Assembly (NCBI GenBank): GCA_017961265.1
Contig: JAGCXN010000045.1
Location: 1 to 48,196 of the forward strand
DNA length: 48,196 nt
From: Bacteroidales bacterium
GTDB taxonomy: Bacteria > Bacteroidota > Bacteroidia > Bacteroidales > WCHB1-69
Direction: 5' to 3'
The position numbers and the translations under genes were made by a program. How positions within the stretch are numbered: position 1 is the first letter of the stretch; each line of letters opens with the position of its first letter. A model generated the notes under the pieces. It saw only the letters and a program-made list of their open reading frames with translations. It was not told the origin of the DNA and ran no database searches. Shown here piece by piece: positions 1 through 48,196 of the stretch.

Positions 1-365
1 AGTGTAGGTCTCGCAGGCTGTCACCGTGGTGGCGGTATGCACCGGATTGTTGATGGTGAGGTGCAAGGTATCGACCTGCGTGCAGCCGTTAGCATCGGTG
101 TGACTGTGAGTGTAGGTACCGCTTTCGGTGTAGGTCGTGCCGTTGCCGTCCGTCCAGGTGTAGGTCTCGCACTCAACAACTGTGATTGCCGTATGAACGG
201 GTTTGTTGATGGTGAGGTGCAGAGTATCGACCTGGGTGCAACCGTTAGCATCGGCGTGGCTGTGGAGGTAGTTTCCACTTTCGGTGTAGGTTTCACCATT
301 GCCGTCCGTCCAGGTGTAGGTCTCGCAGGCCGTCACCGTGGTGGCGTTATGCACCGGAGTATTCA
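1..365 (-). repeat. 52-residue (156-nt) tandem repeats at the visible end of the giant gene
   Basis: The string gtgtaggtctcgc recurs at 2, 158 and 314, exactly 156 nt apart and in frame. Each unit reads roughly CETYTWTDGNG..YTESGTY, then DANGC.QVDTLHLTI. Repeats of this type are common near the C-terminus of very large Bacteroidales surface proteins. The array continues out of the window. Confidence 0.9.
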
Positions 366-3300
366 CGATCACGGTCATGGTCACCACGCTGTCGCAGCCG
401 TTGGCGGCCGTCAGGACGGCATCTTGTGTGCCCGCCTCATCGAACGTCACCCCGTTCCATGTGTAAGGCAGTTCGGCATCACAGATGGCTCTGGTTTCGG
501 TGGTAATAGGAATATTACACTCCTGAACGACGAAATTGTCTATAAAGATATTTGTGTTGTACTGATTCTCGCCGCGCAGGATAATGTAGGTGTTTCCACT
601 ATGGCCAAGAGGCAGCTTGTAGGTGTACCAGCCTGGCTCTTCTTCAGCAGGTATAACCGCATTGCTCACTTCATATTGGCGAGGAATGAAGGCCAGTTCG
701 GTGGCTCCTTCAATTTCGCCGTCATCGCTGGTATATACGCGGATACCTTCATATTGGTAGTTTAACTCGTTATAGATATAGTCACTACGATATATATCCA
801 TGAAGAAGTAGTAATTGTCAGTCGGGATGGACATTTCAGGAAGCATCAGTTTGGTCATTGTGCCAATGGCCATATCAGGCAGTTTCAATTGATGAGTGCT
901 GTTGGTGCCAGTGGGGTCGCCATATACATTAAACACATAACTGCCGTCGCCTGCGATATGTTCGTTCACCCAGCAGTAAAGGTTAAGGGGATAGTTGACT
1001 GCGCTGGTTTCAAAATCTTCCGCCCACGGGAAGGAGGTGATGGTACCACAAGCCGTGGTGAAGGTCACTTCGTTGCTCCAGTCACTGACGCCGTCCTCGC
1101 CGCCGCAATTGGCGCGAACTTTCATCCTATAGGTGGAGTGAGGCGCGAGGCCGGAGAACGTATAGGGATTTTCTGTGATGGTGATGGGATACTCTTCACC
1201 GCCGTTCATGCAGAGTTGCCATACGGTGGCAGTACCGTTCTCCGTCCAACTCAGGTCCACACTAGTTGCCCCAGGTACACCAGCCGTAAGGGCGGTCGGT
1301 GCTACACAAGGTATGGTGGTGGTAAAGGTCACGGTATCGCTAGATCCGCTGGTGCCGTCACTGCCGCAGTCGCCCATCACGCGCACCTCATATTCAGTTT
1401 CAGGGACAAGACCGGTGATGGTGGCCTCTGCTGTGTTCGCATTGAGCGTCTGCCAATCGCCGGCGGCAACAGGATGACCCAGAATCAGGTTGTCAATATG
1501 CATATCATTGTCACCGTTACTGGGGACGGTTGATTCTCCGTAGAAAGCGAATTTCACGGTCTGTCCAATGTAGGAGGTGATGTCAATCGACACGTTTTCG
1601 CCAGCGGTGGCGATATCATTATATATGTATTCAGATCCGCTGTTATTCCATTCTCGCAGAATAGTCCATTGGTCATTTGCATAGACCAGAACCACAAAGC
1701 GGTCGTCAATACAAGTACCGAAGGCGGCACCGTCTCCATCATAGGCCGTCAAAGCAAGGTCGAAGTTGCATACTGAGCCGGGCAAGAGGTTTATCTCAGG
1801 GGTGATAGCCCAATAATCATTTCTCCCGTAGATATTGAGGGCAAGGTTGTAAGTGCCGAGTCCGTGTGTGGAAGTCTGCCACCCCCAGTTTGAGGGTATT
1901 GTTACCAACTCGGTTCCAGTCACTATGGTATCAACCAACCCGCGATAAAATGTCCATCCTTCCGGATGTTCTGATGTGTTGAAATGCTCTTCCAAACCCT
2001 CAACGTAAGCTTTCGTTCTGTAATTGACGATATAGTTGCTGCACTCTCCATAGCCGGTCCATGCCACGTCGGCGGTATGGGCGGTGATAGCTGTGATGCC
2101 TTCTGTTTCGAGAACCGGTGTACGGCAAGGCTCTGTGGTGGAGAAAGTCGCCGGGCCGGACCAGCCGCTGTGGTTGTCGCTGCCGCCGCAGATGGCACGT
2201 ACCCAGATAAAGTACTCCGTTTCGGGTGTGAGCACACCGTCAAGCACGAACGGGTTGCTGTTGGCGTTGGTCACAAGGCTTTCATCGATGTCATGCGCAG
2301 GAGCCGTGCCGGTGGTGGAATAGTATAGCTGCCAAGCGGTCTCGTCGCCGCCGTTCGTCCAGCTGATTTCAGCTGAACGTGGAGCTGCGTGATCGATAGC
2401 AAGGTTGGTGGGCATATCACAGGGTACGGGAACTTCGGAAATCGCCACGTTGTCCACAAAGATGGCACCGTTGTCATAATCGGCTACGGCATAGAACTGC
2501 AGAATGACCGATTCGCCTGCGTAAGCGGCAAGGGAGATTTCTGCTTCCGTGAAGGAACCGGGATCGAATCTTTCACCGCTATTGTCGGAAGCAAACGATT
2601 GCAAATCAGTAAATGATGTTCCATTATCAGTCGAAATCTTGACGGTGAAATCACCACAAGTTGCATGGTTGGCGTAGTCGAATGTGAGTTTGTACGCGCC
2701 TTCGGAGGGCAGTGCAATTATGGGTGAATTGATGAGTGCTGTGCCAGATTGCACCATATTGTTGTACATCCATAGCATCTTGTTGCTGGGGCTGCCGTGA
2801 TAATAAACGCCCCAAATGAATTCAGGGTTGCTGCCCTCAATGGTGGGAGAGGTAGAAGCGGAGTTATCCCAGCAGACAGGAATAGTATTGTCGTTGAAAC
2901 CCTCGAAGTCTTCCGTCCATGGGAAGGAGGCGATGTCCTCGCAGGCGGTGGTGAAGACCACCACATTGCTCCAGAAACTCGTGCCTTCTTCATTGCAGTT
3001 GGCTCGTACTTGTACGGTGTATTTGGTAGCGGGGGTGAGACCAGTAAGTGTGAACGGATTTGTAGTGGCTTCTATAAAAGAGGTTTCAGAGCCCACGGTG
3101 CAGCCGATCACCCAGGCGGTGGCGGTGCCATTCTCGGTCCAGCTCAGTGTTGCGCTGTTGGTGGTGATGGCGCTGGCGGTAAGGGCTGTGGGATCGGGGC
3201 AGGCTGTACCAGTGGTGAAGACCACAGTGTCGCTCCATGCGCTTTCCTCATTTTCGTCACACAGTCCCTTCACACGCACTTCATAATCGGTATGGGCGGT

Positions 3301-6300
3301 GAGTCCGGTGAGGGTGGCGCTGGTGGAGGTTGTCTCAACGTTCTGCCATGCACCGGCAGTAACGGGCATGCCGCAAAGTACATTGTCGATGTGCAGGTTG
3401 TTGTCGGCATTTGCTACGGTAGATTCTCCATAGAAAGCAATGCGCACAGATTGTCCGGCATAGCTGCTCAAGTCAATATTTACATTTTCGCCCGTTGTAG
3501 TGTGGGCAATATCATTATAAACGTATTCAGAACCGCTGTTGTTCCATTCGCGCAGGATGGCCCATGTGTTTTCGTCGTCGGTGGTGACCAACACAATAAA
3601 ACGGTCGTCAGCGCCATCGGTTTCTGGTGCCTCTAGTGTGCCGTTATAGGCAGTCAGGGCAAGGTCGAAGTTCAGGGCAAAGCCGTCCTCCACGTTAATG
3701 GCCGGGGTGATGAGCCAGTATTTTACGCCTGCCCCCCAAATGTTGATTCGTGCATGATTGTTAAACACGCCATTTCTGGTTTCAAAGTACCAGTTTCCGC
3801 TATTGGTCAGTGCGGTTCCTCCCATCACTTCGCTCAACAATCCGGTCTTCTTTTCCCAACCAGAAGGAGTCGTTCCGAATTCTTCATAGATGCCGTTGAC
3901 GTAGGCTTGCGTTCTGTAGCTGACGATATAGCCGTCGGTATTCTCGCTGAAGCCGCCCCAAGCCACGTCGGCGGTATGGCCGGTGATATTGCTGATGCTA
4001 TCGTCGGCAAAAATCGGAATCGGGCAGGCGTCGGCGGTGGTGATGGTGACTTCGTTGCTCGGGTCGCTATAGCTGCCGGGACAATGGCCGCTGATGGTAA
4101 AGGTATAGGTGGTATTGGGATTAAGACCGGTCACCGTATGGGAGACGGTCGTACCTTCGACGGTAACGTCGGGATCTCCTTCAGCGGGTTCGCTATAGCT
4201 GGGATCTTCGTTGAGCGAAAGCACCCACTCGGTTTCGCCGCTGTTGGCCGTCCATGTCAGGGTCACACTGTGGGGACCGGGAATGCCGGCGGTAAGGGCT
4301 GTGGGCGGCAGACAGCTCGACAGCAGCTCCACTTCTACATCGTCAATGCAGCAGCTGTAATTTGGTGAGCCATCTTGTTGCCAGCGGAACACAAGACGGG
4401 CGGCCTCGGCAGGCAATGTGTTCAGATATTTTGTGAACTGTGTCATAGTAGAGACTCCATTATAGGATTCAATCTCTTGGAACGTGTTGTAATTCACGTC
4501 CTCTGAGGTGATGTAGCCAAGGATGAGCGTTCCGCGGCTGGCATTTTCTTGTTGCATCCAGAAACTGACACTCAGTTCATTGAGGGCATTGGTAAATTTA
4601 GGCAAAGTGACATAGTTGGAACCCTTTCCATAGAACGTCAGGGCTTTTGAGCCTGCGTGCCCATAATAATAATAGCTATCATCTCCTATGACATGTGGAG
4701 TAATAGTAGTATTAGTACCTATACTATAGGGATTCTCCCAACAATCGGGGATGACGCCGTCGGTGCTGCTATATGCAACGCCCGTATATTCTTCAAATCC
4801 CTGAGTGTAGTTTTCGATTGTAGTGATGGTGATGGGTTCGCAGGAGGTGGTGAAGGCATACACCTCGGATGCTTCGCTGTTGTCGGAGGGGGAGCAGTTA
4901 GCCACCACATAGAACAGATAGCTGCTGAAGGCATCCAAGCCAGTCAGCGTGTAGGAAGTGTCAGTAACACCCGTGATTTCGGTGTAGCTACCCTCGGAGG
5001 TCTGCTTGTAATAGACGGTCCAATCGGTTTCGCCGTTGTTGGCTGTCCAGCCCAGAACGGCGGATCCGGAAGTGATGTTGGTGGCGGTGAGGGCAGTGGG
5101 CACCTCGCAGCTCGGAATTACCTTCACCGTAATGTCATCAACTAACCAGTAATAGCTAGTGTAGCAGTCAAACTGGCGCAAAGCGATGATAGCGTTAGCG
5201 GGTGCACTAGTGAAGTCAACAGTTTTTTTGACATAATCAGTGGTCAGCTCGGTACCGTTGTATGTTTCTATGGCTACAAAGGTGCTGGCATCATTAATAT
5301 CCGTCATATAACCGACGGCGAATTTGCCGCTTCGGACGTGGCTTATTTCCGGACGGGTATAGAATTCCACGCGCAGTGTGTTGGTGGGGGCATTGAATGT
5401 CGGGAGGGCAACCATGTTGTCGGTAGTGCCTGCGAACTTCAGAGAATATGTTGAATTATGGGCATAAGCAGAAAGATTTAGAATTTCTGCGCCAGCAATG
5501 GGTGTCCAACATTTGAATTTGTCCGCAGTTTCAAAATCGTAGGTGTAGGGGATGGCTTCTATTCCGCACTCGGTGGTGAAGGCTGGCACATCAACGGAAG
5601 TGGTTCCGTCGCAGTTGGAAACGATGGTGTAGGTGCCGGCAGCGTATGCGGTGTTGGAAGTCAGTCCTTCGATGGTATAGCTGTTGACAGCTGTGGGGGT
5701 CAATACGTTCTCACCTTGCTTTACAGTGTAGGTGGCTGATGAGCCGTTGTTGTTCGTCCAGCTGATGACTGCCGTGTTGGCAGTGGGTGCTACGGTAACA
5801 TTGCTCGCATGCATACAACTCGGACTTTCCGTCACCGTAATGTCATCAACGTACCAGTAATAGATATTGGAGCAGTCAAACTGGCGCAAAGCAATGATGG
5901 CGTCAGCGGGCGCACTGGTGAAGTCAACACTGTCTTTGACATAACTGTCGGTCATCTCGGTAGAGTTGTATGTTGCTATGGACACAAAGGTGCTGGCATC
6001 ATTAATATCCGTCAGATAACCGACGGCGAATTTGCCGCTGTTGCCATCGGTGACTTCCGGACGGGTATAGAATTTCAGACGGAGTGTGTTGGTGGGTACA
6101 TTGAATGTCGGGAGGGCAACCATATTGGAGGTATTGCCTGCGAACATCAGAGAATTTGTTGAATTATGGGCATAAGAAGAAGAATTGAGAATAGTTACGC
6201 CAGCAATGGGTGTCCAACATCTGAATTTGTCCGCAGTTTCGAAATCGTAAGTGTAGGGAATTGCTTCTATCCCGCACTCGGTGGTGAAGGCCGGCACATC

Positions 6301-9300
6301 AACGGAAGTGGTTCCGTCGCAGTTGGAAACGATGGTGTAGGTGCCGGCAGCGTATGTGGTGTTGGAAGTCAGTCCTTCGATAATATAGCTGTTGACAGCT
6401 GTGGTGGTCAGTGGGGTCTCACCATCCTTTACGGTATAATTGGCTGATGAGCCGTTGTTATTCGTCCAGCTGATGACTGCTGTGTTGGCAGTGGGTGTTA
6501 TGGCAACATTGACCGCTGGCAGGCAGCTCGGGCTCTCCGTCACCGTGACGTCATCAACATACCAGTAATAGTTGTTGGCGCAGTTGAACTGGCGCATAGC
6601 AATAATGGCGTCAGCGGGCGCATCAATGAAGTCAACCGTCTTCTTTTGGTATTCTGAAGCTGCCCAGTCGTTGTAAGCGTATGTTGCAATGGCGACGAAA
6701 GTGCTGGCATCATTAATATCCGTCATATATCCTACAGCAAAATTGCCACAATTGGTATAGGAATAGCTTTCCGGACGGGTATAGAATTCTACGCGCAGTG
6801 TATTGGTGGGTGCATTGAATGTCGGGAGTGCAACCATGTTGTCGGTAGTGCCACGGAAGTCAAGACGATAGCTGCCGCTATTTGGAATGCCATTTATTCG
6901 GGTAATTGTACCTGAAATGGGTGTCCAACATGCGAATTCGTCCGCAGTTTCGAAGCCGTAGGTGTAGGGGATGGCTTCTATCCCGCATTCGATAGTGAAT
7001 TCTGGCACATCAACGGAAGTGGTTCCGTCGCAGTTGGAAACGATGGTGTAGGTGCCGGCAGCGTATGTGGTGTGGGAAGTCAGTCCTGTAATCTCATAAC
7101 TGTCGACAGCTGTGGTGGTCAGTGTGGTTCCACCTTGCTTTACGGTGTAAGTGGCTGATGGGCCGTTGTTGTTCGTCCAGCTGATGACTGCCGTGTTGGC
7201 AGTGGGTGTTACGGTAACACTGGCTGCAGGCAGGCAGGCAGGTGCCTCGGAGATAGCGATGTCATCAATATAAACACCATTGTCGGTTCTGCTGGGGGTG
7301 GCTGCGTCAATCATGATGGCCACATAGACGTCTGTCGTTGCAGGAATAATGTAGCTGAATTCTTGGTAGTCGGTGGTCAGTCCGTTTTGTTCGAAAATCG
7401 TGTGGAATGTGCCTTCATCGGTCGGGTCACTCATCGTACCGATTTTGAAGGTGCTGGAGGCATTGTATCCGCGAGCCTGCAGGGTGATCTGTTTTCCAGC
7501 CAGTTCCGTCATTTCGGGCAGGATAGCGTACTGCGGATGTGGGTCGGAGGCAGAAATGGAATAGAAGCGCACACTGTTGGGCGTGGAATGTTCGGTAGAA
7601 TTATAGGAATAAATGGTCGGGTATAATTTGTACGGGTTGTTTGTACATCCATTGATATAGCTCCAGCAGGGGGGCAAAGTGTGGAGTGTCGGGTTGGAGG
7701 ATGAAGCCACCGAGTAGCCGTCAAAGTTTTCCGAGTAGCCCAAAGCAGCAATGGCGCTGCAGGTGGTGAAGGCAGACACCTCGGATGCTTCGCTATTGTC
7801 GTACTCGGAGCAGTTCGCCACTACATAGAACTGATAGTCAGTGCCAGCCTCCAAGCCAGTCAGCGTGTAGGGATTGGTGGTTACATTGGGAACTTCGGTA
7901 TAGCTTCCTTCGGTGGTTTTCTTGTAATAGACGGTCCATTCGGTTTCGTCGCTGTTGGCTGTCCAGCCCAGAACGGCGGATCTGGAAGTGATGTTGTTGG
8001 CGGTGAGGACGGTGGGCTCCTTGCAGCGTGGAATTACCGTCACGTCATCAACAAACCAGTACCAGTTGTTGGCGCAGTTGAAATGGCGCAAAGCGATGAT
8101 AGCGTTAGCGGGTGCACCAATGAAGTCAACCGTCTTCTTTTTATAAGTTTCAGACCCCCAATCGTTGTATGCGTATGTTTCAATGGCGACGAAAGTGCTG
8201 GTGTCATTAATCTCTGTCATGTAACCTACAGCAAAATTGCCACAATAGAAGGAGGAGTGATTTTCCGGACGGGTATAGAATTCCATGCGCAGTGTGTTGG
8301 TGGGGACATTGAATTGCGGGAGGGCTACTATGTTGTCGGTGGTACCGCGGAAGTCAAGATAATAGCTGCCGCTATTTGGATAGTCAGTTTTTCGGGTGAT
8401 TTTACCTGAAAGGGGTGTCCAACATGTGAATTTGTCCGCAGTTTCGAAATCGTAAGTGTAAGGGATTTCTTGCGCTTCGCAACGCGTGGTGAAGGCGGGT
8501 ACATCAACGGAAGTGGTTCCATCGCAATTGGAAACGATGGTGTAGGTGCCGGCAGCGTATGTAGTGGCGGTGGTCAGTCCTGTAATCTCATAACTGTTGA
8601 CAGCTATGGAAGTCAGTACTTCCACACCTTTCTTTACAGTGAAAGTGGCTGATGAGCCGTTGTTGTTCGTCCAGCTGATGATGGCTGTGTTGGTAGAGGT
8701 GGGTATTACGGCAACATTGGCCGCCGGCAGACAAGGAATTTCCGTCACTGTAATGTCATCAACATACCAGTAAAAGTTATCGGTGCAGTTGAACTGGCGC
8801 ATAGCAATGATGGCGTCAGCGGGCGCACTGGTAAAGTCAACCACCTTCTCCTGGTAGTCGTCAGATGTCCAGTCGTCATAAGCATATGTTGCAATGGCGA
8901 CGAAAGTGCTGGCATCATTAATATCCGTCATGTAACCTACTGCAAAATTGCCACAATTGAGGTTGTAATAAACTTCCGGACGGGTATAGAATTCCAGACG
9001 CAGTTTGTTGGTGGGGGTATTGAATGTTGGAAGGGCAACCATGTTGTCGGTAGAACCACGGAAGTTAAGACGATAACTGCCGCTATAGGAATTGCCACCG
9101 AATCGGGCAATTATACCTGAAATGGGAGTCCAGCATGCTAATTTGTCATCAGTTTCAAAGTCGTAGGTATAGGGGATGGATTGAGCCCCGCAAAGTGTAG
9201 TGAAGGCGGGCACATCAACGGAAGTGGTTCCGTCGCAGTTGGAAACGATGGTGTAGGTGCCGGCAGCGTATGCGGTGTTGTCAGTCAGTCCTGTAATCTC

Positions 9301-12300
9301 ATAACTGTTGACAGCTGTGGAAGTCAGTGGGGTTCCACCTTGCTTTACGGTATAAGTGGCTGATAAGCCATTGTTGTTCGTCCAGTTGATGACTGCAGTA
9401 TTGGTAGTGGGTGTTACGGTAACATCGGCTGCAGGCTCGCAGACTATGAGTGATGATTCCTCCACGGTTACATCGTCCAAATAGAGGTAAGCATCGTTGT
9501 TTGCGTAGTTGGAAGTCCCCTTGAAGACGAGAACCACCTCCTGTCCTGCGTATGCACTGAGGCTGATGGGATCGAGCTCGGTCCAATCGGCTACTCCTGT
9601 GAGGTTTGTGACGAGTGCCGTTTCGTGGGTGGTGCCGCCGTCAGTGGAGATATAAACGGAGAAGTCGCCTCCAGCAGGGTTCTTGTACCAGAAACTCAGT
9701 TGCATGGCCGGCGATGAGGGCAGGCTAAGCGGAATGCTCTTCAGGAAGTTGGTATTCCCGTTAGCGTTGGAAAATGAATTGAAGCGCACGCAGTTCGATC
9801 CATCGTGGCTGGTGCCGCTGGTGGCACCGTTGCCGGAGGTGTTAGTATTGTGGCACCACTTGGATGAGGCCACGGAAGTCGTTCCTTCGTCGTTGTTCCA
9901 ACAAGTGGGGATGGAAGCATCCACGGAGAGTCCGTTGAAGTTCTCCGTCCACGGGAAAGCGGTAACGGCATCGCAAGCGGTGGAGAAGATAATCTGGTCG
10001 CTCCATTCGCTGTTGCCGTCGAGACCGCCGCACACAGCGCGCACCATCACAGAATATTCGGATGCCGAGGTCAAGCCGGTGAGCGTGTAGGGATTCTCCG
10101 TAACCTCTATGGGTGTTTGGCTGCCCACCTGAACTTGCCATGCGCTGGCATTGTTATCTGTCCAGCTCAAATCCACAGAACTGGCGGTGACATTTGAATA
10201 GGCCAATGCGGTGGGTGCTGGGCATGCCACGTCGGTGGTGAAGTCCACAATATCGCTTTCGTTACTTTCCGCACCTCCATTGCAAAAGCCCTTCACCTTC
10301 ACCTCATAGTCGGTTTCGGGATCCAGCTCCGAGAGCAAAGCACTGGTTGTGGGATGAGAGACATTCATCGTCTGCCATGCACCGGCAGGAACGTCATTAC
10401 CCACAGCCACATTGTCAATGTGCAAGTTGTTGTCGGCGTTGCTTGTGGTGGATTCGCCGTAGAAGGCAATCTTCACACTCTGTCCGGCATAGCTGCTGAG
10501 GTTGATGTTCACATTCTCACCATCAGCGGTGTTGGCGATGTCATTGTAAACGTAAGGCGAGCCACTGTTGTTCCACTCGCGAAGGATAGTCCATGTAGTA
10601 CCATCATCGTTGGAGGCCAACACGACAAATCTGTCGTCGGTGCCAGTGGTTTGAGGGGCTCCAAGCGTGCCACTCCAATAGGTCAAAGCCAAATCAAAAC
10701 TCAAGGCTGGATTGGCACCCAGGGTGGTGGCTGGAGTTATTAACCAAGACTTGCAGCTTGAACCATAGATGTTGAGTCGGGCATGGTTGTCAAACACACC
10801 ATTGTTGGTTCCAAAAGACCAACTACTGCTGCCAAGTGTCAATGCAGTAGTACCGTTTAAGACATCATCGGTCAGCAGGGTGTTTGCTTTTGTCCAATCG
10901 GTAGGAACGGAGGTTCCGAATTCCTCCACAAGACCATCCACATATTCTTTTGTTCTGTAGCTGACAACATAGCTGTTGTTCTCGTTGAAACCTGTCCATG
11001 AGACATTGGCAGTATGGCCAGTGATGTCGGTAATACCTGCAAGATCGAGAACCGGAGTCGGGCAGGCATTGGCGGTGATGAAGTCCACCGTGTTGCTCCA
11101 TGCGCTGGTGCCGTCCAAACCGCCGCAGTTGGCGCGAACCTTGACCGAGAAGTTGAGTCCGGCTACCAGTTCTGTCAACTGGTAGAACATGGTGTCGCCA
11201 TCAATGGTGACTTCGGAGGAGTTTACCTCTGTAAGATCCATCTCGTCGCCATTGATACAAATCTGCCAATCGGTGGCGGTGCCGTTCTCCACCCACTTGA
11301 GGGGTACGTATGTGGGGCCGGGAATACCGGCAGCGAGGTCGGTGGGAGCGGGGCAGGCCACATCAGTGGTGAAGAAGATGGAGGAAGTCTCTTGGCTCAT
11401 GCCTTCTGAACCGCAGTCGCCCTGCACTTTGGCTTCGTATTTGGTTTCGGGATCCAGTCCAGTAATTTGGTAAGGAGCAGTGGCAGTATTGGCGGTCTGC
11501 CATGCACCGGCAGGAACGGCAGTCAGGGTGCCAATGGCAATGTCGTCGAGTCCGACTCCATATCCATAAGCATCCGTAAACTTGAAGCCAAATTGACAGT
11601 TTGCTGCGTATGCGCCAGCGGGAAGAGCTTCGTTTACTTCAGTCCACGTACTATGAGCCTCGGCGGTGGCAAATATTTCGTTCCATTCACCGCCATTAAC
11701 ACGGTAGTAGATACCGAATGCATCATTGTCGCCGCTCCATGCACGATTGATATACCATAGGTTCACATTGAGTCCGCTCTTTCCACTCAAATCCAAGTTC
11801 GGAGTAACAAGATAGGTCTCATTGCCCGTATTACCATGAGTGATTTTAGCATTATAATCACCTCCATGAGCACCTGTTGAAGTTGAATAATCCCCCTCGC
11901 CTACGCTCCATGTTCCAGAACCTTCTTTTGTCCAGCCTTCAGGCATGGTGCCGCCCTCAAAGTCTTCGATGAGGCCATCCGATGTCATATAAGCGGCGGT
12001 TCTGTATTTCACGGTGTAGCTTTCGGCGGTACCGGTCCAGGTCAGGTCGGCGGTATGGCCGGTGAGGTGGTCGGCTGCAAAGGCGGTGGGAACCGGGCAG
12101 GCGATGTCGGTGGTGAAGGTCTCGGGACCGACCCAGTCGCTATAACCATTCCCGCTGCTGGTGCAGTTGGCGCGCACCCAAGCGTAATAGGTGGTTTCGG
12201 GATCGAGACCGTTGGCGATGGTGAACGGGTGAGTGGTGACATTGGTCACGTTGCTTTCGTCAATATTGCTGGCAGGAGCCGAATTGTTTTCGGAGACATA

Positions 12301-14415
12301 GAGCTGCCAAGCGGTTTCGCTGCCGCCGTTGTTCCACTCAAGGGTAACGCCATGCGGTGTCTCATCGGAAGCCGTGAGGCCAGCGGGCGGCATACAGTTG
12401 GGTATTTCAGCGACATTGAGTGTGTAGTCATGGAAAACAGCCTCGAAGTTTGCTCCACTATAACAGGGAGCTTCATAGGAGTCAAAATATGTCCGTGCGC
12501 CACCGATACGCATCCGATAGTTGCCTAACGCCTGTACGGCTGGGATGTCGAAAGTGGCGGTGAGCGTAGTGGGGGAAGTCGCCTCGGACAAGTCGTTGTA
12601 AACCTGCTCGCCATCCTCAAAATTGAGGTCATTGTCCCAGTCAACCCAAATGATGGTCCGATAAGCATAACCTGTCACGTACGTAATTTCGATACTGGCA
12701 GTGGCACCGGCATAAACGGTACCCACCATGTCATGATAGTCACCGTAGTAGGGGGATGAGGTCGGATAGTTGGTGTTATTGACAGTGTTGCTTCCCGAGC
12801 CGAAGCTGACGGCGGTGATACCATCCCCATCAATGGAGCCTGGTGCCGGCTGGCAGTAGCCGGTGAAGAAGGAAGGTACATTGGCAGCATCAGACGTCTC
12901 GGAAGATGAACAGCGCGCCCTTACCTTGAAAGAGCCCAGTGGATAGCTGGTTTCGGCAGTGAGGCCGGTAATCGTCACCCCCGTAGTGGTGAGGTTGTCG
13001 ATAGTGCCGACTACATTCTCTGCGTCATCCAGGATTTCGTAGGTAGAGCTGCCACTGTTGTTGTCGGTCCAGCTGATGGAGACAGTGCTGTACGTCCATT
13101 CGTTAACGGAGATGTCGGTAGGAACGGCACAGGACGGGGCATCCTCAACGGAGATGTCGTCAATATTCAGTCGGAAAAGATCCGTACAGCCAAAATGCCG
13201 GAAAGCGATGTAGATGGTCTGACCCCGATAAGCGGCGAGGTTAATGATCTGATTTACATATTCACCTGTAGCAGTGTACATAGGCTGGGGATCTGACGTA
13301 TTGAAATCAGCAGGCGTGTTGCCGCTGGTGCTGACATAAACGCTATATGTTTCGTCAGGCCAGGAAGCATCCTGCCCTCTTTCCCACCATGAAAGTTGCA
13401 TATCACGGTCGCTGGGAAGTGTGAGAGCCGGCGACACCAGCCAGTTGTCCGGTGTTACGGCTCCTACACCATTTATATATGACTCAGACGTTATAGCAGC
13501 GGTACCACCGTGGACATGCATGTCAGCATTGGTCATAATTTGCCAGTTATTTCCGTCTCCATCGTCATCGATGAGTGTCCAGCATTCGATGTCGGAATCA
13601 CCGCCCTCGAAATCGGTTATATAGGGGAAGGAGGCAACAGCACCGCAGGCGGTTTTTGCCGTTTTAGTGGCCATATTCGATTCATCGCCCACGCCGCATA
13701 CAGCAACGACACCGAGCGTGTAACTGGTATTTCCACTCAGTCCTGTGAAAGTGTAGCTGTTGGTGTTCACCGTGGTTACATACGACCCGTTGAGGTAAAC
13801 CTTCCAAGAGGGTTCGCTACCGCCGGCCGTCCATGTCAGCGTGGCAGAACTTACCGTGATGCCGCTTACTGCCAAAGCCGTGGGCTTGGGGCAAGCCCCA
13901 GGGGCTTCAAAGGTGAAGTCATCAAGGAAAAGATAATAAGCATCCGTATACACATATTGGATGGCTATACGTTTGGTCCCTGCTGGCAGAGTAATCTGAT
14001 ATAATTGCCACGATGTGGAAGCTATTACGATGTCTCCATACGTAAATGTGCTCGGGTCGCTATTACTCTCATCGGTGGTGTAACCGACGTAGAATTGTTC
14101 GTCTCCATATTCATCGCTGTATTCTTCATAATAAAATGACAAGCTAACTCCACCTTCGGTACCTGTAAGCAACGGTGATACGATGTATCCAGGATTTTCA
14201 GAGTAGTTGAACGCGAAGAAGTGCGAACCTTCATAGGCGTAATCTCCATCTTCAATAATTCCAGAATAGCTGCTAGTAACTTGAGTTGTCCACCCGTCAG
14301 TGGATAGGTCACCGTCTTCGAAGCCGTAGCTATACGGCAAGGATTGTTGTGCATTTGCCGTGCCCAAGAGGCAGAGGGACAGAGCAAGTGTCAAAAAAAG
14401 ATAAACTTGTTTCAT
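1..14415 (-). CDS. Giant secreted FnIII/anchor-J adhesin-like protein (3' end outside window)
   Basis: I read the frame codon by codon from the ATG at 14415 to about 13.1 kb and from 13.1 kb to the left edge and saw no stop, giving at least 4805 residues. Residues 1-22 are a signal peptide ending ANA before QQ. Then: anchor-J/cleaved-adhesin domain (about 25-168), FnIII (170-255), a second anchor-J (258-425, with the typical DDDGDGNNW motif), FnIII, a GEVED-like domain (about 513-668, with VDWDNDLNFEDGE and YRMRIGG), more FnIII, four FnIII domains that appear split by an inserted anchor-J, an array of about 236-aa units (1648-3094), and 52-aa repeats from about 4684. Such proteins in Bacteroidales are normally exported by the T9SS and act at the surface in adhesion; that role is inferred, because the C-terminal sorting domain is not in view. 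The start is backed by the signal peptide and a promoter box 100 nt upstream. No Shine-Dalgarno is seen, which is usual in this phylum. Confidence 0.93.
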   Translation of the reverse strand, partial: MKQVYLFLTLALSLCLLGTANAQQSLPYSYGFEDGDLSTDGWTTQVTSSYSGIIEDGDYAYEGSHFFAFNYSENPGYIVSPLLTGTEGGVSLSFYYEEYSDEYGDEQFYVGYTTDESNSDPSTFTYGDIVIASTSWQLYQITLPAGTKRIAIQYVYTDAYYLFLDDFTFEAPGACPKPTALAVSGITVSSATLTWTAGGSEPSWKVYLNGSYVTTVNTNSYTFTGLSGNTSYTLGVVAVCGVGDESNMATKTAKTACGAVASFPYITDFEGGDSDIECWTLIDDDGDGNNWQIMTNADMHVHGGTAAITSESYINGVGAVTPDNWLVSPALTLPSDRDMQLSWWERGQDASWPDETYSVYVSTSGNTPADFNTSDPQPMYTATGEYVNQIINLAAYRGQTIYIAFRHFGCTDLFRLNIDDISVEDAPSCAVPTDISVNEWTYSTVSISWTDNNSGSSTYEILDDAENVVGTIDNLTTTGVTITGLTAETSYPLGSFKVRARCSSSETSDAANVPSFFTGYCQPAPGSIDGDGITAVSFGSGSNTVNNTNYPTSSPYYGDYHDMVGTVYAGATASIEITYVTGYAYRTIIWVDWDNDLNFEDGEQVYNDLSEATSPTTLTATFDIPAVQALGNYRMRIGGARTYFDSYEAPCYSGANFEAVFHDYTLNVAEIPNCMPPAGLTASDETPHGVTLEWNNGGSETAWQLYVSENNSAPASNIDESNVTNVTTHPFTIANGLDPETTYYAWVRANCTSSGNGYSDWVGPETFTTDIACPVPTAFAADHLTGHTADLTWTGTAESYTVKYRTAAYMTSDGLIEDFEGGTMPEGWTKEGSGTWSVGEGDYSTSTGAHGGDYNAKITHGNTGNETYLVTPNLDLSGKSGLNVNLWYINRAWSGDNDAFGIYYRVNGGEWNEIFATAEAHSTWTEVNEALPAGAYAANCQFGFKFTDAYGYGVGLDDIAIGTLTAVPAGAWQTANTATAPYQITGLDPETKYEAKVQGDCGSEGMSQETSSIFFTTDVACPAPTDLAAGIPGPTYVPLKWVENGTATDWQICINGDEMDLTEVNSSEVTIDGDTMFYQLTELVAGLNFSVKVRANCGGLDGTSAWSNTVDFITANACPTPVLDLAGITDITGHTANVSWTGFNENNSYVVSYRTKEYVDGLVEEFGTSVPTDWTKANTLLTDDVLNGTTALTLGSSSWSFGTNNGVFDNHARLNIYGSSCKSWLITPATTLGANPALSFDLALTYWSGTLGAPQTTGTDDRFVVLASNDDGTTWTILREWNNSGSPYVYNDIANTADGENVNINLSSYAGQSVKIAFYGESTTSNADNNLHIDNVAVGNDVPAGAWQTMNVSHPTTSALLSELDPETDYEVKVKGFCNGGAESNESDIVDFTTDVACPAPTALAYSNVTASSVDLSWTDNNASAWQVQVGSQTPIEVTENPYTLTGLTSASEYSVMVRAVCGGLDGNSEWSDQIIFSTACDAVTAFPWTENFNGLSVDASIPTCWNNDEGTTSVASSKWCHNTNTSGNGATSGTSHDGSNCVRFNSFSNANGNTNFLKSIPLSLPSSPAMQLSFWYKNPAGGDFSVYISTDGGTTHETALVTNLTGVADWTELDPISLSAYAGQEVVLVFKGTSNYANNDAYLYLDDVTVEESSLIVCEPAADVTVTPTTNTAVINWTNNNGLSATYTVKQGGTPLTSTAVNSYEITGLTDNTAYAAGTYTIVSNCDGTTSVDVPAFTTLCGAQSIPYTYDFETDDKLACWTPISGIIARFGGNSYSGSYRLNFRGSTDNMVALPTFNTPTNKLRLEFYTRPEVYYNLNCGNFAVGYMTDINDASTFVAIATYAYDDWTSDDYQEKVVDFTSAPADAIIAMRQFNCTDNFYWYVDDITVTEIPCLPAANVAVIPTSTNTAIISWTNNNGSSATFTVKKGVEVLTSIAVNSYEITGLTTATTYAAGTYTIVSNCDGTTSVDVPAFTTRCEAQEIPYTYDFETADKFTCWTPLSGKITRKTDYPNSGSYYLDFRGTTDNIVALPQFNVPTNTLRMEFYTRPENHSSFYCGNFAVGYMTEINDTSTFVAIETYAYNDWGSETYKKKTVDFIGAPANAIIALRHFNCANNWYWFVDDVTVIPRCKEPTVLTANNITSRSAVLGWTANSDETEWTVYYKKTTEGSYTEVPNVTTNPYTLTGLEAGTDYQFYVVANCSEYDNSEASEVSAFTTCSAIAALGYSENFDGYSVASSSNPTLHTLPPCWSYINGCTNNPYKLYPTIYSYNSTEHSTPNSVRFYSISASDPHPQYAILPEMTELAGKQITLQARGYNASSTFKIGTMSDPTDEGTFHTIFEQNGLTTDYQEFSYIIPATTDVYVAIMIDAATPSRTDNGVYIDDIAISEAPACLPAASVTVTPTANTAVISWTNNNGPSATYTVKQGGTTLTTTAVDSYEITGLTSHTTYAAGTYTIVSNCDGTTSVDVPEFTIECGIEAIPYTYGFETADEFACWTPISGTITRINGIPNSGSYRLDFRGTTDNMVALPTFNAPTNTLRVEFYTRPESYSYTNCGNFAVGYMTDINDASTFVAIATYAYNDWAASEYQKKTVDFIDAPADAIIAMRQFNCANNYYWYVDDVTVTESPSCLPAVNVAITPTANTAVISWTNNNGSSANYTVKDGETPLTTTAVNSYIIEGLTSNTTYAAGTYTIVSNCDGTTSVDVPAFTTECGIEAIPYTYDFETADKFRCWTPIAGVTILNSSSYAHNSTNSLMFAGNTSNMVALPTFNVPTNTLRLKFYTRPEVTDGNSGKFAVGYLTDINDASTFVSIATYNSTEMTDSYVKDSVDFTSAPADAIIALRQFDCSNIYYWYVDDITVTESPSCMHASNVTVAPTANTAVISWTNNNGSSATYTVKQGENVLTPTAVNSYTIEGLTSNTAYAAGTYTIVSNCDGTTSVDVPAFTTECGIEAIPYTYDFETADKFKCWTPIAGAEILNLSAYAHNSTYSLKFAGTTDNMVALPTFNAPTNTLRVEFYTRPEISHVRSGKFAVGYMTDINDASTFVAIETYNGTELTTDYVKKTVDFTSAPANAIIALRQFDCYTSYYWLVDDITVKVIPSCEVPTALTATNITSGSAVLGWTANNGETDWTVYYKQTSEGSYTEITGVTDTSYTLTGLDAFSSYLFYVVANCSPSDNSEASEVYAFTTSCEPITITTIENYTQGFEEYTGVAYSSTDGVIPDCWENPYSIGTNTTITPHVIGDDSYYYYGHAGSKALTFYGKGSNYVTLPKFTNALNELSVSFWMQQENASRGTLILGYITSEDVNYNTFQEIESYNGVSTMTQFTKYLNTLPAEAARLVFRWQQDGSPNYSCCIDDVEVELLSSCLPPTALTAGIPGPHSVTLTWTANSGETEWVLSLNEDPSYSEPAEGDPDVTVEGTTVSHTVTGLNPNTTYTFTISGHCPGSYSDPSNEVTITTADACPIPIFADDSISNITGHTADVAWGGFSENTDGYIVSYRTQAYVNGIYEEFGTTPSGWEKKTGLLSEVMGGTALTNSGNWYFETRNGVFNNHARINIWGAGVKYWLITPAINVEDGFALNFDLALTAYNGTLEAPETDGADDRFIVLVTTDDENTWAILREWNNSGSEYVYNDIAHTTTGENVNIDLSSYAGQSVRIAFYGESTVANADNNLHIDNVLCGMPVTAGAWQNVETTSTSATLTGLTAHTDYEVRVKGLCDENEESAWSDTVVFTTGTACPDPTALTASAITTNSATLSWTENGTATAWVIGCTVGSETSFIEATTNPFTLTGLTPATKYTVQVRANCNEEGTSFWSNVVVFTTACEDIASFPWTEDFEGFNDNTIPVCWDNSASTSPTIEGSNPEFIWGVYYHGSPSNKMLWMYNNMVQSGTALINSPIIALPSEGAYKLTFDYANHATCGDFTVKISTDNGTSFTDLQSFASDNSGERFDPGSFTEAEISLAAYAGESVILQFYAVADYDNGAIFVDNVAISEVPVPCDMPTNLAIDHAAPRSAEISWTNGGDETAWQLYYSTTGTAPAHDIDESLVTNANSNPFVLDGVLTPETEYFIWVRAICGGSDNHSGWSGPATFSTTEPCRTPVLETEGITAITAHTADVAWTGYGECSNYIVNYRTKAYVEGLEEHFNTSEHPEGWTFYRGLVDTIVTGTELVTIPSNWGWQTSTHGLGTYNLALNIYGRNDYWAITPEINLLPGSVCNFDLALTAYDGDGAAFGTCIDDRFVVLVYANDQWTILREWNNSGSEYIYNDIATAGENVSIDITSYIGQTVKFAFYGESTVPSNGDNDMHIDNLILGHPVAAGDWQTLNANTAEATITGLVPETEYEVRVMGDCGSDGTSGSSDTVTFTTTIPCVAPTALTAGVPGATSVDLSWTENGTATVWQLCMNGGEEYPITITENPYTFSGLAPHSTYRMKVRANCGGEDGVSDWSNEVTFTTACGTITSFPWAEDFETSAVNYPLNLYCWVNEHIAGDGSYVFNVYGDPTGTNSTHQLKLPDMAIGTMTKLMLPEMSIPTDNYYFFMDIYRSDYIYNELNYQYEGIRVYTSDDGEIEGATELAFIPRQYEVSNAVIPAEEEPGWYTYKLPLGHSGNTYIILRGENQYNTNIFIDNFVVQECNIPITTETRAICDAELPYTWNGVTFDEAGTQDAVLTAANGCDSVVTMTVIVNTPVHNATTVTACETYTWTDGNGETYTESGNYLHSHADANGCTQVDTLHLTINKPVHTAITVVECETYTWTDGNGTTYTESGTYTHSHTDANGCTQVDTLHLTINNPVHTATTVTACETYT
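1309..2127 (-). other. Split FnIII module D (anchor-J nested in FnIII)
   Basis: The FnIII half starting CRTPVLETEGIT runs to NYRTKAYVEG. An anchor-J domain follows (EEHFNTSEHPEGW to DNDMHIDNLILG). The FnIII then resumes at AAGDWQTLNANTAEATITGL and ends EVRVMGDC..FTT. The unit is 273 residues, against about 90 for a plain FnIII. The division into nested domains is inferred from sequence pattern. Confidence 0.7.
3202..4026 (-). other. Split FnIII module C (anchor-J nested in FnIII)
   Basis: The FnIII half CPIPIFADDSISNITGHTAD runs to SYRTQAYVNG. An anchor-J segment follows, ending NNLHIDNVLCG. The FnIII resumes at TAGAWQNVETTSTSATLTGL. The unit is 275 residues and very similar to module B, including an internal NNSGSEYVYNDIA segment. 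Confidence 0.7.
5134..9474 (-). repeat. Array of ~708-nt (236-aa) FnIII + anchor-J units inside the giant gene
   Basis: Five near-identical units run at about 8755-9474, 8044-8754, 6550-7260, 5842-6549 and 5134-5841, all in frame. Each holds an FnIII with NTAVISWTNNNG and SNCDGTTSVDVPAFTT, then a jelly roll with IPYTYDFETADKF..CWTPI, TLRVEFYTRPE, FAVGYMTDINDASTF and YWYVDDITVTE. A divergent FnIII + anchor-J unit at 7261-8043 interrupts them. Some stretches, for example around 5595-5650, 6301-6355, 7010-7070, 8506-8565 and 9217-9272, are almost identical in DNA, suggesting recent duplication or gene conversion. Confidence 0.9.
10225..11064 (-). other. Split FnIII module B (anchor-J nested in FnIII)
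   Basis: The FnIII half CPTPVLDLAGITDITGH runs to SYRTKEYVDG. The inserted anchor-J ends NNLHIDNVAVG. The FnIII resumes at PAGAWQTMNVSHPTTSALL and closes with EVKVKGFC. The unit is 280 residues. Confidence 0.7.
11356..12099 (-). other. Split FnIII module A (anchor-J nested in FnIII)
   Basis: The FnIII half CPVPTAFAADHLTGHTAD reaches YTVKYRTAAYM. The inserted anchor-J starts at LIEDFEGGTMPEGW and ends LDDIAIG. The FnIII resumes at PAGAWQTANTATAPYQITGL. At 248 residues it is the shortest of the four modules and lacks the NNSGS..YNDIA segment of B and C. Confidence 0.7.
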
Positions 14416-14513
14416 AATACTATAATTTTGATTAATAATTTGATTTCGGATTATATACAATAATTTGATTATTAAATATTTAAAAGTGATACAATAGACC
14501 TATTTAACGTAGG

Positions 14514-14521
14514 CAAATATA
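14514..14521 (-). promoter_or_regulatory. Bacteroidota -7 box for the giant gene
   Basis: The minus strand reads TATATTTG here, matching the consensus TAnnTTTG. It lies 99 nt upstream of the ATG at 14415, in an AT-rich stretch with no other gene. I see no convincing -33 element. Confidence 0.5.
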
Positions 14522-14598
14522 AACAAAAGGCTGTTAATATATTTTATTTTTTATCAACACAGCAGGGGTTTTTATCAACAACCGAAAAGCGTCCTTTT

Positions 14599-14788
14599 CT
14601 GCGCAAGGCCGCTTTTGGGTTCACAGCGAGGACGAGATTAAATATCTCTTCGCTGCTGCGGGCATCCTTGCAAGCAAAAAGACCTTGCTGCGCAAGGCCT
14701 TTTTGTTTTGGTGGGCGAGATTGCATATCTCTTCGCTGCCGCGGGCATCCTTGCAAGCAAAAAGGCCTTGCTGCGCAAGGCCTCTTTT
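14599..14788. repeat. 83-bp tandem repeat with internal hairpins
   Basis: Two copies, 14633-14705 and 14716-14788, are 83 nt apart and differ at few positions. A fragment of a third copy begins near 14599. Each copy holds ctcttcgctgc, gcgggcatccttgcaagc and a GC-rich hairpin (aggccttgc, loop tgc, gcaaggcct in the second copy). The hairpins are flanked by T-runs on both strands, so they may end transcription in either direction. No protein is credible here. Confidence 0.8.
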
Positions 14789-14846
14789 TTGTTCGCCGTC
14801 CACCTTTTGAACGCAAGCGTTCAACGGTGTTCTGCGAACAAAAAAG
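14784..14846. other. Extended inverted repeat (cruciform) next to tRNA-Ser
   Basis: The 13-nt arms cttttttgttcgc (14784-14796) and gcgaacaaaaaag (14834-14846) are perfect inverted repeats. Inside them sits a second hairpin with 8-nt arms, ttgaacgc (14807-14814) and gcgttcaa (14817-14824). It could be a double terminator, a structured RNA or a decayed small mobile element; the sequence alone does not decide. Confidence 0.65.
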
Positions 14847-14865
14847 GCAACGCTTGTGCGTTGCC
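14846..14865 (-). terminator. Terminator after tRNA-Ser
   Basis: A perfect 8-bp hairpin (ggcaacgc / gcgttgcc, loop 4) is followed on the minus strand by TTTTTT. It starts 10 nt past the tRNA 3' end. T-runs on the other side too make it potentially bidirectional. Confidence 0.75.
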
Positions 14866-14875
14866 TTTTTGCTTG

Positions 14876-14962
14876 CGGAGAGGGCGAGATTCGAACTCGC
14901 GGTAGGGTTACCCCTACGACAGTTTAGCAAACTGTTGGTTTCAGCCACTCACCCACCTCTCC
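14876..14962 (-). tRNA. tRNA-Ser (anticodon GCU)
   Basis: The minus strand reads GGAGAGG at the 5' end (14956-14962), pairing perfectly with CCTCTCC (14877-14883), with discriminator G at 14876. The anticodon stem-loop cagtttGCTaaactg places GCT at 14926-14928. The TTCGAAT T-loop and a long variable arm are present, as expected for a class II serine tRNA. Length is 87 nt and CCA is not encoded. It reads AGC/AGU codons. Confidence 0.95.
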
Positions 14963-14980
14963 TGACTGAAATTGAGGTTG

Positions 14981-14988
14981 CAAAAATA
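14981..14988 (-). promoter_or_regulatory. Promoter -7 box of tRNA-Ser
   Basis: The minus strand reads TATTTTTG (TAnnTTTG) 18 nt upstream of the tRNA 5' end. A TTG lies 19 nt further upstream, the spacing expected for the -33 element of Bacteroidota promoters. Between about 15013 and 15148 I see only AT-rich non-coding DNA. Confidence 0.65.
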
Positions 14989-15148
14989 CAATTTTTATCG
15001 GTTACTACAACGGTTTTTCTGAAATTTTTCTTTTCTTATTATGTTATTGTAAATCAATATATTTTTATGACAAATATAGTTGATCTATTTGAAGCGCGGG
15101 ACACAGCGTCTCTACAATTTTGGAAAACAAAAATAATTCAGACGCAAT

Positions 15149-15796
15149 TTAATATGAAAAATAGGGCGCACTTTTTTTGAAATGTCCTTTTTCCCAAATG
15201 AGATCCACCATTGCCCCACGGAGATATTTGTAAATGCGCTGGTATTCCGATTTTTCCAGTTCGTCAAGACATGTGAAGATGACCACGATGTCGTTGCCCG
15301 TCTGCGGTAACAGAAACTGCGTCTTCACCTCGAAGTCCTTGATGACGGTCTGCGGCGTGTAGTAGTTCTTCTCTAATTTCTTGCTGTCGAAAATATCCTC
15401 CAGTGTAAACTCCGGAATATATTCATTATCAGGTATTTCCCGCCAATCCTCGTGGGGAAGGAAGAACCGGATTTTGGAACCGCAACTATTGCCGCATCGT
15501 GTCTCACAAAGCGCCACCAAGAACTCCTTCTTGCCCAACTTCCACGCGCAGATTTCATACGTCACCTCCAACGGTGTGGTGATACGCAGGAAGCGCGCCC
15601 GCTTGTCGTAAATGTTCAGCTTGTACTGGTCGTACAGCGGAATCGTATTGCCCTTGTTGTCCATCATTTTTTGTCGAACAGTTTTAGGCACCTCCATCTC
15701 CTTTTCGGAAAAATGGAGCAGTATCTCACTTAGCGACTGCGCCGGTGCCACCGTCATAGCGGCGGCAACTATCAGTGTCATAAGAACTTTTTTCAT
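15149..15796 (-). CDS. Small exported protein, DUF3256-like
   Basis: This 215-residue protein has an N-terminal signal peptide (MKKVLMTLIVAAAMTVAPAQ). The rest has no membrane segment. The central part, ALCETRCGNSCGSKIRFF, followed by alternating hydrophobic strands and a C-terminal LIWEKGHF, recalls DUF3256, a Bacteroidales periplasmic family of unknown function; the match is from memory and tentative. The frame extends one codon upstream to a TTG at 15799, but the ATG at 15796 has AAAGGAG well spaced before it and begins MKK, so I chose it. The gene starts 6 nt after the stop of the OmpA-like gene and is probably the last gene of that operon. An envelope accessory role is inferred from this context only. 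Confidence 0.75.
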   Translation of the reverse strand: MKKVLMTLIVAAAMTVAPAQSLSEILLHFSEKEMEVPKTVRQKMMDNKGNTIPLYDQYKLNIYDKRARFLRITTPLEVTYEICAWKLGKKEFLVALCETRCGNSCGSKIRFFLPHEDWREIPDNEYIPEFTLEDIFDSKKLEKNYYTPQTVIKDFEVKTQFLLPQTGNDIVVIFTCLDELEKSEYQRIYKYLRGAMVDLIWEKGHFKKSAPYFSY

Positions 15797-15802
15797 CAAA
15801 AC

Positions 15803-17425
15803 TTACTCCTTTCTGCTTTCGTAGGTGGTGATTTGGATGCGCCGCTCTTTCGAGGCCGCAATGCTATAGACGGAGTTGCGGGTGTCGTTCACATTGTCGC
15901 TCACTTCCTTCTTCGCCATGGACGCACCCTCCGGCTCCCCAATGATTATGAGGCGGTTACGGGCTTTCCCGTTCAGGTACGGCATCAGTCGCCCGTGGTC
16001 GTACTCCTTGAGGTAATTGACAAAGGAAGCGATGCGCCGGGCCGACAAAGCTACGTTGTAATCCGCTTTGTGCAAAGGACTTGCAAACCCGCAAACCGTG
16101 ATAGAAACCGTATTGCCCGCCTCCAAGTCCGTGACCAACATCGTGGTCAGCTCCTCCAGTTTCCGGAAGCCCTGTTCCACTGAGTCGGTAAAGAACCTTT
16201 CGATTTTCTGGCGGGCGTTGTCAGCTGCCTCGCCGCGTAGCCCCTTGGCATACTCGGCTTTGTACGTCTCCTTCAGGGCAATGTAGTTGGCGAGCGTGGC
16301 GCGGTAGTTCTGTTTCGTGGTTGTGGCTGTGGTGCGCGGGTCAGGCTCGTCGTTGTGGAAATAGAGCGTGATGGGGAGCAACAGTCGCGCCCGCTCGCTC
16401 ACCGGCATGGTATCGCGGCTTACCGTGTCCTCCGTCTCTGTGGTGTCCTGTTCGTAACGCCAGTGGTAACGGAAGAGGTCGGTACAGCAGGTATCCCCGT
16501 CTTCGTCGGGATTCTTGGGACGGTTGGAGGCAAAGTAGCCGTCACCATCGTTCGGGTTAACTGTAAAATAGATGTCGTTGACCGTCGAATTGAGCGGCAC
16601 GCCGATGTTGGACGGGGTGCTCCACTTGCTGAGGGCTCCGTCGGCATAGAAGATGTCGTAACCACCGATGGTGGGGTGTGTGCCGTCGCTGCTGAAATAG
16701 AGCCGCCTGGATTTGGTGTCGTAGAACGGCGTCACCTCATTGTCGGGCGTGTTGATGGCGCTGCCTGCATTGACGGGATCCTCAAAACGGCCATCACGAT
16801 AGATGGAGTACCAGATATCGAGGTCGCCGAAACCGTGCGGTCGGTTGGAGACGAAATACATGACGCTGTAGCTGTCGCCATCCACCCAGTGCGGCTGTGT
16901 GGTGGTGGTGCCCGGCAGGTTGATACGGCGGTTGAGCATCTGCGGCTTCGACCAACGCCCGTTCTTGCCGTCCGATTTCCAAAGGGCGCATTGCAGCTGC
17001 TTGCCTGATTCCCTCTCACATCGCGTGAAGACCATCAGCGTCCGTTCCTTGTTGAAGGTGAAGTTGCAATTGTAGTATTTGTCATCGTTGATGACAGGCA
17101 GCGGCTGTGGTTTTGAATAGCCGCCAATGGTTAGATGACAGCTGTAAATCCTTGTGCTCCAAAACTGTTGGAAAATCTCCCCGTAATCCTCCTCGCTTTC
17201 GGGGCGCAGGGAAGAGAAATAGAAGGTGGAATCAGGCAGCAAAATGCCGTTGTATTCGGAGTAGGAGGTGTTGATTTCTATAGGCAGCAGCGTCACATCC
17301 ACGGGCATCGTGTCGTGCTTCAGAAATTCAATTTGAGCCTTGCGTACTTCGGCCTCCGCGCCGCTTTGGGCAAAGCACGCTAAGGAGGAGAGGAGAACCA
17401 GAAGTACAACAATTATCTTTTTCAT
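15803..17425 (-). CDS. PD40-repeat protein with C-terminal OmpA-like domain (PorE-like)
   Basis: The protein has 540 residues. MKKIIVVLLVLLSSLACFAQ is a signal peptide. The middle has WD40-like/PD40 blades (for example YYNCNFTFNKERTLMVFTR, YFVSNRPHGFGDLDIWYS, YFSSDGTHPTIGGYDIFY, YFASNRPKNPDEDGDTCC). The last third is an OmpA-like peptidoglycan-binding region, with ITVCGFASPLHKADYNVALS and RRIASFVNYL. P. gingivalis PorE and related T9SS proteins combine PD40 and OmpA domains, often beside PorP-like genes, and link outer-membrane complexes to the cell wall. This one lacks an obvious TPR region, so it is PorE-like rather than clearly PorE. The frame opens with TTG codons at 17431 and 17428; ATG 17425 followed by KK is the better start. 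It lies 10 nt after the RarA-PorP fusion and is probably co-transcribed. Confidence 0.82.
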   Translation of the reverse strand: MKKIIVVLLVLLSSLACFAQSGAEAEVRKAQIEFLKHDTMPVDVTLLPIEINTSYSEYNGILLPDSTFYFSSLRPESEEDYGEIFQQFWSTRIYSCHLTIGGYSKPQPLPVINDDKYYNCNFTFNKERTLMVFTRCERESGKQLQCALWKSDGKNGRWSKPQMLNRRINLPGTTTTQPHWVDGDSYSVMYFVSNRPHGFGDLDIWYSIYRDGRFEDPVNAGSAINTPDNEVTPFYDTKSRRLYFSSDGTHPTIGGYDIFYADGALSKWSTPSNIGVPLNSTVNDIYFTVNPNDGDGYFASNRPKNPDEDGDTCCTDLFRYHWRYEQDTTETEDTVSRDTMPVSERARLLLPITLYFHNDEPDPRTTATTTKQNYRATLANYIALKETYKAEYAKGLRGEAADNARQKIERFFTDSVEQGFRKLEELTTMLVTDLEAGNTVSITVCGFASPLHKADYNVALSARRIASFVNYLKEYDHGRLMPYLNGKARNRLIIIGEPEGASMAKKEVSDNVNDTRNSVYSIAASKERRIQITTYESRKE

Positions 17426-17435
17426 CAACAATAAG

Positions 17436-19712
17436 TTACATCACATCAAAAGGACAAGGCTCGCGGCCTGCTCCACGTACTTTCGCCCTTTTGAATATAT
17501 AGTAAAGCGATATTTCAAAGCCGCCGCGTCCGTGGCTGGCCACTGTAAGCGACGAAAAATTGAGGTCGTAACTAAGACCGAGGCGGATATTCTCCCACTC
17601 CAGCGTGCCGCACACGATGAGCGCGTCGTTCCAACGGTAGTATAGTCCTCCGCCCGCCGCGAACCGGTTGCTGTACGGGTTGCGGTAGTGCTCGTACTCG
17701 AAAAGCGACCCGAACAGAATCTCACGGTATTTGTGCTGCACGGCGACGTATGCCACTGGCGACATACAAAAGTTGTCGGTGAGGGCGATGCGGGAAACAA
17801 AATAGCCCGTCACTTTCATGTGCAGGCTACTTTTGGTGTCGAAGAGGGCAATGTTAGGCTGCGTAAGGTGGCTTACGCTCGCGCCGACACTATACCTGCT
17901 CCTTTTGTTCGGTGTCAGCGACCATGCCAGTCCCGCCCCGCAGTCGAACACGGTAAACCGCTCCCGCCCGAATGTTTCGGTAATGGGCAGGTCGGGATTG
18001 TAAATGCCGCCTTGGTACTGCTCGTCGAAAGAGAGGGCGGCATAGTTGAGACTCCGTTGCAAAAAACCGGCATATACACCGAGGCTCAATTTGTTCTTGT
18101 TGCGCCGGTCAAGCGACTTGGTGTAGGCTGCCGACACCGTGCCTTGCAACGTGCTGAACTTCGAGTCGCCGGCGCGGTCGGTGTTGAACTGCACGCCAAG
18201 TCCAATGAGGTGCCGTTTGCCGTTGCTCTTATAGACGGGTGCGTCGAACGAGCCGGAAAAGCTGATATATGGCTTGGTGACGGCGAGCCACTGCGTCTTC
18301 TGGTTCACCCCGACCCGGAAAACGCCGTCAATGGCGCCCGTGTTGGCGGGGTTCAGATAAAGCGGATTATACGCAAATTGCGAATAGTGAATGTCTTGTG
18401 CGAAGGAAGGGAGCAGGCACGACAAGAACACCGCAATTAGCAGGATGTAACGGTACTTCTCTTTCCAGCAGTTGCGGAGGTAGCGGCGCAGCTCGTTCTC
18501 GCGGGCATTGTTCTGCGGCTCGTAGAATTTCTTGCCACTGATTTGCTCGGGTAGGAACTCCTGCGGCACGAAATTGCCCTCATAATCGTGGGCATACAGA
18601 TAGCCCTTGTGGTAGCCGATCTCCTTCATCAGTTCGGTGGGCGCGTTGCGAAGATGCAGCGGCACGGGCAGGTCGCCCGTCTTCTTCACCCACGAAAGGG
18701 CTTCGTCGATAGCGAGATAGGAGGCGTTGCTCTTGGGCGATGATGCCAGATAGACGGCAGTTTGTGAAAGGATGATGCGCGCCTCGGGCATCCCGATCTG
18801 GTGGACGGCCTGAAAGCAGTCGTTGGCCAGCAGCAGGGCGTTCGGATTGGCGTTGCCGATGTCTTCCGAAGCGAGAATGATCATGCGGCGGGCAATGAAG
18901 AGTGGATCCTCACCGGCGGCCAGCATCCGCGCTAACCAATATACCGCAGCGTTGGGGTCGCTGCCCCGCAGCGACTTGATGAAGGCGGAGATGATGTCAT
19001 AATGGTTTTCACCCTTCTTGTCATAAACGGCCAGATTCTTCTGGATGGTTTTCTGAACAATCTCGTTATTGATGACGATGATGCCGTCAACGGGCTGCAA
19101 AGCGTTCACCACCAGCTCAATGGCGTTGATAAGCTTACGGGCGTCGCCGCCGGAAACCCGCAGCAGTGCCTCGTTTTCCTCCACCTTGATGGTAATGGAA
19201 CGTTCCTTTTCAAGATAGCCAATGGCGGTGGCGATAATCTCCTCCAACTCACTGCGTTCCAGATTTTTCAGGATATACACCTGACAACGGGAAAGCAGCG
19301 GCGAGATAACCTCGAAGGAGGGATTTTCGGTGGTCGCGCCAATGAGGGTGACAATGCCTTGTTCCACCGCACCGAGCAACGAATCCTGCTGTGACTTGGA
19401 GAAACGGTGAATTTCGTCAATGAACAGGATGGACTTCCCCTCCTCCTTTTTCGCCTTTTCGATAACATCGCGCACCTCTTTTACGCCAGAGTTGATGGCA
19501 CTGAGCATATAGAAAGGGCTGTTGGTCACTTCGGCGATGAGCAGGGCGAGGGTGGTTTTGCCAACACCGGGCGGTCCCCACAGAATCATAGAGTGTAGAT
19601 TGCCGGTCTCAATGGCATGGCGCAAGGCAGCACCTTCGCCCATCAGGTGCTTCTGCCCAATGTATTTTTCCATGCTTTTGGGCCGTAGTATTTCTGCTAA
19701 TGGTCTTTGCAC
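17436..19712 (-). CDS. RarA AAA+ ATPase fused in frame to a PorP/SprF-family T9SS membrane protein
   Basis: Residues 1 to about 420 are a full replication-associated recombination protein A: Walker A GPPGVGKTT, Walker B ILFIDEIHRF, sensor GATTENPSF, SRC, GGDARKLIN, and the C-terminal tetramerisation part ending GYKGYLYAHDYEGN-like (GYHKGYLYAHDYEGN) and WKEKY. RarA acts on stalled forks in the cytosol. Without a stop the frame continues into a perfect signal peptide (RYILLIAVFLSCLLPSFAQ) and about 320 residues typical of PorP/SprF: DIHYSQFAYNPLYLNPANTG, GLGVQFNTDRAGD, LSLGVYAGFLQRSL, then beta-rich sequence. No ATG, GTG or TTG lies in frame between the two. The longest frame begins with TTG at 19733, but that codon is the end of a TATCTTTG promoter box, so I place the start at GTG 19712, giving 758 aa. 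The PorP half fits the OmpA-like gene that follows. A sequencing or assembly error that removed a stop and a start is possible. Confidence 0.85.
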   Translation of the reverse strand: MQRPLAEILRPKSMEKYIGQKHLMGEGAALRHAIETGNLHSMILWGPPGVGKTTLALLIAEVTNSPFYMLSAINSGVKEVRDVIEKAKKEEGKSILFIDEIHRFSKSQQDSLLGAVEQGIVTLIGATTENPSFEVISPLLSRCQVYILKNLERSELEEIIATAIGYLEKERSITIKVEENEALLRVSGGDARKLINAIELVVNALQPVDGIIVINNEIVQKTIQKNLAVYDKKGENHYDIISAFIKSLRGSDPNAAVYWLARMLAAGEDPLFIARRMIILASEDIGNANPNALLLANDCFQAVHQIGMPEARIILSQTAVYLASSPKSNASYLAIDEALSWVKKTGDLPVPLHLRNAPTELMKEIGYHKGYLYAHDYEGNFVPQEFLPEQISGKKFYEPQNNARENELRRYLRNCWKEKYRYILLIAVFLSCLLPSFAQDIHYSQFAYNPLYLNPANTGAIDGVFRVGVNQKTQWLAVTKPYISFSGSFDAPVYKSNGKRHLIGLGVQFNTDRAGDSKFSTLQGTVSAAYTKSLDRRNKNKLSLGVYAGFLQRSLNYAALSFDEQYQGGIYNPDLPITETFGRERFTVFDCGAGLAWSLTPNKRSRYSVGASVSHLTQPNIALFDTKSSLHMKVTGYFVSRIALTDNFCMSPVAYVAVQHKYREILFGSLFEYEHYRNPYSNRFAAGGGLYYRWNDALIVCGTLEWENIRLGLSYDLNFSSLTVASHGRGGFEISLYYIFKRAKVRGAGREPCPFDVM
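18378..18467 (-). other. Junction of the RarA and PorP parts: internal signal peptide
   Basis: The minus strand codes NCWKEKYRYILLIAVFLSC and then LLPSFAQ in one frame. RarA relatives usually stop just after the WKxKY motif. A tyrosine codon TAC at 18447-18449 would become a stop by one base change. The n-, h- and c-regions of a Sec signal are all present, with likely cleavage after SFA. No in-frame ATG, GTG or TTG sits before the hydrophobic core. Confidence 0.8.
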
Positions 19713-19730
19713 GCTATGAAAATTGAGCCG

Positions 19731-19738
19731 CAAAGATA
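19731..19738 (-). promoter_or_regulatory. Promoter -7 box before rarA-porP
   Basis: The minus strand reads TATCTTTG, an exact TAnnTTTG match, 18 nt upstream of the GTG at 19712 and just past the end of the nucleotidyltransferase gene. It shows that the TTG at 19733 cannot be the start if this promoter is used. Confidence 0.6.
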
Positions 19739-19748
19739 CGGCTTTTTA

Positions 19749-20630
19749 TTAATCTTCCAATTCTGCCAACCGCGCCACCACGTATGGACGGTCCTCCTTG
19801 TAGGTAACCCCGAACCATTTGGCATCGCTCTTTAGGATTTCGATACGGGCTTTCCCGCTCTGTAAGAAGTAGTTGATGACGGTGGGAATCTGAAATTCTG
19901 ACTTCGGATTGTCGTTCTGTGTGGTGAGAAACTCCACAAATTGCTCGTCCAGTTTTTCGAAGAACAGAGGAGTGAAGCCCCAGAAGTTCATGGAGACAGG
20001 GGTATCGGCATTGAGGAGGGCTTTTGTGCCGTCGGGGGCGATATTCTGGATAGTGTCGCCGTCACGTCCGATCTGCGTCATTTCCTGAATCTTCACCAAC
20101 TCGCCCCGTTCGTTGGCGGTGCAGACGCCGCGCGATACCGTCCCGTTCTCCGAAAGCGTGTTCTCCAGTTTGTAACCCACCATTGCAAAATGGGGTGTGC
20201 CGGCAGGTTGCTCTTTTTTCAGAAATTTCGCCATCACCATGAACGCGTCTTTGCCATAGAAATCATCGGCATTGATGACAGTAAACGGTTCTTTTACAGC
20301 ATCTTTTGCTACCAGAATGGCGTGCGCCGTGCCGTACGGTTTCACCCGTTCGGGATTCACGGAGAAACCTTCCGGAAGCACGTCCAACTCCTGGAAAACA
20401 TACTCTACGGGAATACGGTCGATGTAGCGGGAGAGGATGTGCTCGCGGAAATCCGCCTCCATGCTACGGCGGATGACGAATACGATTTTGCCGTAACCGG
20501 ATTCAATGGCGTACTTTACGGAATAGTCCATAATGGTCTCGCCGTTCGGGCCGAGCGGGTCAAGTTGCTTCAGCCCTCCATAGCGGCTGCCCATGCCGGC
20601 GGCCAGTATCAGTAAGGTCGGATTGGTCAT
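19749..20630 (-). CDS. Sugar-phosphate nucleotidyltransferase (NTP_transferase family)
   Basis: This 293-residue soluble protein opens with the nucleotide-binding signature LAAGMGSRYGGLKQLDPLGP, including the GxGxRxGGxKQ loop. It has the acidic metal-binding motif VINADDFYG near residue 120 and a later PVSMNFWGFTP segment. Enzymes of this fold join a sugar 1-phosphate to an NTP, releasing pyrophosphate and making NDP-sugars for envelope glycans; the sugar cannot be told from sequence. The ATG at 20630 is the first in-frame start and lies 15 nt after the NhaD gene, so it is probably in the ispH-nhaD transcript. It ends before the rarA-porP promoter box. Confidence 0.88.
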   Translation of the reverse strand: MTNPTLLILAAGMGSRYGGLKQLDPLGPNGETIMDYSVKYAIESGYGKIVFVIRRSMEADFREHILSRYIDRIPVEYVFQELDVLPEGFSVNPERVKPYGTAHAILVAKDAVKEPFTVINADDFYGKDAFMVMAKFLKKEQPAGTPHFAMVGYKLENTLSENGTVSRGVCTANERGELVKIQEMTQIGRDGDTIQNIAPDGTKALLNADTPVSMNFWGFTPLFFEKLDEQFVEFLTTQNDNPKSEFQIPTVINYFLQSGKARIEILKSDAKWFGVTYKEDRPYVVARLAELED

Positions 20631-20645
20631 AGTGGTTCGTATTGA

Positions 20646-22394
20646 CTATTTGATTTTTCTGAGTTCGGTAAGGCCGCTTTGGGTGATGAGGAACACTTTG
20701 CCCGATTTTGTAACGGCCATCTGCTGGTCTGCATAAAAGACGTACGCAACGGTATCTTCAATCTCCACTTCTATGTCGCTCTTGATGAGGGTTTTGTTGC
20801 GGCTGAACATCAGAACACTATCGCGGTCGAAGTTGGTGAGATGGTTCTCTGCGTTCATACCGTACATAGTCACATCATTTTCTTCATAGCGGATGAAGTT
20901 GATGACCACGCTGTCGGCGAGATCCTGTGTGATATCGGCATTGGTGACACAGAAGGTGTGGCTGTGCAGGTAGTCGGTGACACCGTCTTCCGTCATCACA
21001 ACAGCAGCACTTTGTTCGGCCTCGTGGTTGAAATGATTGAGGACGGCCTTCTGCCCGATGAAGAAACCGGCGCCACAGAAGTAGCCTACGAGAGCAATCC
21101 AAGAGATGTGTTTCAGATACCAGATGAAGTCGATCTTTTCGAGACCCATCACGGCGACGCCGGCGGCGGATCCGATGATGAGGATGCTGCCGCCCGTTCC
21201 GGCGCAGTAGGCCAGAAATTCCCAGAAATAGTGATCTATCGGGAAGTTGTACATACCCATGGCACCAGCCACTAACGGCACGTTATCGACAATGGAGGAT
21301 AACACACCGATAATCAGGTTGATAACGTAGTATTTGCCGGGTTCTTGAAGCGGGATGGTGTCCAATTTTGTAGAAAGGAGATGCAGGTGCCCGATAGTTG
21401 CCAAAGCATTTACTGCCAGTAAGATACCGAGGAAGAAGAGAATGCTGGGTAGGTCAATGCGGGAGATGACGGCAAAGATGGAGTACTGCGATTTCTCCGC
21501 ACCTTCGTCATTGCGGTGGATGATTTCGGAAAGCATCCAGAGGATACTCAGGCCGCCGAGCATACCGACATACGGGGGCAGGTGTGTGATGGTCTTGAAG
21601 ACGGGCACGAAGACGAGGGCCCCGACACCCACGATAAGGAACAGGTAACTTGCCCACGGTTTCTGGTTAGCGTAAGCGGCGTCAATGTGGTGTTGCTCCT
21701 GCTCGGGGCGGCCCACTTCGCCTTTCAGAATGAAGGAGAGGATGATGAGTGGCACCAATAGGCAGACGAGGCTCGGCAGGAAGGTCATGACGATGATGTT
21801 GCCTGCGGATACGTCTCCGGCAATCCAGAGCATGATGGTGGTTACGTCACCGATGGGCGACCATGCGCCGCCGGCGTTGGCAGCCACAATCACCATGCTG
21901 GCGAAAAACCAGCGGTCGTGCCTGTCGCCGATAAGCTTGCGCAGCAGCGCCACCATCACGATAGAGGTGGTCAGGTTGTCCAGAACAGCCGACATGAAGA
22001 AGGCAAGGATGGAAGTGACCCACAGCAGTTTCACTTTGCTGGTGGTGGAAATTCTATCGGTGATGATACGAAAACCACCTTCTGTATCAATGAGTTCCAC
22101 AATAGTCATGGCGCCCATCAGGAAGAAGAGGATTTCGGCGATGTCACCGAGAGCGTGGATGAGCTGCGAATGGACCAGCCAGTCAGTGAAGGTGCTGCCC
22201 GGGTTGCTCATCTGGAAGTCGCGCAGGGCGGAAGTATCGACGAGGATGCCCTGTCCACCACAGACGGCGCATACCCAGAGTACCACACCCAGCAGCAAAG
22301 CGGTGGCGGTTTTATTGATTTTCAACGGATGTTCCAATGCAATGACCGTATAGCCAATGAGGAACAGAACAATCATAAGGGTAAAAATGAACAT
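20646..22394 (-). CDS. nhaD: NhaD-type Na+/H+ antiporter with a soluble C-terminal extension
   Basis: The protein has 582 residues. The first about 450 form a multi-span membrane protein with NhaD hallmarks: FFLMGAMTIVELIDTEGGF, SAVLDNLTTSIVMVALL, ANAGGAWSPIGDVTTIMLW, SSIVDNVPLVAGAMGMY and GTGGSILIIGSAAGVAVMG. NhaD proteins expel sodium in exchange for protons across the inner membrane. After the last helix (GYFCGAGFFIGQKAV) comes a tail of about 129 residues, soluble and rich in D, E, V and T, ending SGKVFLITQSGLTELRKIK. I do not recognise it, and usual NhaD proteins stop near the last helix. It lies 8 nt after ispH, so the two are likely co-transcribed. Start ATG 22394. Confidence 0.87.
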   Translation of the reverse strand: MFIFTLMIVLFLIGYTVIALEHPLKINKTATALLLGVVLWVCAVCGGQGILVDTSALRDFQMSNPGSTFTDWLVHSQLIHALGDIAEILFFLMGAMTIVELIDTEGGFRIITDRISTTSKVKLLWVTSILAFFMSAVLDNLTTSIVMVALLRKLIGDRHDRWFFASMVIVAANAGGAWSPIGDVTTIMLWIAGDVSAGNIIVMTFLPSLVCLLVPLIILSFILKGEVGRPEQEQHHIDAAYANQKPWASYLFLIVGVGALVFVPVFKTITHLPPYVGMLGGLSILWMLSEIIHRNDEGAEKSQYSIFAVISRIDLPSILFFLGILLAVNALATIGHLHLLSTKLDTIPLQEPGKYYVINLIIGVLSSIVDNVPLVAGAMGMYNFPIDHYFWEFLAYCAGTGGSILIIGSAAGVAVMGLEKIDFIWYLKHISWIALVGYFCGAGFFIGQKAVLNHFNHEAEQSAAVVMTEDGVTDYLHSHTFCVTNADITQDLADSVVINFIRYEENDVTMYGMNAENHLTNFDRDSVLMFSRNKTLIKSDIEVEIEDTVAYVFYADQQMAVTKSGKVFLITQSGLTELRKIK

Positions 22395-22402
22395 AATGCT
22401 TT

Positions 22403-23314
22403 TTATTTAGTTGTGTTGTTATGTAATCGTTTTGAAAGACGGTCTTCAACTTCTTTCATCAGCCACATTGGGGTGGAGGTGGCTCCGCAGATTCCGACGC
22501 TTTTCCCGTTGAGGTCAGGCAGACAGTCAATCTGGTCCAGCGTGGTGATAAAGAAGGTATTGGGGTTGGTTTTCTTACAAATGTTGAACAGATAAAGGCC
22601 GTTGGAGCTCTTCTCGCCAGACACGAAGATGAGGGTGTCGAAGCGGGTGGCGAACTCCTGAATCTGCTGGGCACGGTTGACCACACTATGGCAGATGGTG
22701 TCGGCAAAGTCGAAAAGATGCTCGTTGCCAGCGGCGGCGAATTTTTTTTGCAGGGCGTGAATCAGTGCCCTGTATTCGTCAATATTCTGTGTGGTTTGGG
22801 AGAACAGGCGTGTGGGGTGGGAAGTGTCGATGTCGCCGATGTCTTGCGGAGAAGAGATGACGATGCCTTTTCCGTCGGTTTGTCCCAAAAGTCCTATGAC
22901 TTCGGCATGGCCTTGTTTCCCGAAGATGAGAATCTGGCGGTTCTGGTCCTCCTCGAAGCAACGGCGGATAGTCTGCTGCAGATTTAGCACCACTTTGCAG
23001 GTGGCGTCAATGATTTCGATATCGTTTTCTTGGGCGATGCGGTAGGTTTCGGGCGGCTCACCGTGCGCACGGATGAGCACCCGCGTGTGGCGCAACTGTC
23101 GGAACTCCTCATGGGTGATGACGCGCAGCCCCATGTCCGCAAGCCGTTGCATCTCCTCGCTGTTGTGCACGATGTCACCAAGACAATAGAGTGAGCCTTC
23201 TTGTTCCAGCCACTCCTCTGCGGTGCGTATGGCATTAATGACCCCTGCACAAAAACCGGAGTGCTGGTCAATCACGCTTGTTGTAATAGGCTTACTTTCA
23301 ATTTTTTGCAACAT
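22403..23314 (-). CDS. ispH: 4-hydroxy-3-methylbut-2-enyl diphosphate reductase
   Basis: IspH performs the last step of the MEP pathway, reducing HMBPP to IPP and DMAPP with a 4Fe-4S cluster. The three cluster cysteines are in HSGFCAGV, DATC and DTICHSVVNRAQ. Other family motifs are DIVHNSEEM, RAHGEPP, GKQGHAE, SGEKSSNG and ICGATSTPMWLM. The length is 303 residues, within the family's range. The longest frame starts with TTG at 23341, but that codon is the last part of a TATATTTG promoter box, so I use ATG 23314 (MLQKIESKP). First gene of a probable ispH-nhaD-nucleotidyltransferase operon. Confidence 0.94.
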   Translation of the reverse strand: MLQKIESKPITTSVIDQHSGFCAGVINAIRTAEEWLEQEGSLYCLGDIVHNSEEMQRLADMGLRVITHEEFRQLRHTRVLIRAHGEPPETYRIAQENDIEIIDATCKVVLNLQQTIRRCFEEDQNRQILIFGKQGHAEVIGLLGQTDGKGIVISSPQDIGDIDTSHPTRLFSQTTQNIDEYRALIHALQKKFAAAGNEHLFDFADTICHSVVNRAQQIQEFATRFDTLIFVSGEKSSNGLYLFNICKKTNPNTFFITTLDQIDCLPDLNGKSVGICGATSTPMWLMKEVEDRLSKRLHNNTTK

Positions 23315-23338
23315 CTTACAGCCTGCGAAAAGAAGTTG

Positions 23339-23346
23339 CAAATATA
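23339..23346 (-). promoter_or_regulatory. Promoter -7 box of ispH
   Basis: The minus strand reads TATATTTG (TAnnTTTG), 25 nt upstream of the ATG at 23314. The box overlaps the apparent TTG start at 23341 and argues against it. Confidence 0.55.
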
Positions 23347-23404
23347 AGCAAAAAGTTAGGCCGTTGTACCGTTTTTTTTCTTTTTTGAAATGCGGTTTTT
23401 CTGT

Positions 23405-26191
23405 TTAACGGATAACCGTGACGGTGCCGGTGTACTCTTTGGGTTCCCCGTCCATATTTTCGGTCTTGATGACATAGACATAGGCGCCGAAGGGTGCCGG
23501 TTTTCCGTTGTCTTGTCCGTTCCAGCCTTGTTCATAGTTGTTGGTCCGAAACACGATCCGGCCTGTGCGTTCAAAAATGATGAACTCATAGATGTCGGTG
23601 TTCATTCCATATCCGTATGGTTTGAAGATGTCGTTCTTTCCGTCACCGTTGGGTGTAAATGAGTTCGGAATGTAGAAATAGTATGGCGTAGGAATACGGA
23701 TGGTGTTGCTCGTCGAGTCGGCACAGCCGGAGCCGGTATTGACAAACATGGAGACCGTATATAGTCCGCTGTTGATGTATTCATGGGAACCGTCAAAATC
23801 AGTGCTCTCCTGTCCGTCACCATAGTTCCAGTGCCATTCGATATTGTCGCCGGCATTGAAACTGGCTATATCGGTGGTGTTGACGAAGTTGTAGGTGCCT
23901 CCTGCCTCAACGCCATAACTTATCACATTGTAGGCAAAGCTGGCGTGAGGCTGCGGATAAACGGTGAGATAGTCCACGCGGGTCATAGAGTCAGTACAGC
24001 CGCCTTGTGTCCGTACGATGAGTCGGACCGTATAATTGCCCCTTACGGTGAGTGTCAGGTATGGATTTCGCTCGGTAGAGGTGAAGACAGCGACATTATC
24101 CTCATTGAAAACGGTCCAGTCATAATACAGGTTGATGTCGGGATGGGTCTGTCCGTCCACAAAGGTACAGAGTGATTGCAGTTGGACGTTCAGCGGGTCG
24201 CAGCCGGCCAGATTGTCCGCCTCAAAGTCGGCATGAGGCATGGGCGAGATATCGACATATACGGTGTCGTTGGCGGCGCATGCCAGCGAACGGTCGGCAT
24301 TGTAGGTGGTGACCGTCAGGTAGTAGTACCCCGTATCTGCTACGTTGATGATAGGACTGGTTTCCCCATTGCTCCAGTTGTAGTCAATAAGGGCAGCAGG
24401 GCCGGAATATTCAAAGTTAGGATTGAGGGTGGCATATTGTGCACCTGTGCAGATGCTAAGGTTTTCTGGCAGGTTCGGGACTGGCATCTGAATCACGTTC
24501 ACAGGTATGGTACGGTGATATTCGCAACCATATTCATCTACGAGGGTAAACTGGTAGTTAAAGTTTCCCGGTCGGACCGAGTTTACATAGCCGGTGGTGT
24601 CGGAGGTGTAGATGATATCTTCGCTGTCCCAGTAGCTGGTGTCAATGGCCACATCGTAGCTCCAGTCTTGCGGCATAAGGCGCGGGTCAAGGGAGAGGTC
24701 CCACTGGAACACATAGCCGTTGTCGGAGCTCCATGTGTCGCAGACGCGGATCTGCCAAAGTCCGTTCAGTGGGCATCCGATGAGGTTGCTGAATGACTGA
24801 TTGGGTGTATAATAGCCTGTATGGTTATATTTGTTTGAGGAGTCCACTGTATTGGAGGGATTGTCAAGAATGTTCACATCCTCATAGCAGATGCCGTCAT
24901 TTTGAGCGTAGGCACTGTTCTCACTCCAACAATAGTTCCAACCGGTACCCTGCGTGTTGTCGGAAGCATTGCAGTAACTGCCATCGGGTTCATAATAGAG
25001 GCCGAAAAAGGCATAATTGTTCACATCGTTGTGATCGGGCATCAGGAGGGCGGAATTACCATTAGGGCATACTAACGAGATGTTGATGTCGCCGATGAAG
25101 GAGTGTTCCATATTGATGCATACGGACAGGATGTCGGCGGCAGAGGTGATGGTGGCACCTGCCGGGAAAACGGTGAAGTTTACGGAGGAGCTGTAGCACT
25201 GTGTGGAACAGTTAGGGCCGTCAGGGATGAATACGGTGGAATCGACGCTGAGGCTTGTCCCCTGCGTGGCTCCGATGTGCGAGACAAGGAAATTGGATAC
25301 ACTGGCATCGTAGCCGATGTTGAACGGAATCGGATCTCCTTGGCATACGTCGGGTAGGGTAGGGATGGAGGTGATGGGGTCGGCGGAGGCACGCACACGG
25401 ATGACGACAGGTGTGTTGGAATGGCAGTTGTGGTTGTCCACAAGATTCAACAGCACTTCTGCGCCCTGTCCATCAGGAAAGTCGAAATCTACGGTGTGCA
25501 GTCCAGCGCCTTGCTGTTGCGTTCCAGCAAGATCCCACTGGAATGTGCAGCTGGCATCACTCTGCTGGTAGCTGTAGTTGTTGTCAGGATATTCGCCGTA
25601 GCATACAAGGTGGGCAACCTGATTCGGGCAAACGTCCAAATAGTAGTACCCGTCGTCCTCAAGATGGGGAACTGGGTTGCTCTGGTTGAAATCGATATGG
25701 GTATAGATGCGCTGGCAGGGTTCTGAGCAGGATACAACAAGCTTGAACCCTGTGCCACAAGTCGAATTCGCAGCGGATACGAAATGCAGAGTGAGTGCTC
25801 CCGTCGTGTTCTGGATGGTGGCGGCAGTCATCTGTTCTCCAATCTGGATGGGATTGCCGTTATTTACCCAATTGGTTGCACGTCCGCCAATCATCAGCGC
25901 CACTGTTTCTGCGGCTTGGTTTTCCCCATTGTAAATGTAGAGGGTGTCGGTTTCGGCAATGTCCATCTCTTCAAACAACAGATTTACAGCACCTGTATTC
26001 GGATAGATGGTAAACCAGTCGTTGCGTCCCGAGCTATAGTCGCCCGTTCCTGCGTGGTCGTATATTATGGCGTTACAGGAATGTGCGTTAGGAGTATTAC
26101 CTCCCACATAATAGCTCGTCTGGGCTTGTGATAGAAATAAAAGTGTAATAAGTGTAAGTGTGAGTGTGGCTCTTTTCAAAATCGTATTCAT
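23405..26191 (-). CDS. T9SS-secreted protein: CUB-like, P-domain, PKD, gliding-motility C-terminal domain
   Basis: The protein has 928 residues. The signal peptide is MNTILKRATLTLTLITLLFLSQAQ; the frame reaches 26281, but the extra 30 residues are lysine-rich and not signal-like, so I use ATG 26191. A CUB-like region (about 25-165) contains LLFEEMDIAETDTLYIYNG. About 330-530 matches a proprotein-convertase P-domain (ADILSVCINMEHSFIGDINI, GLWQIRVCDTWSSDNG). A PKD domain (WHWNYGDGQE) comes before the last about 95 residues, a gliding-motility-associated C-terminal domain (YIPNSFTPNGDGKNDIFKP, FERTGRIVF, GWNGQDNGKPAPFGAYVYVI) that directs T9SS export. No protease catalytic domain is visible despite the P-domain. 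It is probably cell-surface or released; its ligand is unknown. Confidence 0.9.
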   Translation of the reverse strand: MNTILKRATLTLTLITLLFLSQAQTSYYVGGNTPNAHSCNAIIYDHAGTGDYSSGRNDWFTIYPNTGAVNLLFEEMDIAETDTLYIYNGENQAAETVALMIGGRATNWVNNGNPIQIGEQMTAATIQNTTGALTLHFVSAANSTCGTGFKLVVSCSEPCQRIYTHIDFNQSNPVPHLEDDGYYYLDVCPNQVAHLVCYGEYPDNNYSYQQSDASCTFQWDLAGTQQQGAGLHTVDFDFPDGQGAEVLLNLVDNHNCHSNTPVVIRVRASADPITSIPTLPDVCQGDPIPFNIGYDASVSNFLVSHIGATQGTSLSVDSTVFIPDGPNCSTQCYSSSVNFTVFPAGATITSAADILSVCINMEHSFIGDINISLVCPNGNSALLMPDHNDVNNYAFFGLYYEPDGSYCNASDNTQGTGWNYCWSENSAYAQNDGICYEDVNILDNPSNTVDSSNKYNHTGYYTPNQSFSNLIGCPLNGLWQIRVCDTWSSDNGYVFQWDLSLDPRLMPQDWSYDVAIDTSYWDSEDIIYTSDTTGYVNSVRPGNFNYQFTLVDEYGCEYHRTIPVNVIQMPVPNLPENLSICTGAQYATLNPNFEYSGPAALIDYNWSNGETSPIINVADTGYYYLTVTTYNADRSLACAANDTVYVDISPMPHADFEADNLAGCDPLNVQLQSLCTFVDGQTHPDINLYYDWTVFNEDNVAVFTSTERNPYLTLTVRGNYTVRLIVRTQGGCTDSMTRVDYLTVYPQPHASFAYNVISYGVEAGGTYNFVNTTDIASFNAGDNIEWHWNYGDGQESTDFDGSHEYINSGLYTVSMFVNTGSGCADSTSNTIRIPTPYYFYIPNSFTPNGDGKNDIFKPYGYGMNTDIYEFIIFERTGRIVFRTNNYEQGWNGQDNGKPAPFGAYVYVIKTENMDGEPKEYTGTVTVIR

Positions 26192-26294
26192 TTTGTTATA
26201 GAGTTTTACCTTCTTTGATTCAGATTGTTGCCTGCAAGATTTTTTTATGTAAATAATTTCATTAACGAAAAAATCATCCAAAAGTTACAGAGGG

Positions 26295-27047
26295 TTACTT
26301 GAATTCAATCTCCTTAAAATTTTCAGGAATTCGGATAGCAGTGGGCCCTGGCATGTTAAAACGGATGTTTTTTAACAGTACCTCCATCTCTACTTCATCT
26401 GTTTCCATTTCCACTTCGAATTTTGTAAAAAAAGGAATGGAGTCAATAACTGTATAGTCTTCATATTCAATGTCAAAATCACGCATGGACTTCAGATCTG
26501 TGATGTCGTTGTCCAAAATGATGCCGCCCTCACCGATCTCAATGGTCTGCATCAGCGATACAGTGCCTTGATGGTTGGTGCGTTGAGGGGCTACATAGTA
26601 GAGTCTGCCGTCCTCTTCGACTCGGTGCAGACTGTCGTCAAAGTCTTTGAAATCCACCCCGTTAAGCAGGGATTGAACCATATCGAAATCGAGAGGTAAA
26701 CCGAAAACTCTTCGGAGGAAGGTATAGCCGCCTGCAAAATATTCATGCTCCAGCTTGTTGACGTAAATGACGGAATCGGGTGTGAGCACCACACGCGCCA
26801 GCTCAATACCTGATCGGTTGAGGTTCAAATAGATAAGACTATCAATTCGATTTACAAAAAAGCATTGGAAAGACAGCTTCTCCTCCTCTTTTTCCATAGA
26901 AATTTTCATCTGATAGGAAATCCACTCGTAGGTAATCTTTGGAAAAACTTCCTCCTTTGTTGGAATAAAGGTAGTGTCTTGTGCCTTCAGAAGGAGTGGA
27001 CTCATTGTCAGTGCAGACAATATTATATATTGTATGATTTTTTTCAT
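26295..27047 (-). CDS. DUF4292 family exported protein
   Basis: This 250-residue protein has a signal peptide (MKKIIQYIILSALTMSPLLLKAQ). The body matches DUF4292, a Bacteroidota family with a LolA/LppX-like fold: QMKISMEKEEEKLSFQCFF, GIELARVVLTPDSVIYVNKLEHEYFAGGYTFL, then GLPLDFDMVQSLLNG, and the closing ITDLKSMRDFDIEYEDY and IPENFKEIEF. Function is unknown; a periplasmic lipid or lipoprotein carrier role has been proposed for this fold. It sits between two large T9SS cargo genes on the same strand, about 100 nt from each, and may share their transcript. The ATG is at 27047; no clear promoter box was found. Confidence 0.8.
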   Translation of the reverse strand: MKKIIQYIILSALTMSPLLLKAQDTTFIPTKEEVFPKITYEWISYQMKISMEKEEEKLSFQCFFVNRIDSLIYLNLNRSGIELARVVLTPDSVIYVNKLEHEYFAGGYTFLRRVFGLPLDFDMVQSLLNGVDFKDFDDSLHRVEEDGRLYYVAPQRTNHQGTVSLMQTIEIGEGGIILDNDITDLKSMRDFDIEYEDYTVIDSIPFFTKFEVEMETDEVEMEVLLKNIRFNMPGPTAIRIPENFKEIEFK

Positions 27048-27114
27048 TGGTCTTTGACAAAGTGTTTCAATATAACGGAGGAATAGGTGGAATATTTGGG
27101 TGAAGGCAAAAAAA

Positions 27115-27135
27115 AGGGCTTCAAATAGAAGCCCT
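27115..27135 (-). terminator. Rho-independent terminator of the 1581-aa cargo gene
   Basis: On the minus strand AGGGCTTC pairs perfectly with GAAGCCCT across a 5-nt loop, followed by a run of at least seven T. It begins 8 nt past the stop codon of the upstream gene. It separates that gene from the DUF4292 gene. Confidence 0.85.
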
Positions 27136-27142
27136 CATGAAT

Positions 27143-30100
27143 TTATCTGAGAATGGTAACTGTCCCTAAGAATTCTTTAGGAACAAGGTCCATCGTATAG
27201 GTTCGGATGAAATAGACGTAACTTCCGACGGGGAGTTCCTTTCCTTTTTCGGTTCCGTCCCACGGTTGGTATAGCGAAGTGGTGTGGAATACGATACGGC
27301 CCCAACGGTCATACACGGTGCACTCGTAGTCATCCTCTTTCACGCCGGTGCCAACAGGTAACCAGACTTCGTTAATGCCGTCACCATCCGGTGTGAAGGA
27401 GTTTGGTACATAGAAGTAGAACGGGTTTTGGATGGACACTTCCTGATAGGTGGAGTCGGCACAGCCGAAGTCGGAGGCCACCCACAGGAATACCCGGTAG
27501 ATGCCCGGACGTGTATAAGTGTGGTCGGGACTGTGCTCGTCGGAGGTGTTGCTGCCGGAGGTGGGATCGTTGAAGTTCCACAGATAGGTTTCTGCTTCGG
27601 AAGAGTAGTCGATGAAGTGTACAGTGGCTTGTCCGTCATCAAGGAAGGTGAGGTACTGTTCCGGACGGAAGCTGGCTGTGGGCACGGGGTGTACAATTAC
27701 TTGTGTTTCTCCTTCAGTTTCACAGCCGATCTCGTCGGTTACGGTGAGGTGGTAGGTGGAGGTGTTGGCCGGAGCCACGGTGATGGTCGGGTTCTGGCTT
27801 CCGGTGCTCCAGTGGTAGTGGGCATACTCATTGTCAACACTGATGGTAGAGCGTTCTCCAGCGCAGATTTCTGCCGGCTCTACGGTGAAGGTTGGCGGTG
27901 GCGGAACAGCACCAGCATAGACGGTGGCGCTATCAGTTCGGATACAGCCGTTGCCGTATGTGACGGTGCAGATATAGGTGGTGAGCATACTATCGGGAAT
28001 AACAGTGAAGGAGGCGGTAGAATCGCCAGTGTTCCATTCGTAGCTGATAGCATCAGTGGTGACGGCAGAAACGGTCACTTGTTGCTGCGGACATACGGTG
28101 TCTTCCGAAACCCGTACTTCCAGATCCGGTGTTTCGTTGTTCACCGTCACATGGCAGGTGTTGATGATGTCAAAGTAGTCACCGTTGCAGGCCGTGTATT
28201 GCAGTCGGGCCGTGTAATAGGTGGTCTGTTCGGGCATTACAGTAAGCAGGTCACCTGTGCCGAGTACAACGCCGGTGGTAGCAGAAGTGTCGGTACCGAG
28301 GTACCAAGTTACATTATAGCTGGGCTGTCCTGTCGGCATAAAGCGCCATGCTTCTTCGTGGGCTGTCCACGGACCAGTGTTGCGGCCGGGAGGCGTGATG
28401 CCCATGGTGCAGTCACTATTTTGCAGGCCAATGACGCCGTTTCCGTCGTTCCATGAGGTGCAAGTGGGCGCATCACGCAGATAGATATCAATGATATTGG
28501 TACCTTCGTACAGTACAATCATGGAGGAGAAAGTGCGGACTTCCGTACAGGAGAAGAGTTTGATATTGTTGAAACTCAGCTTGTAGCTTCGGCACGGATA
28601 TTCACCAAGTACACCTTCAAAGATTCCGCCATCACCAGTAGAGGCAACGTAGTCACTGGTGGAGGGATAGATGTCGCGGTAGCAGGCGAAGATGGTATTT
28701 GGGAAAAGATTCGCGTCAGGAATGGATTCATCATAAGACCATGCGCAAGAGCCGCCTGCCACATTGGTGTTAAACGTGGCTACGGAGTTTGCACCGGCCA
28801 CGACCCGTGTATAGGTGTTGCCATAGTAACAGAAGGTGAACGGCAGATTCACCACCTCACTCCACGTATCATCGGAGGCATTGGCGAAAATGCGGGTGCC
28901 GTCGGTGTAGCCGTAGGGCGGATTGTAGGGGATGGAGAAGACGAAGTAGTCGTCGGCTTCCACGGCAGTGGCCAGTACGTTAGCGCAAAGGGTGACACCT
29001 TCAATCTGCGAAGTGCAGTCAAGGTCGATTTCAGGATTGTTTGTACCCAACTCGGCGGGTGTCACGCTCGGACAACCGTCGGCGGAGCAGTCCATCACAG
29101 CCACAATGCCACTGGAGATGAGTTCGCAGCATGAAGGATCGGTGGGAGTAGCGGTTACGGTGTATTCGGTGGTCACCTCTGGCGAAACGGTGATGGTGGT
29201 GCCTGTGGCGCCAGTGCTCCACAAGTAGTTGTAGCTGCTGCATGTTCCTTGTACCTCAAGGTTGGCCGTTACGGTGACCGTCTGGTTCTGGCCTACGCAG
29301 AATCCAGCGGGGTTGGCCGTCACATGGAGTCGGGTGCCGGAGACTTCAGCGGTGACGCGCACCGTTTTGGCGCACCCTTCGCCGTCAACCACACGCACAC
29401 GATAGACAGTGGTGTTCTGTGGGGTGGCCGTCACGGTGGGACCAGTGGAAACATCAAGGGTGCTTTCAGGTGTCCAAGTATAGGTATATCCGGAGCCGCT
29501 ACCGCCTGTGGCCGAAGCAGTGAAAGTGGCACTCTCACCTTGGCAGAGTATGACGCTGGCAGGTGTGACGGTCACTACGGGCTGGTCACAGGGGATACAG
29601 GCCTGCAAACATACGTTGTCCACGGCGGCAGGACAATAGTTCTGTACGGAACCGTCATTCTTCCACATGAAATACAACCGCATGTACTCTCCAGAGTAAG
29701 TTTCGTTATCAAGGATGATTTCCGTATGATGCCACTGGTCATTGTAATTCCCGTATGTGTTGAAATAATTGGCATACGAAGTGCTTGTGGCATCAGGGTT
29801 CTGTAGTTGTGTGGAGCCTGACGGTGCTGTTGCGCTACCTGCTGACACTGTAGCTTCGGGTCCGATAAAGACCGCCATATAGTCAAGGGAGCTTTCGCCA
29901 CCGCATTTCCAATCAAAACTGAGTACGAAGTTTTCATCACATTCGGGGAACTCAATGTCTTTGTAGGCCCATACATAGCTGGAGCTATTGGTGTAGGTGT
30001 TCGGCGGGGTAGTCGCTGTAGGTGAATTGGATACGTATAGTGCGTATTGGCCGCCGTTGTTAGTACCCGTGCCGATTACCCATTGGTTTGTCTGGGAGCC

Positions 30101-31888
30101 ATTCACGAAACCCCATTCGGCACGTCCGGCAGCAGTCTCGAAGTCGCTGCAGTCCTGGTTGCAGTCACCAACCTGTACGGTGTGTGTGGCGGTGAGGGTG
30201 CAGCAGTCGCCGCCGACAGGGGTAGCGGTGACGGTATAAGTCATATTCTGCTGGGGAACGTCAGTGGAGACTGCGCTGGTGGGACCGTTGCTCCACTGGT
30301 AGGTGTAGTTGCTGCAACTTCCGTTGACGTTCAATACTGCGTTGAGGGTGACAGGATCGGTACCACGGCAATAAACCTGAGGAGACTGGGTGATGGAGAG
30401 GGTGGTGCCGGAAATTTCTACCGGTATGCGGACGCTTTTGGCACAATCCTCGCTGTCGGTTACGCGTAAGGTGTAGGTGGTTGTGGTAGAGGGTGTTGCG
30501 GTGGTCGTTGCCGTGTTGGTAGAGCTGAGGCCTGTGGCGGGTGTCCACTCGTAGGTGTAGCCATGTCCGCTGCCGCCCGACACGGTGGCGTTGAAGGTGA
30601 CGCTTTCGCCTTGGCAGAGGACTGCCGATTCAGGTGTGACATTCACCACGGGCTGGTTGCACGGCTCGCACGACTGGATGCACACATTGTCAATGGCACC
30701 TGGAGGAGTTGATCCTCCAGAACCGTCGTTACGCCAGAGGAAATATATTCTTTTTACTTGCCCGGAATAAGTGGCATTGGCTAATGTTATGACGGCTGTT
30801 TGCCAGTTGGACTGCAAATTGAAACGTGCCGTGTTGTTCAACGGATTGTTGAGTTGCGTTGCGCCTGTAGGAGCAGTGGTGCTACCGGCTGTCACAGTAT
30901 TGGGATCTCCAATGTAAACATAAATGTAGTCATAACTGCTTTCACCGTTGGCCCGCCAGTCAAAGCTCAGAATATAATCATCGTCACATTCGGGAAATTC
31001 GTAGTCGAAATAAGCCCAAACACTGGATGTGCTGGTGTTCGTGTAGGTGTTGGAAGGAACAGAAGCGGTGGGTGAGTTAGTGATGTAGAGAGAATAGGAG
31101 CCGCCGTTGTTGACATTGGTGTTCATTACCCACTGATTGGTCTGGCTGCCATTCACCAGAGTCCATGCTGCACGGTCGGCAGTCGTTTCAAACCCATTGC
31201 AAGTGTTGACACAATTGGTGGGATTCACCACAAAAGAAGCAGTTGCACTACAGCATCCTTCCGCATTTGCGGTCACCGTGTAGGTGGTCTGTGAAGTGGG
31301 GGAGACATTGATGGTCGAGCCTGTCATACCGTTGCTCCATGTATAGGTGTAGCTACTGCATACATCGCACGATACTACTGCTTGCCAGCCAGATTTGACC
31401 ACGCTTCCGTCGGATTCGAATTTCACCGTGATGGCACCTGTGGCGGAGCTGAACGACATGCCGGCAATGCCGTTGTAATGGTTGCCGTCATTCAGGGGGG
31501 TACCAGAGGCGGTTGTCCCCGAGTAAACGTACACTTCGTCAAAGCTGTTTTCCACATCCACCGTGACAAAGGTGATGGTGATAGTGGAGTTGTTGGATGA
31601 TTGGAAGGTATGGGTGAGTGTTGACGACGAGCTATAATCCCCGTTCGGACCGCCAGAGTCGTAAAAGCAGACGGAACTACCGCAAGTGACGGTTGTTGTG
31701 GTATTACTCATGTTCACGCTTTGGGCACAGTTGCCGGGGTCTGGACCGGAAGTGGAAGCCGTAAGTGTGATATTATCGCCATTGCAGACAATTCCCGTAG
31801 GACCGGAGATGCTTACCGAACATTGGGGAAATGCTGCAGTGATGCCGATTAACAGTATGAAAATCAGTGCGAAAACTTTTTTTATCAT
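27143..31888 (-). CDS. Large T9SS-secreted multidomain protein (1581 aa)
   Basis: Signal peptide MIKKVFALIFILLIGITAA. Next come an Ig-like stretch and a CUB-like domain (about 50-175; CFYDSGGPNGDYSSSS, DEVYVYSGT). Two anchor-J-like modules of about 180 residues follow, each opening with a C..FETAA(D)RA(E)W motif plus VNGSQTNQW and each preceded or followed by repeats of the CQGESVTF..SGGSGHGYTYEWTP kind seen in SprB-like adhesins. A nidogen-like region (about 990-1240; DGTRIFANASDDTWSEVV, NGVIGLQNSDC) leads to a PKD domain (TYLWNFNDP) and a gliding-motility C-terminal domain (YVPNSFTPDGDGINEVWLP, YDRWGRIVFHT). The last is a T9SS sorting signal. The protein is probably surface-bound or released; adhesion or glycan binding is inferred. 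ATG 31888, perfect terminator downstream. Confidence 0.9.
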   Translation of the reverse strand: MIKKVFALIFILLIGITAAFPQCSVSISGPTGIVCNGDNITLTASTSGPDPGNCAQSVNMSNTTTTVTCGSSVCFYDSGGPNGDYSSSSTLTHTFQSSNNSTITITFVTVDVENSFDEVYVYSGTTASGTPLNDGNHYNGIAGMSFSSATGAITVKFESDGSVVKSGWQAVVSCDVCSSYTYTWSNGMTGSTINVSPTSQTTYTVTANAEGCCSATASFVVNPTNCVNTCNGFETTADRAAWTLVNGSQTNQWVMNTNVNNGGSYSLYITNSPTASVPSNTYTNTSTSSVWAYFDYEFPECDDDYILSFDWRANGESSYDYIYVYIGDPNTVTAGSTTAPTGATQLNNPLNNTARFNLQSNWQTAVITLANATYSGQVKRIYFLWRNDGSGGSTPPGAIDNVCIQSCEPCNQPVVNVTPESAVLCQGESVTFNATVSGGSGHGYTYEWTPATGLSSTNTATTTATPSTTTTYTLRVTDSEDCAKSVRIPVEISGTTLSITQSPQVYCRGTDPVTLNAVLNVNGSCSNYTYQWSNGPTSAVSTDVPQQNMTYTVTATPVGGDCCTLTATHTVQVGDCNQDCSDFETAAGRAEWGFVNGSQTNQWVIGTGTNNGGQYALYVSNSPTATTPPNTYTNSSSYVWAYKDIEFPECDENFVLSFDWKCGGESSLDYMAVFIGPEATVSAGSATAPSGSTQLQNPDATSTSYANYFNTYGNYNDQWHHTEIILDNETYSGEYMRLYFMWKNDGSVQNYCPAAVDNVCLQACIPCDQPVVTVTPASVILCQGESATFTASATGGSGSGYTYTWTPESTLDVSTGPTVTATPQNTTVYRVRVVDGEGCAKTVRVTAEVSGTRLHVTANPAGFCVGQNQTVTVTANLEVQGTCSSYNYLWSTGATGTTITVSPEVTTEYTVTATPTDPSCCELISSGIVAVMDCSADGCPSVTPAELGTNNPEIDLDCTSQIEGVTLCANVLATAVEADDYFVFSIPYNPPYGYTDGTRIFANASDDTWSEVVNLPFTFCYYGNTYTRVVAGANSVATFNTNVAGGSCAWSYDESIPDANLFPNTIFACYRDIYPSTSDYVASTGDGGIFEGVLGEYPCRSYKLSFNNIKLFSCTEVRTFSSMIVLYEGTNIIDIYLRDAPTCTSWNDGNGVIGLQNSDCTMGITPPGRNTGPWTAHEEAWRFMPTGQPSYNVTWYLGTDTSATTGVVLGTGDLLTVMPEQTTYYTARLQYTACNGDYFDIINTCHVTVNNETPDLEVRVSEDTVCPQQQVTVSAVTTDAISYEWNTGDSTASFTVIPDSMLTTYICTVTYGNGCIRTDSATVYAGAVPPPPTFTVEPAEICAGERSTISVDNEYAHYHWSTGSQNPTITVAPANTSTYHLTVTDEIGCETEGETQVIVHPVPTASFRPEQYLTFLDDGQATVHFIDYSSEAETYLWNFNDPTSGSNTSDEHSPDHTYTRPGIYRVFLWVASDFGCADSTYQEVSIQNPFYFYVPNSFTPDGDGINEVWLPVGTGVKEDDYECTVYDRWGRIVFHTTSLYQPWDGTEKGKELPVGSYVYFIRTYTMDLVPKEFLGTVTILR

Positions 31889-31929
31889 AATGCTTTGTTG
31901 AAATTATTCTATGTTTTATAAAAGTTGGC

Positions 31930-31937
31930 AAAAATAC
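31930..31937 (-). promoter_or_regulatory. Promoter -7 box for the 1581-aa cargo gene
   Basis: The minus strand reads TATTTTTG (TAnnTTTG) 41 nt upstream of the ATG at 31888, in the divergent gap before the plus-strand operon. Confidence 0.5.
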
Positions 31938-32060
31938 GACTTTTTTTGCTTCTGCCTATTGCTTCAGGCTACATTACAAAAATAATTCAACAAATGTTGC
32001 CCCAAAGAACGAAAACGTGATAAACTTTCAAACGCGATAAACTTTATGAACTATTTGTAG

Positions 32061-32068
32061 TATCTTTG
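32061..32068 (+). promoter_or_regulatory. Promoter -7 box of the plus-strand operon
   Basis: TATCTTTG matches TAnnTTTG, followed by gccgcc and then AT-rich leader to the ATG at 32090. A degenerate 9-bp repeat tract (32016-32056) lies directly before it. Confidence 0.65.
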
Positions 32069-32089
32069 CCGCCTCAAATTTTTTGAAAA

Positions 32090-32383
32090 ATGAAGGCAGT
32101 TTTCATTTCCTTTTACAAAGCATTTTACATAGAACTGATTGAGGTTCTGGATAAATTGGAAATACGTGGTTTTACCTTTTGGGAAGAAGTGCAAGGCCGA
32201 GGCACGGAGACGGGCGAGCCGCATTACGGCACCCATGCGTGGCCGACCCTCAATTCCGCCATTTTTACTGTGATTCCGGAAGAAAAGGTGGCTCCCCTCC
32301 TTGACGAAATCCACCGCCTCGACGCCAATGCACCCCAACAAGGAATCCGCGCCTTCGTCATGCCTGTCGAACAAGTCAGCTAA
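32090..32383 (+). CDS. Small P-II-like protein (PG0541-like family)
   Basis: This 97-residue protein resembles the Bacteroidales 'PG0541 family transporter-associated' proteins, which have a ferredoxin-like/P-II-like fold: MKAVFISFYKAF, IRGFTFWEEVQGRG, GEPHYGTHAWP, LNSAIFTVI, GIRAFVMPVEQ. This assignment is from recall. P-II-like proteins usually act as trimers that sense small ligands and regulate membrane proteins. The gene begins 22 nt past the promoter box and ends 3 nt before the dehydrogenase gene; an ABC exporter closes the operon, which fits a transporter-linked role but does not prove it. There is no signal peptide, so it should be cytosolic. Confidence 0.75.
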   Translation: MKAVFISFYKAFYIELIEVLDKLEIRGFTFWEEVQGRGTETGEPHYGTHAWPTLNSAIFTVIPEEKVAPLLDEIHRLDANAPQQGIRAFVMPVEQVS

Positions 32384-32386
32384 CCG

Positions 32387-33337
32387 ATGTCCGCCGCACG
32401 CAAAATCCTTATCGTTGACCGTGCTGCCCCTTCGCTCGCCCGCGACCTTCAGGCTCATGGCTTCGTCTGCGACACCCGCCTCGACCTCACCTACGACGAT
32501 TTTCTCCGTCTGCCCGACGACCTTTACGGCCTCGTGATTCGTAGTCGCTTTCGGGTGGATAAGCCGCTGATTGACAGTAAATCGCAACTTCGTTTTATCG
32601 CTCGCCTTGGTTCTGGCGTCGAGAATATTGATACCGTCTATGCCGAAAGCCGCGGCATCACCTGCATCAGCACACCCGAAGGCAACGCCCGTGCCGTGGC
32701 CGAACACGCCCTCGGCTTGCTGCTCGCTGCGTTGCGCAATATTCCCAAGTCCGACCGAGAGGTGCGGAGAGGGGAGTGGCTGCGGGAAACCAACAAGGGT
32801 ACAGAACTCGCCTCGCAGACTGTCGGCATCATCGGTTACGGGCATACCGGCCCCGCCTTTGCCCGCCTTCTCCATCCTTTCGGTACGAAAATCCTCGTTT
32901 ACGACAAGTTTCGCACCGACATCATCGACGACTTCGTCACCGTCACCGACCTGTCCACTATTTTGCAGGAGTGCAATATCATCTCCTTGAATATTAACTA
33001 TCTTCCTGAAAACAAGTATTTTATAGGCGATAGATTTTTTGATGCGGCCCGCGACGGCCTCATCCTCATCAACACCAGCCGCGGCCCTGTGGTGGATACC
33101 GCCGCACTCGTTTCGCACTTGAAAAGTGGAAAAGTACGCTACGCTTGTCTCGATGTCCTTGAGTATGAGTCGGTAAGACTGAAGATACCACCAAAAAAAG
33201 AGTGGGAAGATGCCCTTTTGCAGTTGTCAGAAATGGATAACGTTATTTTGACGCCGCACCTTGCAGGGCAGACTGCTGAGGCGGAGCAGCGTCACGCGGA
33301 TATTGCCGTCCAGAAAATCTTAAAACTTTCAGAATGA
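32387..33337 (+). CDS. D-2-hydroxyacid dehydrogenase family protein
   Basis: The protein has 316 residues. The N-terminal half has the substrate loop RLGSGVENID with its conserved Arg. The Rossmann domain has GIIGYGHTGPAFARLL (GxGxxG) near residue 145 and an acidic residue in VYDKF that fits NAD preference. Catalytic-site motifs are NTSRGPVVDTAAL, CLDVLEYE (Glu) and LTPHLAGQT (His). These enzymes reduce 2-keto acids or oxidise D-2-hydroxy acids; phosphoglycerate dehydrogenase (SerA) is the nearest familiar type, but there is no ACT domain, and the substrate is unknown. The last four bases, ATGA, overlap the start of the ABC exporter gene, so the two are translationally coupled. Confidence 0.87.
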   Translation: MSAARKILIVDRAAPSLARDLQAHGFVCDTRLDLTYDDFLRLPDDLYGLVIRSRFRVDKPLIDSKSQLRFIARLGSGVENIDTVYAESRGITCISTPEGNARAVAEHALGLLLAALRNIPKSDREVRRGEWLRETNKGTELASQTVGIIGYGHTGPAFARLLHPFGTKILVYDKFRTDIIDDFVTVTDLSTILQECNIISLNINYLPENKYFIGDRFFDAARDGLILINTSRGPVVDTAALVSHLKSGKVRYACLDVLEYESVRLKIPPKKEWEDALLQLSEMDNVILTPHLAGQTAEAEQRHADIAVQKILKLSE

Positions 33338-35163
33338 AGCTGTTCCCGCGACTTATTCGGTATATCTTCCCCTACAAGAAAAATATCCTGCTTATTTTTC
33401 TGTTCAACCTGCTTTATTCCTTCTTTTCGGTCTTTTCGCTTTCGATGGTCGCGCCTTTCTTGTCCGTCCTTTTTGGCGGCGGTGAAAGTGTCACCGTGCG
33501 GCCCGTCTTCGACGGCTCGGTGACGGTGGTTATCAATACGTTTTACTACTACATGGGTATCGTCACCCGCGATTACGGTCAGTTTTATGCGCTGATTTTC
33601 ATTGCGGTAACGATGGTGGTACTCACTTTTTTCTCAAATTTGTTCCGCTACCTCGGTCTCTATATGAACGCTCCCATCCGCACGGGCTTTGTCAAGGCGT
33701 TGCGCCGCGATATTTACCGTAAGATGCTGATTCTTCCGCTCTCTTTTTATGGGAAACAGAAGAAAGGCGACATTCTCAACCGTATCGGCTCCGATGTGCA
33801 GGAGGTGGACTGGTCCATTGTGTGCAGCGTTCGGATGGTGTGCCGCGATCTGCTGCTGGTGATAGTGTTCTTATTCGCATTGTTTTCAATAAGTTACAAA
33901 CTTACACTCTTGGCACTCCTGATTTTGCCTCCGGTGGGTATCCTGATTGCCAAAATCGGAAAGAGCATCAAGCGCAACTCGATGGAGGCGCAGCAGATTT
34001 TAGGGCGGATGAGTTCTGCTTTCGACGAGGCCATCAGCGGACTCCGCATCATCAAGGGCTACAACGCCATCGACCATACCGACCGCAATTTTCAGAGGAT
34101 GAACGAGCGTTTCTTTGTACTCAATCGTCGCATTTTCCGCAAGACGGAGCTGGGTGCACCGTTAGTGGAGTTCCTTTGCATTGCCGCATTGCTGTTAGTA
34201 TTGCTTTTGGGTGCAGGTTTCGTATTGAATGAAAACGAGTTGCGGCCCGAAATGTTCATCATGTTCATTGTGATTTTTGCCCGTGTGATTCCGCCAGCGC
34301 AGAGTATGGTATCGTCTTTTTATACGTTGCAGAAGGGGATGGCATCGGCAGAACGCATCTATCAGATTCTGGATGCTGATGAGGTGATTGAGGAGGCGCC
34401 GGACGCGGTATCGAAAAAGTCGTTTGACGAAAGTATTGAATATCAGAATGTCTGTTTTAGTTATCACCCTGAAGATGCCGATGCGGCGCAGGTGCTTGCG
34501 GATATTTCGTTTACGGTGAAAAAAGGCGAGTGTGTCGCGCTGGTTGGGGCCTCTGGAAGTGGAAAATCGACGATGGTTGATTTGCTTCCGCGGTTTTACG
34601 ATATCCAGAAAGGACAGATTTTGGTGGACGGTATTGACATCCGGCAAGTCAGGATTAGTGATTTGCGTGCTTTGTTCGGAATTGTCAATCAGGATGTTAC
34701 CCTGTTCAATGATACGGTGTACAGCAACATCGCCTTCGGGAATCCAGAGGCCACGCCCGAAAAGGTGGAGCGTGCGGCGAAGTCGGCGCTGGCGCACGAC
34801 TTCATTATGGAGATGGAGGCGGGGTACGACACCGTCATCGGCGACCGCGGGATGCGGCTGTCGGGCGGCCAGCGCCAGCGCCTCAGCATAGCCCGGGCCA
34901 TCCTCCAGAACCCGCAGGTGCTGATTCTGGACGAGGCTACGTCCGCCCTCGACAATGAGTCGGAGCTGCTTGTACAGCAGTCGCTGCAAAAGCTGATGGA
35001 AGGGCGCACCACCATCGTCGTGGCTCACAGGCTCTCCACCATCCGCAGTGCCGACCGTATCCTGTTCGTCCGCGATGGCCGTATCACCGAGCGCGGCACG
35101 CACGACGAACTCCTCGCCCTCGGTGGCGACTATGCCAAATTCTGCAAGCTGCAGGAGAAATAG
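33334..35163 (+). CDS. ABC exporter, half transporter (MsbA/ABCB type)
   Basis: The protein has 609 residues. The first about 330 hold six membrane helices of an exporter (for example ILLIFLFNLLYSFFSVFSLS, LLLVIVFLFALFSI). The ATPase domain has Walker A GASGSGKSTMV, Q-loop VNQDVTLFNDT, signature LSGGQRQRLSIARAIL, Walker B VLILDEATSALD and the H-loop VAHRLSTI. Such proteins work as homodimers in the inner membrane; lipid A-core flipping (MsbA) and drug or peptide export are both possible, and I cannot choose. It overlaps the dehydrogenase gene by 4 nt and is followed by a terminator-like hairpin. Confidence 0.9.
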   Translation: MKLFPRLIRYIFPYKKNILLIFLFNLLYSFFSVFSLSMVAPFLSVLFGGGESVTVRPVFDGSVTVVINTFYYYMGIVTRDYGQFYALIFIAVTMVVLTFFSNLFRYLGLYMNAPIRTGFVKALRRDIYRKMLILPLSFYGKQKKGDILNRIGSDVQEVDWSIVCSVRMVCRDLLLVIVFLFALFSISYKLTLLALLILPPVGILIAKIGKSIKRNSMEAQQILGRMSSAFDEAISGLRIIKGYNAIDHTDRNFQRMNERFFVLNRRIFRKTELGAPLVEFLCIAALLLVLLLGAGFVLNENELRPEMFIMFIVIFARVIPPAQSMVSSFYTLQKGMASAERIYQILDADEVIEEAPDAVSKKSFDESIEYQNVCFSYHPEDADAAQVLADISFTVKKGECVALVGASGSGKSTMVDLLPRFYDIQKGQILVDGIDIRQVRISDLRALFGIVNQDVTLFNDTVYSNIAFGNPEATPEKVERAAKSALAHDFIMEMEAGYDTVIGDRGMRLSGGQRQRLSIARAILQNPQVLILDEATSALDNESELLVQQSLQKLMEGRTTIVVAHRLSTIRSADRILFVRDGRITERGTHDELLALGGDYAKFCKLQEK

Positions 35164-35195
35164 ATAAATAAATAATACGTTCAGGACAATAAAGA

Positions 35196-35219
35196 AGCCG
35201 GCTTCTGTTTGGGCCGGCT
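35196..35219 (+). terminator. Terminator of the plus-strand operon
   Basis: AGCCGGC (35196-35202) pairs with GCCGGCT (35213-35219), followed by ctctt. The 10-nt loop and short T-tract are typical of Bacteroidota terminators. It lies 33 nt after the exporter stop and faces the tRNA pair. Confidence 0.65.
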
Positions 35220-35226
35220 CTCTTCG

Positions 35227-35300
35227 TGATTCCGCCGCGATTCGAACGCGGGACCTACTGCTTAGAAGGCAGTTGCTCTATCCAGCTGAGCTACGGAACC
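35227..35300 (-). tRNA. tRNA-Arg (anticodon UCU)
   Basis: The minus strand has a 7-bp acceptor stem (GGTTCCG / CGGAATC, one G-U pair), D-arm AGCTCAGCTGGATAGAGC, anticodon stem-loop CTGCCTTCTAAGCAG with anticodon TCT, and T-arm CGCGTTCGAATCGCG. Length is 74 nt. It reads AGA codons. It lies 11 nt after tRNA-Pro and is probably co-transcribed with it. Confidence 0.95.
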
Positions 35301-35311
35301 TTTCGCTTGTG

Positions 35312-35384
35312 TCGGGATAGCCAGACTCGAACTGACGACCTCTTGCTCCCAAAGCAAGCATACTACCAACTGTACTATATCCCG
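35312..35384 (-). tRNA. tRNA-Pro (anticodon UGG)
   Basis: The minus strand has a 7-bp acceptor stem (CGGGATA / TATCCCG), anticodon stem cttgc/gcaag with loop TTTGGGA (anticodon TGG), and a GTTCGAGTC T-loop. Length is 73 nt. It is the first gene of a tRNA-Pro/tRNA-Arg pair. Confidence 0.95.
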
Positions 35385-35398
35385 TTTTTTTCGGGCTG

Positions 35399-35406
35399 CA
35401 AAAGTA
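35399..35406 (-). promoter_or_regulatory. Promoter -7 box of the tRNA-Pro/tRNA-Arg pair
   Basis: The minus strand reads TACTTTTG (TAnnTTTG), 14 nt upstream of tRNA-Pro. Confidence 0.55.
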
Positions 35407-35482
35407 CAACTTTTTTCTTTATGCCCGATTTGTATGGGATAACTTTTTTCTTGTTCTCTTTTTATAGGAAAAATAAAAAAGA

Positions 35483-35515
35483 AGTGGCTTGTTATCAGAT
35501 GTTTAACAAGCCACT
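35483..35515 (-). terminator. Rho-independent terminator of asnS
   Basis: On the minus strand the 11-nt arms AGTGGCTTGTT and AACAAGCCACT pair perfectly around an 11-nt loop, followed by TCTTTTTTATTTTT. It begins 6 nt after the asnS stop codon. Confidence 0.88.
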
Positions 35516-35521
35516 GCGTGG

Positions 35522-36919
35522 TTAGAATTCAGCATTGAGCGGGGTGCGTGGGAACGGAATGACGTCGCGGATGTTGGTCATTCCGGTGACGAAAAGCAGC
35601 AGACGCTCGAAGCCGAGGCCGAAACCGGAGTGCGGCGCGGTGCCGAATTTGCGAGTCTCCAAGTACCACCACACGTCTTTTTCGGGGATGTGCAGCTCCT
35701 GCACCCGCTGCATCAGCTTGTCGTAGTTCTCCTCACGCTCCGAACCGCCGATGATCTCGCCGATTTTCGGGAAAAGCACGTCCATGGCACGCACCGTCTT
35801 GCCGTCGTCGTTCTGCTTCATGTAGAACGCCTTGATCTCCTTCGGATAGTCGGTCAGGATGACGGGCTTCTTGAAGTGGTTCTCCACAAGATAACGCTCG
35901 TGCTCCGACTGGAGGTCGATGCCCCACTTCACAGGGAAGTCGAACTTCTTGCCTGATTTTTCCAAGATTTCGATGGCCTCGGTGTAACCCAGACGTACGA
36001 AGTCGTGGCTGATGACGAACTTCATCCGCTCGATCAATTCCTTGTCGAACATGTCGTTGAGGAACTGGAGGTCGTCCATGTTGTTGTCGAGGGCGTACTG
36101 CACGAGATACTTGATGAAGTCCTCGGCGAGGTCCATGTTGTCGGTGATGTCGTTGAAGGCGACTTCGGGCTCGATCATCCAGAACTCCGCAAGGTGGCGC
36201 GGGGTGTTGCTGTTTTCGGCGCGGAAAGTGGGGCCGAAAGTGTAGATGTTACCGAGCGACAAGGCGCCGAGCTCGCCCTCCAGCTGGCCGGAGACCGTGA
36301 GGCTGACGTGCTTGCCGAAGAAGTCCTTGCTGTAATCGACCTTCCCTTCGGGCGTTTTCGGCAGGTTGTTGGGATCCATGGTCGATACCGTGAACATCTC
36401 GCCGGCACCTTCCGCATCCGATGCGGTGATAAGAGGGGTGTGAAAATAGAAGAACCCTCTGTCGTTGAAGTACTTGTGGATGGCGTAGGCCATTGCGTGA
36501 CGCAGACGGAGCACGCAGCCAAAGTAGTTGGTTCTCGGACGGAGGTGGCCGATTTCACGGAGGAATTCCATGCTGTGCCCCTTCTTCTGCAACGGGTAGC
36601 TTTCCGGATCGGCGGTGCCGTAAACCTCAATCTCTTTGGCCTGGACTTCCACCACCTGGCCTTTTCCTTGTGACTCGACGAGCGTACCCACCACGCGCAG
36701 GCATGAGCCCGTAGTGATTTTCTTCATCGTCTCATCGTCAAAATTGGCGAGGTCGGCAACAATCTGCAAATTATGGACGATGGAACCGTCGTTCAACGCG
36801 ATGAACGCCACGGCGTTGTTGCCGCGCTTCGTGCGCACCCATCCCTTGACACAAACGTCTGTGCCAATGCCAATTTCACTGTAATGCTTGATAGCATCAA
36901 TAATTCGTGTTCTTTTCAT
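35522..36919 (-). CDS. asnS: Asparaginyl-tRNA synthetase
   Basis: AsnRS charges tRNA-Asn in the cytosol. The 465 residues fit the family. The N-terminal OB fold (about 15-105) includes [21 protein letters not shown] and the class IIb core follows: [25 protein letters not shown] (motif 2), [27 protein letters not shown] and motif 3 [16 protein letters not shown]. The [17 protein letters not shown] wording and SEREENYD favour AsnRS over AspRS. ATG 36919. The tpiA gene ends 122 nt upstream, with a tract of 7-bp repeats and two short hairpins between them, so asnS may have its own transcript; I saw no clear promoter box. Confidence 0.96.
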
Positions 36920-36939
36920 TCTTTATGATGATTTTATTT

Positions 36940-37041
36940 ATTTATCATTTTCACGGGCGTTTCACACCCGTCTATTTTTTTCACCCCTACGGGGTTCCAT
37001 AATATATTTATTTCTAATTTCTAATTCCTAATTCCTAACTC
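36940..37041. repeat. Intergenic hairpins and degenerate 7-bp repeats between tpiA and asnS
   Basis: From about 37008 to 37036 the plus strand reads taatttc, taattcc, taattcc, taactcc, taattct in a row. To the left are two short inverted repeats: acgggc..cacccgt near 36954 and acccc-tac-ggggt near 36984. None is followed by a good T-run on the minus strand. Confidence 0.7.
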
Positions 37042-37818
37042 CTAATTCTCTTTCATTGTGGTTTCGGCGGCTTCGATGATGGTGATGAAATCGCCGCTTT
37101 TGAGGGAGGCGCCGCCGATGAGGCCGCCGTCGATGTCTTCGTTGGCGAACAGGTCGATAGCGTTTTTGGCGTTGCAGCTGCCACCATATAGGATGTAGGT
37201 GTTGTATGCGATTTCGGTACCATACTTCTTTTCGACGAGGCTGCGGATGAACTTGTGCATCTCCACGGCTTGGGCGGGCGTGGCAGTTTCTCCGGTCCCG
37301 ATGGCCCAGACAGGCTCGTAGGCGATGACTACATGCTCAAAATCCTCTTTTTTCAGATGGAATAATGTTTCTTTTATCTGTTTTTCAACCACTTCGAAAT
37401 GCTTGTCTGTTTTGCGCTCCTCCAGCGTCTCGCCGCAACAGACCACGGGAATCAGCTGCTGCTCCATCAGACGGTCCACCTTCTGGGCAATGACCTCGTT
37501 GCTCTCGTTGAAGTATTTGCGGCGTTCGGAATGACCGACGATGCAGAACTCCACACCGAGTGCGGACAGCATCGGCGCGGATACTTCGCCCGTGTAAGCG
37601 CCGTTGTTGAACTGGCTGCAATTCTGCGCACCAGCATAGAAATTTGACTCTTCGGCAAGGTCAGTGGCAAGCTCCAGATACGGGTAGGGGGGACATACCA
37701 CTACCTCCGTTTGAAGGTTGTAGTCGGCAAGTCCCTCTTGGAGGGCATTCAACAAATCATCGGCCTCTTCAAACGAGAGGTTCATTTTCCAGTTTCCGAT
37801 AACTAATTTTGATTTCAT
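37042..37818 (-). CDS. tpiA: Triosephosphate isomerase
   Basis: TpiA interconverts DHAP and glyceraldehyde 3-phosphate in glycolysis. The 258 residues carry all landmarks: GNWKMN (Lys), GHSERR (His), AYEPVWAIGTG (catalytic Glu) and YGGSCN with DGGLIGGASL for phosphate binding. The frame extends upstream to 38112, but that part overlaps mreD and is not TIM-like; ATG 37818 (MKSKLVIGNWKMN) is the right start. It begins 2 nt after the mreD stop, so it belongs to the mreC-mreD-tpiA run. Confidence 0.97.
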   Translation of the reverse strand: MKSKLVIGNWKMNLSFEEADDLLNALQEGLADYNLQTEVVVCPPYPYLELATDLAEESNFYAGAQNCSQFNNGAYTGEVSAPMLSALGVEFCIVGHSERRKYFNESNEVIAQKVDRLMEQQLIPVVCCGETLEERKTDKHFEVVEKQIKETLFHLKKEDFEHVVIAYEPVWAIGTGETATPAQAVEMHKFIRSLVEKKYGTEIAYNTYILYGGSCNAKNAIDLFANEDIDGGLIGGASLKSGDFITIIEAAETTMKEN

Positions 37819-37820
37819 AT

Positions 37821-38339
37821 TTATAGATTTTGTTTTTTTATGGGAATGAAAATATATTCCATACAAAGTATCAATAATGTGGTAAAGAGTGTGTTCGCAA
37901 AGATGACGAGGAGAGTATGGTGGAATTGGCGGAAGGAGAACACCTCCAGCATAGTCACTATCAGCTGGTGGGAAAGCGTCATTAGCAGGGTGAATAACAG
38001 CAGCCATCGGAAATCCTTCTTGCCCGGTATCGGCACCTCGGTGTCGTTTTTCTTCTTGTTGACATTCAGGGCATACATCAGGTAGGGACGGAGCAGAATG
38101 AAGATCATACAAGCGGAGGCGTGGATGCCGTATGTGAATTGGAAAATGTCAATGAAAAGACCCGTTGCGAAGGCGATGGCGTATTGTGCTGACTTGGGAA
38201 TGTCAAGCGGGAGCAGGAATAGCGCCAGCAGATACACGTTCGGATTAAGAAACCCGAACAGGTGGATATGGTTGAAGATGAGCACTTGCAGCCCCACCAT
38301 CAGGAGAATTCGCAGGATGTTGGTTGTGGATTTATTCAT
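37821..38339 (-). CDS. mreD: Rod shape-determining protein MreD
   Basis: This 172-residue membrane protein has about five hydrophobic helices and the MreD pattern FGFLNPNVYLLALFLLPLD, AIAFATGLFIDIFQFTYGIHA and a charged loop before the last helices. MreD partners MreC and MreB in the elongasome in the inner membrane. Its start overlaps the mreC stop by 8 nt, which supports coupled translation, and tpiA follows after 2 nt. ATG 38339. Confidence 0.9.
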   Translation of the reverse strand: MNKSTTNILRILLMVGLQVLIFNHIHLFGFLNPNVYLLALFLLPLDIPKSAQYAIAFATGLFIDIFQFTYGIHASACMIFILLRPYLMYALNVNKKKNDTEVPIPGKKDFRWLLLFTLLMTLSHQLIVTMLEVFSFRQFHHTLLVIFANTLFTTLLILCMEYIFIPIKKQNL

Positions 38340-39189
38340 CTTCTTTCATATTAGATTTGAGGGTCTCCAGCTCCTCGCGGTAGAGGTTGCGTACAACGTA
38401 AACGGTGTTGATATGGTTGAAGTCGGTGGCGAGCTGCACCTTCAGGGTCAGGAAGCTGGCGGTGGGATTCTTGCTCTTTTCGGAGATGGTGCCGATAAGG
38501 ATGCCGCTGGGGAAGATGTTGGAGTAGCCGCTCGTCAGTACCGAGTCCCCCTCGTTGATGTTGAGGTGTTCGGGAATGTCCTCCAGATAGACCGAGGTCG
38601 GGTCGCCGTACCTCCAGGTGATGGTCCCTAACTGATTGGCAGGTTGTACTTTCGCACTGATCTGGCAGTCAGGATGAAGCAAGGAGATGACGGTGGCGAA
38701 GTGCTTCGATACGTCACTGACCACACCCACGACTCCGTTTGCTGACAGCACCGACATGTCAGGTTCGATCCCGTCCTCGGAGCCTTTGTCGATCATCAGG
38801 TAGTTGTTCTTTTTGTGGATGGTATTGTAGATGACGTTGGCAGAAGTGTATTCGTAGAGACGAACTCGCTTGGTACGACCTAAAGTGTCGGTGTAATCAC
38901 CCTCCACACCCGTAACGGAGTCGCTGCTGATGAGGAAGTTGCTCTCCTGCGCGTTCATCAGTTCCAAATTCTGTTGGACGAGATATTGGTTCTCCTTATT
39001 AAAATTGAAATGACGAACTACCCCGTAGCATAGACGGTTGACCGGTGTGGTGAGCACTTTCGTGGCCCGCGCTATGGCAAAGCCAGGATAATTCATTGTC
39101 TTTGAGATTAATACAATACAGACCACCTGTAGCACGACAAACGTCAGTACATGAAAGTAGCGTTTCAGGAAATCTAACAGGTTGGTCAT
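38332..39189 (-). CDS. mreC: Rod shape-determining protein MreC
   Basis: This 285-residue protein has one N-terminal membrane helix (VLTFVVLQVVCIVLIS), a coiled-coil stretch (NFNKENQYLVQQNLELMNAQ) and a periplasmic beta domain with MIDKGSEDGIEPDMSVLSANGVVGVV and VLTSGYSNIFPSGILIGTI, all typical of MreC. It scaffolds cell-wall synthesis enzymes during elongation. ATG 39189 lies 6 nt after the pheS stop, so pheS-mreC-mreD-tpiA may be one transcript. mreB is not in view. Confidence 0.92.
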   Translation of the reverse strand: MTNLLDFLKRYFHVLTFVVLQVVCIVLISKTMNYPGFAIARATKVLTTPVNRLCYGVVRHFNFNKENQYLVQQNLELMNAQESNFLISSDSVTGVEGDYTDTLGRTKRVRLYEYTSANVIYNTIHKKNNYLMIDKGSEDGIEPDMSVLSANGVVGVVSDVSKHFATVISLLHPDCQISAKVQPANQLGTITWRYGDPTSVYLEDIPEHLNINEGDSVLTSGYSNIFPSGILIGTISEKSKNPTASFLTLKVQLATDFNHINTVYVVRNLYREELETLKSNMKEDE

Positions 39190-39195
39190 GATGGG

Positions 39196-40218
39196 TTACA
39201 GTTTCGCCGCAGTGAACTGCTGGAGGAAGCGGGCATCGTTCTCAAAATAGAGACGGATGTCGTTGGTCTTGTACTTGAGCATCGTCATACGCTCGATGCC
39301 AAGGCCGAAGGCGAAGCCGGAGTATTTCTTGCTGTCGATGCCGCAGTTCTCCAACACGTTGGGATCCACCATGCCGCAGCCGAGGATTTCCACCCAGCCG
39401 GTGTGCTTGCACAGGGCGCAACCTTTGCCTCCGCATATGTTGCACGACACGTCCATCTCCGCCGACGGTTCCGTGAAGGGGAAGTAGGAGGGACGCAGAC
39501 GGATGCGCGTGTTCTCGCCGAACATCTGTTTGGCAAAGTACATCAGCGTCTGTTTCATGTCGGCGAAAGAGACGTTTTCGTCAATATACAATCCTTCCAT
39601 CTGGTGGAAGATGCAGTGGGCGCGGGAGGTGATGGCCTCGTTGCGGAACACACGGCCCGGGCAGATGACGCGGATGGGCGGCTGATGCTTCTCCATCGTG
39701 CGCACCTGAAGGGTAGAGGTGTGCGTGCGGAGCGCGATGTCGGGCTTTTGGTCGATGAAGAAGGTGTCCTGCATGTCGCGGGCGGGATGCTCCTCCGGGA
39801 AGTTGAGGGCTGTGAAGATGTGCCAATCGTCCTCGATGTCGGGACCGGCGACGGTAGTGAAGCCAATCCGTTCGAAGATTTCACACACCTCGTCCATCAT
39901 AATGGAGATGGGGTGGCGGGAGCCGAGTTTGACGGCAGTGGCGGGGCGGGTGGGGTCTGTCAGACTGCCCGTGGCAGGTGCTGCATCTTCCAGCCGTTGC
40001 TTCTGCTCGTCAAAATACTGTTGTGCCATCTGCTTCAGGAAATTCACCTGCTGGCCGAAGGCCTTGCGCTGCTCCGCAGGCACATTCTTGATTTCTCCCA
40101 GAAGGGTCTGAAGCTCGCTCTTCTTGCTGAGAAATTTCAGACGGAAATTGTCAAGGTCCGCCGCTGCGTTCACCTTGAACGCTTCTAATTCTGCTTTGAT
40201 TTTTTCGATGTTGTCCAT
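39196..40218 (-). CDS. pheS: Phenylalanyl-tRNA synthetase alpha subunit
   Basis: PheS forms the catalytic half of the alpha2beta2 enzyme that charges tRNA-Phe. The 340 residues include the N-terminal coiled-coil (about 1-90), GSRHPISIMMDEV, ARDMQDTFFID, HQMEGLYIDENVSF (motif 2), then LRPSYFPFTEPSAEMDV, GCGMVDPNVLENCGID and motif 3 FAFGLGIERMTML. A CNICGGKGCALCK cysteine cluster sits in the middle of the core, a variant seen in some members. pheT is not adjacent. ATG 40218; the gap to the cyclophilin gene holds a palindrome and a repeat tract. Confidence 0.96.
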   Translation of the reverse strand: MDNIEKIKAELEAFKVNAAADLDNFRLKFLSKKSELQTLLGEIKNVPAEQRKAFGQQVNFLKQMAQQYFDEQKQRLEDAAPATGSLTDPTRPATAVKLGSRHPISIMMDEVCEIFERIGFTTVAGPDIEDDWHIFTALNFPEEHPARDMQDTFFIDQKPDIALRTHTSTLQVRTMEKHQPPIRVICPGRVFRNEAITSRAHCIFHQMEGLYIDENVSFADMKQTLMYFAKQMFGENTRIRLRPSYFPFTEPSAEMDVSCNICGGKGCALCKHTGWVEILGCGMVDPNVLENCGIDSKKYSGFAFGLGIERMTMLKYKTNDIRLYFENDARFLQQFTAAKL

Positions 40219-40234
40219 TATTTTTCTCTATAAT

Positions 40235-40256
40235 GAGACACACGGCCGTGTGTCTC
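40235..40256. repeat. Perfect 22-nt palindrome between the cyclophilin gene and pheS
   Basis: The left arm GAGACACACGG and right arm CCGTGTGTCTC are exact reverse complements with no loop, followed by tac. No long T-run follows. It lies 17 nt upstream of the pheS ATG. It could be a dispersed repeat, an operator or a weak terminator. Confidence 0.8.
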
Positions 40257-40257
40257 T

Positions 40258-40291
40258 ACTTGATGAACTTTATAACTTGATAAACTTGCAA
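40258..40291. repeat. Degenerate 9-bp repeat tract (cyclophilin-pheS gap)
   Basis: The plus strand runs acttgatga, actttataa, cttgataaa, cttgcaact: about four copies of a unit close to cttgataaa. Like tracts lie at 32016-32056 and 44795-44874. Confidence 0.6.
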
Positions 40292-41053
40292 CTATTTTAG
40301 AATTTCGGTGGAGAGGATTTTGACGTCGGTTGTGGGACGGTCGTAGCGGTCTTTCGGTTTGGCCGCAATTTTGTCCACCACGTCCATGCCTTCCACCACT
40401 TCGCCGAAAACGGTGTAGTCGCCGTCGAGGAACGGGGCTCCGCCGATGGTTTCGTAAACCTTGCGCTGCTCTTCCGTGAAGGATTTACCGTACTGGTACG
40501 AAATCTGGGCCATCAAGTTGGAATTGAAGGGCTTGCCGTCCACAATGTAGAACTGTGAACCGGAGGAGGCTTTCGTGGGGTTCACTTGGTCTCCCTGACG
40601 GGCTGCCGCCACCGCGCCGCGCTTGTGGTAATTTTCGGGTTTGAATTCGGCGGGGATGGTGTAGCCAGGACCACCGTTGCCGAGCATCTTGCCCGCCGGC
40701 GCACCCTTCGACTCGGGATCTCCCGTCTGAATCATGAACCCTTGAATGATACGGTGGAACAGGACTCCGTTATAGAAGCCGTCATTCACCAGCTTGATGA
40801 AGTTTTCCTTGTGCTTCGGGGTGTTGTCGTAGAGGGCAATCGTGATGTCGCCTTCCGATGTCTTGATGAGGACCTTGGTCAGATTTTCCATATCTCGTTT
40901 GATTTGTGTTTGGTCGTTTTGATTTTCTGTTGTAGGTGTCGCTGCCGTTATCTCGTCGGTGCGTTCTGCTGGCGTATCACTTGTCTTGGAGGATGAGCAA
41001 CTTGTCAGAAAGAGACCGAATGTAATGGCAAGGACAAACGATATTTTTTTCAT
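40292..41053 (-). CDS. Lipoprotein peptidyl-prolyl isomerase (cyclophilin type)
   Basis: The protein has 253 residues. A lipoprotein signal (MKKISFVLAITFGLFLTSC, lipobox LTSC) is followed by a Thr/Glu-rich linker to about residue 60. The cyclophilin domain has NFIKLVNDGFYNGVLFHRII, GFMIQTGDPES, SSGSQFYIV and FGEVVEGMDVVDKIA, with the active-site Arg in FHRI and the GSQF motif. It would speed proline isomerisation while anchored to a membrane by a lipid, probably on the periplasmic side, and may help fold secreted proteins. ATG 41053, 19 nt after the DUF2723 gene stop, so the two may be co-transcribed. Confidence 0.9.
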   Translation of the reverse strand: MKKISFVLAITFGLFLTSCSSSKTSDTPAERTDEITAATPTTENQNDQTQIKRDMENLTKVLIKTSEGDITIALYDNTPKHKENFIKLVNDGFYNGVLFHRIIQGFMIQTGDPESKGAPAGKMLGNGGPGYTIPAEFKPENYHKRGAVAAARQGDQVNPTKASSGSQFYIVDGKPFNSNLMAQISYQYGKSFTEEQRKVYETIGGAPFLDGDYTVFGEVVEGMDVVDKIAAKPKDRYDRPTTDVKILSTEILK

Positions 41054-41072
41054 TGTTTGTAATTTTCAAAGA

Positions 41073-44000
41073 TTAATACTTTTCAAATGAGTCGGCACCG
41101 AAATAGAGGGAAAGCTGGGAGGCATACTGTCGATGAACGGCCTTCGCTTTCTCTGCCGTGTTCTTGTCGCCGCAAGCTTCAAATAGACGAATGGAGCGTT
41201 CCAAACCCTTCAGGCTCTGGGCGGCCTCTTGGAGTTGGTCATTGAGCTGATCCTCTGTTGCTTGAATGCGTGCCATCGCATCCTCGCGGTTGGTCTCTTC
41301 GCCGCTGTTGATACGGCTGATAAGCATCGAGCGCTCTGTCGCTAACGATTGCACATTGCCCATTGCCTGCTGAATGGTGCGGTCAGCATTGGAAATCATG
41401 TAATTACCGCTGTTCGAAAGCTTTACACCACTGAAGTCCAAAGGAGTCTTGGAGTATTCTATCATTCTGGGGAGGAACATGGCGTAGATGAGCTCAATGT
41501 TCTCATGGTGGATTTTCAGTGTGCGGTCATCGGCATCCTCGTAGAAGTTCAGTTCTTCTTTCATCACGTCCCAAAGCGTGTTGAGCAGTTTTGTGGCCTT
41601 TTCGGGATTGCAGGCGTTGTACAGCTTGGCAATCTCAATCCAGCGGTCGGTATAGCCCGGGTTGCGGTTCAACTTGTAGCAGATGAGGTCGTTAGGAAGC
41701 ACCTGCTGGCAGTGGTCAAGCACCCGTTCTGCGCTGTCGAGCTTGTTCTCATTGATCAGCTGTTGCGCAAGGCGGCTGTGGATGTTCTGGATGTAATAAC
41801 AGGTGCGGATGTTGTCGTCGGAGTTATAGACGCGCGGGTCGTTCACGCCGCCCCAAGCATACGGATAGGGCTGCTGGGCCGGTGCGTCAGGATGGTTGAC
41901 GCGGTCGATACGGCTGTGGTCATCGAACTTGTTCATCACGTTCTCGTAAAGGATGTCACTATCGATACGGCCGGCCCTGCCTGACTTGATAGGCACAAGG
42001 CGGTAGGCGAAACCTTCCAACTGGAAGTATTCCTCCAAGCCGAAGTAGCCGTCGCTGCCCATGGAGGTGGCGAAATAGACGGGACGCTCCCAGTTATTGG
42101 TGGCGAGAATGTCAAGAACCATCAATGCGGAACGGGAGGCGATGGTGCTCTTGAGATCCCAGCGGATGCGATCTACGATGCGGGCCGTGTCCTTCTCTTT
42201 GACCGTTCCGTTGGCCAGAACCTTTTCACGGTCAACAGGGATGGAGAAGCTGCCAGGAATATCCTGACCCACGTAAGCACCGTAGTAGGGGAGGGAGGCA
42301 CCGCATTTCAGACGGGACTGTCCGTTGAATTGGGGCTGCTTGATGAGGTCAAGGACAGTGTTCAGATCGAGGTATTCGCCATGGCCGGGCATGAAGAAAA
42401 CTGCATCACGGGTACCATCCCGATACTGCACCTTCTCCATTGAAATCGGAAGAGGATCGGAATTGTAGGCCTTACGCTTCATCTGATCAACATACCAGCC
42501 GGCGGAGAGCAGCGACAGGTTGCAGACGCGCACGTCGGTGCGATAGCCCTCCACCTCCTGAGCGTACCAGAGCGGGAAGGTGTCGTTGTCGCCCATCGTG
42601 AAGATGATGGCGTTCGGGGCACAGGAGTCAAGGTAGGCCTTGGCTGCGGCCAACGCCGTGTAACGGTGCGAGCGGTCGTGGTCGTCCCAGTTCTGGGAGG
42701 CCATCAGACCCGGCACGAGGCCGAGGCAGATACAGGTAGTCAGCACAGCGGCAACCACTTGCACCTTGCTGTTTTTCAGTTTTTCAAAAAGGGAATAGAT
42801 GCCGAAAACGCCGAAGCCCACCCAAATACTGAAGGCATAGAACGAGGCCGCAAAGGCATAGTCACGTTCACGGGGTTGGAAGGCGTACATGTTCAGGTAG
42901 AAACCGATGGCCAAACCGGTCATGAGGAAAAGCATCAGCACGATGAAGGAATTCTTCCCGTCTTTTGTCGAATAGAAAAGAATACCGATGATACCTAACA
43001 GCAAGGGCAACATATAATATTTGTTGTGTCCTTTGTTCGCATTGGCTTTCAGGTCAGCCTGCTTGCCAAGGAAAATCTGGTCGATGGCGTTGATGCCGGT
43101 GATCCAGTTGCCTTCCAGCTCACCGCCCATGCCTTGTACGTCACCTTGACGGCCGCTGAAGTTCCACATGAAATAACGCCAGTACATGTAGTAGAACTGG
43201 TAGGTATGCATGAATTTAATATTCTCCTGGTAATCAGGAATGCGGGTCTTGTTGAGCAGCTTCGCCGCTTTGACGGGATCGTTGGCATAGAGCCAGTTGA
43301 TGTAGTTGGCCTTGTGCTCATGGTCGTACATACGCGGCATAAAGCGCTTCTGACTGTCGTCATAGTAAGGGACGGACTGCTCGCGCTTGTCGGCGATGAC
43401 GTACTTGCCAGCGGCGTCGTCACGCACATACACAGGTTTGCCGTTCTCGTAGCGCGACGGGCGGGAGTCGTAGGTGCGGCCCGTAAGGAACGGGGTGTCG
43501 CCGTACTGTTCGCGGTTTAGGTAGGCGAGGAGGGCGACCGCATCCTCCGGATTGTTCTCGTCGATGGTCGGGTTGGCGTTGGAACGGATGGTCAGCACGA
43601 AGAAAGTGGAATAGCCGATGAGCAGGAAAAGGAAGCAGTAAACGCCTGCCACGAAGTTTCCTTTACCTTTCTTGTATCCGTACCACAAGCCCCATGCGAT
43701 AAGGGCGGCAATCAGCAGGAAGTAGATGATGGTGCCGGAGTTGAAGGGCATTCCGAAGGAATTGACGAAGAAGATCTCAAATTTGCCGGCAAGGTTCACA
43801 ATCATCGGGATGATGCCGTAAAGGACTAACCCCAAGAGGATAAATGAGCCCACGAGCGAGAAAAGAATACCCCACTCGGCCAATGAACTGAAGGTGCCTT
43901 TGCGGTAGCAGATGATGATAAGCGGCAGGGAGATGAACATCCAAATGAGAATCATCGCTACGGTCGGGAAAAATACGGCGGCCACGACCGAAGCAAGGGC

Positions 44001-44684
44001 GATGGTCTGCACCACACCCCACACAGTAGCTTTTTTCGACAGTTTGAAATAGACAATCAGCACCACAGCCGGAATGGTCAGCAAGTTCAACAGGTGGACA
44101 CCGATGGAAAGTCCTATCAGATAGGCGATCAGCACAATCCAGCGGTTCGGGTTGACGTTCCCCTTCGGGTTGTCATACTCGAAGTCCCACTTCAGGATGC
44201 ACCAGAACACTAATGCGGTGAAAAAGGAGGACATGGCATAAACTTCACCCTCCACGGCGGAGAACCAGAAGGTGTCGGTAAAGGTGTAAGTGAGCGAACC
44301 GACAAGTGCGGAACCGAACAAGGCTGCCATACGTCCGGAAGTCATTCCTCCCTCCATGTTCGCCACCAGCTTGCGTCCAAGCATGGTCATCGTCCAGAAC
44401 AGGAACATGATGGTGAGGCCGCTGCAGATGGCCGACATGCTGTTGATGCACACTGCCACTTTCGTCACGTCACCACCGGCGAACATGCTGAACAAGCGAC
44501 CCAGAAGCTGAAAGGTCGGTGCTCCAGGGGGGTGACCCACTAACAATTTGTTGGCCGTGGCAATGTACTCGCCGCAATCCCACCATGAGGCCGTCGGTTC
44601 CGCCGTCATAATATAGACTGCGGAGGCAAAAATTCCGATGACCCATCCGAGGATGTTGTTGATCCAGTTGTACTTTTTCGTCAT
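41073..44684 (-). CDS. DUF2723 multi-span membrane protein, probable glycosyltransferase
   Basis: The protein has 1203 residues. The first about 370 hold many membrane helices and begin with the DUF2723 hallmark SWWDCGEYIATANKLLVGHPPGAP, an Asp-Cys-Gly-Glu loop like that in GT-C mannosyltransferases. About 580-690 has four more helices (FIVLMLFLMTGLAIGFYLNMYAF), then a long soluble part with DNDTFPLWY, ERPVYFATSM and a helical TPR-like C-terminus (QQLINENKLDSAERVLDHCQ). Annotation pipelines call the family GT117; lipid-linked glycan transfer to exported proteins is plausible but unproven. ATG 44684, promoter box about 100 nt upstream. Confidence 0.9.
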   Translation of the reverse strand: MTKKYNWINNILGWVIGIFASAVYIMTAEPTASWWDCGEYIATANKLLVGHPPGAPTFQLLGRLFSMFAGGDVTKVAVCINSMSAICSGLTIMFLFWTMTMLGRKLVANMEGGMTSGRMAALFGSALVGSLTYTFTDTFWFSAVEGEVYAMSSFFTALVFWCILKWDFEYDNPKGNVNPNRWIVLIAYLIGLSIGVHLLNLLTIPAVVLIVYFKLSKKATVWGVVQTIALASVVAAVFFPTVAMILIWMFISLPLIIICYRKGTFSSLAEWGILFSLVGSFILLGLVLYGIIPMIVNLAGKFEIFFVNSFGMPFNSGTIIYFLLIAALIAWGLWYGYKKGKGNFVAGVYCFLFLLIGYSTFFVLTIRSNANPTIDENNPEDAVALLAYLNREQYGDTPFLTGRTYDSRPSRYENGKPVYVRDDAAGKYVIADKREQSVPYYDDSQKRFMPRMYDHEHKANYINWLYANDPVKAAKLLNKTRIPDYQENIKFMHTYQFYYMYWRYFMWNFSGRQGDVQGMGGELEGNWITGINAIDQIFLGKQADLKANANKGHNKYYMLPLLLGIIGILFYSTKDGKNSFIVLMLFLMTGLAIGFYLNMYAFQPRERDYAFAASFYAFSIWVGFGVFGIYSLFEKLKNSKVQVVAAVLTTCICLGLVPGLMASQNWDDHDRSHRYTALAAAKAYLDSCAPNAIIFTMGDNDTFPLWYAQEVEGYRTDVRVCNLSLLSAGWYVDQMKRKAYNSDPLPISMEKVQYRDGTRDAVFFMPGHGEYLDLNTVLDLIKQPQFNGQSRLKCGASLPYYGAYVGQDIPGSFSIPVDREKVLANGTVKEKDTARIVDRIRWDLKSTIASRSALMVLDILATNNWERPVYFATSMGSDGYFGLEEYFQLEGFAYRLVPIKSGRAGRIDSDILYENVMNKFDDHSRIDRVNHPDAPAQQPYPYAWGGVNDPRVYNSDDNIRTCYYIQNIHSRLAQQLINENKLDSAERVLDHCQQVLPNDLICYKLNRNPGYTDRWIEIAKLYNACNPEKATKLLNTLWDVMKEELNFYEDADDRTLKIHHENIELIYAMFLPRMIEYSKTPLDFSGVKLSNSGNYMISNADRTIQQAMGNVQSLATERSMLISRINSGEETNREDAMARIQATEDQLNDQLQEAAQSLKGLERSIRLFEACGDKNTAEKAKAVHRQYASQLSLYFGADSFEKY

Positions 44685-44783
44685 CTTGTAATGATTTTTT
44701 TGAAATTTATAAATTATAATTTGATTATACTATATTGATTTAAAAATAATTACACACTTTATCTCAATTTAAAAAAACAGATG

Positions 44784-44791
44784 CAAATGTA
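44784..44791 (-). promoter_or_regulatory. Promoter -7 box for the DUF2723 gene
   Basis: The minus strand reads TACATTTG (TAnnTTTG), 99 nt upstream of the ATG at 44684. The leader between is very AT-rich. Confidence 0.5.
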
Positions 44792-44794
44792 TAA

Positions 44795-44874
44795 AAACTT
44801 GATGAACTTTGAACCTGACAAACTTGACAATCTTTGAACTTGATAAACTTTATGAACTTTATGCCTTTATAAAC
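44795..44874. repeat. Degenerate 9-bp repeat tract before the DUF4249-like gene
   Basis: The plus strand contains cttgatgaa, ctttgaacc, cttgacaat, cttgataaa, ctttatgaa, ctttatgcc and tttataaac in succession. The consensus is about CTTKATRAA. It separates two divergent promoters. Confidence 0.65.
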
Positions 44875-44884
44875 CAAAATGTCG

Positions 44885-44892
44885 TACTTTTG
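44885..44892 (+). promoter_or_regulatory. Promoter -7 box of the DUF4249-like gene
   Basis: TACTTTTG matches TAnnTTTG. It overlaps the upstream ATG at 44879, so a start at 44906 or later is favoured. Confidence 0.6.
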
Positions 44893-44905
44893 CGGCGTTT
44901 TTTCA

Positions 44906-45925
44906 ATGGATATGAAAATGAGATTTTCCGCCTATTTAGGGGCTTGCCTGTTGTCTTTTTTGCTCCTATCCTGTTCCAAGGATTTCAATTCGAACGCGCC
45001 TTATCGCGATGCCACCATTGTCTATGGTATTCTGAATGCAGGCGATGAGATCCAATATGTAAAGATTTATAAGGGATTTCTTACGGATGAAAATGCGTAT
45101 GATGTCGCACAGATTTACGACAGTCTCTACTATTTCGACAAGATTACGGTGGATATGGAGGAGTACAGCAACGGCCGTAAAATCAACACGTGGCGTTTGG
45201 ACACCACCACTGCCATCCCCCGTGACCTGAACGGGGATCTGTCGGCTCCGAAACAACTTCTGTACGTCGTCAACCATCCGATCAGCTCCGCCAATACCTA
45301 CAAGCTGGTCATCACCAACAAGGAGACGGGCCGTGTTGTCACAGCCGAGACCAGTGTGGTGGGCGAAACACGCATTACCAGTCCTGCCACGCAGTCGGTG
45401 GACTGTTCACACGTTTCGAATAATGCCATTAAATTTCAGCCTGCAGACAATGCTGCTGCCTATTTTATCATTCAGTATTTTAATTATATAGAAAAGAATA
45501 AAACTACGGGTGTTACCGTGCAAAAGAGTTTGCGCCGCAACATTACACCATCTCCAATCAGCCAAACTACTTTCCAATATAACCCGTATGGACTATATGA
45601 GTTCCTTTGTGCTAATATTGAGGTGGACAATACGGTGGATCGTTACCTATTGTTGGATTCTTGTGTCTGCCTTGAAGTGTGGGCCATCAATGATACCTAT
45701 TACAACTATGTGCGGACCAGCACTATCACCTCAAGTGTGGTGATGGACCATCTGGTTTATACCAATGTGGAATGTGAGGATGATAACCTTGTCGCCGGTT
45801 TCTTGGGCTCACGCCGTTGTGCCCGTTCGGCCTATCGTTTGAATGATAATTCACAGGAACTTATCGTGACGGGCATCAACTCCCGGAAATTCAATTTCCA
45901 CTATTGGTACGAGCTTCCGCAATAA
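44906..45925 (+). CDS. DUF4249-like lipoprotein
   Basis: The frame opens at 44879, but that ATG lies before the promoter box. Three ATGs at 44906, 44912 and 44918 all precede the lipoprotein signal MRFSAYLGACLLSFLLLSC (lipobox LLSC), so the start is 44906 or one of the next two, giving about 335-339 residues. The body (DATIVYGILNAGDEIQYVKIYKGF, SSANTYKLVITNKETGRVVTAET) fits DUF4249, a Bacteroidota outer-membrane lipoprotein family often near TonB-dependent receptors. No receptor gene is adjacent here, so a stand-alone role is possible and the family call is moderate. It is the only plus-strand gene after 35 kb. Confidence 0.72.
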   Translation: MDMKMRFSAYLGACLLSFLLLSCSKDFNSNAPYRDATIVYGILNAGDEIQYVKIYKGFLTDENAYDVAQIYDSLYYFDKITVDMEEYSNGRKINTWRLDTTTAIPRDLNGDLSAPKQLLYVVNHPISSANTYKLVITNKETGRVVTAETSVVGETRITSPATQSVDCSHVSNNAIKFQPADNAAAYFIIQYFNYIEKNKTTGVTVQKSLRRNITPSPISQTTFQYNPYGLYEFLCANIEVDNTVDRYLLLDSCVCLEVWAINDTYYNYVRTSTITSSVVMDHLVYTNVECEDDNLVAGFLGSRRCARSAYRLNDNSQELIVTGINSRKFNFHYWYELPQ

Positions 45926-45969
45926 TCTTGTTTTTCGGTCGCACGCGGTGTGTCCCAACAATCCCGTTA

Positions 45970-48099
45970 TTATTCGGTTGGCAGAATATCAAAGTCCATC
46001 TGTCGCCGATCCATATCAACACCCGCAACGCGCACGGTGACAGTGTCTCCGAAACGGTAGTTGTGTCCGTGGTGCAGTCCCACTAACGTATAGTTCTCTT
46101 CATCTATGTAGTAGAAATCGTCAGTGAATTTCCGCATGGCGATGAGACCCTCGCATTTGCTCTCCTTTAATTCGGCGAAGACGCCCCACTTGCAGATGCC
46201 GCTGATGGTGGCTTCGAACACCTGGCCTACCTTGTCAGCGAGGAACTCCGCTTGCTTGTACTTGATGGAGGTGCGTTCCGCTTCCACTGCTTTCTGCTCC
46301 ATCTGGGAGCAGTGTTCGCAATACTCCTCGAACTCCTTCTGGTTCACCGAGCTGCCCTTGGCAAAGTAGCGGTCGAGGAGGCGGTGTACCATCAGGTCGG
46401 GATAGCGCCGGATGGGGGAGGTGAAGTGCGTATAGAAGGGGAAGGCGAGCCCATAGTGTCCGATATTTTCGGTGGAATAGACCGCCCGCGCCATCGTGCG
46501 TATGGAGAGTTTGCTCAGCATCTCGTACTCTTGCGTACCTTTTGCCTGCTGGAACATCTTATTAAAGGAACTCGCTGACGTTTTGGGCGAACCAACCTTA
46601 AAGTCGTAACCGATTTTTTTGACGAAATTTTTGAAGGTAGTCAGCTTCTCCTCTAACGGCTTGTCGTGGATACGATAGACGAAGGTGCGCGGTTCCTTGT
46701 TGGCTGCCGTCTTTTTGCCGATGCGTTCCGCCACCTTTTTGTTGGCCAAGAGCATGAACTCCTCAATCAGCCAGTTGGCTTCGGTCGAAACCTTCACGTA
46801 AACTCCGATGGGTTTCGCATTCTCGTCCAGCTTGAACTTGACCTCCTCCGTCTCGAAGTTGATGGCGTTGTTGTCGAACCGTTTTTTTCGCAGGATGCGG
46901 GCCAAGGCGTTGATGTCGTTGATTTCGGTGGCGAGCCGTCCTTTGCCACTATCGATAATCTGCTGCACCTCGTCGTAGTTGAACCGTTCGTCAGAATTGA
47001 TGATAGTGTGTCCGAACCATTCCTTTACCACTTTTGCTCCTTCGGTCATTTCGAAGATGGCGCTGAAGCAGAGCTTGTCCTCGTGGGGACGGAGCGAGCA
47101 GAGGTTGTTCGACAGCACCTCCGGAAGCATGGGGATGGTGCGGTCCACCAGATAGACGGAGGTGCCGCGTTCGTAGGCCTCCTTGTCGATGAGTGTGCCG
47201 GGCTTGACGTAGTGCGACACGTCGGCAATATGGACGCCGATGCGGAAGTTGCCATTGGGCAATTTCTCGTACGAGAGGGCGTCGTCGAAGTCCTTGGCGT
47301 CGGCGGGGTCGATGGTGAAGGTGGTGATGTTGCGGCAGTCCCGGCGCTTTTTGATTTCCTCCTTCGGAATTTCGATGGGGATGCCAGCGGCCTCCTCCTC
47401 CACATTGGCAGGAAAGCAGAGAGGAAAGTCGTTCTCTGCGAGGATGGACTGCATCTCCACGTTGTTGTCGCCGGGTTTTCCCAAAACGTTGATGACTTCG
47501 CCGATGGGGTTGCGGCTGCCGTGAGCCCAATCGACAATGCGGACGACTACCTTGTAGCCGTTTTTGGCCTTTTTCAGGAGGCGGGTGGGGATGAGAATGT
47601 CGTGGCGGTACGACGGGCTGTCGGGGACGAAGAAGGCGATGCCTTTCTGTATGCTGATGACGCCCACCACCTGCTTCTTGCTCCGTTCGAGCACCTCCAC
47701 AATCTCGCCTTCTGTCCGGCGTCCTTCTTTTTGGGGAAATACCAGAACTTTCACGAGGTCCCCATGTAAGGCATTGCTCATATTTCGCTCCGCGATGAAA
47801 ATGTCCTCATTTTCGCCCTCTTGTAGCACAAAGGCGGCACCGCTGAGCTTCACCTCCAAACGTCCCGTCACATAGTTGCGACCGGTGGTCTCTTTGGTCA
47901 GGTAACGTGGATTAATGCGGTATTTGCCTCGCCCCACCTTCAACAGGATCTTCACATTCACGAACTTCTCAATGATGCGCACTACCTCGGCACGCCCTTC
48001 CTTATCGTAAATGTGCAGTTTTGCCGCCACTTGCTTGTAACCGTATTTCTCATTCTTTGAGGCAAAAACCTCGATAATCTTGTTCTCTAATGTTTGCAT
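45970..48099 (-). CDS. rnr: Ribonuclease R
   Basis: RNase R is a 3'-5' exoribonuclease that degrades structured RNA. The protein has 709 residues. Its N-terminal HTH-like and two cold-shock domains run to about residue 230. The RNB core carries FTIDPADAKDFDDALSYEKL (metal-binding Asp cluster), VHIADVSHYVKPG, TIPMLPEVLSNNLCSLRP and HFTSPIRRYPDL. A C-terminal S1 domain (ATISGICKWGVFAEL to VRVAGVDMDRRQMDFDIL) ends the protein, without the long basic tail seen in E. coli RNase R. ATG 48099. Upstream, 48115-48196 holds short direct repeats (tataaag, cacttat, tacctat) and no gene I can support. Confidence 0.95.
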   Translation of the reverse strand: MQTLENKIIEVFASKNEKYGYKQVAAKLHIYDKEGRAEVVRIIEKFVNVKILLKVGRGKYRINPRYLTKETTGRNYVTGRLEVKLSGAAFVLQEGENEDIFIAERNMSNALHGDLVKVLVFPQKEGRRTEGEIVEVLERSKKQVVGVISIQKGIAFFVPDSPSYRHDILIPTRLLKKAKNGYKVVVRIVDWAHGSRNPIGEVINVLGKPGDNNVEMQSILAENDFPLCFPANVEEEAAGIPIEIPKEEIKKRRDCRNITTFTIDPADAKDFDDALSYEKLPNGNFRIGVHIADVSHYVKPGTLIDKEAYERGTSVYLVDRTIPMLPEVLSNNLCSLRPHEDKLCFSAIFEMTEGAKVVKEWFGHTIINSDERFNYDEVQQIIDSGKGRLATEINDINALARILRKKRFDNNAINFETEEVKFKLDENAKPIGVYVKVSTEANWLIEEFMLLANKKVAERIGKKTAANKEPRTFVYRIHDKPLEEKLTTFKNFVKKIGYDFKVGSPKTSASSFNKMFQQAKGTQEYEMLSKLSIRTMARAVYSTENIGHYGLAFPFYTHFTSPIRRYPDLMVHRLLDRYFAKGSSVNQKEFEEYCEHCSQMEQKAVEAERTSIKYKQAEFLADKVGQVFEATISGICKWGVFAELKESKCEGLIAMRKFTDDFYYIDEENYTLVGLHHGHNYRFGDTVTVRVAGVDMDRRQMDFDILPTE

Positions 48100-48196
48100 A
48101 ATCTTTTAATTTCGTATAAAGTATAAAGTATGAGGTTTCCCTACGCACAACCTCTCTTTACCCTCTATCACTTATCACTTATTACCTATTACCTAT

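Follow-up and report, generated by a model that had tools for sequence, protein, structure and literature searches.

In Bradyrhizobium, fbcH encodes a cytochrome b/c1 polyprotein that is cut at an internal signal. Like fbcH, the RarA-PorP gene described here consisted of one open reading frame with an internal signal and presumably two products, and it is a variant of the internal-signal polyprotein; unlike the fbcH products, which share one complex, RarA and PorP belong to unrelated compartments and pathways. RarA/MgsA is a AAA+ ATPase of the replication fork, and its solved structure (3PVS) matched residues 3-410 of the fused protein at 5e-113. All three RarA domains were present, and, unlike in RarA/MgsA, the C terminus did not end the protein: a signal peptide came next, then an outer-membrane protein. 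PorE and type B CTD proteins are binding partners of PorP-like proteins (PMC9143113). The second half of the gene resembled the PorP/SprF family of the type IX secretion system in a family profile score over the cut-off, a signal core ending in A-Q-D, a PorE-like neighbour and CHU_C proteins in the window (the whole stretch of 48,196 nucleotides analysed). Unlike PorP/SprF, the fused PorP had neither a start nor an n-region of its own, its signal being internal and placed after a 422-residue cytosolic enzyme. In Thermus thermophilus dnaX, slippage at a homopolymer in a AAA+ ATPase gene yields a short and a long product (PMC1088944). For the fused gene, which also encodes a AAA+ ATPase, such slippage may be possible in some relatives only; the run in dnaX is A9, whereas T runs were found here and the window copy had none.

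The fused gene was a single open frame at 17436-19712 on the minus strand, with its ATG at 19712, its stop codon at 17436-17438 and a product of 758 aa. The original prediction that one frame held a complete RarA, a signal peptide and a complete PorP/SprF was borne out, with near-full Pfam matches to both families on either side of a signal-peptide core within this one ORF. The RarA/MgsA-type AAA+ ATPase half (residues 1-422; 18447..19712, minus strand) was delimited by Pfam and NCBIfam profiles, an alignment of 20 proteins and the stops of relatives. AAA, AAA_assoc_2 and MgsA_C followed each other in order, over their Pfam cut-offs, within residues 42-415, and the MgsA_C match spanned positions 1-166 of the 167 in its profile. 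The C-terminal end of this half read W416-K-E-K-Y-R-Y422, and unfused relatives had their stop at the same point. GPPGVGKTT, FIDEIHRF, GATTEN and LSR, which we take to be the ATPase motifs of RarA/MgsA, were invariant columns in an alignment of 20 fused proteins and place this half in RarA/MgsA; tetramer, fork and SSB activity are predicted. Tyr422, the last RarA residue, abutted the signal core directly, with no linker residues. The core and its cleavage region (residues 423-438, ILLIAVFLSCLLPSFA; 18399..18446, minus strand) stood immediately before the mature PorP/SprF-family protein (residues 439-758; 17439..18398, minus strand), and the residue pattern predicts a cut before Gln439. PorP_SprF (PF11751, 3.1e-40) matched residues 437-738 over its curated cut-off, covering profile positions 3-273 of 273, and TIGR03519 (1.9e-49) scored 168.7 against a cut-off of 90.55 in the NCBIfam profile search. 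The PorP half is predicted to be an outer-membrane beta-barrel. The window genome, a draft that is 77% complete, contained one strong RarA match, that of the fused gene.

The same in-frame joint was present in 59 of the 86 loci examined (27 were not fused), from 59 genomes that all belonged to one family of uncultured gut Bacteroidales. The full-length frame recurred in a set of 60 genomes and then among 104 genomes of the family, and fused full-length relatives reached down to 59% identity. Matches at E≤1e-100 were obtained in 93 family genomes: 59 were fused (3 of these shortened by contig ends), 24 were unfused as read at sequence level, and in the other 10 the match table showed a match that ran to query 423-438 and contained one stop. 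Of 393 genomes surveyed across the order, representing 207 genera, just 3 had a match at E≤1e-230, a threshold that could miss a fusion carrying a much more divergent PorP; all 3 came from the same family and none from other families. Several titles of near-relative records gave goat, yak or water-buffalo rumen or reticulum, and the named fused records were nearly all metagenome assemblies (the title of L043 did not include 'MAG'). No title about a RarA-PorP fusion gene was found in PMC among the matches listed. The fused gene is real, unusual and conserved, as confirmed through its relatives. A base error or misassembly that removed a stop, one of the options first put forward and one that the draft state of the window genome would allow, is ruled out because the same joint recurs in 59 genomes, leaving it virtually no chance of being correct. 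Nor did relatives all have two separate genes, the outcome named beforehand as telling against a fusion, since comparison of their rarA and porP loci gave the 59 fused cases above.

Conservation was shown both for the joint and for the residue pattern of the cleavage site. K-Y-x-Y ended the RarA half in 59/59 fused loci, the 12 residues after Tyr had a GRAVY of 2.28-3.38, the net charge of the signal core was 0 in 48 loci and +1 in 11, and the distance from the start of the core to the invariant Gln was 16, 17 or 19 residues. Position +1 was Q in 59/59 loci, position -1 was A (45), G (10), S (3) or T (1) and thus A/G/S in 58/59, and position -3 was S, A, T, C, G or V in 51. The kept residues at -1 and +1 argue for cutting of a polyprotein by signal peptidase, against which stand the L or I at position -3 in the other 8 loci and the single T at -1. 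The last ten RarA residues carried a net charge of +2 to +4 in fused loci and +1 to +4 in 26 unfused ones. The basic RarA tail replaces the lost n-region and is itself unchanged for that role; because unfused tails are about equally basic, a point that weighs against the polyprotein reading, it is at most a pre-adaptation.

Adjoining the fused gene in the window was a gene for a PorE-like PD40 protein with its own ATG and leader (15803..17425, minus strand), which matched PD40 and NF052230 (5.3e-37; 127 of 600 bits, far under the cut-off) and had, by eye, an OmpA-like C terminus. Of 74 fused rows, which count some genomes twice and include loci that end early, 58 had such a gene next to the fused one; this adjacency was not found in the remaining 16, which counts against the polyprotein reading. 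The next gene after it encoded a DUF3256 protein (PF11644; 15149..15799, minus strand). Outgroup loci L171-L179 had the PorP/PorE-like pair, and rarA was absent from the fetched stretch. Upstream of the fused gene and on the same strand were genes for a CHU_C (type B) type IX secretion signal protein (PF13585; 23405..26281, minus strand) and a second CHU_C protein of 1581 aa (PF13585; 27143..31888, minus strand), with a DUF4292 gene between them. The window genome encoded SprA_N and 14 CHU_C matches over cut-off, including the two in the window. Its other PorP, on contig C11, was 33% identical to the fused one, and the neighbour of this paralogue matched TIGR03524 at 436.6 of 458.2 bits and GldK at 217 of 350, with GldJ first and both below cut-off. 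No GldJ/GldK-like lipoprotein gene, the mark of a core PorP, was found beside the fused PorP among the window genes. It is thus the PorP/SprF copy with a PorE-like neighbour that is fused to RarA, rather than the one beside the GldJ/GldK-like gene. Given the binding partners of PorP-like proteins (PMC9143113), the substrates of the PorP half are probably CHU_C proteins, that at 23405..26281 being a plausible client.

Both halves were under purifying selection: in 13 close pairs dN/dS was 0.004-0.056 for RarA and 0.008-0.064 for PorP, and because these values are low neither half is decaying. A RarA tree of 84 of the 86 rows (L116 and L133 were left out, their RarA part being <300 aa) contained a clade of 74 (support 100/99) made up of all 58 fused rows and 16 nested unfused rows; the fused/unfused label needed 8 changes on this tree, and the starred branches forced at least 7. 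In the PorP tree, which left out L124 (<180 aa) and paralogues scoring ≤200 bits, split PorPs stood beside the same fused sisters as in the RarA tree: L120 and L122 grouped with L170, L123 and L125 with L134, and L026, L115, L116 and L119 fell in the L155 group. The base of the fused clade was weakly supported there (93/24), a further point against the polyprotein reading. We read the trees as one fusion at the base of the clade, which would have been followed by about six losses of the joint, about five keeping a separate PorP and one (g10) not. Five g10 genomes, whose placement had moderate support (96/76), kept rarA, and the PorP relatives in them were all distant, with best E values of 1e-13 to 2e-17. 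In intact split loci 103 nt to 2.8 kb separated the stop of RarA from mature PorP; in the L121 genome PorP was on the same contig, ~6 kb off, and in the L117 genome on another contig. Split PorPs carried their own leaders again. Split RarAs likewise all ended at the same Tyr, a point that needs explanation under the one-fusion view too. TGA ended 10 of 11 split RarAs of genus g8 (L118 left out), and the loss of one G from GTG-ATG at the joint would conceivably create a TGA overlapping the ATG. Allele exchange behind the splits is not favoured, given that split genes have the same fused sisters in both trees, and repeated independent fusions, which would need an identical joint each time, are not favoured either. 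In L115 and L116, RarA and PorP lay in the same frame with a single TGA between them, ~50 codons before mature PorP, making these loci candidates for recent splits or readthrough. Because the joint was lost repeatedly, the two products are apparently not in need of each other. The earlier suggestion of a functional tie between fork repair and type IX secretion is not supported, since about five lineages re-split the gene with PorP kept and the five g10 genomes have rarA without a close copy of fused-type porP.

We consider it probable that the gene, a genuine clade-wide fusion, acts as a two-compartment polyprotein, cut by signal peptidase I at the internal signal. A precursor cut by signal peptidase was among the options first proposed and is the best supported of them through the conserved joint and cleavage residues; single-chain translation, cutting, tethering and client identity we infer from the sequences compared. 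The fusion event would have placed the hydrophobic core of the signal peptide of porP straight after the final rarA codon, at the cost of the rarA stop and of the porP start and charged n-region. RarA would be synthesised first, in one chain with PorP, and its basic tail (net +2 to +4) and the core would together make up an internal signal that Sec would insert N-in/C-out, keeping RarA inside. Signal peptidase I would cleave after A/G/S and before Gln (Gln439 in the window). PorP and its PorE-like partner would then move on to the outer membrane, where PorP probably anchors type B (CHU_C) substrates, and RarA would be left with a hydrophobic tail of 16-19 residues which, if it is not trimmed off, may hold the enzyme at the inner membrane. 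An uncut fusion, working as one bifunctional protein that spans compartments, would fit the finding of two complete domains in one open frame; it is very improbable given the conserved cleavage-site pattern, the unfused genes nested among fused ones, which suggest a dispensable link, and the carriage of RarA to the outer membrane that it would need.

Alternatively, PorP might be translated separately from an internal start, at a lineage-specific codon at the joint or at ATG 362, and a polyprotein would then be unnecessary. The original prediction had no start codon between the halves, which held for codons 423-427 (ATC CTG CTA ATT GCG) and failed further on, where the window copy had GTG (codon 428) and TTG (codon 430) inside the signal core. 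GTG 428 also lay just where the start zone ends; this zone ran from 8 codons before the Tyr end of RarA to 10 residues before the cut. GTG was the first codon after Tyr in 20/59 fused loci and ATG the second in 16/59, these 16 all being of genus g8. ATG 362 was nearly invariant among the 20 aligned fused proteins and the closest ATG in many loci, and could in principle start a PorP with a long leader. All of these points favour internal initiation and speak against a polyprotein. Against internal initiation, the start zone held no ATG, GTG or TTG in 16/59 fused loci (and no ATG in 39/59), and the single open frame had no start codon near the joint that was common to all 59. ATG 362 also lies inside a conserved RarA stretch, and codon identity at conserved residues was average, with z of -0.2 to 0.9 for windows of codons starting at 358-440. 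A start within the core would leave no charged n-region, whereas split PorPs carry a longer leader. We regard a separate internal start as rather unlikely. Initiation on a shared non-standard codon, another of the early options, is disfavoured by the lack of a codon common to all and of synonymous constraint. A hidden RNA element at the joint was rejected, synonymous constraint being absent.

Poly-T tracts offer a different way to obtain RarA without full PorP: in relatives with tracts, slippage by polymerase or ribosome, or during replication as phase variation, could set the ratio of the products. Runs of T≥8 numbered 47 in the signal and PorP half of 37/56 fused loci, against 14.45 expected under synonymous shuffling, and 0 against 0.08 in the RarA half; the loci are related, and the counts are not independent. 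Codon and T-run tests covered 56 of the 59 fused loci (L025, L133 and L166, <700 aa, were left out). The same shuffling test found no excess of A runs in fused loci, and the PorE-like control gene was poor in T runs, with 2 against 5.39 expected in 48 loci. The shuffling test was preferred to a comparison of Phe codons, in which loci were selected by T run and the enrichment arises partly by construction. T10 was located 26 nt beyond the Tyr codon in 17/56 fused loci, plus L133, and T9 at PorP aa149 in 11 fused loci. The loci with T9-T10 at 26 nt past the Tyr codon were L022, L133, L147-L149, L151, L152, L155-L157, L159-L163, L165, L168 and L169. These recurrent T9-T10 runs are candidate phase-variation or slippage sites. 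In favour of slippage, slips at the signal tract mostly reach a stop within a few codons, and L118 (G068) had T11 for T10, with PorP frameshifted and RarA intact, a one-base change that could reflect either an off state or a mistake in assembly. Against it, 19/56 fused loci in all, the window copy included, had no T≥8 run, the rows are related, Phe-rich stretches explain part of the runs, and the outgroup PorP L179, the one row with such a T run among 22 other PorP rows, also had a T9 near the same place. We hold slippage of this kind to be unlikely. None of 12 split PorPs examined with intact frame had a T≥8 run (L026, L115, L116, L119, L120, L122-L125, L110, L183 and L184, with L122 and L124 partial), and T10 runs were not rare genome-wide, nine g8 genomes having between 8 and 26 apiece. 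A broader scenario, possible though doubtful, would be that the sole RarA of the clade is tethered to the membrane by its signal-peptide tail, that in many species slippage or phase variation at T9-T10 turns PorP off and leaves RarA on, and that tension between the products drives the splits.

A polyprotein cut as we propose would be a natural one composed of a cytosolic DNA-repair ATPase and an outer-membrane protein, found in dozens of species and several times lost. It makes directly testable whether bacteria export and cut an internal signal that follows a large, folded AAA+ domain, and whether a membrane-tethered RarA functions. Fused genes of this type are easily 'corrected' as errors during annotation. 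In L045 and L134 (G072), an in-frame TAA occurred near RarA codon 15 of a gene that was otherwise fused. At L105 2039-4930, an N-truncated RarA was in frame after a stretch containing N-glycanase_C, possibly a misassembly or another fusion.
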